Translations under genes and position numbers: made by a program | Shown here: positions 1 through 36,301 of the stretch, in pieces | Numbering within the stretch: position 1 is the stretch's first letter | How the letters are laid out: every line of letters begins with the position of its first letter | The notes under the pieces: generated by a model | Database searches by the model: none | What the model saw: the letters and a program-made list of their open reading frames with translations, nothing else | What the model was told of the DNA's origin: nothing | NCBI GenBank assembly: GCA_947459875.1 | Contig: CANHFG010000015.1 | Location: 1 to 36,301, forward strand | Source: Ignavibacteria bacterium | Lineage (GTDB): Bacteria > Bacteroidota > Ignavibacteria > Kapaibacteriales > Kapaibacteriaceae | DNA: 36,301 nucleotides | Direction: 5' to 3'

Positions 1-2
1 CA

Positions 3-80
3 CTTGCTCCGGGAGCCTACGTCCTTGTTGCGCGTGGTCCGGCAGTGTGCGGCACAGTGCCGCTTGTCATCAGCCGCTGA
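3..80 (+). CDS. C-terminal end of a T9SS-sorted secreted protein (partial)
   Basis: The first 80 bases carry an open frame from position 3 to a TGA at 78-80. Its 25 residues begin LAPGAYVLVARG and end VPLVISR. The pattern of a proline-glycine turn followed by Y-x-V-x-V and a short final beta strand matches the end of Por/T9SS C-terminal sorting domains (TIGR04183-like), where the last strands read roughly PxGxYxVxxxxxGxxxxxxxxV. The rest of the gene lies left of the window, so its function cannot be told. It converges with the next minus-strand gene, with only 8 bases between the two stop codons and no visible terminator hairpin. The frame and stop are seen directly; the sorting-domain call is by resemblance. 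Confidence 0.6.
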   Translation, partial: LAPGAYVLVARGPAVCGTVPLVISR

Positions 81-88
81 ACAGGCCG

Positions 89-2038
89 CTAAAGCCGGAT
101 ACTGATGGTACGTGTGCCTTGGATGGTATGCGCTGCGATGAGGTATGTGCCAGGGGGCCATGCAGCCCCGTCGAAGATCATTGAACAGCTGTTCGACGCA
201 TTCGGCCACGACGTCCATGCGATAACGTGCTCGGCAAGAACGTTTCCCAGCACATCGTACACGCGGATGATTCCCTGCGCTGATGTGGCACTTTCGAGCT
301 CAATTGCAACCTGACGTGTCGGGCTGGTATGGCTCTTCATTCGAAACGGTGCACTGACGACAACCTGGCGTCGAGAGCGACCACAGACATCCACGGCAAT
401 GAGGGTTGTGTCTTCATCGAGCTCGCATAGAGTTGCGCCGAGCGTGGATCTGATGGTCGATTCGGTGATTGCCTGAATGGTTGTATCCATTGAGAGCACG
501 CAGAGAAACGGAATGGTAAGTGACGATCGGCTGGGTGCCTGCACGTCAAACGTTATGGTTCCATTACCGGTGCTGGTCATCAGTGAAGACAGACCCACGA
601 GCTGCATGCCACTGCTCAAGGGACCAACACCTGCTCCGGCCAATCGCACGGTGTGCGATATCAGACACTCACAAAGCGAAGACGTGTCGCGTGCTGTTAT
701 GGCAATGCTCAGCGTATCGCCCACGCTGGCAGACCCCGGAACCCTGATGTTGTGGGCAACAACGTCATTACATATCGGTGTGATCAGACCTGGGTCTCCT
801 TGGCGCGCACCGTTGCGATCGTTGGGCTGATTGGTGATCGTTCCAGCCGCTCCTCCGTCGACGCGTATGCGTAGGTTTCGACTGTCCTGCAGCAGTGCGG
901 GAAGCGCCAGGAAGCGACCGCCCCCACCGCCCCCTCCCGGTCCGTGACCTGCCACGGCTGTACCGCCACGGCCGCCGCTAACGTCGACGAGTATTCGGCA
1001 CGATGTGCTGCAGGCTTCGATGCAAACGCTTCCACCACCTCCGCCACCTCCTGCACCGTCATTTCCTGCAGCCGTGTTTACGTCACGTCCGCGAGCGCTG
1101 ATTCGCACAGAATCGCCGATGATTCTTGGCGCACGCAAGATGATGATGCCACCGCCGGCAGCTCCATCGGTGGCGACGGAGTTGTTCTGATGTCCGCCCC
1201 CACCTCCGGAACCCGCGATCAATCGCTGCTGCTCTGGGTCAAACATCCGAAGTCCACCAACACCATACATTCCGATCGGGTCGCTACACCTATACTGGTC
1301 GCCCCCTCGCCCACCACGTCCAGCATTGCCACCGCCGCCGCCACCGGCGTTGTGGGCATCACCACCACCACCGCCGGATGCCCAAGGGCGGTGACCCGAT
1401 GCACAGGCGGGATCCTGACGAAGCGGTGACAGTCCTTTGCCGCCGGTTCGACCGCTAAGGGGCGGATCACAAGCCTGCACTACGCCACATGAGCCGCCAT
1501 TGGCCGAACGTGCTCCGCCGGAGTATCCCAGACCCGACAGATCAATCGTACCAGTGAGCTGCATGGTGTGGCGTGCCTCGAGGATGATCACACCGCCCGA
1601 AGCCCCGTTCCATGGGCGCGTTGTGAGGAATGAATCGACGATTATCGTGTCGGCCACCAACGGCGTTATGAGCTGGTATGTGTTGGTGAGAAACTGCGCG
1701 TCCAGATCCTTGGATTCGATCACCGTCAGCATGCTGTCGGAGCGAAGGATCGTGATCGGAAGCAGTCTGCCGACGTCGCCCGATATCGTCACACTTGTCG
1801 TGTCATCATCGACAGGAAAGGTCGACGTCATGCAGAGCAGGAACGCTTTCACCACCCGAGCTGATAGAGCCGGAGTCACACGAAGAGAGTCGACCGGTAA
1901 TTCGCGATCGAGAATCTTTACATCCCGACATTGATCGATCGTATCCCGAAGCCTGATGCTCGTTGTCTGAGCATGCATACACACGGCCGCGGCGATCAGT
2001 GTCGCGAGTATTGCCATGGTATGCACGATCCTGATCAT
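89..2038 (-). CDS. Glycine-rich secreted protein with T9SS sorting domain
   Basis: A 649-residue protein of unknown specific function. It begins with a signal peptide (hydrophobic stretch around residues 8-24, ending near MHAQ). The central part, roughly residues 145-390, is extremely glycine-rich, with runs of four to eight glycines separated by short beta-like segments. The C-terminal ~80 residues contain IRVYDVLGNVLAEHV, then PPGTYLIA and a final ISIRL, which fit a T9SS C-terminal sorting domain. The protein is therefore expected to cross the outer membrane and be anchored or released at the surface. The start codon overlaps the stop of the upstream glycosyltransferase by 4 bases, suggesting translational coupling. 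The glycine runs also produce long spurious frames on the opposite strand. Resembles secreted Gly-rich proteins common in Bacteroidota relatives; adhesive or structural role is only a guess. Confidence 0.85.
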   Translation of the reverse strand: MIRIVHTMAILATLIAAAVCMHAQTTSIRLRDTIDQCRDVKILDRELPVDSLRVTPALSARVVKAFLLCMTSTFPVDDDTTSVTISGDVGRLLPITILRSDSMLTVIESKDLDAQFLTNTYQLITPLVADTIIVDSFLTTRPWNGASGGVIILEARHTMQLTGTIDLSGLGYSGGARSANGGSCGVVQACDPPLSGRTGGKGLSPLRQDPACASGHRPWASGGGGGDAHNAGGGGGGNAGRGGRGGDQYRCSDPIGMYGVGGLRMFDPEQQRLIAGSGGGGGHQNNSVATDGAAGGGIIILRAPRIIGDSVRISARGRDVNTAAGNDGAGGGGGGGSVCIEACSTSCRILVDVSGGRGGTAVAGHGPGGGGGGGRFLALPALLQDSRNLRIRVDGGAAGTITNQPNDRNGARQGDPGLITPICNDVVAHNIRVPGSASVGDTLSIAITARDTSSLCECLISHTVRLAGAGVGPLSSGMQLVGLSSLMTSTGNGTITFDVQAPSRSSLTIPFLCVLSMDTTIQAITESTIRSTLGATLCELDEDTTLIAVDVCGRSRRQVVVSAPFRMKSHTSPTRQVAIELESATSAQGIIRVYDVLGNVLAEHVIAWTSWPNASNSCSMIFDGAAWPPGTYLIAAHTIQGTRTISIRL

Positions 2039-3171
2039 AGCGTACCGCGGATGATCTCAGCGATCGATCGTGCCACAGCGCTCCATGAGTGCCGCTGCCT
2101 CAGGTCCGGGGCGCGCAGTAGGGTTTCGCGCGCAATGTGCTCATTGCCGAGAACTCGCAGGAGCGCTTCGGCAAACTCGTTGGGCTCGTCGCTTGCGACC
2201 AGTTCGCCGGTCTGACCCGGTTCGATCATCTCCGGCATGGCAAAGTCATTGCGTCCGATCACCGGAACAGCGGCCGCCAGGGCTTCCAGAACAGCTATAC
2301 CATAGGCCTCGAATCTCGACGGCAGGGCCACAACATCGGCATCGCGGAGTTCGCGTTGCAGATGTTCCAGCGATGCATCACCGAGGAATGTGATCCACGA
2401 GGCAGGGGGCTCCTTCAGCGGCCATGAGGCAGGTCCTGCGATGACGAGGCGGATGTCCTGACCGCTGAGGTGGCGGGCATGGTGCACACCCTCAACGACC
2501 AGGTCGCCCCCTTTGCGATGAAAATGACGTCCGATAAAGACCACCGTCCGAAGGGGCTTTTCGAGTCGACGTGTCACGTCGTCCTGCGTTGGCAGCTGGC
2601 TTGCAACATTGATGCCTGCGCCGACCACATGGACGCGATCTGCGGAAACATCTCCGGTGGCGATCACATGCCGGGCGTTCCAGTGACTCATCGTCAGCAC
2701 GCCCTGCAGCGAGCGGTAGGTGGCACGTTCGATCTCGGTGCGACGTCGCAGCAGGTCCATTGACGGTACGTCGCGCACATCGGCCATCACGCCATGCTGC
2801 TCATAATACTCGATGAACTGTCCAACGCTCTGGTCCTGATACACAAACTGCGGACGGCTGATCGGACCGTTCTCTCCGATCGTGATGACGGCATCACATG
2901 GCTGAGCGGATGCAACGGCGCGCTGCAGAGCTCGGTGACGCATCCGGTACATCGCCGGCGTCCATGATGCAACACTGAGCAGTCCGGTCCGGTGCGGCCT
3001 TGCGTACCAGAGCTTGACGAGCGTTTCTGCCGCACGCGGCAGCTCAATGGGAACATCCACCATCGACAGGCCACTGGTCGCCGCAAGGGCCTCAAGCAGG
3101 TGATAGGGCGTGTGGGACCACGTCCGCTTTCTATCGCGGCGATCCCATTGACACGCAAACCCTAGACGCAC
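2035..3171 (-). CDS. Glycosyltransferase family 4 (GT-B fold)
   Basis: A 378-residue GT4-type retaining glycosyltransferase that would transfer a sugar from an activated donor to a glycan or lipid acceptor on the cytoplasmic side of the membrane. The C-terminal half has the family signatures: VVFIGRHFHRKGGD near residue 210, LVIAGPASW near 242, ITFLGD near 260, and the E-x7-E donor-binding motif FEAYGIAVLE with glutamates at about 288 and 296. The start is GTG at 3171, with GGGGAG about ten bases upstream on the minus strand. The gene overlaps the downstream secreted-protein gene by 4 bases and is divergent from the lipid kinase at 3243. Donor and acceptor cannot be told from sequence; the T9SS-cargo neighbour makes a role in surface glycan synthesis possible but unproven. 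Confidence 0.88.
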   Translation of the reverse strand: MRLGFACQWDRRDRKRTWSHTPYHLLEALAATSGLSMVDVPIELPRAAETLVKLWYARPHRTGLLSVASWTPAMYRMRHRALQRAVASAQPCDAVITIGENGPISRPQFVYQDQSVGQFIEYYEQHGVMADVRDVPSMDLLRRRTEIERATYRSLQGVLTMSHWNARHVIATGDVSADRVHVVGAGINVASQLPTQDDVTRRLEKPLRTVVFIGRHFHRKGGDLVVEGVHHARHLSGQDIRLVIAGPASWPLKEPPASWITFLGDASLEHLQRELRDADVVALPSRFEAYGIAVLEALAAAVPVIGRNDFAMPEMIEPGQTGELVASDEPNEFAEALLRVLGNEHIARETLLRAPDLRQRHSWSAVARSIAEIIRGTL

Positions 3172-3242
3172 GCCTGCACTCCCCGAACGTTGGACGTTGC
3201 GGCAAAGCTACGTAGCCATGTTGCTTTCGTAGTTTCTGTGCT

Positions 3243-4124
3243 GTGAGCTCGCACATCATAGCCCTGCATCGACGAAGCGGATGTTCCGTTCTGGCGCGCG
3301 CGTCAGAGCTTCTCGGCGTTTCTCCGATGCTGACGCAATACCCACGTCATGCCGAGGAGCTTGCAGCAGGGCTCCCTGCCGATGCCTCATTGCTGGTTGT
3401 GACAGGGGGCGATGGAACCCTCAGCGAAGTCGTCAACGGGCTCATGCAGCGTCCGCCTGCGCAGCGTCCGCCCGTGCTTCTGATTCCCGGTGGCAGCGGA
3501 AATGATGTTGCCCGCATGATCGGCATCCGTCGCAGCATCCCGGATGTGGAACGCCGACTTGCCGAGCCACGCATAGCGACCTGGGACGTGATCAAGGCGG
3601 AGCTGACCAGCCCCCTTCAGGAAGCGACAACCCGCTACTGCATCAACGTGATGAGTGCCGGTATCACGGCGGAGGTCTCCCAGCTGTTCAATCGTTCGAT
3701 GCGCAGGCTCCCGCCGGACATCGGCTACACCCTGGCGGCACTTGTCTCGTTCGCCCGATATCGGGCCGGCCGGGTCGATCTTGATGCTGATAGTATGACG
3801 ACCTCCGGGGAGATGCTTCTGGTGGCAATGGCCAACAGCCGGTGGTTCGGCTCGGGCATCGGCATAGCACCGGATGCTGTGCCGGATGACGGCAAACTGA
3901 ACCTGACCATTGCAGCCGGGGTAAGCCCCCTGCAGTTCATCGGCATGATCCCCCGGCTACGTCGGGCCCGTCACGTCGGCCATCCGGGTATCACATACGA
4001 AAGCGCTACGGAGTGCCGTATTGGTGCTGAAAAGCCCATTTCCGTGGAAATCGACGGGGAATTCAGTGGTTTTACGCCCCTACGGGTGACGGTTATCCCC
4101 CAAGCTGTCCGATTAGTAACATGA
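3243..4124 (+). CDS. Diacylglycerol kinase family lipid kinase (YegS/BmrU-like)
   Basis: A 293-residue member of the diacylglycerol/sphingosine kinase catalytic family, expected to phosphorylate a lipid such as diacylglycerol using ATP. Signatures are VVTGGDGTLSEVVNG (residues ~52-66, the nucleotide-binding GGDGT motif) and PGGSGNDVAR (82-91). The C-terminal beta domain ends with the usual SVEIDGEFSGFTPLRVTVIP-type segment. The first in-frame start is GTG at 3243; an in-frame TAG at 3213 blocks extension and the ATG at 3218 is out of frame. This makes the N-terminus short: the usual hydrophobic strand with an N-P-x-[AS]-G motif is replaced by HIIALHRRSG. It is divergent from the glycosyltransferase (71-bp spacer) and followed 103 bp later by the desaturase, so both may act on membrane lipids. 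Confidence 0.87.
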   Translation: MSSHIIALHRRSGCSVLARASELLGVSPMLTQYPRHAEELAAGLPADASLLVVTGGDGTLSEVVNGLMQRPPAQRPPVLLIPGGSGNDVARMIGIRRSIPDVERRLAEPRIATWDVIKAELTSPLQEATTRYCINVMSAGITAEVSQLFNRSMRRLPPDIGYTLAALVSFARYRAGRVDLDADSMTTSGEMLLVAMANSRWFGSGIGIAPDAVPDDGKLNLTIAAGVSPLQFIGMIPRLRRARHVGHPGITYESATECRIGAEKPISVEIDGEFSGFTPLRVTVIPQAVRLVT

Positions 4125-4227
4125 CGTACAATGTCGTAGGCATCCCTGGGCTTCGTATTTTTCGCGGCATTTTTGCGGCCGGGGATATGAACTCCTCGGT
4201 CATGTTCGACGAAATCAAGGGACTTTC
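4125..4227. other. Spacer before desaturase
   Basis: This 103-bp spacer separates the lipid kinase stop from the desaturase start. It contains two T5 runs around 4157-4173 without a preceding strong GC stem, so no confident terminator. AAGGG at 4218-4222 is a Shine-Dalgarno-like site 5 bases before the desaturase ATG. A promoter is likely here but no clear box pair is visible. Confidence 0.4.
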
Positions 4228-5298
4228 ATGGGTGTCGCAAAATTTGCGCGACCGCACGGCACATTTTCGGCCGTATTGAAGCAACGCGTACAAGAGTACT
4301 TCCAGAAGCACAACGTCAGGCAGACTGGCGACTGGCGTCTGTACCTTAAGACGACGATTCTCGTCTGCGCAGGCATCGTGTTCTACTGCGGCTGGGTGGT
4401 ATTAGACCTGCCATTGTGGGCATCGGTGCTGTCGGCTGTCCTGCTGGGCGTGAACCATGCTCTTATCGGCTTTAACATCATGCATGATGGAGCTCACGGC
4501 AGTTTTTCGCGCAGCCGCTGGCTGAATGACCTGATGGGGTACAGTCTGAACGTCGTCGGCGGCAATACCTACTTCTGGAAGCTCAAGCACAACGTTGCCC
4601 ACCACACCTTCCCGAACGTTGAGGGTCAGGACGAAGACATCGACGTGTGGCCATTCATCCGTTCCAGTGCACACCAGAAGCGGCTGTGGTTCCATCGGTA
4701 CCAGCATGTGTACGGACTGCTCCTGTACTGCGTCACATATCTGCAGTGGGTGTTCTGGGCCGACACGCGCAAGTACTTTGACCGTACCATCGGCGGTTTG
4801 GAGATCACCACGCTTACGCTGCGTGAGCATGTGATCTTCTGGGTCTCGAAGGCCTTCTATATCGGTGTGTTCGTTGTTGCGCCGATGCTTGTGCTTGGTT
4901 GGGGACTTGGCCTTGCAACCTACCTTCTGTCTGCTGCCGCCACCGGCGTTCTTATCGCCGTGGTGTTTCAGCTTGCCCACGTGAACGAGCAGACGCACTT
5001 CATGGAAACAGATCCGGAGACCAATAAGGTCGACGGTGAGTTCATCGTCCACCAGTTCATCACAACAGCCAACTTCTCAACCCGGAGCAAGCTGGTCTCG
5101 TGGTTCCTGGGCGGTCTGAACTTCCAGGTAGAACACCACATTTTCCCAAAGATCAGCCATGTTCACTATCCGGCTATCAAGGGAATTGTTGAATCAACCT
5201 GTCGTGAGTTTAACGTCCCGTACCTCGAGTATCCTACTCTGCGGGAAGCACTTACGTCGCATCTGCGGTACCTTCGCCTTGTAGGAAGTCAGGCGTAA
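4228..5298 (+). CDS. Membrane fatty acid desaturase (acyl-CoA/acyl-lipid type)
   Basis: A 356-residue integral membrane di-iron desaturase that introduces a cis double bond into an acyl chain, using O2 and electrons from a ferredoxin- or cytochrome-type donor. The three histidine boxes are intact: HDGAH (residues 86-90), HNVAHH (121-126) and QVEHH (300-304), with an additional HVNEQTH segment near 251-257. Hydrophobic segments lie near residues 40-60, 65-85, 160-180, 208-228 and 230-252. The closest named group is the linoleoyl-CoA/delta-6-like desaturases common in Bacteroidota; regiospecificity cannot be inferred. No fused cytochrome b5 domain is present. ATG at 4228 has AAGGG upstream. The adjacent lipid kinase suggests a small membrane-lipid locus, although the two need not be co-transcribed. 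Confidence 0.92.
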   Translation: MGVAKFARPHGTFSAVLKQRVQEYFQKHNVRQTGDWRLYLKTTILVCAGIVFYCGWVVLDLPLWASVLSAVLLGVNHALIGFNIMHDGAHGSFSRSRWLNDLMGYSLNVVGGNTYFWKLKHNVAHHTFPNVEGQDEDIDVWPFIRSSAHQKRLWFHRYQHVYGLLLYCVTYLQWVFWADTRKYFDRTIGGLEITTLTLREHVIFWVSKAFYIGVFVVAPMLVLGWGLGLATYLLSAAATGVLIAVVFQLAHVNEQTHFMETDPETNKVDGEFIVHQFITTANFSTRSKLVSWFLGGLNFQVEHHIFPKISHVHYPAIKGIVESTCREFNVPYLEYPTLREALTSHLRYLRLVGSQA

Positions 5299-5307
5299 CG
5301 CAATCCT

Positions 5308-5328
5308 TATTTGGACAAAGTCCAAATA
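5308..5328. promoter_or_regulatory. Perfect palindrome, candidate operator of the uptake operon
   Basis: The sequence TATTTGGAC, a three-base AAA spacer, then GTCCAAATA forms a perfect 9-3-9 inverted repeat centred at 5318, 52 bp before the first start codon of the DUF4856-imelysin-HTTM-TonB operon. It is A/T-rich at its ends and is not followed by a T run, which argues against a terminator. TTGGAC at 5311-5316 could double as a -35 element with a weak -10 (TAATTT, 5334-5339) 17 bp downstream, so a bound protein would block the promoter. Size and symmetry fit dimeric metal-dependent regulators (DtxR, Fur or Rrf2 type), but the sequence is not one of their well-known consensus boxes that I can name. 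Symmetry is observed; the regulator is inference. Confidence 0.6.
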
Positions 5329-5368
5329 CAAACTAATTTCGGACTGAATTGGTCGTATATCACACCAT

Positions 5369-5373
5369 GAAGG
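5369..5373 (+). promoter_or_regulatory. Ribosome binding site of DUF4856 gene
   Basis: GAAGG at 5369-5373 lies seven bases before the ATG at 5381 and supports that start. An earlier ATG at 5367 is in another frame. Confidence 0.5.
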
Positions 5374-5380
5374 TTCGAAC

Positions 5381-6496
5381 ATGTGCCGAAACACGTCTCA
5401 AGCACCACTGGTGCTGTTGTTGCTCGTTGCTGTTGTAGCGTTCACAGCGTGTACGAGCGATACCACAGATCCGGGACCGGTAACGCCGGCCACCTACGAC
5501 TCGACCGGCTTCGGGTCGGCTACGCAGGCAGAGTTTGAGATCCGCTCGAACATGGCCTCGCTGGTCGCACTGATGAAGACCGCCCGCCAACCTGGCGTAC
5601 GCCTATCTCAGAGCGAGATCGCATCCCGCCTGGCCCACTTGTCTGGTTTCATCCCGCAGAGTTTCACCGAGAAGCTCGCAACGTATTCCGCCGAGCTTGC
5701 CGATGCCAGTGGTGGCACGCTCAACTGGCTGACACGTCCGGGCATGAATGCCAATGGCGGCACCTACGGTGGGTACCTCTTTAGCGAGCATGGACTCGAG
5801 ATGGAGCAGATGATCGACAAGGGGCTCTACGGCGCGATGTTCTACACGCACGCTCGCAGCCTTGTTGCATCGGCCGTGACAAAAGAAAATGTCCATCGCA
5901 TGCTGGCGCTGTTTGGTGCGAACCCGGACTTTCCAAATACGGATCGTGCTCAAGTTCGTCCTGATGTTTTTGCGGCTGCCTACTGTGCGCGCCGTGATCA
6001 GAACGATGGAAAGGGGATGTATTCACAGATCCGTCGTGAGTTCATCCGAGCACAGACGGTCATTAGTGAGAGCAAATCCGCAGAGGCACGTTTGGCCGTC
6101 GAGGCAGCATTCCGCCTTTGGGAACGGGCCATCATGGCCACCGTGATCAACTACACCTATACGGTGGTGACCGAACTGAGTGCAACCAATCCGTCCGACT
6201 CCTCGCGCGGTCTGGCCATGCATGCCTACGGCGAGTGTATTGGATTCCTCACGGGCTGGCGCTTTGTGAACGCTGCAGATCGCACCATTACCACGGCCCA
6301 GATCGATGAACTGCTGAGCCTCCTGAAGGCACCGTTGAACGGTCCATGGACGTGTTACGACATATGGCAGCAGCCGCAGGTAAACCTGACGCGGGTTGTC
6401 AATGCCCGAGAAACGCTCCAGTCCATCTACAGTTTCAGCGATGAGGAGATGATCTCCTTCAAGAGCAACTGGGTGAACGTGCAGGGACGACGCTGA
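5381..6496 (+). CDS. DUF4856-family lipoprotein
   Basis: A 371-residue predicted lipoprotein (signal peptide with lipobox ending FTAC, Cys near residue 24). The body resembles the DUF4856 family of Bacteroidota: SATQAEFEIRSNMASLVALMK near the N-terminus, GLEMEQMIDKGLYGAMFY in the middle, LFGANPDFP, then LWERAIMATVINYTYTVV and a terminal YSFSDEEM segment. The family is largely helical and its biochemical function is unknown to me; members typically sit beside imelysin genes and TonB receptors, as here, which suggests a surface or periplasmic component of metal uptake. The stop and the next start overlap as TGATG, so the imelysin gene is translationally coupled. First gene of the operon, directly downstream of the palindrome. 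The family assignment is by eye and moderately divergent. Confidence 0.78.
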   Translation: MCRNTSQAPLVLLLLVAVVAFTACTSDTTDPGPVTPATYDSTGFGSATQAEFEIRSNMASLVALMKTARQPGVRLSQSEIASRLAHLSGFIPQSFTEKLATYSAELADASGGTLNWLTRPGMNANGGTYGGYLFSEHGLEMEQMIDKGLYGAMFYTHARSLVASAVTKENVHRMLALFGANPDFPNTDRAQVRPDVFAAAYCARRDQNDGKGMYSQIRREFIRAQTVISESKSAEARLAVEAAFRLWERAIMATVINYTYTVVTELSATNPSDSSRGLAMHAYGECIGFLTGWRFVNAADRTITTAQIDELLSLLKAPLNGPWTCYDIWQQPQVNLTRVVNARETLQSIYSFSDEEMISFKSNWVNVQGRR

Positions 6497-7599
6497 TGAT
6501 ACGCGCACATTTCGTTCTCGGAGTCGTGATCGTTCTGATGACCTCCTCCTGCGCGGATAACAGCGCTCCGGTCGATAGCAACTTCGACCGCGCAGGCATG
6601 CTCACGGCGGTTGCTGACAGGATCATCATCCCGTCGTACGACTCGGCCAGCGCTGCGGCTGCTCATCTTGCAACGAAGTGTCAAGGGGCTCTCAGCGACC
6701 AGACACTCGACGCCACTGAGCTGGTCGAACTTCGCGAGGCCGCAGGTGCACTGATGCGTCGCACGCAGCAGATCGCATCATTCAACTTCGGACCAGCCGA
6801 AGGAGACTTTGGCACGCTGATGCAGGAGATCGGAACGTTCCCCTGCGACACGGCGGGCGTTGCGTCGCGCATCGCTTCGGCCGATACCTTGTTGACGGAT
6901 TTTCGCCGAGACACTCGCGGTCTTGCCGCGCTTGACTACTTGCTCTGGGGCAGCGAGTCGGATCTGCAGATCACGGCACTCTTTAGCGGCACGCAGGGAA
7001 CGGGTCGACGCGCCTATCTGAGGGCAGTTGCGATCCGTTTGCGTGCTGAGCTCGAATACGTAAACACGCAGTGGCGGTCGACGTATCGCTCGACCTTTAT
7101 CAGTCGCAGCGGAACTGATGCCGGAAGCTCCGTGTCGCTTCTGTTCAACGAGCTCAACAAGAGCTTTGAACTCCTGAAGAATTTCAAGCTTGGATTGCCC
7201 CTTGGCCTGCGTGCGGGACAGACCTCCACGGAGCCGACCAAGATCGAGGCGTACTACAGCGGACTGGCATATGAACTTGTCGGTCTGCACTTCCGCTCGA
7301 TCAAAGAGATCTGGTCGGGCCGGCTCTCTGACGGTACGGTCATCCCTTCCTTCCGTGATTATCTGTTGGCAGTGGTCAACGGTCCACGTCTGGTAGAGGA
7401 TACCGAAGCACAACTGGCGCGGATCGATGCTGCCTACGCAACGGTGAGTCAGAACAACATGGGTGAGCTCATCCGCACTAACCCGCAGGCACTTGTAGCA
7501 TTGCATACCGAGATGCAGAAGCTGACACGCTTCATCAAGAGTGAGATGTCGTCTCTGCTCGGCATCTCCATCACCTACAGCAGCGGCGACGGTGATTAA
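6496..7599 (+). CDS. Imelysin-like lipoprotein (IrpA/M75-like) with altered motif
   Basis: A 367-residue predicted lipoprotein; lipobox TSSC puts the lipidated Cys at residue 19. The fold family is imelysin, a helical periplasmic or surface protein group linked to iron uptake and once called peptidase M75. The usual GxHxxE motif aligns with GLAALD (residues 142-147) in RGLAALDYLLWG, so the histidine is alanine and the glutamate aspartate. A canonical metal site of that type is therefore absent, as in a subset of Bacteroidota imelysins. Helical segments later include AYYSGLAYELVGLHFRSIKE. It overlaps the DUF4856 gene by one base and is followed three bases later by the HTTM gene. A role as metal- or carrier-binding accessory protein of the TonB receptor is inferred from gene order; peptidase activity is unlikely. 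Confidence 0.82.
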   Translation: MIRAHFVLGVVIVLMTSSCADNSAPVDSNFDRAGMLTAVADRIIIPSYDSASAAAAHLATKCQGALSDQTLDATELVELREAAGALMRRTQQIASFNFGPAEGDFGTLMQEIGTFPCDTAGVASRIASADTLLTDFRRDTRGLAALDYLLWGSESDLQITALFSGTQGTGRRAYLRAVAIRLRAELEYVNTQWRSTYRSTFISRSGTDAGSSVSLLFNELNKSFELLKNFKLGLPLGLRAGQTSTEPTKIEAYYSGLAYELVGLHFRSIKEIWSGRLSDGTVIPSFRDYLLAVVNGPRLVEDTEAQLARIDAAYATVSQNNMGELIRTNPQALVALHTEMQKLTRFIKSEMSSLLGISITYSSGDGD

Positions 7600-7602
7600 T
7601 CG

Positions 7603-8880
7603 ATGATCGATCACCGTCCGATGTCACTCGCCCCTTTGGCGATCCTTCGCATCATCTTCGGCACGGTGATGGTGATCTCCTGCGCGCGCTTTGCGTGGCT
7701 GGGCTGGATTCGGGAGCAATACATCGACCCTGTTGTTCACTTCCCGTATGCGGGGTTCGAATGGGTTGTTTCACTGGGTGATCCGGGGATGTACGTTCTG
7801 TTCGGGGTCATGGCGTTGGCGGCCGCGGCTGTCGCACTCGGCGCGTGGTATCGCATCAGCAGCGTGGTGTTCTTCCTCAGCTTCACGTATGTGGAGCTGA
7901 TCGACAAGACCTACTACCTCAACCACTACTACTTCGTCAGCATTGCCGCCTTTCTGTTTTGTCTGGTTCCTGCGCACAGGATGTTGAGTATCGACGTGAT
8001 GCGCAAGCCCGAGTTACGGGCCGATACCGTGCCGCGCTGGGTGTTGGACGTGTTCAAGCTGCAGATCGCGATCGTCTATGTCTTTGCCGGTATTGCCAAG
8101 ATCAATCACGCATGGCTGATCGATGCCATGCCACTGCGCATCTGGTTGCCGGCGCAGAGCGACCTGCCTGTGATCGGTCCGCTCATGACGCTTTGGTGGT
8201 TGCCGTGGGTGTTCTCGTGGGCCGGAATGCTGTTTGACTGTTGCGTACCGTTTCTGCTGTGGAACCGTCGAACACGTCCCTATGCGTATGCTGCCGTGAT
8301 CGTATTCCACGTGATCACCGGAATGATGTTTCAGATCGGTGTCTTCCCGCTGGTGATGATCGCCATGACGCTGGTGTTCTTCGAACCGGGTGCATCGCAA
8401 CCTCAACACGGCTTGTCCAGCGTGCTTGTGCGAATGCCACGCCCCGTAACGATCATCCTGGCAGCACATCTTGCGGTGCAGATTCTGCTGCCGTGGAGGT
8501 TCCTGCTCTATCCCGGTGATCTTCCCTGGACCGAGGATGGCTATCGCTTCTCGTGGCGCGTGATGCTGATGGAAAAGGCCGGTACGGCAACATTCACGGT
8601 GTGGGATGGGGCGACGGGGCGCGGAGGAATCGTCGATAACAGCGAATTCCTCAATGCGCATCAGGAAAAGCAGATGTCGATGCAGCCCGATATGATCGTA
8701 CAGTATGCCGGCTTTCTGCGCGACGAGTTTACACGTCGTGGCGTTCCACGTCCGCGCGTTACCGCCGACGTGTGGGTAACGCTGAACGGGGCTCCTGCAC
8801 GCCGCATGGTCGACCCGCAAAGGGACCTATCACGGGATGAGATCGGCCTCGGACCGAGCACATGGGTACTGGCGCGATGA
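7603..8880 (+). CDS. HTTM / vitamin-K gamma-carboxylase-like membrane protein
   Basis: A 425-residue multi-pass membrane protein of the HTTM group (horizontally transferred transmembrane domain), related to vitamin K-dependent gamma-glutamyl carboxylase. Hydrophobic helices lie near residues 10-30, 63-80, 86-100, 108-123, 150-165, 200-220 and 228-260. Conserved-looking segments are YLNHYYFVS (105-113), VYVFAGIAKINHAWL (158-172; Lys166 falls where the animal enzyme has its catalytic lysine region) and FDCCVPFLLWNRRTRPY (211-227). The C-terminal soluble part has PWTEDGYRFSWRVMLMEK, also typical of the carboxylase family. The enzyme would modify a protein or small molecule at the membrane, but its substrate is unknown. 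Codon 7 is an alternative start. It sits between the imelysin and receptor genes and overlaps the latter. Confidence 0.85.
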   Translation: MIDHRPMSLAPLAILRIIFGTVMVISCARFAWLGWIREQYIDPVVHFPYAGFEWVVSLGDPGMYVLFGVMALAAAAVALGAWYRISSVVFFLSFTYVELIDKTYYLNHYYFVSIAAFLFCLVPAHRMLSIDVMRKPELRADTVPRWVLDVFKLQIAIVYVFAGIAKINHAWLIDAMPLRIWLPAQSDLPVIGPLMTLWWLPWVFSWAGMLFDCCVPFLLWNRRTRPYAYAAVIVFHVITGMMFQIGVFPLVMIAMTLVFFEPGASQPQHGLSSVLVRMPRPVTIILAAHLAVQILLPWRFLLYPGDLPWTEDGYRFSWRVMLMEKAGTATFTVWDGATGRGGIVDNSEFLNAHQEKQMSMQPDMIVQYAGFLRDEFTRRGVPRPRVTADVWVTLNGAPARRMVDPQRDLSRDEIGLGPSTWVLAR

Positions 8881-11126
8881 GATCTGCCGCCATTATTCGT
8901 TCGTGCTGCATTGGCACGCTGTTACTGCTATGGGCGGGAGTGTGCCTTGCCGGTGGTGCGGATGTTGAGTCGACCCCTACCGTGATTCTCGGTGCGAAGG
9001 ACACCATCCTTATGCGCCTCGTGGAGGTCTCCGGCCTGCACGAATCACCATTTCTTATCACACGCATCGATGACGTGGAGAACGGCGTGATCTTCGCAGC
9101 CAAGAAGACAGAGCGTATCTCTCTTGCGAACGTTATCGCCAACACCGCGACAAACAACACGCGTCAGACCTTTTCGGCCATTGCAGGTCTTACGATCTGG
9201 GAAAGCGATGCGGCCGGACTGCAGCTGGGAATCGGTGCGCGCGGACTGAATCCGAACCGGACGTCGAACTTCACGACGCGGCAGAACGGCTACGATATCT
9301 CTGCTGATCCGCTGGGTTATCCCGAAAGTTACTATACGCCACCGCTGCAGGCACTCGAGCGGATCGACATCGTGCGGGGCGCAGGCGCGCTGCGGTACGG
9401 AACGCAGTTCGGTGGGGTTGTGAACTTCATCATGCGCGAGCCCCCTCGTCAGGACCCGCTTACAGCCGAGATCATGCTGACGGGAGGATCGTATGGATTT
9501 GCCAGCGGTCTTGCCCGCGTAGGTGGCACCGTGGGCAAAACATCCTACAGCGTCATGGCACAGTACCGTCGGGCTGACGGGTGGCGACCCAACAGCGAGT
9601 TTGATCAGCGCCTCGGATATGCCTACGTCCGGCACGCCATCACGCCCAACTTCCGTATCACGGCTGATGTGACGGCCATGCAGTACCTGGCACATCAGGC
9701 GGGCGGGTTGACCGATCGGCAGTTCGCTCTCGATCCTGGTGCATCATTGAGAGCGCGCAACTGGTTCAATGTCGACTGGTTGCTGGGATCGGTAACGGCC
9801 GACTGGATCATCGACTCGATCACAACGATGCGATCAATGTTCTTTCTGAATTCGAGCTCGCGCGCTGCACTGGGGAATCTTGATCGGATCAATATGATCG
9901 ATCTAGGTGGTGATCGCACGATGATCGATGGGGTCTTCCGCAACATCGGCAACGAGACCACCGTGCAGCAGGACCGAACGATCCTTGGACTACCCGCGTC
10001 CATCCTCGGTGGTGTACGCCTCTTCCGCGGCGTCACCACGCAGCGGCAGGGAACGGCCTCGTCCGGAAGCGGTGCGGACTTTCAGTTTTCGGGAAGGGGC
10101 CTGCGTGACGGCTCGGACTTTACCTTTCCGAACACCAACGTGGCGGCCTTTGCCGAAGCCGTTATCACGCTTTCGGATCAGATCCGCATTGTGCCCGGCG
10201 TGCGGGCTGAGCATATCTCTACCCGGGCGGAGGGCCGCTACGGCCTGTCCGTACGGGATCTTGCCGGCAACTTGGTGGTCGATTCACTGGTCGACGAAAC
10301 ACGGCAGCGTGACCGCACCATCCTGCTCGCAGGCATTGGCCTAAGCTACAAGACCGGCCCGATGGAACTGTATGCGAACCTTACGCAGAACTATCGTTCT
10401 ATCACGTTCAGCGATCTGCGCATCATCAATCCCAATCTCGTTGTCGACGCGGACATCGCCGATGAGCGCGGTGCAACGGCCGACGTTGGAGTGCGCGGCA
10501 CCATCGATGATCTGCTGTCGCTGGACGTGTCGCTCTTCTACCTCAGCTATCGCGATAAGATCGGCGAGGTGCTTCGCAGTGATCAGGCGCCGTTATATCT
10601 GCCATACCGATTCCGCACCAATGTGGGTGATGCATATACCACGGGTATCGAGGCCATGACGGAGGTCAGTCTCACTCGTCTCGTCGGCTATGAGGCAGAC
10701 GAGCCCGTTCCTGATGTTCACCTGATGATCAATGGCTCGGTTGTCAGGGGGCGCTACAGTGTCCCACGTGACCCGTCGATCGATGGCAACGTGATCGAGT
10801 ATGTGCCGGATGTTGTCCTGCGCACAGGCCTGATCGTACGCTACGGCAGCTTCCGCAGCTCACTGCTGCTGTCCCATACCGGACGCCAGTTTACCGATGC
10901 CACGAATGCCGAATTCTCCGCCTCTGCCGTCAGCGGTGCGCTGGCCGCGTATCGTGTTGTCGATCTGACGATGACCTATACGATCAGCCCGGTAGTTGTA
11001 GAGCTGACGTGCAACAACCTGCTTGATGCACGCTACGCTACGCGGCGTGCAGAGGCGTATCCCGGACCCGGCCTAATACCTGCCGAGCCGAGAAGTATCT
11101 TCCTCGGAATGCGCCTTACGCTCTGA
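8877..11126 (+). CDS. TonB-dependent outer membrane receptor (FecA-like)
   Basis: A ~749-residue TonB-dependent receptor that would import a ferric complex or other large solute across the outer membrane using TonB-ExbBD energy. I chose ATG 8877, which forms an ATGA overlap with the HTTM stop and gives a clean signal peptide (MRSAAIIRSCC...VCLAGG); ATG 8862 would add five residues. The plug domain is clear: TFSAIAGLTIWESDAAGLQLGIGARG, then LERIDIVRGAGALRYGTQFGGVVNFI, followed by a beta-barrel with long extracellular loops and the typical end SIFLGMRLTL. There is no N-terminal carboxypeptidase-like repeat, so it is not SusC type. Its ligand cannot be read from sequence; the imelysin and DUF4856 neighbours favour iron. 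Last gene of the operon, ending three bases from a convergent gene. Confidence 0.9.
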   Translation: MRSAAIIRSCCIGTLLLLWAGVCLAGGADVESTPTVILGAKDTILMRLVEVSGLHESPFLITRIDDVENGVIFAAKKTERISLANVIANTATNNTRQTFSAIAGLTIWESDAAGLQLGIGARGLNPNRTSNFTTRQNGYDISADPLGYPESYYTPPLQALERIDIVRGAGALRYGTQFGGVVNFIMREPPRQDPLTAEIMLTGGSYGFASGLARVGGTVGKTSYSVMAQYRRADGWRPNSEFDQRLGYAYVRHAITPNFRITADVTAMQYLAHQAGGLTDRQFALDPGASLRARNWFNVDWLLGSVTADWIIDSITTMRSMFFLNSSSRAALGNLDRINMIDLGGDRTMIDGVFRNIGNETTVQQDRTILGLPASILGGVRLFRGVTTQRQGTASSGSGADFQFSGRGLRDGSDFTFPNTNVAAFAEAVITLSDQIRIVPGVRAEHISTRAEGRYGLSVRDLAGNLVVDSLVDETRQRDRTILLAGIGLSYKTGPMELYANLTQNYRSITFSDLRIINPNLVVDADIADERGATADVGVRGTIDDLLSLDVSLFYLSYRDKIGEVLRSDQAPLYLPYRFRTNVGDAYTTGIEAMTEVSLTRLVGYEADEPVPDVHLMINGSVVRGRYSVPRDPSIDGNVIEYVPDVVLRTGLIVRYGSFRSSLLLSHTGRQFTDATNAEFSASAVSGALAAYRVVDLTMTYTISPVVVELTCNNLLDARYATRRAEAYPGPGLIPAEPRSIFLGMRLTL

Positions 11127-11129
11127 GCA

Positions 11130-12935
11130 TTACTTACAGAACGTCTGTACCAACTGACTGGCTTCGGCACTGCCGATCGCCGCGGCCTGGCGCCAGTCGG
11201 CACATGCTTCGCTGGCCCGACCAACATTGTAGAACGCCTTACCACGGTTGACGTAGCCGACCATCAGCGCCGGGTCGAGTGCAAGAGCCTTGTCAAAGAT
11301 TGGCAGTGCCGTGGGTAGGTCACCCTGCTTGGCAATGATCGAAGCGATCATCGCCCAGCCTTCGGCGAAGTTCGGCTTCAGTTCCATCGACCGGCGATAG
11401 TGCTTGAGGGCATTGGGCATATCCTCACGTCGGCTGTACCAGTTGGCCATATTGTAGTGCGCGGCGAACAGCTCCGGGTTTCGCAGCACGGCCTGCTTGA
11501 AGTCGTTTCCCGCATCCATGTCGCGCTGAAGATTCTGATACAGAACACCCCGATTAACGTATGCCTCGGCATACTCCGGACAATACGTCATGGCCGATGT
11601 GTAGTCAGCTTCAGCCCCCTTAAAGTCGTTGGAGATGGCGCGCAGGTATCCACGGTTCAGGTAGGACATACCCGAATGCGGATTGCCGGCGATGGCCATG
11701 TCGTAAAACGCACCTGCCGTCTTGTAGTTCTTGGCGCGCATGTAAGAGTAGCCACCATAGAACACCACGGCTGCCAGGATGGCGAAGCTCACCGTGGATC
11801 GATGACGGCCGTCCATGAGACGTCCGAGAATAACGGCTATGACGATGCCGATGCCCACCATTGGCAGGTACGAGCGATGCTCCAGATAGTCGTAGGCGAT
11901 CTTCCCCAGCTCGTTGGTGTAGGCAACACCCGGAGCAGAGAACAGAAGAAACCATCCGATGCCGAAGATCGTGAGCTTGCGTTCGTTATCTGTGGCATGA
12001 CGCAGTGCGGCAACCACCAGAGCAATGGCAATAACCGAACCGAGACCGGTCACGAGCCACGTAAAGGCCGGTAAGGGGGCGAGCCCGATCGGCACGAGAA
12101 ACTTGCCGATGGTCTCGGGAATGGCGCGCAGGTTATTCAGGAATGGGATAAAACCGAACACCGTTGCATCGGGATACTTCGGGATGACCATGCTGCGGGC
12201 AACAAACCACAGGACAATCGGAATGAGGCACGGTAGAAGCGTCAGGGCAAGGGTTTTGGCCGTTTCGGCACGACGTGGGTGTAGCATCCACCATGCGGCC
12301 GTGATGATGATCGGGATCAGTACCGAGGTTTCTTTCGAGAACATCGAAAGGAAGAAGCAAACGTGCAGGAAGACCAACGTCGAGACCTTGCCGGTATCGA
12401 GATATCGGAACGTAGCACGCAGACATAAGAGCGTGAACATGGCAATCAGCAGGTCGCCTCTTCCCGGAATCCATGCGATCACATGCACGAAGAGCGGACT
12501 TGTCGCATAGATCAGCGTCGTGGCCAGCGCCGTGCTCGGTCGGAACCGAAAGTCTTTCAGCGTGAGGAACAGTAGCCAGCACGTTGAGATGTGTAACAGG
12601 ATATTCGTCAGGTAATACGCCCAGCTTTTGCCCTTACCGATCTGCGTATCGAGAAAGATCGAGAGGTTCTGCGTCGGCCGGTAGAAGTTGCGTCCCGGGT
12701 TGTTGAAGAACGCGTCACGCTGCAGGACTTCAAAAACGTTCGACGGATTTTTCAGGAGCTTCTCGTTGAACGTGATGATCACGTCTTCATCGAACTTGCC
12801 GATCGTAAAGCTCATGGACTGGCCATAGAGAACAAGTCCGATGATGGACAGAAGGATCAGAACCGAAACCGGACTGCTGAACTGGTCAAGCAGTGATGAC
12901 GATGATGCGCTGGAAGTGCGTTTATTCTTGGCCAT
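11130..12935 (-). CDS. TMTC-like membrane glycosyltransferase (GT-C) with TPR repeats
   Basis: About 601 residues if started at ATG 12935 (MAKNKRTSS), which I prefer; the frame is open to 13007 but that adds a basic non-signal N-terminus. The first two thirds contain roughly ten membrane helices with GT-C hallmarks: an acidic first loop GKFDEDVIITFN, then NFYRPTQNLSIFLD, GRGDLL, SKETSVL and EHRSYLPMVG. The last ~200 residues are five or six tetratricopeptide repeats, e.g. AYVNRGVLYQNL, AAHYNMANWYSR, GYVNRGKAFYNVG. This layout matches bacterial TMTC-type proteins, relatives of O-mannosyltransferases that use lipid-linked sugar. Substrate unknown. It is convergent with the receptor on its left and divergent from the heme-type receptor on its right. 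Confidence 0.82.
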   Translation of the reverse strand: MAKNKRTSSASSSSLLDQFSSPVSVLILLSIIGLVLYGQSMSFTIGKFDEDVIITFNEKLLKNPSNVFEVLQRDAFFNNPGRNFYRPTQNLSIFLDTQIGKGKSWAYYLTNILLHISTCWLLFLTLKDFRFRPSTALATTLIYATSPLFVHVIAWIPGRGDLLIAMFTLLCLRATFRYLDTGKVSTLVFLHVCFFLSMFSKETSVLIPIIITAAWWMLHPRRAETAKTLALTLLPCLIPIVLWFVARSMVIPKYPDATVFGFIPFLNNLRAIPETIGKFLVPIGLAPLPAFTWLVTGLGSVIAIALVVAALRHATDNERKLTIFGIGWFLLFSAPGVAYTNELGKIAYDYLEHRSYLPMVGIGIVIAVILGRLMDGRHRSTVSFAILAAVVFYGGYSYMRAKNYKTAGAFYDMAIAGNPHSGMSYLNRGYLRAISNDFKGAEADYTSAMTYCPEYAEAYVNRGVLYQNLQRDMDAGNDFKQAVLRNPELFAAHYNMANWYSRREDMPNALKHYRRSMELKPNFAEGWAMIASIIAKQGDLPTALPIFDKALALDPALMVGYVNRGKAFYNVGRASEACADWRQAAAIGSAEASQLVQTFCK

Positions 12936-13022
12936 AATGCAGTTGTTTCCCCTATGCGAAATGCCCCGCAATATCGCCATTGCGTCTGACTTGATGGGAA
13001 GCATCATCCGTAATTTCGAGTC
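12936..13022. other. Divergent promoter spacer
   Basis: An 87-bp spacer between the divergent TMTC-like gene and the heme-type receptor. It must hold both promoters. GGGGAAA about 12 bases upstream of ATG 12935 on the minus strand may be its ribosome site. No palindrome like the one at 5308 is visible. Confidence 0.4.
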
Positions 13023-15293
13023 ATGCTGATAACGCGATCGGACCTTTCCCGACTCATCCGGCTGCCTATTCCCCTGCGGCTGGCGCTGACCGTTGCGCTG
13101 ACATCGTACACGCTGCTTGCCAACACCGACAGCACGAGAATTGACTCGGTCCGGACGTTTTCCTCTTCGGGCATCGTCGTCAGCGCGAGTCGTTGGGCCG
13201 AACGAGCTTCAACCGTTTCGAGACAGATCACCGTGGTCCGATCTGAGGACGTGCGTGATGGCAACCCTGGCACAGCAGCCGACATGCTCGAGGGCACCGG
13301 TGCGGTATACATGCAGCGCAGTCAGGCCGGTGGCGGCAGCCCGCGCCTTCGGGGCTTTGCTGCCAACAGCGTTCTTCTGGTTATCGATGGGGTTCGCATG
13401 AACAACGCGATCTACCGGTCGGGCAACCTTCAGAATCTGATTCAGGTAGATGCGAATTCACTGGCATCGACCGAGGTGCTGTTTGGTCCGGGGTCGGTTC
13501 AGTATGGTTCGGATGCACTCGGAGGCGTCATAGCCATGCAGACCAAGGACCCTGTGCTGATCGATTCAGGCATGAAATACTTCGGAGGGGGCTTCATTCG
13601 TTCCGCCTCTGCCACACAGGAACGTTCCGGCTCGATCGAGTTCGATGTGTCCCTTCCTTCATTTGGATCGTACACAGCGCTCACCTACAGCTCTTTCGGT
13701 GACCTGCGCTCCGGACGTATGATGCCGTCTGAGCTGCCGGAGTTCGGTCTTCGACCCTGGACGGTGCAGCGGATCGGTGGTCGGGATACCGTAGTGGTGA
13801 ACCCGGATCCTCACCGTCAGATCTCGAGCGGGTACGATCAGATCAACGCCCTGCAGAAGTTACGCTGGAAGCTCGACGATGCGATGGAGCTGAGATATAC
13901 CGGGCTGTTTACCACATCATCCAACATTCCCCGCTATGATCGACTGGTCGAAACCCGCACGGTGGGATCATCGACACGTCCACGTTCGGCAGAGTGGTAC
14001 TACGGACCCCAGACGTGGCTGATCAATTCGCTCGCGTTTGATGTTCGACGTCCCGTCTTCATCGCCGATGAACTGAAGGTGACCATCGCTCACCAGTGGT
14101 TCGAAGAGTCCAGGCATAGCAGAAACTTCGGCAACCCGGTTCGTCGGGATCAGCTTGAGCGCGTGTCGATCATCAGCGCCAACATTGATGCGAAGATCGA
14201 GCTCGACGATTCGGGGAATGACCGTGATCTCTACTACGGCGTCGAGGCAACATTTCAGGATGTTCGCTCACGGGCCAATAATGTGAACATAGACACGGAT
14301 ATGACCACGCTCGGGGTTACACGGTATCCGGACGGAGGATCAACTGTTGATCAGGTCGCCGCCTATGCTCAGCTGCGTTGGGAGTTTCATCCTCGTCTGT
14401 CCGTTGCCGCCGGCGTGCGCGCAACAGCCATTCAGCTTCGCTCGCAGATCACGCCGGAGTCAGTCTTCAGAGTGCCGTTCTCCACCATTCAGACAGATCC
14501 GTCAGCGCTCACCGGCTCGATCGGCGGATCATGGGCCGCAACAGATATTCTGAAGTTCCAGGGGAATCTCGCCTCCGGGTTTCGAGCACCCAATGTTGAT
14601 GACATCGCAAAGGTCTTTGAATCCGAGCCGGGTCGCGTGGTCGTACCAAACCCCGGAGTTCGTCCGGTTACCGTGCTGACGGCTGAAGGGGGCCTGCACA
14701 TCGCTCCACTCGAAGGAGTAACGTTCCAGGCAACCGCCTACAGATCGTGGTTGAGTGATGCATTGGAGAAGCGACCATTTAGCTTGGATGGACAGGATAG
14801 CATTGACTTCAACGGCCAGACCAGTCAGGTTATCGCCGTTCAAAATGTGGGCACGGCCCGCATCTGGGGAGTCAGCATGGCACTCGATGTCGAGTACCGC
14901 ACCGTGCGATTGCACGCCACGGCAACCGGTGTATGGGGTCGTGACGAAACGAACAATGTCCCTCTGGAGCATGTCACGCCGGCATTCGGTCTTGTACGCG
15001 TGCATTGGTCACCGGCGCTTGGACTTGATCTCACAGCGGATGTCCGGTGGTCGGCCGCATGGCTTGTGTCGGAGATCTCTCCAGCTGATCAGCCCCTTAT
15101 CGGCATGACAATCCCGCAAGGGGGCTTACCGGCATGGACCGTGGCGGGCGTACGAGCATCGTATGATCTCAGCACCACCTTTATGCTGCAGGCAGCCGTC
15201 GAGAACATCTTCGATCTGCAGTACCGTCCGGCAGGCTCGGGGATCTCTGCTCCTGGACGCAACGTTGTCACAACGATGAGGGTGCGACTCTAA
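13023..15293 (+). CDS. TonB-dependent receptor, hemoglobin/heme family type
   Basis: A 756-residue outer-membrane receptor with signal peptide (hydrophobic residues ~18-33) and an N-terminal TonB-box-like stretch around GIVVSASR. The plug contains SPRLRGFAANSVLLVIDG, RMNNAIYRSGNLQNL and VLFGPGSVQYGSDALGGVI, a close match to the hemoglobin/transferrin/lactoferrin receptor family. The barrel includes ASGFRAPNVDDIAKVFE and VVVPNPGV, corresponding to the FRAP ... NPxL signature of heme receptors, although the conserved histidine between the two boxes is not evident and NPNL is NPGV. Ends with NVVTTMRVRL. Import of heme or another iron source is likely but not certain. No TonB, ExbBD or ABC heme transporter gene is in the window. 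No strong Shine-Dalgarno site precedes ATG 13023. Confidence 0.88.
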   Translation: MLITRSDLSRLIRLPIPLRLALTVALTSYTLLANTDSTRIDSVRTFSSSGIVVSASRWAERASTVSRQITVVRSEDVRDGNPGTAADMLEGTGAVYMQRSQAGGGSPRLRGFAANSVLLVIDGVRMNNAIYRSGNLQNLIQVDANSLASTEVLFGPGSVQYGSDALGGVIAMQTKDPVLIDSGMKYFGGGFIRSASATQERSGSIEFDVSLPSFGSYTALTYSSFGDLRSGRMMPSELPEFGLRPWTVQRIGGRDTVVVNPDPHRQISSGYDQINALQKLRWKLDDAMELRYTGLFTTSSNIPRYDRLVETRTVGSSTRPRSAEWYYGPQTWLINSLAFDVRRPVFIADELKVTIAHQWFEESRHSRNFGNPVRRDQLERVSIISANIDAKIELDDSGNDRDLYYGVEATFQDVRSRANNVNIDTDMTTLGVTRYPDGGSTVDQVAAYAQLRWEFHPRLSVAAGVRATAIQLRSQITPESVFRVPFSTIQTDPSALTGSIGGSWAATDILKFQGNLASGFRAPNVDDIAKVFESEPGRVVVPNPGVRPVTVLTAEGGLHIAPLEGVTFQATAYRSWLSDALEKRPFSLDGQDSIDFNGQTSQVIAVQNVGTARIWGVSMALDVEYRTVRLHATATGVWGRDETNNVPLEHVTPAFGLVRVHWSPALGLDLTADVRWSAAWLVSEISPADQPLIGMTIPQGGLPAWTVAGVRASYDLSTTFMLQAAVENIFDLQYRPAGSGISAPGRNVVTTMRVRL

Positions 15294-15323
15294 GCCGAGC
15301 GCTTCAACACAGCGTGCACATGG

Positions 15324-17030
15324 TTACCGTGTGCGCACCAGCGTTCCGAACGAGCCACGAGTTCTGCGACCATGCAGGATGTAGCGGTACGACCCGGATG
15401 CAGCGGAGACAGCACCATCGGTCATTCCGTCCCAGATCACTGTGTATCGTCCTTCGTCAACAGGTGTCTCGCGAAGAAGAGAGCGAACGAGGTTGCCCTG
15501 CATATCCACGATGTCGATGGAGATCACATCGGCAGCCGGCAGCGTGAAGGCGATCGACGTTCGGTCCATCGATGGATTCGGATACACGTGCTCATCGAGG
15601 TAGTCGGTGTTCCACAGAATTGGAATGCTCGTTGCCAGCGAGTCATAGCAGTTCTTTGCGCCGATGACGTAGGATGCGGAGACATCCTTGTTCTTCCGAT
15701 TGCCTGCCTCATTCTTCGGAGGATAGCTACGCACGTACTCGATCTTTGTGGCCTCGGGGCTGACGTTCACGCGCATGTGACCGGAGTTCGGTAGAATGAG
15801 TCCCTCGAGATAGCCGTAGGCGGTAGCCTGTCCCGTACCGGAATATCGGGCGTGGCTTGGCTGCGGCACTTCCTGGTAGATCAGGCAGTCCTTCTCCTGC
15901 TTTCCGAAGAAGTGGTCATGACCGTGAAAGAAGACGTTCACACGGTGACGTTTGAGAAGGTCCTTGATGGGTAGTTCCCAACCGGGACGGTTTTTGGAGA
16001 AGCCTTCGGTGCCGTCGAGATTCTTGCCGCCCCATTCATAGCGATCAGCAAACTCCACGCCACCGCGTCCGTCAGGGTCGCCCCCTACCAGCTGATGCGA
16101 GAAGATGAACTTGAAGGTAGCGGTTGACTTGGCAAGCGTTGCCCGGAGCCACTCGTACTGTTCTCTACCCAGCGTCCAGCGCCAGCCATTGAGAGAGTCC
16201 GGCTTAGGCTTGGTGAACCAGTATGGATCGATCACCATGAACAGCGCATCGCCCCATTCCCAGGCATAGTAGGCGCCACGCCGTCCCACGAACGGGTAGC
16301 TTGTGGTATCGCCCGTGTAGAACCCATCTGGCTCGGGGTTGAGGAAATACTTCTTGCGGTCAGTTGTGCCGTAGACCGGTACGTTGTCTGCCGTTCCATT
16401 ATTTAGCCAGCCGGCCTCCCCTTCGTGATTGCCGAGGGTAATGAACAGCGGCACTGTGTGACAGGCCTCTTCATAAAATGAACGTAGCAAGCGTGCACGA
16501 TAGGTGATGGTGTCATGCGTGACCTTCTTCTGGGCGTTCGTCATCTTGTCCGACATGAGTATGTCGCCAAGGTCGATCATGAAGTCAGGAGAGTCCTCCA
16601 GCTCATTGCGCAGCGTTCGCAGATACACCGAGGTGTCACTCTGCTCATCCATGTGCGGATCGGCCTGTATAACGAACGTGAACGGTGAGCCTCTGCGCCG
16701 CTGCGTATGGAATGAATACGTTGGGCGAGTAACAGAAGGGGCTCCCTGCTGCTTGCGATAGACCACCTGGTAGAAGTAGCGCGTGTCGGGTTGCAGCTCG
16801 TTTATCATGATGGTGATCGGCTCTGCGGAATTGACCCTCGTCCACGGTGTCTGCGCGTTAAGTGCATCCGCCGCCGTGCCGTAGTAGACGCTTGCCTCGA
16901 CGCTCTGGTCGGGTACGATCTGAATGGTGATGGATTTGTCGGTCGGACGTCCCAGAAGCTCACGATGCTGGAGCGTCTGCGATGTGGCAACAGAAAAACT
17001 CGTAAGGACGAGAGCAATGATCAATCGCAT
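15324..17030 (-). CDS. Secreted metallophosphoesterase with FnIII-like and FlgD-like domains
   Basis: A 568-residue exported phosphoesterase of the calcineurin/purple-acid-phosphatase-like group. Order: signal peptide (1-18), purple-acid-phosphatase N-terminal (FnIII-like) domain (~20-110), catalytic domain (~115-400), then a C-terminal FlgD-Ig/T9SS-type region starting at VYPNPSMDRTSIAF. Metal ligands visible are D124 and H126 (ADPHMD), D156 (DLGD), N201 and H202 (GNHE), SH at 311-312 and HGHDH at 369-373, so the dinuclear site is complete. The C-terminal YTVIWDGMTDGAVSAASGSYRYIL is a FlgD-like sorting module. Its ATG overlaps the stop of the upstream paralogue by one base (TAATG), so the two are translationally coupled. 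Substrate (phosphate esters or nucleotides outside the cell) is inferred only from family. Confidence 0.9.
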   Translation of the reverse strand: MRLIIALVLTSFSVATSQTLQHRELLGRPTDKSITIQIVPDQSVEASVYYGTAADALNAQTPWTRVNSAEPITIMINELQPDTRYFYQVVYRKQQGAPSVTRPTYSFHTQRRRGSPFTFVIQADPHMDEQSDTSVYLRTLRNELEDSPDFMIDLGDILMSDKMTNAQKKVTHDTITYRARLLRSFYEEACHTVPLFITLGNHEGEAGWLNNGTADNVPVYGTTDRKKYFLNPEPDGFYTGDTTSYPFVGRRGAYYAWEWGDALFMVIDPYWFTKPKPDSLNGWRWTLGREQYEWLRATLAKSTATFKFIFSHQLVGGDPDGRGGVEFADRYEWGGKNLDGTEGFSKNRPGWELPIKDLLKRHRVNVFFHGHDHFFGKQEKDCLIYQEVPQPSHARYSGTGQATAYGYLEGLILPNSGHMRVNVSPEATKIEYVRSYPPKNEAGNRKNKDVSASYVIGAKNCYDSLATSIPILWNTDYLDEHVYPNPSMDRTSIAFTLPAADVISIDIVDMQGNLVRSLLRETPVDEGRYTVIWDGMTDGAVSAASGSYRYILHGRRTRGSFGTLVRTR

Positions 17031-18661
17031 TATCGATCTCCGATCAGAATGGTCTGTCGTGTCGGCGCACCATCAATGGTCGCAAGCACGTCGTAGAGTC
17101 CGTGCGGCAGCGTCGAGACGTCGATGGATGTTGCTGACGAGCGGAGCACGATCTGACCCAGCACGTTGGAGATCGTCACGTCAACCGATGATGTGGTCGG
17201 AGCAAGGATGTTCAATGATTCGCGAGCGGGGTTTGGTGCGATGACGGTTTCACTTTTCGTCGTTTCGTCATCAACAGAGACCGGGCGCTGCTTGACGGTG
17301 TAGGAGTGGCCCACGGAGCCATTCGTGTTCGCACCTCCCACCGTGTCCTTTGGCATGTAGGCGCGGACGAAATCGACAACAACGCCGGCATCGGACACCT
17401 TGACGCGCAAGTGACCTGTTCCGCGCATGGTCACGTCGGTGTACGCATCGGCATTGGCAAGCACGCCGATCTCGTACGTGGAGTCGCTCGGCATCGGAGT
17501 CTCCTGATATACGAGACCGTCGAGTTCTTCCTTGGCGTAAAGGTGGTCATGGCCCTGGAAGAAGATGTTGACGCCGGTATTCACCATGAGCTGGTGGATG
17601 GGCAGGCCCCACCCTGGGCGAAACTTGTCGAACTCGTACGTTCCCTTGTTGTTGTAGCCGCCCCACTCAGCCCCTTTCGCTGTGACTACGCCGCCGCGAC
17701 CCTGCCCGCGTGTGTGGTGGGCGAAGACGAACTTGTACTTGGCATTGCTGCTTTCGAGCGCGTTCTTGAGGAAGCGATACTGCGTTTCCCCAAGCGTCCA
17801 GTCCCAGTTCTGCGGCTTTTCATTCACGTCACAGTCACGATACACATCCAGAACAACGAACAGTGCATCGCCCCATTCAAACGCATAGTAGTTCTCGGGG
17901 TAATCGATCCCATTCGGTTCTCGCGTCATGTTGCCGGTGTAGAACCCATTGGGGAACGGATTCGGGTAGTAGTACTTGCGCCAGATCGTACCCCAGACGG
18001 CAATGTTGTTCGGCGCGTTCTGCTTGAGATAGTAGCCCGTCTCACCTTCGTGATTTCCGAGGCAGAAGAAGAATGGGACGGAGTGACAGATCGAACCGAG
18101 GTACTGCAGGTAGTCTCTGTGCAGGTCGTCCATGTCCTGACTGGTTGTCGTTTCGGGCGTGTGGTCGTCACCGAACGTATCACCGAGTGAGAGCATGAAG
18201 TCAGCACTATCCTTCTTCATGTTCTCGATCGCGATCTTATACATTGCCGGTATGCCCTTCTTGTCGTAGAGATGCTCGTCGGCCTCTACGAGGAAGGTAA
18301 AGGACTCGCCCCTTGCCCTCTGCGTCCGGAACGAATACTCCGGCGATGTTTGGAATGTGGGACCGCCGAGCTGGCGGTAGCGCAAACGATACACGTGCCG
18401 TGTGTTTGGCTCGAGTCCGGTTATGTCGACCTTTATGGACTCTCCGGCTTTGCAGGTTACCACAGGCGTCTGCGCATTGTACATGCCGCTGAGCGTGCCG
18501 TATTCAAAGAAATATTCCGACGCCTTGCCGAAATAGACAGCCGCCGTGATGGACCTATCCGTTGGACGTCCAAGGATGACGGAGAATTCCTGCGCTGATG
18601 CACCTGCTGCTGCCACGAGCATGGCAAACAGGAAAACAGGGAAAAGTATGTCACGTTGCAT
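17030..18661 (-). CDS. Secreted metallophosphoesterase, paralogue with T9SS domain
   Basis: About 543 residues from ATG 18661, chosen because it starts a clean signal peptide (MQRDILFPVFLFAML...ASAQ); the open frame reaches 18772 but the added part is not signal-like. Domain order mirrors its neighbour: FnIII-like domain (~25-115), catalytic domain (~120-400), T9SS sorting domain (SETVIAPNPARESLNI to the end). Ligands: D128 and H130 (EADEH), D161 (LGD), N203-H204 (GNHE), HH 315-316 and QGHDH 369-373. Shared blocks with the next gene include ILGRPTDRSIT, FFFCLGNHEGE, NGFYTG, AEWGG and FRPGW, so the pair arose by tandem duplication and diverged. The second copy uses a FlgD-like end and this one a classical sorting domain, which suggests different surface attachment. 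Confidence 0.9.
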   Translation of the reverse strand: MQRDILFPVFLFAMLVAAAGASAQEFSVILGRPTDRSITAAVYFGKASEYFFEYGTLSGMYNAQTPVVTCKAGESIKVDITGLEPNTRHVYRLRYRQLGGPTFQTSPEYSFRTQRARGESFTFLVEADEHLYDKKGIPAMYKIAIENMKKDSADFMLSLGDTFGDDHTPETTTSQDMDDLHRDYLQYLGSICHSVPFFFCLGNHEGETGYYLKQNAPNNIAVWGTIWRKYYYPNPFPNGFYTGNMTREPNGIDYPENYYAFEWGDALFVVLDVYRDCDVNEKPQNWDWTLGETQYRFLKNALESSNAKYKFVFAHHTRGQGRGGVVTAKGAEWGGYNNKGTYEFDKFRPGWGLPIHQLMVNTGVNIFFQGHDHLYAKEELDGLVYQETPMPSDSTYEIGVLANADAYTDVTMRGTGHLRVKVSDAGVVVDFVRAYMPKDTVGGANTNGSVGHSYTVKQRPVSVDDETTKSETVIAPNPARESLNILAPTTSSVDVTISNVLGQIVLRSSATSIDVSTLPHGLYDVLATIDGAPTRQTILIGDR

Positions 18662-18813
18662 AGCAGCGGTTCCAGAGTGGTGGCCGGCCTTCAGTTTGCG
18701 ATTCGGCGAAGAAACCACCGTACTTCGTTTCGTTACTTTCGCAACCAGGCCGCTGTGGTGCATGACCGGCAACGGCGGTGAACTGACCGATTCACGACCG
18801 ACGGACCTTAGCT
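18662..18813. other. Divergent promoter spacer
   Basis: A 152-bp spacer between the divergent phosphoesterase pair and the beta-helix gene. It contains a coding-like extension on the minus strand (the upstream part of the open frame to 18772) that I judge untranslated. GGAAC about ten bases upstream of ATG 18661 may be its ribosome site. Confidence 0.35.
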
Positions 18814-20259
18814 ATGCATATCTGGTACTCCGCAGCTCTCCTGCTCTTTGCGTTAAGCTGTGACCCCGCTTTGCTCAATGCCACAACCCTGAACGTCGGG
18901 CCGCAAAAGGAGTTTGCCGACCCGCGTGTGGCGTGCCTGCAAGCCAAGCCGGGTGACACGGTGCTGATCCATCCGGCAACGTACCGCGGAACGTTTTGGA
19001 TCGAGAATCTCAACGGCAGCGCCGAGGCACCGATCGTCATCTGCGGCACAGACCGCTCCGGCGTGGTCTTTGAAGGGGGCTCGGAGTCGATGCACTTTTC
19101 AGAGTGCTCGCACCTTGTCATCGAGAACTTCTCGCTCAGGGGGCAAACCAGCAACGGCATGAACTGCGATGATGGCGGCACGTTCGATACTCCAACGCAC
19201 CATATCACCTTCCGCGGCATCACCTTCGGGGCAATGGCTGCCACAGGCAACAACGATCAGCTGAAGCTCTCCGGTCTGGATGACTTTGTGGTGGAAGACT
19301 GCATCTTCGAGGACGGCTCTGCCGGCGGAAGCGGCGCCGACATGGTGGGATGTCATAAAGGCATCTTCCGTAACAACATCTTCCGCCGACTCGGCTCAAA
19401 CTGCATACAGGCCAAGGGCGGCACGCAGTTCATCCGGATTGAGAGGAACTCGTTCATCGACGGTGGTCAGCGCGCATTGAATCTTGGTGGCTCCACCGGA
19501 CTAGCCTTCTTCCGACCGCAGGACGCACGGTTCGAGGCCGCAGATCTGACGGTAGTAGCTAATCTTTTCGTCCGTTCGGTTACCCCCATGGCCTATGTAG
19601 GAGCCGTGCGGGTAACAGTAACGAATAATACGATCATCGATCCACAGCGCTGGGTGTTTCGCATCCTGCAGGAAACGGTAGACACCTCGCGGTTCCTGCC
19701 CTGCGGCGACAATGTCTTTCAGAACAATCTCGTCGTGTTTCGCTCCACGATCTCCCGACATGTAAACATCGGTGCAAACACAGCCCCCTCCTCGTTCACA
19801 CTTCGCAACAACCTCTGGTATAACGTCGATGCCCCGTCATCATCACGTCCGCAGGAGGCGCAGCTGACGGAGACGTCGAGCATCTACGGAAGTGATCCGC
19901 TGCTGCGCGGCTACGCCACCGGCGACTATCGTCCGCAGCCGTCTAGCCCCGTGAAAGGGGCAGGCATCGCAACACCGGATGCCGTGCGCGACGTTGCCGG
20001 ACGCACCTATGCAAATCCTCCGTCGATCGGTGCCTACGAAGCCGATGAGACGTCGTCTGCTGGTGATCACCACTCTTCATCGTGCGTCTCCACCCTGCGC
20101 ACGCCAGACGGATGGTGGCTGACGGTTCCGCAGGACATGTTGCCGGTGCGCACCCGTGTTGTTGACGTGCGTGGAGTGCTGCGCGGCTACATTGTACTTG
20201 AGAATGAACGGACGTTTGTCGCAACCTCGCCAAGCGAGTTTGTTATTGTCGACCCCTGA
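18814..20259 (+). CDS. Secreted right-handed parallel beta-helix protein
   Basis: A 481-residue exported protein. After a hydrophobic N-terminus (MHIWYSAALLLFALSC, with a lipobox-like but imperfect LSC) it shows the pattern of pectate-lyase-like/NosD beta-helices: PGDTVLIHPATYRGTFWIENL, IVICGTDRSGVVFEGG, then repeated asparagine-rich turns such as CHKGIFRNNIFRRLGSNCIQ, IERNSFIDGGQRAL, VTNNTIID and LRNNLWYN. The end of the helix has the common SSPVKGAGIATPDAVRDVAGRTYANPPSIGAYE segment found in polysaccharide-lyase-like or choice-of-anchor proteins. The final ~60 residues (WWLTVPQDM ... VVDVRGVLRGYIVLE) may be a degenerate sorting domain. No catalytic residues can be assigned. It converges with the next gene, their 3' ends overlapping by 17 bases. 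Confidence 0.82.
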   Translation: MHIWYSAALLLFALSCDPALLNATTLNVGPQKEFADPRVACLQAKPGDTVLIHPATYRGTFWIENLNGSAEAPIVICGTDRSGVVFEGGSESMHFSECSHLVIENFSLRGQTSNGMNCDDGGTFDTPTHHITFRGITFGAMAATGNNDQLKLSGLDDFVVEDCIFEDGSAGGSGADMVGCHKGIFRNNIFRRLGSNCIQAKGGTQFIRIERNSFIDGGQRALNLGGSTGLAFFRPQDARFEAADLTVVANLFVRSVTPMAYVGAVRVTVTNNTIIDPQRWVFRILQETVDTSRFLPCGDNVFQNNLVVFRSTISRHVNIGANTAPSSFTLRNNLWYNVDAPSSSRPQEAQLTETSSIYGSDPLLRGYATGDYRPQPSSPVKGAGIATPDAVRDVAGRTYANPPSIGAYEADETSSAGDHHSSSCVSTLRTPDGWWLTVPQDMLPVRTRVVDVRGVLRGYIVLENERTFVATSPSEFVIVDP

Positions 20260-21496
20260 CGAGGAAGCGATCGGCCACTACGGCGATAAGGGGCATGCAG
20301 ATCGTGAACAGATAGGTCTGATACCGCGGCAGCACATACGTGATGGCAAACAGCCCCGTCATGCCGGCGGCGATCAGCAGAATCGGCACAGCATGAGACG
20401 TCCACGCCCGCTCGCGCAGCAAACGTCGCAGTGCCAGTGCCAGGCCTATGAGCAGTGTAAGCCCCGTCAGTAACGTGGGCACCATGTAGGCCAGTGACTT
20501 GCCCTTCGGGTAGTACGGATCAATGGTCCAGAGCATGAGGACCTTCTTGAGACCGAGCATCAGCCACCGCGCGGGGTCTTCCTTGATGTAGCTCATCACC
20601 TCTTCGCGGAACACCTTATCGGCCTCCAGCTCAAATGTCTGCGTCAGCGGCACAGCATCAAGCTTTGCAATGATCTGCGGATAGCGCTCACCTTCCCAGA
20701 TGTTCCATCCATCGGCCGCATAGCCGCTGCCGGATGCATGGACGTTCGCACCGCGCCACATCTCGCGCCACGGATGGGTGATGATGCCAACGGGCTGACC
20801 GAATTCTGCGGCATTACGCACCAGCCATGGAGATATCACGACCATCATCATCGAAAGGGCAAGGGCAGCCCCCTTCCAATTGCGCTTGAGAAGGGGCAGG
20901 CAGCACATCACAACGCCGAGCGCGAGGAACTCGGAGCGCATGAGCGTGAGAAATCCGAGAGCAATGCCGAAGAGCCACTCCCTGCGCTCGCCCTCAAGCA
21001 CGCGTTGCGCAAGGTCAACTACCACCAGTCCGCACACCGTGTACCACACAGCCCCTGCCGGCGTGGCCGACGAAACAAGTCCGGGAATGAAGATGAGCGA
21101 CCACGTGGCAGCGATCATCGAGGCACGCTCAGAGGCCATGCGCCGTGCGATGCGATGGATAAGCCACGGGATAAGTCCGCCTACAAGACACTGCAGCACC
21201 AGCATCACCATGATGCCGAATCGCTCGCCCCCTGCCACACTGAACACGGCCGTGGCAACGGCCGGCACAAAGGGCGGCATGAATGCACTCGGATGCGGCG
21301 TCGGATCAGACTTCCACTGCAGCGCACGTGCCGAGTCAAGGGGCTGGTACGGCCACGCCATCCCGAACCCGTCCCCGTTCAACGCATTCTGCGCGATCAC
21401 CACCTGCTCATACTCATGCGGCTCTCCCATCGGCGTAACCGTCAGCACGGCCAGCCGAAGCACGATGGAGAGAATGCAGAGGAAGAGCAGGCGCAT
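20243..21496 (-). CDS. GT-C membrane glycosyltransferase (PMT/ArnT-like)
   Basis: A 417-residue polytopic membrane protein of the GT-C superfamily (family 39/83-like), which uses polyprenyl-phosphate sugars at the periplasmic face. Support: an acidic first periplasmic loop after helix 1 (GEPHEYEQVVIAQN), a FMPPFVPAVA helix start, the SPWLVRN motif followed by FGQPVG typical of PMT_2-like transferases, and about ten hydrophobic helices ending in YVLPRYQTYLFTICMPLIAVV. Acceptor unknown. The ATG at 21496 abuts the 8-bp tandem array beginning at 21501, so its 5' untranslated region is made of repeats. The tail of the gene overlaps the beta-helix gene by 17 bases on the opposite strand. Confidence 0.8.
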   Translation of the reverse strand: MRLLFLCILSIVLRLAVLTVTPMGEPHEYEQVVIAQNALNGDGFGMAWPYQPLDSARALQWKSDPTPHPSAFMPPFVPAVATAVFSVAGGERFGIMVMLVLQCLVGGLIPWLIHRIARRMASERASMIAATWSLIFIPGLVSSATPAGAVWYTVCGLVVVDLAQRVLEGERREWLFGIALGFLTLMRSEFLALGVVMCCLPLLKRNWKGAALALSMMMVVISPWLVRNAAEFGQPVGIITHPWREMWRGANVHASGSGYAADGWNIWEGERYPQIIAKLDAVPLTQTFELEADKVFREEVMSYIKEDPARWLMLGLKKVLMLWTIDPYYPKGKSLAYMVPTLLTGLTLLIGLALALRRLLRERAWTSHAVPILLIAAGMTGLFAITYVLPRYQTYLFTICMPLIAVVADRFLVRGRQ

Positions 21497-21500
21497 GGGA

Positions 21501-21548
21501 GAATTACGGAATTACGGAATTACGCAATTACGCAATTACGAAGTTACG
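21501..21548 (+). repeat. Tandem array of 8-bp unit GAATTACG (6 copies)
   Basis: Six consecutive 8-bp units: three GAATTACG, two CAATTACG and one AAGTTACG. The array lies 4 bases upstream of the GT-C gene start (minus strand). Its reverse complement is the same unit as the larger array at 25156-25281, so the two arrays are in inverted orientation around 21.55-25.15 kb. Confidence 0.9.
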
Positions 21549-21561
21549 GAGGTGCGCGTAG

Positions 21562-21670
21562 GGGCGAGCCTATGTGCTCGCCCGGTGCTCGCCCGGTGCT
21601 CGCCCGGTGCTCGCCCGGTGCTCACCCAATGCTCGCCCAATGCTCGCCTGTGCTCGCCTGTGCTCGCTCG
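21562..21670 (+). repeat. Hairpin plus nine ~11-bp GTGCTCGCCCG tandem units
   Basis: GGGCGAGC (21562-21569) pairs with GCTCGCCC (21576-21583) around a 6-base loop. From 21574 to 21670 there are nine tandem units: four identical GTGCTCGCCCG, then variants (GTGCTCACCCA, ATGCTCGCCCA, two 10-bp ATGCTCGCCT/GTGCTCGCCT, and GTGCTCGCTCG). The array ends 11 bases before the stop of the beta-propeller gene. No T run follows, so it is not a classical terminator, although a stem just downstream of a stop codon could still stabilise the 3' end. Confidence 0.85.
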
Positions 21671-21681
21671 GTGTCAGTGGT

Positions 21682-23940
21682 TTACTGGTTGAGATGCATC
21701 ATTCGGATAACTTGCCGATCTCCTGCTATGACGAAATACACTCCAGACGGTAACTCTGAATCAAGTGTCACAGATAAAAGACCAACATCGGATTGTCTGA
21801 GCCTGCCCTCGAAGAGACATTGTCCCCCTATACCCATAATGCGAACGTAGCAGTTATCATTGAGCGCCGCCGACCGAATAGTCAGCAGAGTGCCATTGAC
21901 AGTAGCGGACTCATGGCTGACGACATAAACACCTGTCGACGTCAAGGTCAACTGTGCTTTGTATAGTCCGGTGGATGTGAGTATGAACATCGTTGTCGAA
22001 TCAATTCCTGATCGCATGGCATAGATAGTGCCGAGCTGGTCATTCGAAAACGTTACGGGCTCGAAAGCCCCCTCAGCAGCAACAACCCGATAGCAACTCT
22101 GATCATGAACATACGCTCCGCTCGAAGTGACGCTGAGTGCGTATTTCTTGCCAAGGTCCATCGGCGGAGGCTGTGCAGTGCTCTGCCATGAAGCGCCGAG
22201 GTCCGTTGACGTGTACAGGCTAGGACGTGTCATGTTGAAACCATCAGAATACGCGGAAGACATGTATAACCAACCACGAGGGTCCTGCTGAAGCGCAATA
22301 CAACGAAGTGAGAGCCCAAGTCCTTCGTTCGCCATGCTCCATTCAGATGTAGCTGTATTCCGACGAAGAACACCATGAATGGGATAGACAGACGAATCCG
22401 ACTGGAAACCGTACCATTCCGTCCGCGTCCCGATCACGATCATCCCGGAATGCGGATCATAGATCGATGCAACGGGCTCAAGTCCCTGAACGTTTCGAGG
22501 CCAGTTGTCGATAGAGGAGGTGATCGCACCTGTTGCGTGCGAATACAGATGCCAATAAGGTTGTATTGTGTCTCGTTCCGGGATGCTCACAGCGACCAAT
22601 GCATCGCCATTAGGTAGCGGACGTACATGCATGATCCTGCGCGAACAGGAGAGAACATCGTAGTACCTCTTCTCGGAATCGTACTCCTTTGAGACATAGA
22701 GAGTAGTGTCATTCCACAGGTACAACAGGCTATCCCTCGCTACTCCATCATTTATGACGATGATTCGAGAGGTGTCGCCATCGCGTATTGCAAAGAGGGG
22801 TGACCACGTCGATGTACGGCTGCTGTAGATGGCAGGAGGGCTAAATCCATTGTAAAGAAGAACGTTTTCTCTGCTGCAGATAGCATTTCTAAAACTGGCG
22901 CTCGACTCACTCGAGGGCCATCGTACTCTCCGATACAGTGATCCTCCACGATAGATCTGAACAACATCACGACAGTTCACAATGATCAGACCATTCATTG
23001 CCGTGACATTGATAATCACAGAGCCCTTTGGGCAAGTTACAGTGTCAACAACAACGCTCCCTGCCGCATCAACAATGAATATTGTTGGCTCACTGGCTTT
23101 GTCAGTGTATGGTGTGAACAGAGCAATGGTGCTGTCGGATATGCGAGCCAGTGCTGAGCGCGGAGGTGTTACAGTGACAAATGGTCCAGATTGCGAAGGA
23201 GGGCAGGAGGTGGTCGTGTACAGTGAATCGCCCACTATGATACACGTTTGATATCCCTTGCTATCAACAAATGAACGCGGAGTGTTCTGATTCTCGTCTA
23301 TCAAGACCCATTCGGTGCCCTTCAGCATGAAGCGTTTGTGGATCTTCCGCGACAATTGATCAGATGAATAACCTTCAACGCTGAGAATGAATGATGAACA
23401 GCGTTCCGAGTACTCCAATGATCGAACAGCAAGATTTGCCATCTCCGGTGTGAGAGCTTCGAGAGTCTCGACTCCGTGCGTACTCACACGAACTGCTCCG
23501 ATGTTACCAAGTAGCCGATAAAATCCGCAGACTACGATATCGCCATCGCCCGCACATAGCGTGTAACTTTCCGCTGGAAGCGTTATTGACGTGATGCGTT
23601 CAATAGATGCGCCCGGAGTGCACCGCCAGAGTATTTGCTTCATATCAAGGAAGACAATACTGCCATTTCGCTCTTCGACAGAAGCTACGATTGAGCTACC
23701 TACGGGTGCCGAGTATAACTCGCTCCAATCGTTCGACAACGTATCCAGTGCCCACAGACTACTTCGCCCGACGAACGCAACTGTTCGGCCGTACCGTAAG
23801 ACACTTCCAGAGACCTCAACTTCGCGAGGCCCAGCAATTCTCTTAACGGAGAGTACTTGCTGAGAATAACTCGAGTGACTTAACAGGAAGAGTGCGACCG
23901 AGATGACTATGCTAGAAATGAGCATGCGGTTAACGTCCAT
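21682..23940 (-). CDS. Secreted beta-propeller-like protein with T9SS domain
   Basis: A 752-residue exported protein. Signal peptide at residues ~7-26 (ending SSYSQQ). The body is rich in short beta strands with propeller-like phrases: SSLWALDTLSNDWSEL, SGMIVIGTRTEWYGF, GLGLSLRCIALQQDPRGWLYMSS and a BNR/Asp-box unit SLYTSTDLGASWQ. The last ~80 residues (NGTLLTIRSAALNDNCYVRIMGIGGQCLFEG ... LPSGVYFVIAGDRQVIRMM) are a T9SS sorting domain. Function unknown; such proteins are often surface-anchored. Base composition is lower in G+C than the flanking genes (26 of 60 in 22981-23040 by hand count, versus 41 of 60 in 19021-19080). The start follows the Cys-rich gene stop with one base between, so the two form a coupled pair. 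Confidence 0.82.
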   Translation of the reverse strand: MDVNRMLISSIVISVALFLLSHSSYSQQVLSVKRIAGPREVEVSGSVLRYGRTVAFVGRSSLWALDTLSNDWSELYSAPVGSSIVASVEERNGSIVFLDMKQILWRCTPGASIERITSITLPAESYTLCAGDGDIVVCGFYRLLGNIGAVRVSTHGVETLEALTPEMANLAVRSLEYSERCSSFILSVEGYSSDQLSRKIHKRFMLKGTEWVLIDENQNTPRSFVDSKGYQTCIIVGDSLYTTTSCPPSQSGPFVTVTPPRSALARISDSTIALFTPYTDKASEPTIFIVDAAGSVVVDTVTCPKGSVIINVTAMNGLIIVNCRDVVQIYRGGSLYRRVRWPSSESSASFRNAICSRENVLLYNGFSPPAIYSSRTSTWSPLFAIRDGDTSRIIVINDGVARDSLLYLWNDTTLYVSKEYDSEKRYYDVLSCSRRIMHVRPLPNGDALVAVSIPERDTIQPYWHLYSHATGAITSSIDNWPRNVQGLEPVASIYDPHSGMIVIGTRTEWYGFQSDSSVYPIHGVLRRNTATSEWSMANEGLGLSLRCIALQQDPRGWLYMSSAYSDGFNMTRPSLYTSTDLGASWQSTAQPPPMDLGKKYALSVTSSGAYVHDQSCYRVVAAEGAFEPVTFSNDQLGTIYAMRSGIDSTTMFILTSTGLYKAQLTLTSTGVYVVSHESATVNGTLLTIRSAALNDNCYVRIMGIGGQCLFEGRLRQSDVGLLSVTLDSELPSGVYFVIAGDRQVIRMMHLNQ

Positions 23941-23941
23941 T

Positions 23942-24673
23942 TTAGTATCCGCAAAGAATGCAGTTGTTATGGGGTGCTAAGCATTCACCCACTGTCTTCG
24001 ACTTTGATACCGGCTTCATTGTTGGAGAACTCGCAGGGCATGGATCAGGACATAACGGAGTAAAGGAGGGACAATTCGGTGGCTGACATAGATAGACTTC
24101 ATTCCACTCATAGCATGTCGACGAACCACAAGCCTCTAACGAGACGCAATTGGTTGTGGGATCGGTAGAACATGAGAAACACACTGGGAATCCCAGTCTC
24201 CACGCAGTTCTATATGACGGATCGGACCATTGATTCGAAGTTGGTACGAAATGATTTGCTGGATTAACAGCCGCGATTGATCGTACGATTTCTAGAAGTA
24301 CCGTATTCATCTCAACGTCGATACAGCTGATCGCACATTCAGGAGGAAAGCACACTTTTTGAATCTTGTACTCACACGAAGTCGCATATCCACTCAATGC
24401 GCAAGGTGTACCACTCAGAATGCGACTGCACCAGAACACTGTAGCAACGCAACTGTCACCGTTAATGACAATCGGCACTGTGCGTACTCCATTCATTACT
24501 CCGACGGGCGGGAGACAGTCGTCCCAGGTACAAATAGGAACGGGTGGGGCGCACTGGCACGTCTGTGCGTTGATTCGCAACGTGCCAATGAAGGAGGTCA
24601 TCGATACCAGAATCGTAGTTACAAGAACGCGTAGAGTCGTGCTACGGCTGGACAGAAATGCTAAAACATTCAT
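23942..24673 (-). CDS. Cysteine-rich secreted protein of unknown function
   Basis: A 243-residue protein I do not recognise. The N-terminus (residues ~13-37, LRVLVTTILVSMTSFIGTLRINAQ) looks like a signal peptide, and the mature part holds 23 cysteines, starting TCQCAPPVPICTWDDC and ending NNCILCGY, with several Cys-Pro-Pro-x-Cys-like clusters (CFPPEC, CQPPNC, CPDPC). The spacing suggests several disulfides in an oxidising, extracellular location. A central cysteine-free stretch (about residues 120-160: MNTVLLEIVRSIAAVNPANHF) is probably helical. No sorting domain is obvious. It is the first gene of a two-gene unit with the beta-propeller protein, sharing its low G+C (27 of 60 in 24301-24360). 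Possibly a partner or stabiliser of that protein; this is a guess from gene order. Confidence 0.7.
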   Translation of the reverse strand: MNVLAFLSSRSTTLRVLVTTILVSMTSFIGTLRINAQTCQCAPPVPICTWDDCLPPVGVMNGVRTVPIVINGDSCVATVFWCSRILSGTPCALSGYATSCEYKIQKVCFPPECAISCIDVEMNTVLLEIVRSIAAVNPANHFVPTSNQWSDPSYRTAWRLGFPVCFSCSTDPTTNCVSLEACGSSTCYEWNEVYLCQPPNCPSFTPLCPDPCPASSPTMKPVSKSKTVGECLAPHNNCILCGY

Positions 24674-24921
24674 GCTACATCAGGATATGTATGAAAGAAT
24701 CACCTAAGGCTTGGGGCAATTTAACCTTACCGTATCATTTCTAACCCACGCAACGACGCTGGTTAATCACCAATGTCGTGCCGTGCGAGCTGTCGCCTAC
24801 TGAATCAAACGACAATGAACTATGTTAGGTGAATGATCAACCGATGCTGAACGAATACAAACATCGCGCAGGTGTAAGGTGTGGGATGTGAGGTTTGAGG
24901 CGTGAGGTCCAGATGCATCCC

Positions 24922-24997
24922 ACGCTCTTCAGAACAGTAGCCCACGGCTTCAGCCGCATCAGACGCTCTTCAGCACAGTAGCCGACGGCTTCAGCCG
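24922..24997 (+). repeat. 35-bp direct repeat (2 copies) with internal hairpin
   Basis: Copies at 24922-24956 and 24963-24997 match at 33 of 35 bases. Each contains CGGCT-TC-AGCCG, a 5-bp stem with a 2-base loop. The second copy extends into CCGTGGG, echoing CCCACGG in the first, like the ACGGCTTCAGCCGT hairpins common in intergenic DNA of this phylum group. Confidence 0.85.
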
Positions 24998-25114
24998 TGG
25001 GTACACAATGAGCGATATGCGTTCGTTCGCGATGGATTTCCAAGCGACAGGCCTGTCCTTCACCGCTGCGCGGCTTAGGATGAAGCCCGGGGTACGGAAT
25101 CCCGGGGTCATGCG

Positions 25115-25149
25115 TCATCGGTAATCGGTCATCGGTCATCGGTCATCGG
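25115..25149 (+). repeat. Five 7-bp TCATCGG units
   Basis: Five tandem 7-bp units (TCATCGG, TAATCGG, then three TCATCGG), directly upstream of the 8-bp array. Confidence 0.8.
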
Positions 25150-25155
25150 TAACTT

Positions 25156-25281
25156 GTAACTCCGTAATTCCGTAATTCCGTAATTCCGTAATTCCGTAAT
25201 TCCGTAACTCCGTAATTCCGTAACTCCGTAACTCCGTAACTCCGTAATTCCGTAATTCCGTAATTCCGTAACTCTGTAATT
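25156..25281 (+). repeat. Tandem array of 8-bp unit GTAAYTCC (15.75 copies)
   Basis: Fifteen full units of GTAATTCC or GTAACTCC (the last reads GTAACTCT) followed by a partial GTAATT. The array ends 4 bases before the lipocalin ATG at 25286, so it forms that gene's 5' leader and leaves no room for a Shine-Dalgarno site. It is the reverse complement of the unit at 21501-21548. Confidence 0.92.
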
Positions 25282-25285
25282 AATC

Positions 25286-25783
25286 ATGCGCCTCTCCTTC
25301 CTCGCCCTCCTCGCCCTCATCGGTTGTTCCTCGCCAGCCCCCTTGCCTGTTGTGGATGCTGTTGATCTGCAGCGCTATGCCGGACGCTGGTATGTGTGGG
25401 CACGGTTTGATCACAGCTTTGAGCGTGGCTGCTCGTGCTCGATAGCCGAGTACACAGTGATGCCGGACCACGTCAAGGTGCTAAACCTCTGCAATGAAGG
25501 GGGCTCGTGGCGCACCATCGAAGGCAAGGCGTTCCCAGTTGAGGGCTCGAACAATGCCAAGCTCAAGGTGCAGTTCTTCTGGCCGTTCAAGGGGGACTAC
25601 TATATCATCGCCCTCGACAGTGCATATCAGCATGTGCTGGTGGGAGAACCCGGACGCTCCTACCTCTGGATGATGTCACGCACACCACAGGTAGATGAAG
25701 CTGTGTATGAAACGCTCTCGGCAAAAGCAGCTGAGCTTGGGTTTGATTCCAAGAAGTTGATGCGGATGAAGTGCGCGGAGTAG
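25286..25783 (+). CDS. blc: Blc-type outer membrane lipocalin (lipoprotein)
   Basis: A 165-residue bacterial lipocalin. The signal peptide ends in lipobox LIGC (Cys14). The lipocalin signature is clear: VDLQRYAGRWYVWARFDHSFERGC (GxW at residues 33-35), then VKVLNLCNEGG, AKLKVQFFWPFKGDYYIIALD and YLWMMSRTPQVDE, with the final LGFDSKKLMRM. It matches E. coli Blc closely in block order and length (Blc is about 177 residues). The family binds fatty acids or lysophospholipids at the outer membrane, usually under envelope stress. No ribosome site is visible, because an 8-bp tandem array runs to within 4 bases of the ATG. Convergent with the diheme peroxidase gene. Confidence 0.93.
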   Translation: MRLSFLALLALIGCSSPAPLPVVDAVDLQRYAGRWYVWARFDHSFERGCSCSIAEYTVMPDHVKVLNLCNEGGSWRTIEGKAFPVEGSNNAKLKVQFFWPFKGDYYIIALDSAYQHVLVGEPGRSYLWMMSRTPQVDEAVYETLSAKAAELGFDSKKLMRMKCAE

Positions 25784-25881
25784 GTGACAGGTGACAGGTG
25801 TCAGGTGTCAGGTGACAGGTGTCAGGTTTCAGATGTGGGGTGTGAGGTGAATGACAACCTGAAACCTGAAACCCGAAACCT
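25784..25881. repeat. 7-bp tandem units forming an inverted repeat between convergent genes
   Basis: Seven units of GTGACAG/GTGTCAG/GTTTCAG run from 25784 to 25832. Near the other end CTGAAAC, CTGAAAC and CCGAAAC (about 25859-25879) are the reverse complement of GTTTCAG. The two sides can pair into a stem in the 96-bp spacer between convergent stops, so the element may act as a bidirectional transcript end. GGGGTGTGAGGT at 25837-25848 recurs at 32431-32442. Confidence 0.75.
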
Positions 25882-26863
25882 ATTCGAGCATCATCAAAAA
25901 CGCTATGATGTCTTTGCGCTCCATATCTGACAGGGGGCCGATGGCGCGTACGCGCGGGTCGGTGTGGTCAGGAAGGGCTGCGGTGTTGGAGTAGTGGGCC
26001 AGAACATCGCGCAGACGTTTGAAGCGTCCGTCGTGCATGTAGGGGTGGGTACGAGTGATGTTGCGCAGCGAGGGCACCTTGAAGCAGAAGAGATCCCGTT
26101 CATCGTGTGTGATGCGGATGCGTCCGCTGTCTGGTGATGCGGCGTTGGGCTGCAGGCCGTTGCTGGCAAAGCCGTTGTTGGTGAACAGCGGTTCGGTGTG
26201 GCACGTGGCGCAGTGACGTCGGAAGAGCTGCAAGCCCCGTTGCTCATTCTCGGCAAGCGTGTCCTTGCCCTGCATGGCACGATCGTAGCGGGAGTCGGCC
26301 GAGACAAGTCCGGCCACAAAGCGTCCGAGTGCGCGTAGCACGCGAGGGATGGTGATGGTGTCGCTGCCAAAGGCCGAGCGGAAGCGCAATGGATATGTTG
26401 GGTGAGCGTTGAGTTTTGCGAGAAGATGGTCCAGGTTTTCGGACATCTCCTCATGACCTGTGATGGGGCTGAGCGACTGCATGTCGAGGTTGGCAATGGA
26501 GCCGTCCCACATGAAGGATGTCTGCCAGGCAAGGTTCTGCAGGGCCGGGACGTTGCGACGTCCGATTCGACCCTCCACGCCGTGACTCAGGGCGTGGTCG
26601 ATATGCGCAAACGCCGCAAACGGCTGGTGGCACGTCTGGCAGCTCGTTGAACTGTCAACCGACAGGATCGGATCTTCAAAGAGCATCGCACCGAGAGCCG
26701 CAACAGCAGAGTCGCTCGCGCACGGACCGCCGCGATACACGCGCTCGGGAAAGCCCGGTGGCTGGGGAATTCGCGCGGTATCGGTGTTGTCGTGATTATG
26801 CGCAATCACAGCAACGGAGATGGCGATGAGTGCCAATGCAAGCTCCCTTGCGCTACCGGACAC
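25880..26863 (-). CDS. Diheme cytochrome c peroxidase family protein (MbnH-like)
   Basis: About 327 residues from GTG 26863 (preceded by GAGGGA; the signal peptide is ARELALALIAISVAVIA). TTG 26836, preceded by AAGGGAG, is an alternative. The open frame reaches 26980 but that part overlaps mbnP coding. Two heme-binding motifs, CQTCH (75-79) and CATCH (218-222), plus FMWDGS and PSLRNITRTHPYMHDGRF with the family methionine at ~276, place it in the diheme peroxidase/MauG superfamily. Downstream of an MbnP gene it most likely belongs to the MbnH subgroup, which in methanotrophs oxidises a tryptophan of MbnP to kynurenine. Periplasmic. The overlap of 11 bases with mbnP argues for coupled translation. 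Ordinary H2O2-detoxifying CcpA function is the alternative. Confidence 0.88.
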   Translation of the reverse strand: MSGSARELALALIAISVAVIAHNHDNTDTARIPQPPGFPERVYRGGPCASDSAVAALGAMLFEDPILSVDSSTSCQTCHQPFAAFAHIDHALSHGVEGRIGRRNVPALQNLAWQTSFMWDGSIANLDMQSLSPITGHEEMSENLDHLLAKLNAHPTYPLRFRSAFGSDTITIPRVLRALGRFVAGLVSADSRYDRAMQGKDTLAENEQRGLQLFRRHCATCHTEPLFTNNGFASNGLQPNAASPDSGRIRITHDERDLFCFKVPSLRNITRTHPYMHDGRFKRLRDVLAHYSNTAALPDHTDPRVRAIGPLSDMERKDIIAFLMMLE

Positions 26864-27566
26864 GGAACATCCCTCGAAGACGGTCGATGACGTCGGATGC
26901 TTGCCGTGCATCGGTGACGCTCGGACGCTTGGTGATGTCGAAGGCTGGCTCGGCATCGAAGAACCGGTCGAGCGCGACATCGACGATCAGCGGTTCCCGC
27001 CACGAGCGACCCTCTACCGGAAGCGTTACCCTGAACGTGTTTTGGTATGGGGCTTTGTAGCCCCCTACATGGATCTCATAGACGCGCCGCGCAACGCCGG
27101 GTGCTTCGAGCGTGCCCTCGAGCTTCAAGAAAATGTAGCCCGTGGCCCAGGTCCAGTACATGCCGTTGCGCGGGTCGAGGGCACCCTCGCGTGGACCCTG
27201 CTCGTTGACGATGCTATCGACGCCAATGGTGAACGACACGGCCTGCCCTCTGCCCCAAGGGGCGGAGGGAACATCAACGTTGTGCGGTTCGGTCACGTCA
27301 ACAAGCACATGGTCGGACGTGCTGATCGACGGGCTGTCCATGCCGTGGATCGTGATGCCCGAGACGTAGAACTTCAGCATGCTGAAGGTAATGCGCGCCC
27401 CTGAAGCCGTTAGAAACGTCGTGCTATCGAAGGTAACGGGCTTGCCGTTGAATGTGGGTTGAAACTGCATTCCGAGAGCCCCCTGCTGAGCAAAACAGAA
27501 CACGCCCTCCATCGTAAAGAGCAGAAGGCTCAGAACCATGGAGGGCGTGATGAAAAGGGGCTTCAT
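26853..27566 (-). CDS. MbnP-family copper-binding-type protein
   Basis: A 237-residue exported protein with a signal peptide (to about CFAQ, residue 27). The blocks LGMQFQPTFNGKPVTF, ITFSMLKFYVSGITI, VSFTIGVDSIVNEQG and especially GALDPRNGMYWTWATGYIFLKLEG (129-151) are those of the MbnP family (formerly part of a DUF annotated as MbnP-like). In methanotroph MbnP, a tryptophan oxidised to kynurenine helps bind copper; two tryptophans are present here at 138 and 140 in MYWTW. The next gene is the expected diheme partner, with an 11-base overlap. Upstream, 12 bases separate it from the YHYH protein. No methanobactin precursor, MbnB/C or TonB gene is near, so the pair works in another setting, probably copper handling in the periplasm. 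Confidence 0.87.
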   Translation of the reverse strand: MKPLFITPSMVLSLLLFTMEGVFCFAQQGALGMQFQPTFNGKPVTFDSTTFLTASGARITFSMLKFYVSGITIHGMDSPSISTSDHVLVDVTEPHNVDVPSAPWGRGQAVSFTIGVDSIVNEQGPREGALDPRNGMYWTWATGYIFLKLEGTLEAPGVARRVYEIHVGGYKAPYQNTFRVTLPVEGRSWREPLIVDVALDRFFDAEPAFDITKRPSVTDARQASDVIDRLRGMFRVR

Positions 27567-27578
27567 GAAGGTCGGCAG

Positions 27579-28967
27579 TTACTCGCTGATGATCACCGGA
27601 AGGTTGATGCTCGAACTGTTCCGGGTGATGCGCGCAACATACGCACCGGCGTAGAGTGACTGCACATCGAGGAAACACATGGTGCTGCCTTGCTTGATCG
27701 TGGAAGTGCGGACGATGCGACCACCAAGGTCGATGAGATCGACAGAGGCGGTCTCGGTCATCGGTGATGTGACCTGGATGATCAGCGCGTCGGCTGCGGG
27801 GTTGGGAAATACGGTGACGGTGGAAAGCGCGGCATCGTCATCCGTAGACGTCGTTGAACTGTACGTCTGCACCGCTTCGGTGATACGGACGTTGGTGGAG
27901 GCTGCTCCCGGACCGCGCACGGGGAAGTTGTCGGTGACAACCACGCCGTAATAGGTCGGACCGATCACATACGGATACACCGAGTTGCCGTCGGCATCGA
28001 TCGTTGCGAAGTAAGCGTAGGTGCCTTCGGGGTATTCTGGTGTGGTGCAGAAGCGTCCGTTGTGAATGTCGAGATCGCCGGACCCTTCAACGTATTCGTA
28101 GTCTTCGGCATAGGAGCCAAGGGGCTGAGCAGTCAGTGTTGGACCGTATTGCGCTTGCGTCAGCTTCGTACCATCAGCCAGCGTTGTGCGCTCGGTGATA
28201 CTGCGAAGCCGATAGCTTGGCGTGATGCGCTTGACGACCTGCTTGCCCCCTTCCGTCACCCAGCCGTAGGCGCCGTAGATCGGATAGCCGTCGAACGAGT
28301 AGCCGATCAGCGGACCGTGCTTGGTAGCATCCGGCACGTAGAGTCCGTCTGCCAGGTACATATCGCACACGTCGGACATCTTGACCTTGGCGATGTTGAA
28401 GGCCGATGGGTCCTGGTGGTGATGGTATTGCCCCTGTGTTCCGCCTCCGCCCATGCCCGGCGGTCCTGTTTGCAAGGGGGCTGGGTGACCTTTTGCGCAG
28501 TCGAAGCCTGCACGCTCAAACACGATGGCATTCTGGTGCCACACGTTGCCGTTGTTGTAAGAGCGCGCATCTGCATAGTTGTACACCGGCACGCCGTTGA
28601 TGAGCACGGCGACGTGGCCGAGGCCGACAGCGGTCTTCGTACCGTTGTTTGCCTGCGGCTTGAGCGGGATCTTGAACAGGTAGTTGCGTCCGACGGCCTG
28701 CGCAGGATTGCCATCCTGGTACGGTCCGATCACGTAGGCCGGAATGCCGTTGCACCGAACGTAGGAGTAGTCGGCCGAGTATTGAACCAGCTGACAGTTT
28801 GCCTGGAAGGTGTCGACGACCGGCGTCGGATTACCCTTCATGTAGTGCCGACCCGTAATGCCGGTCGTGTTCTGGATCCACGATGTGATTGCCGGGTGGG
28901 TGGGCTGGCCCAGCGCGATGACTGAGGTTGCAGCGAGCAGAGTGCAGAACACTCGCAGTGATTTCAT
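27579..28967 (-). CDS. YHYH-domain secreted protein with T9SS sorting domain
   Basis: A 462-residue exported protein. Signal peptide at 1-20. The YHYH domain spans about residues 60-345: NYLFKIPLKPQ, VAVLINGVPVYNYADARSY, then the histidine cluster GQYHHHQDPSAF (YHHH 181-184 in place of YHYH), LIGYSFDGYPIYGAYG and GDLDIHNGRFCTTPEYPEGTYAYF. The C-terminal VTVFPNPAADALIIQV ... LYAGAYVARITRNSS is a classical T9SS sorting domain, so the protein should end up on the cell surface or outside. The histidine cluster suggests metal binding but the biochemical role of YHYH proteins is not established to my knowledge. Part of a five-gene minus-strand run with MbnP and MbnH; 12 bases separate it from mbnP. 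Confidence 0.88.
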   Translation of the reverse strand: MKSLRVFCTLLAATSVIALGQPTHPAITSWIQNTTGITGRHYMKGNPTPVVDTFQANCQLVQYSADYSYVRCNGIPAYVIGPYQDGNPAQAVGRNYLFKIPLKPQANNGTKTAVGLGHVAVLINGVPVYNYADARSYNNGNVWHQNAIVFERAGFDCAKGHPAPLQTGPPGMGGGGTQGQYHHHQDPSAFNIAKVKMSDVCDMYLADGLYVPDATKHGPLIGYSFDGYPIYGAYGWVTEGGKQVVKRITPSYRLRSITERTTLADGTKLTQAQYGPTLTAQPLGSYAEDYEYVEGSGDLDIHNGRFCTTPEYPEGTYAYFATIDADGNSVYPYVIGPTYYGVVVTDNFPVRGPGAASTNVRITEAVQTYSSTTSTDDDAALSTVTVFPNPAADALIIQVTSPMTETASVDLIDLGGRIVRTSTIKQGSTMCFLDVQSLYAGAYVARITRNSSSINLPVIISE

Positions 28968-28985
28968 GTGGTATTCTCCGGTAGA

Positions 28986-30194
28986 TCAGCGTTTGATAAG
29001 AGGTGTTGTCCGCACTTGTTGGTGTGCATCAACATGCACACAATAGTAAGACCCTGCAGCGAGCCAGGAGACATCAATGTTCTGTGTGTGGGCCGACGTT
29101 AGGACTGCTGCTCCGGTCACATCATAGAGTGTTACGCGTACCGTTCCGATGGGAAGTGTAACGAGTCCAGAGGCCGGATTCGGATAGAGGGCCAGCTCTG
29201 GCTGCTGCTCCTCATCGTCCACCGATGTTATGTCCGGTGAGCCCCCTCGCACGCACATCAGCTTCATCTTGAGGTTCTTCTTGTCGTAGGTGATCACTCC
29301 AAGATCGGCCTTCAGCGTCCATGCCTGATCGTTGTTCTGCGAGATCAGCGTCGTGGATGACCACAACGTTGTTGTGGAGGCAACGCAGGGGAAGTACAGC
29401 AGGTCCACACACGGACCCTTTTCCTGCTGCTCGCGGATGGTGTGCAGCTCCTTGATGTTCGGCATGCGCCAGTCGGTAAAGCCCCCTGACGAGAGCGTAT
29501 CAGCCACGCGGAGTGCGTCTTCCCATGTTACAGCCACCGCATGACAATACTGCTGCCAGACCAGCTCAGTGGCGTTATCGCGCACAAGGTCTGCGCCCAT
29601 GTCCGTGAAGTGTACCGGAACATTGACAGGGGGCTGAAGGGCCCGCACTGCACGCACATGGAACTTCTTTGTGCCGCCGGAGGAAATGGTCTCATTCTTC
29701 GGGTGTGGTCCAATGCCTCCGCCAGCGTTGGTTGCGAATACCCGTGTGGCATCTCCTACCAGAACATCCGACGAGTACCAGTACTCAGCACCGGTGATGG
29801 CGAATGCGGCCGGCAGTGCAGGGTTCTTACGTCCGAGATCATGAATAGTGAACAGCTCCTGCGAGGTGGGCATGCGCCAGTCCATGAAGCCGCCAAGCTC
29901 AAGGGCATCGCAGTAGGAAGCCCCCTTCTCCCATTCCATCTCGCCGCCGTCCGTACGCTGCCACATCAGGCCTGTTACGGTGTCGATCACTATATCCTGT
30001 TGAACGAAATACACAGGCGTGCCAATCTTTACATCGCTGTCTTCTCCGGGAACGGTTGTGAAGTCGCCATTCTGTCCGGTATCCGGGATACGCTTCATGG
30101 ACTTCGTATGCGGACGCTGGGCCATCACGATGAAGGGGGCTGCACAGACCATGACCACCAGGATGCTGAGTTTCAATGCAGTTCTCATGCGCAT
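28986..30194 (-). CDS. DUF1566 (Lcl-like) repeat protein with T9SS domain
   Basis: A 402-residue exported protein starting at ATG 30194, which overlaps the upstream gene's TGA by one base (TGATG); GTG 30197 is one codon earlier. After a signal peptide (to about IVMAQ) there are two DUF1566/Lcl C-terminal modules. The first has DTVTGLMWQRTDGGEMEWEKG, GGFMDWRMPTSQEL and YWYSSD; the second has DNATELVWQQYCHAVAVTWEDAL, GGFTDWRMPNIKELHTI and TLWSSTT. The end (LALYPNPASGLVTLPIG ... LAAGSYYCVHVDAHQQV) is a T9SS sorting domain. DUF1566 modules are widespread in secreted proteins and thought to have a C-type-lectin-like fold; ligand unknown. It is flanked by two YHYH proteins, 18 bases from the next one. 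Confidence 0.87.
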   Translation of the reverse strand: MRMRTALKLSILVVMVCAAPFIVMAQRPHTKSMKRIPDTGQNGDFTTVPGEDSDVKIGTPVYFVQQDIVIDTVTGLMWQRTDGGEMEWEKGASYCDALELGGFMDWRMPTSQELFTIHDLGRKNPALPAAFAITGAEYWYSSDVLVGDATRVFATNAGGGIGPHPKNETISSGGTKKFHVRAVRALQPPVNVPVHFTDMGADLVRDNATELVWQQYCHAVAVTWEDALRVADTLSSGGFTDWRMPNIKELHTIREQQEKGPCVDLLYFPCVASTTTLWSSTTLISQNNDQAWTLKADLGVITYDKKNLKMKLMCVRGGSPDITSVDDEEQQPELALYPNPASGLVTLPIGTVRVTLYDVTGAAVLTSAHTQNIDVSWLAAGSYYCVHVDAHQQVRTTPLIKR

Positions 30195-31531
30195 CACTTT
30201 CTGGTGTAGGTGACTGTGGATCGAACTGAATCTGTCTTGACGAAGTTGAAGATGAACTGCTTACCGGTGCTGTCCCAGCGATAGTTCACAAAGTTCGTCT
30301 TGCCCCCCACCTCGTAGCGCAGCGCATAGTGGTTAGTGTCGCACTGACGCAGATCGGTAATGGTGGCTCCGCGCAGCGCCTGCAGAAATGGACGCACGCC
30401 GGAGGCACGGGGCTGTGGCATAATCTGATCGTTTTGAATGGTGATCTTTCCCCGCATGGAGGCGATCATGTAGGGCTTCTTGTTGATAGCATGGTAGTGA
30501 TACTCGCCGTTCCAGAGATGTCCGAGGTGCTGGTCGAGATTTGATGCCGGCGTGCCATCGGGCTCTTCGTAACCATAGAGCTTGTAGCCGTCGAGTGCCC
30601 AGGCCACAGGTGTTTTGCTGGAAGATTTGGAGGCAAGGTGCACAGGGGCAATGTGGTAGTGATAGTCATCGGCCCTGCCGCAGTGTCCACCAAAAGCATC
30701 GAGTTCTCCGATGTCCTGCGAAAACTCACCGCGATTGTTCTCGGGATTGAAAACCGGCACGCCATTGATGGCGATCGCCACCGCCCCTGTGTGCAGGGCC
30801 GTATCGAGTGAAACCGGCACATCGGCGATGACCGGATTCAACGGAATTGCCCAGGCATTGCTGCCTGTGTATGGCTGCGGAATAGGAACCTGTTGCTGCC
30901 AGGCAGTAATGCCTTTCATGGCCGGCATGGCAGTAGGCATGCCGTTACTTTCGACGTAGAAGTAGGTAGCATCCCAGCGCGTTTTGACACGGGGCTTGTA
31001 GGACGCAAAGGTGCTGTCGATGGACTCTGGTGGAGTCGGACCGAGGATCTCGACAATCCGTGCGGTGGTTCCGGGGCTTGCAGACAGGAAGAGGAACAGC
31101 ATGCTGCCGGCCGTGCCGGCTATGCGCAGGGAGGTTGAGCGCGTTACCATAAACGTTCCGAGCAGCAGAGCACATGCGATGAGTGCCAGTTCCGTGGTGT
31201 GGTCCCTCCCTGACGTCGGCGTTTGAACGACGACTGGACTGGGCGCTTCCACGGGGGCGTTCATCTCCGTGATACGGCCGATCTCATCTTCGAGCCGCTG
31301 CTGATCGGCCGACGAGAACTGCTCGAGCGGAATAGCCTTCAGGGCGCCGCTTCGCTGTTCGAGAATGATCCAGCTACCGCGTGTACTGTGGAATGTCCCG
31401 TGAATGTGTTTGCCGCTGGCCAGTAGCCACGTCGAAACCGGCCCCGACCCGTGACCACCGGTGTGTGCGAGTAAGGAAGATGTGACGGCAGATGCCGCCA
31501 ACAGCAATAGCGCCAGAATATGTCGTCCCAC
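30194..31531 (-). CDS. Membrane-anchored YHYH-domain protein
   Basis: A 445-residue protein, first gene of the YHYH-MbnP-MbnH run. GTG 31531 is the start, with a strong GGAGG (31539-31543) 7 bases upstream. Order: signal peptide or first helix (residues 5-22), a histidine-rich segment AHTGGHGSG, an SHD1-like small beta domain (GTFHSTRGSWIILEQRSGALKAIPLEQFSSADQ), two membrane helices (~113-130 and ~135-152), then a periplasmic YHYH domain. The latter has two exact YHYH boxes, at 290-293 (DDYHYHIAP) and 344-347 (GEYHYHAINKKPYM), plus AINGVPVFNPENN and VAWALDGYKLYGY. No sorting domain, so it stays at the inner membrane. The two YHYH proteins of this cluster thus sit on different envelope layers. 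Confidence 0.87.
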   Translation of the reverse strand: MGRHILALLLLAASAVTSSLLAHTGGHGSGPVSTWLLASGKHIHGTFHSTRGSWIILEQRSGALKAIPLEQFSSADQQRLEDEIGRITEMNAPVEAPSPVVVQTPTSGRDHTTELALIACALLLGTFMVTRSTSLRIAGTAGSMLFLFLSASPGTTARIVEILGPTPPESIDSTFASYKPRVKTRWDATYFYVESNGMPTAMPAMKGITAWQQQVPIPQPYTGSNAWAIPLNPVIADVPVSLDTALHTGAVAIAINGVPVFNPENNRGEFSQDIGELDAFGGHCGRADDYHYHIAPVHLASKSSSKTPVAWALDGYKLYGYEEPDGTPASNLDQHLGHLWNGEYHYHAINKKPYMIASMRGKITIQNDQIMPQPRASGVRPFLQALRGATITDLRQCDTNHYALRYEVGGKTNFVNYRWDSTGKQFIFNFVKTDSVRSTVTYTRK

Positions 31532-31656
31532 AGGGCTACCTCCAAATTCACGGGGAGTGTCCCGATTACTAATAAAAGTCCCCTACGGCATAAAAGGTTA
31601 CTCGAAGGTTCGAAACACCGTAGAGCGATCTTTCCCGCGACCTCGTATCATCGAAC
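31532..31656. other. Divergent promoter region
   Basis: A 125-bp spacer between the divergent YHYH operon and phosphoribosyltransferase gene. It contains GGAGG (31539-31543, minus-strand ribosome site), an A/T-rich core (31565-31595) where promoters are likely, and a small palindrome TCGAA-GG-TTCGA at 31602-31613 that could be an operator. Confidence 0.45.
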
Positions 31657-32292
31657 ATGATCTTCCAAGACCGACACAGCGCAGCCCTGCAATTGCTTCC
31701 GCTGCTTGAAGTACACCGGCGTCATCCCGGCATGGTTGTGGCCATACCCCGAGGGGGCGTGCCCATGGCAGCCGAAATCGCCTCCCATCTGGGCTGGCCG
31801 ATGCATGTTCTGCCGGTGAAGAAGCTCTCTCATCCCGACAGTCCGGAGTACGCCATTGGAGCGGTTGGCCTAGACGACCATTTCGTAACCGAAGGACACG
31901 GCGATGTTACCAAAGACTACATCGAGCGTGAAGTCCGCCGACTTCAGCAGATACTCGAACGGCGTGAACAGTCCTATCACCAGCCACCGCTTGATGTGCG
32001 GGGTAAGACCGTGATCATCGTTGATGATGGCATTGCCACCGGGATGACGATCGGGTTCGCCGTCCGAACGTTACGGGCCCAGAAGCCCCGTTCAATCATC
32101 GTCGCCGTTCCCGTTGCTGCATCGGCAGCACTCCGCGAACTCCACTCGCTGGTGGACGAGTTCATCGTCCTGCATGTGCCTGCCTGCTTCGGCGCGGTTG
32201 GTGAGTGGTACGAAAACTTCACCGAAGTCACCGACGACGAGGTGCAGCGCTGCCTCGATACGACCGCGACGGAGCGAATCGATCGAACGTGA
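31657..32292 (+). CDS. Phosphoribosyltransferase-family protein
   Basis: A 211-residue type I phosphoribosyltransferase-fold protein. The PRPP-binding loop VIIVDDGIATGMT is at residues 119-131; VVAIPRGGVPMAAEIA (27-42) and PVKKLSHPDSPEYAIGAVG (53-71) match the predicted PRTase group often annotated COG1926. These conserved proteins have no settled substrate and are not the classical hypoxanthine, uracil or orotate enzymes. Cytoplasmic. Divergent from the YHYH operon and followed by a repeat-filled spacer; it appears to be a single-gene unit. No strong Shine-Dalgarno site precedes ATG 31657. Confidence 0.86.
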   Translation: MIFQDRHSAALQLLPLLEVHRRHPGMVVAIPRGGVPMAAEIASHLGWPMHVLPVKKLSHPDSPEYAIGAVGLDDHFVTEGHGDVTKDYIEREVRRLQQILERREQSYHQPPLDVRGKTVIIVDDGIATGMTIGFAVRTLRAQKPRSIIVAVPVAASAALRELHSLVDEFIVLHVPACFGAVGEWYENFTEVTDDEVQRCLDTTATERIDRT

Positions 32293-32631
32293 TGAGTTAC
32301 GAGTGACAAGTGATCACAGTAACTCCGTGCCTCCGAAATTCAGTCATCGCACGAAGTGCACATAGCGGTCCTTCGCCGCTGCGCGGCTCAGGATGACGCT
32401 GCGGCTTACCGGGTTTGAGGTTTGGGGTTTGGGGTGTGAGGTACAATTGACCCCGTAACTCCGTAATTCCGTCATTTTGTAACTGCGCGCACCGCCGGAC
32501 GGCGTCATCCTGAGGAGCCGAAGGCGACGAAGGACCGCTCCGAAGCGATCGACCCGGCTGCGTCTTCAGCTGATCACACCGACATCCGTATTTTCCTCGG
32601 CCGTATCAGCCAGACATTTCTGAGGGACTGC
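32293..32631. repeat. 339-bp repeat-module spacer
   Basis: No gene. It contains GTAACTCC remnants (32329-32336 and 32455-32470), a module GTCCTTCGCCGCTGCGCGGC... ending GGATGA at 32368-32396 that differs at two of 29 positions from 25055-25083, GGTTTGGGG-type G-rich units, GGGGTGTGAGGT (32431-32442), and an inverted relative GTCATCCTGAGG...GACGAAGGAC at 32504-32534. The two GTCCTTCG elements face each other. Such CATCCTGAGG...GAAGGA elements are frequent intergenic repeats in related bacteria. TGAGGG at about 32621-32626 serves the next gene. Confidence 0.75.
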
Positions 32632-33372
32632 ATGACGAGGATTCTTTCCGCATTCGTTGTTCTCATGGTGTGCGTGGTGTGTTTACACGCAGACGTCTCA
32701 TCACTCTGCTTGGCGTTTGATACGCAGATCGAAGCCCTTGATGTGAAGGGGGCTCGCCAGTCCATCGAGCAGGCGTATAAGGAAGCCCCTTCCTCATACG
32801 AGGTGCTGTATCGCATGGCGCGACTCCACATCATTCTGGGTGATCAGGAAAAGGTGGAAGACAACAAGCTGCCGTTGTACACCAAGGGTGTGGAGTTTGC
32901 CAACAAGGCGCTGGCTATCAACGGCAAGGGAATGTCGGGCTACGTCTACCGTGCGGCCTCAAATGGCAAGGTGGCCCTGTTCAAGGGCATCTTCTCGGTA
33001 GGGGGCGTGGTGAACTCCGTGCGCGATGATGCGTGGTCGGCCATCAAGCTGAACAATGAAACACCGCAGCGTCTTGCTTCCGCACACTACATCCTTGGAC
33101 GTGCGCATCTGAATCTGACGAAGAAGCCGAAGCTCGTGCGCTACCCGTTGGGGCTCGCCTGGGGTAACATCGACGAGGCATTTGAACATCTGAAGAAGGC
33201 ACGCGAGCTGCGTCCGGACTTCATCATGTTCGAACTGGAATATGCGCGTGTTCTGATCGCGATAGACCGTGAAGAGGAAGGGAAAGCCATCGCACGCCGT
33301 ATCGCAGGACTCTCGCCGAAGGAGCCGGGCGATAAGGAACGCAAAAACGAGGCGCTGGAACTACTGCAGTAG
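32632..33372 (+). CDS. Exported tetratricopeptide-repeat protein
   Basis: A 246-residue protein with an N-terminal signal peptide (MTRILSAFVVLMVCVVCLHA). The rest is helical with TPR-like units: SSYEVLYRMARLHIILGD, EFANKALAINGKGMSGYVYRAASNGKVALFKG, RLASAHYILGRAHLNL and AFEHLKKARELRPDFIMFELEYARVLIA. Order and phrases resemble the RMD/regulator-of-microtubule-dynamics-type TPR family seen in Bacteroidota, where the function is unknown. TGAGGG lies a few bases before ATG 32632. Convergent with rfbC ten bases away. Probably periplasmic or outer-membrane protein-interaction role; no partner is evident here. Confidence 0.8.
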   Translation: MTRILSAFVVLMVCVVCLHADVSSLCLAFDTQIEALDVKGARQSIEQAYKEAPSSYEVLYRMARLHIILGDQEKVEDNKLPLYTKGVEFANKALAINGKGMSGYVYRAASNGKVALFKGIFSVGGVVNSVRDDAWSAIKLNNETPQRLASAHYILGRAHLNLTKKPKLVRYPLGLAWGNIDEAFEHLKKARELRPDFIMFELEYARVLIAIDREEEGKAIARRIAGLSPKEPGDKERKNEALELLQ

Positions 33373-33382
33373 AGGCTCGACG

Positions 33383-33934
33383 TCAGAATATCGGCTGCTG
33401 CGCATATTCTGCAAAGGACATGGCGGCCTTGTCTTTGTCACTCAGGATCGGATCATCGATCAGCCAGCGAATGCCAAGCTGCGGATCGAGCGGATTGATG
33501 GCGATCTCGCCTGTCGGATTGTAGAGTGCCGTGCACTTGTAATGCACGTCGGCCTCCTCGCTGAGAATGGCAAAGCCATTGGCAAAGCCGGGCGGTACCC
33601 AGACCGTGCGACCGTTAACGTCCGACACATCAATACTTACGTGATTGCCGAAGGTTGATGATCCCTTGCGGATATCGATCTCGACAAGCTGGATCTGCCC
33701 CCTGACAACGTGCACAAGCTTGCCCATGGGCGCCGTGTGCTGGGCGTGCATGCCGCGGATCACACCTTGACGTGAGCGCGAGTGGTTGTCCTGGATGAAG
33801 TCCGTCGGAATGCCATTGCGGATGAATGCATCGGCGCGGTACATCTCCTCAAAGAATCCGCGATGATCACTGTGGATCGGTGAGCGCAGAATCTTGATGG
33901 CATCAAAGATGATCTCTTCAATCACGAAGGACAT
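33383..33934 (-). CDS. rfbC: dTDP-4-dehydrorhamnose 3,5-epimerase
   Basis: A 183-residue cupin-fold RmlC/RfbC, which epimerises dTDP-4-keto-6-deoxyglucose at C3 and C5 in dTDP-rhamnose synthesis. Seen: SPIHSDHRGFFEEMY (18-32), DNHSRSRQGVIRGMHAQ (49-65, with catalytic-type His63), KLVHVVRGQIQLVEIDIRKGSSTFG (72-96) and WVPPGFANGFAILSE, the usual family blocks in order at the usual length. GGAAG six bases before ATG 33934 supports the start, which lies inside the end of pdxB (17-base overlap). No rfbA, rfbB or rfbD is in the window, so the rest of the rhamnose pathway is elsewhere. Cytoplasmic. Confidence 0.92.
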   Translation of the reverse strand: MSFVIEEIIFDAIKILRSPIHSDHRGFFEEMYRADAFIRNGIPTDFIQDNHSRSRQGVIRGMHAQHTAPMGKLVHVVRGQIQLVEIDIRKGSSTFGNHVSIDVSDVNGRTVWVPPGFANGFAILSEEADVHYKCTALYNPTGEIAINPLDPQLGIRWLIDDPILSDKDKAAMSFAEYAQQPIF

Positions 33935-34964
33935 GCAATTCTTCCCATGTTGGTGGACGCAGGTGCTCGCCGCGCAGCGGTGTCAATCTACGACTGGAGT
34001 TAAAGGTTTCTATCGATGGATCCGACAGCCATAGCTGTCGGAATGGGTGCTGGAGAATGACTGCATCACTCTCGCCTGAAGACATTGTCCGTCCCACGAG
34101 CTGACTCAGCTCGGGGATGTCTATGTCGAGTCCGGACCACTGACGATACGCCTCGAGCACCATGCGTGAAGCGTTGGCCTTGGCCTGCTGACTGTATCCG
34201 GCGATATGAGGCGTGCAATATCTGAGGGCCTCGATCACCTTCTGGCTGACGGAGGGTTCGTTTTCATAGACATCCAGCACTGCGCGAAGTCGACCCGATG
34301 AGACATGTCCTACAAGCGCGGACTCGTCGACAATTCCTCCGCGCGATGAATTGATGATCGTTGCATTGTTCTTCAACATCGCAAGTCTTGTAGTACCGAT
34401 CAGCCCCCTAGTTGCATGAAGACCTGCTTCGGTGTACGGCACATGCAGGCTAACAACGTCTGACGCATGAAGGAGCTCGTCGAGATCGACATGCGTGACG
34501 GGCGACGGAAAGGCATGGCCAATTCCGGCAAGGGGCGGGTCGCTGACGAGTACGCGCATGCCTGAGGCACATGCAAAACGTGACAGCAGTGAGCCGACAT
34601 GACCGAAGCCAACGACGCCGAGTGTTGAGCCGCGCGGCAGATCGAAACATCGGAGCCAGGTCATAACGTATTCGCTGACGGCCTGTGCGTTGCATCCCGG
34701 GGCATGCGCCACCAGAGCATCTGTCCCATTGCGGACATCATCCTCAACATGATCGATACCGGCCGAAGCACTGGCTATGAATCGCACGTCGGTGCCGGCA
34801 ATAAGGTCATTGCTGATATGCGTCACTGTGCGGATGAAGAGCGCCGTGGCCTGTACGCGTTCAAGGAAAGCCCGGTCTATCGAGCGCCCGTCCACACATA
34901 CTACGTCAGCGTACTGACCCAGTACGCGTGCAACGATCGGAAGCTGTTCATCAACGATGATCAT
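33918..34964 (-). CDS. pdxB: 4-phosphoerythronate dehydrogenase
   Basis: A 348-residue D-2-hydroxyacid dehydrogenase of the PdxB type, oxidising 4-phosphoerythronate in the DXP-dependent pyridoxal phosphate pathway. Blocks: IRTVTHISNDLIAGTDVRFIASASAGIDHVE, APGCNAQAVSEYV, Rossmann loop GVVGFGHVGSLL (116-127), and catalytic-type residues R208 (NSSRGG), E236 (DVYENEP) and H253 (PHIAGYS), close to E. coli R208/E237/H254. Differences from the norm: the post-histidine segment reads GYSQQAKANAS instead of GYSxxGK. The C-terminal dimerisation part is present but weakly recognisable. An AGGGGGCT octamer (34967-34974) occupies the place of the ribosome site, and 14 bases separate it from the Ig-like gene upstream. 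Confidence 0.85.
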   Translation of the reverse strand: MIIVDEQLPIVARVLGQYADVVCVDGRSIDRAFLERVQATALFIRTVTHISNDLIAGTDVRFIASASAGIDHVEDDVRNGTDALVAHAPGCNAQAVSEYVMTWLRCFDLPRGSTLGVVGFGHVGSLLSRFACASGMRVLVSDPPLAGIGHAFPSPVTHVDLDELLHASDVVSLHVPYTEAGLHATRGLIGTTRLAMLKNNATIINSSRGGIVDESALVGHVSSGRLRAVLDVYENEPSVSQKVIEALRYCTPHIAGYSQQAKANASRMVLEAYRQWSGLDIDIPELSQLVGRTMSSGESDAVILQHPFRQLWLSDPSIETFNSSRRLTPLRGEHLRPPTWEELHVLRD

Positions 34965-34978
34965 TCAGGGGGCTGATA

Positions 34979-36301
34979 TCACGGAGTAATGGAAACGTTC
35001 TCCAACGTCCATCGAGGACGCACGCTGATCTTTGTGGGCAATGGCCACCATTGCTCACCGAAGCGGAACGGCCGCAGATCACCATGGTCGTATACGCCGT
35101 TGCTGTTGCGATCGCAAAACACATCGGCCGTGTATTCTCCGGCCGGCAGTCGCTCCACGCGAAAACTGCCATCGGCATCGGGTCGGAAAGAAACGGCAAC
35201 GTTGCCGCTCGATGTCAGCAATCTGATGACAAGGGGCGTGCAGCTGCGCATCTGCTCCGATGGGACGAACCTTCCGGTGATCGAACCGGGGTCCACCGGC
35301 CGCTCCTCGGTCAGCATTGTCAACACCCTGGACGTATCACGTATCGATCGGCCGATGGTCGAACGCACGTCTGCAATTCCCAAGGAGGTTGCATACCACG
35401 TCTTGAGCTCCCGTGCCTCCTGCGGTTCGATCACGAAGCTGATCGGCGAGGCCCAGCGCGTGCGAACCTGCACAGCCCCCTGAGGAGCGCGATGCTCCAC
35501 CGTGATCTGCGCGTTCATCGTATCGACGGCGTCAGAGAAGGTGATCACAATCGGCTGGCCGCGCAGAACGTTCCGTGAACTGTCACGCGGTTCGATGCTG
35601 AGCACGCGTAGTGAGGTCGTGTCGGCCGTGGAGACTCCGCGCAACAACGTCCGCTGCGCCGTGTCCACATGGTTGCCTGCTGAGTCCCGCACCATGCCGG
35701 CCGATATCATCACGCGACATGAGCCGGTATCGATCGGTGCGGCCAGACGTACCAGCAGACGATCGTTCTGCAGCGGATCGGGCCATGCGGCCAGTGCAGG
35801 AATCACGGAATCGAGAGCCGATCGCACCTCCAGAGCACGCTGCCACGTGGGAGTGAGGAGCGCTGGCTCGGTAAACTGCAGCGTCAGCAGCTGCGATGTC
35901 AGCGCGCGTGCGCGTGTCAGTATTGGTGGATCCCGATCGATCGCTGGACCGAGTTTGAGGCGCACGGGCTGTGACGTAGCGGCTTGTACGACCACGTCAG
36001 CCGGGGCGACGGCGAATTCTTCTGCTGCGTCGACAAGCCCATTGCGGTTTTCATCCCTCACGGCAAGCACGCGATAGCGTCCGTCGGCAAGCCCCCTGAT
36101 GGTGAACGTGCCGCTCACGCCGCATGGCAGGCGATAGCGTGGTGGGGTTTCCCATGGAGTGAAGGGGGCTGAGGTATCTGCCCACGGATAGCAGAAGATC
36201 GTAACGTTCGTTAGGGTCTTGGCCGACACCAAGCCGGCAATGACTCCGGTGTCGATGGACGGACCGGTTGAAAAGATCGTGCTGTAGGCCGCCAGCGGAC
36301 G
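34979..36301 (-). CDS. Ig-like (Big_5) domain protein, partial
   Basis: The frame is open to the right edge of the window, so the gene starts beyond 36301; at least 440 residues are seen. The leading residues RPLAAYSTIFSTGPSIDTGVIAGLV continue the typical end of a Big_5/SbsA-type Ig-like domain (FSTG...ID.G.I.G), so the apparent start near 36232 is not real. Two small transthyretin-like modules follow the pattern FTIRGLADGRYRVLAVRDENRNGLVD and FRVERLPAGEYTADVFCDRNSNGVYDHGD, whose DxNxDG-like loops may bind Ca2+. A central Ig-like region carries VLRGQPIVITFSDAVD. It is probably an envelope-anchored lipoprotein, but no N-terminus is visible. It is upstream of pdxB in the same orientation. Confidence 0.8.
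   Translation of the reverse strand, partial: RPLAAYSTIFSTGPSIDTGVIAGLVSAKTLTNVTIFCYPWADTSAPFTPWETPPRYRLPCGVSGTFTIRGLADGRYRVLAVRDENRNGLVDAAEEFAVAPADVVVQAATSQPVRLKLGPAIDRDPPILTRARALTSQLLTLQFTEPALLTPTWQRALEVRSALDSVIPALAAWPDPLQNDRLLVRLAAPIDTGSCRVMISAGMVRDSAGNHVDTAQRTLLRGVSTADTTSLRVLSIEPRDSSRNVLRGQPIVITFSDAVDTMNAQITVEHRAPQGAVQVRTRWASPISFVIEPQEARELKTWYATSLGIADVRSTIGRSIRDTSRVLTMLTEERPVDPGSITGRFVPSEQMRSCTPLVIRLLTSSGNVAVSFRPDADGSFRVERLPAGEYTADVFCDRNSNGVYDHGDLRPFRFGEQWWPLPTKISVRPRWTLENVSITP

Follow-up and report, generated by a model that had tools for sequence, protein, structure and literature searches.

What would an MbnP-MbnH pair do in a bacterium that has no methanobactin genes, and what would tie it to two YHYH proteins and a DUF1566 protein, families for which we know of no function? 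The question is raised by a stretch of 36,301 nucleotides from an Ignavibacteria bacterium (contig CANHFG010000015.1; hereafter the window). Our reading, to which we assign a probability of roughly 0.55, is that the window carries one form of an operon, widespread in Bacteroidota, that handles a metal, most likely copper, outside the cytoplasm. The observations from which we argue are the genes and their families, secretion signals, genomic linkage, a conserved WxW motif and tyrosine, the fold of MbnP and the positions of regulatory genes.

The five genes and their products

The block is a minus-strand run of five genes (25880-31531), the coordinates and strand of which were confirmed by an ORF check, and all five products score above the curated cut-offs in a Pfam profile search. 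The first gene (30194..31531), which has a GTG start preceded by a GGAGG site, encodes a membrane-anchored YHYH protein of 445 aa. It is followed by genes for a DUF1566/Lcl_C protein (28986..30197; 403 aa, 148 bits) with two Lcl_C stretches and a T9SS C-terminal tail, a T9SS-exported YHYH protein, also with a T9SS tail (27579..28967; 462 aa), MbnP with a signal peptide (26853..27566; 237 aa) and a dihaem enzyme of the MauG/MbnH type (25880..26863; 327 aa). The junctions in this order are -4, +18, +12 and -11 bases, such that the membrane YHYH and DUF1566 genes overlap by 4 bases and mbnP and mbnH by 11; the sequence-only reading had described just such a run, with overlaps or gaps of at most 18 bases. 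Its further statement that methanobactin genes are missing also holds, since there was no PF05114 match, and thus no MbnB, in the ~99% complete genome. The genome has no PF14240 genes besides the two YHYH genes of the block, and a sigma-70 promoter scan of the block found nothing.

The window MbnP has the family domain (PF20243, 124 bits against a cut-off of 27) and scores 41.9 bits against the TIGR04052 equivalog, where the cut-off is 140. It is thus a member of the broad family with an intact WxW site (W138-T-W140), outside the equivalog. Its AlphaFold model (pLDDT 88) matches 7l6g, the structure of MbnP from Methylosinus trichosporium, in Foldseek (E 4e-8) and in a VIA comparison (Z 15.9 and rmsd 3.1 across 201 residues; the next row has Z 4.4), at about 20% sequence identity (21% over the structural match). 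Sequence searches of the PDB with the window protein did not find MbnP, whereas the fold search did recover it; MopE and CorA were missing among the fold matches, and may still be kin. All 55 MbnP relatives keep M136, W138, W140 and H166 unchanged, and the WxW is present in the window protein as well. The findings on MbnP with which we compare these results are reportedly those of a 2021 paper in PNAS.

The assignment of the dihaem enzyme is generic at the level of Pfam (CCP_MauG, 162 bits), and its scores fall short of both the MbnH equivalog TIGR04039 (162.6, cut-off 362.85) and the MauG equivalog TTQ_mauG (169.7, cut-off 443.85). Two CxxCH motifs (C114-H118 and C257-H261) and Y330 are found in 52 of 52 relatives and W158, which we take to be the inter-haem tryptophan, in 51 of the 52. 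The position of MauG Tyr294 is a tyrosine in an alignment of the window protein, MbnH (6e1c) and MauG, and a tyrosine there presumably marks the modifying enzymes. Because all 52 relatives have a tyrosine aligned with MauG Tyr294, the alignment points to a modifying enzyme of the MauG/MbnH type rather than a classical peroxidase. The pair had been proposed to be of the kynurenine-forming type, with which the fold and WxW of MbnP and the MauG-type tyrosine of MbnH all agree; by analogy with the methanotroph proteins, kynurenine would be expected to form in the window MbnP. The reading frame of mbnH remains open to 26980, and a start there would give 128 bases of overlap with mbnP and lie upstream of the signal peptide. 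In most relatives the mbnP/mbnH overlap is 4-44 bases, most commonly with junctions of -4 or -11. The GTG at 26863 is therefore most probably the start, judging from the sequence, since it makes the signal peptide N-terminal and gives an overlap of the usual length.

The two YHYH proteins differ in their scores against PF14240 (cut-off 25), with 163.6 bits for the T9SS-exported protein and 45.2 bits for the membrane type. In the exported protein, H161, H182-184, H217 and D226 are conserved and W30 and W143 are nearly invariant; in the membrane type, H283, H291, H293, H298, D314, H338, H345 and H347 are invariant in seven relatives. The earlier description of these proteins as histidine-rich must be given up, as their histidine contents are 2.2% and 3.8%. 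Its placement of one of them in the inner membrane stands in part. The window protein fits by hydropathy, having a signal peptide, a hydrophobic segment at about residues 112-133, a C-terminal YHYH domain and no T9SS tail; however, in several relatives the membrane segments are followed by a T9SS tail, and for that reason the YHYH domain in those proteins may finally be located elsewhere than in the inner membrane. The tail of the exported protein matches T9SS sorting domains by fold, and searching the PDB by sequence and by fold gave this tail domain only, with nothing for the YHYH core. The core was modelled at low pLDDT, too poorly for a fold match, and its fold cannot on that account be called new; the YHYH model does match phage YHYH proteins in BFVD.

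Linkage and history in Bacteroidota

In an even sample of the phylum (395 genomes), PF14240 was found in 38 genomes and PF20243 in 96. A long YHYH gene was present in 23 genomes, in seven of which it lay no more than about 3 kb from MbnP; a rough model of random placement (about one MbnP per 4 Mb) would expect far less than one. A collection scan gave 80 close T9SS-YHYH loci, all from Bacteroidota, and at 57 of them MbnP and/or MbnH lay on the same strand within 6 kb, a proportion too high for YHYH at large because the query was built mostly from MbnP-linked YHYH proteins; the rate in the even sample is 7/23. Of the other 23 loci, nine had less than 3 kb of upstream sequence. Profiles built in this analysis detected, within 10 kb of the 80 loci, an MbnH-like gene at 58, MbnP at 47, a Spy/CnrX-like sensor at 33, an ECF sigma factor at 32 and a multicopper oxidase at 13. 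The link between MbnP-MbnH and YHYH, first noticed in the window, thus extends across Bacteroidota. The YHYH gene is the added element, since MbnP-MbnH pairs stand without a nearby YHYH at 30 of 30 other survey loci in the phylum. Some YHYH loci with ample flanking sequence have no MbnPH, and at one locus (L118) MbnH and YHYH occur but no MbnP could be recognised.

In a tree with 32 other MbnH sequences from Bacteroidota, the YHYH-linked MbnH proteins fall together on a single branch (SH-aLRT 95). This branch holds 30 sequences, of which 27 are YHYH-linked, the other three (L072, L076 and L081) being grouped there by kinship and not by linkage, and it divides mostly by gene order. The window MbnH groups with L100, L116 and L126, in which YHYH precedes MbnP and ECF and sensor genes lie upstream. 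Since the MbnH tree was a quick one, we regard the single branch as having moderate support from these sequences. In the MbnP tree the YHYH-linked sequences fall in two places. Two independent origins of the link were considered and not upheld, as an AU test does not reject one clade (p 0.4) and the MbnH tree has a single branch.

The five genes of the window had been read as one unit, against which unlinked membrane-YHYH and DUF1566 genes would count. The block is in fact made of two modules, a conserved core of MbnP, MbnH and the T9SS-exported YHYH protein and a second unit of the membrane YHYH and DUF1566 proteins. DUF1566 is found near the membrane YHYH gene in six of the seven genomes of the order that possess the latter, and in the six same-order relatives examined this second module lies on a contig other than that of MbnPH. 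The unit is nevertheless met with elsewhere: L139 has both modules joined in a single run (MbnP-MbnH-MCO-YHYH-redoxin-membrane-YHYH-c25-DUF1566), and those of L103 stand side by side, convergently.

Regulation, metal and alternative explanations

The usual order in relatives is an ECF sigma factor, a protein of ~95 aa with one TM segment, a sensor, MbnP, MbnH and YHYH. This ECF, anti-sigma-like and sensor layout is seen in about 30 relatives; the ~95-aa protein was present between the ECF and sensor genes where looked at, and no credible family was found for it. The sensor, an anchored protein of ~150 aa, scores 25.8 against the heavy-metal resistance family PF13801, below the curated cut-off of 29.2. 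The arrangement resembles CnrYXH of Cupriavidus metallidurans in its ECF factor, small one-TM protein and anchored sensor; however, CnrYXH precedes an efflux pump, whereas the triad of the relatives precedes MbnP-MbnH-YHYH, and there are no ECF or sensor genes beside the window's own block. Since many relatives have an ECF factor, an anti-sigma-like protein and a CnrX/Spy-like sensor before the set, the operon is probably switched by metal status. Sensors of the CnrX type are linked to metal excess, not starvation.

Copper is favoured because of the MbnP family itself and the copper-type neighbours of relatives. For example, genome G101 has two multicopper oxidases and a tyrosinase near YHYH and an HMA ATPase with a CPC motif (CopA-type) near MbnPH. 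The window block has no copper gene, and its genome has no PF07732 multicopper oxidase. Judged from gene neighbours in relatives, the proposed role in handling a metal, with copper the likeliest, is supported. That the metal is copper and that it induces the operon are our inferences, as are the following roles for the proteins. MbnH would oxidise W138, the first tryptophan of the MbnP WxW, to kynurenine in the periplasm, which would create a high-affinity Cu(I) site on MbnP. The T9SS would carry the co-produced YHYH and DUF1566 proteins to the surface, and the product of the first gene would stay in the membrane. The YHYH and DUF1566 proteins could then be metal-dependent partners, either as an enzyme or as a surface metal-binding protein acting together with MbnP. 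The ECF factor, the anti-sigma-like protein and the CnrX/Spy-like sensor that precede the set in many relatives would switch it by metal status.

The same genes could be arranged differently. The YHYH protein, as a Zn enzyme, and its companions could be secreted hydrolases or oxidases that act on an extracellular substrate, with MbnPH as an accessory that supplies or guards the metal cofactor. Phage YHYH proteins, which the YHYH model matches in BFVD, have been predicted to bind Zn and act as hydrolases (PMC7824862), and sulfatase, purple-acid-phosphatase-like and multicopper oxidase genes occur in some of the operons; however, most core operons consist of the regulators, MbnP, MbnH and YHYH only, and we consider this arrangement rather unlikely. 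The sequence-only reading had instead suggested a copper relay for acquisition, in which the surface and inner-membrane YHYH proteins pass copper to or from MbnP across the envelope. It would suit a pair of which one is in the membrane and the other exported, with histidine and aspartate positions conserved in both, and the relatives of MbnP are copper proteins. The low histidine contents, the lack of a transporter in the block and the separation of the membrane YHYH module from MbnPH in same-order relatives all speak against it, as does the tie of CnrX-type sensors to metal excess, and the relay appears improbable to us.

MauG-type enzymes modify aromatic residues on partner proteins, and the substrate of MbnH could also, or mainly, be YHYH, for example at W30 or W143, in which case MbnP would serve as a docking or electron-transfer partner. 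The near invariance of both tryptophans and the MbnP-less locus L118 would fit such a role. We think it very unlikely, given the tight coupling of MbnH to an MbnP with an invariant WxW and the 30 of 30 survey loci where MbnPH does without YHYH. Within our preferred reading, that of an operon for extracytoplasmic metal handling, a more specific version can be put forward tentatively: an ECF/CnrX-like metal switch might control a dedicated MbnP-MbnH subfamily together with T9SS-exported YHYH proteins, which would be a new class of extracellular metal-handling proteins dependent on the kynurenine copper site.

Relation to known systems

The closest described system is the MbnP-MbnH pair of M. trichosporium OB3b (TIGR04052/TIGR04039, GenProp0940), with which the window shares the pair itself, the fold, the WxW and the MauG-type tyrosine. 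In contrast to that pair, the window MbnP is only ~20% identical, the scores lie under the TIGR cut-offs, methanobactin genes are missing and the pair is coupled to T9SS YHYH and DUF1566 proteins, to which relatives add the ECF factor and CnrX-like sensor. MopE-SACCP and CorA-CorB of other methanotrophs likewise combine a copper protein having a kynurenine site with a dihaem peroxidase-like gene (PMC3912023), whereas the exported proteins in the window are YHYH and DUF1566. MbnPH pairs were already known beyond methanobactin producers, in a copper-operon setting (PMC3621798). According to the relevant passage of PMC9426467, they also occur in DUF2946/TonB-receptor copper operons outside methanobactin operons, and that passage mentions no YHYH, T9SS or ECF triad. 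Both cases speak for a copper role. The phage YHYH proteins share the domain with its conserved histidine and aspartate and are tail-associated (PMC7824862), whereas those of the window are exported by the T9SS or anchored in the membrane, with linkage to MbnPH.

The system had been thought undescribed, and this agrees with our literature search, which found MbnP/MbnH and YHYH each treated separately and no paper that joins both or describes the operon. What is new is the conserved and apparently metal-regulated operon with a T9SS-exported YHYH protein. The tie to MauG-type kynurenine chemistry and a probable metal-responsive switch makes the function of YHYH and DUF1566 proteins directly testable, and kynurenine copper sites would extend from methanotrophs to many Bacteroidota.

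The window also encodes two purple-acid-phosphatase-like metallophosphoesterases on the minus strand (15324..18772), one of which (17030-18772) was shown to have a T9SS tail. Other genes set this pair apart from the core block; homologues adjoin the membrane YHYH gene in four loci (L079, L103, L120 and L136), and the phosphatase-like genes are possible extended members of the system.

Paralogous MbnP set

The window's own genome carries an additional MbnP gene on contig C22, followed by two differing MauG/MbnH-type genes (locus L082, positions 7415-10423 within the locus). The same order, a second MbnP gene and then two differing MauG/MbnH-type genes, was found at locus L064 (7411-10464). In both loci the WxW motif of the second MbnP reads WGW, and the protein has an additional tail at the C-terminus. 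These genes form a distinct paralogous set within the same genus.

Other YHYH genes and their neighbors

Short YHYH proteins of ~260 aa, found in sampled genomes G204, G277, G308 and others, constitute a third YHYH subfamily. At locus L090 (1898-7488), a TonB receptor gene and a LytS/LytTR-like two-component pair lie upstream of the YHYH gene and MbnPH is absent, an arrangement repeated at L091 and L094. At L070 (937-6230), in a genome of the window's family, the vicinity of the YHYH gene has two T9SS multicopper oxidase genes, a tyrosinase gene and a redoxin gene. A HupE/UreJ_2 gene (L078, 8263-8814), flanked by membrane YHYH and DUF1566 genes, is a further possible metal link.

Imelysin-type cluster

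Elsewhere in the window, the plus-strand genes at 5381-11126, encoding DUF4856-like, imelysin, HTTM/VKGC-lumenal and TonB receptor proteins, are a metal uptake cluster of the imelysin type.
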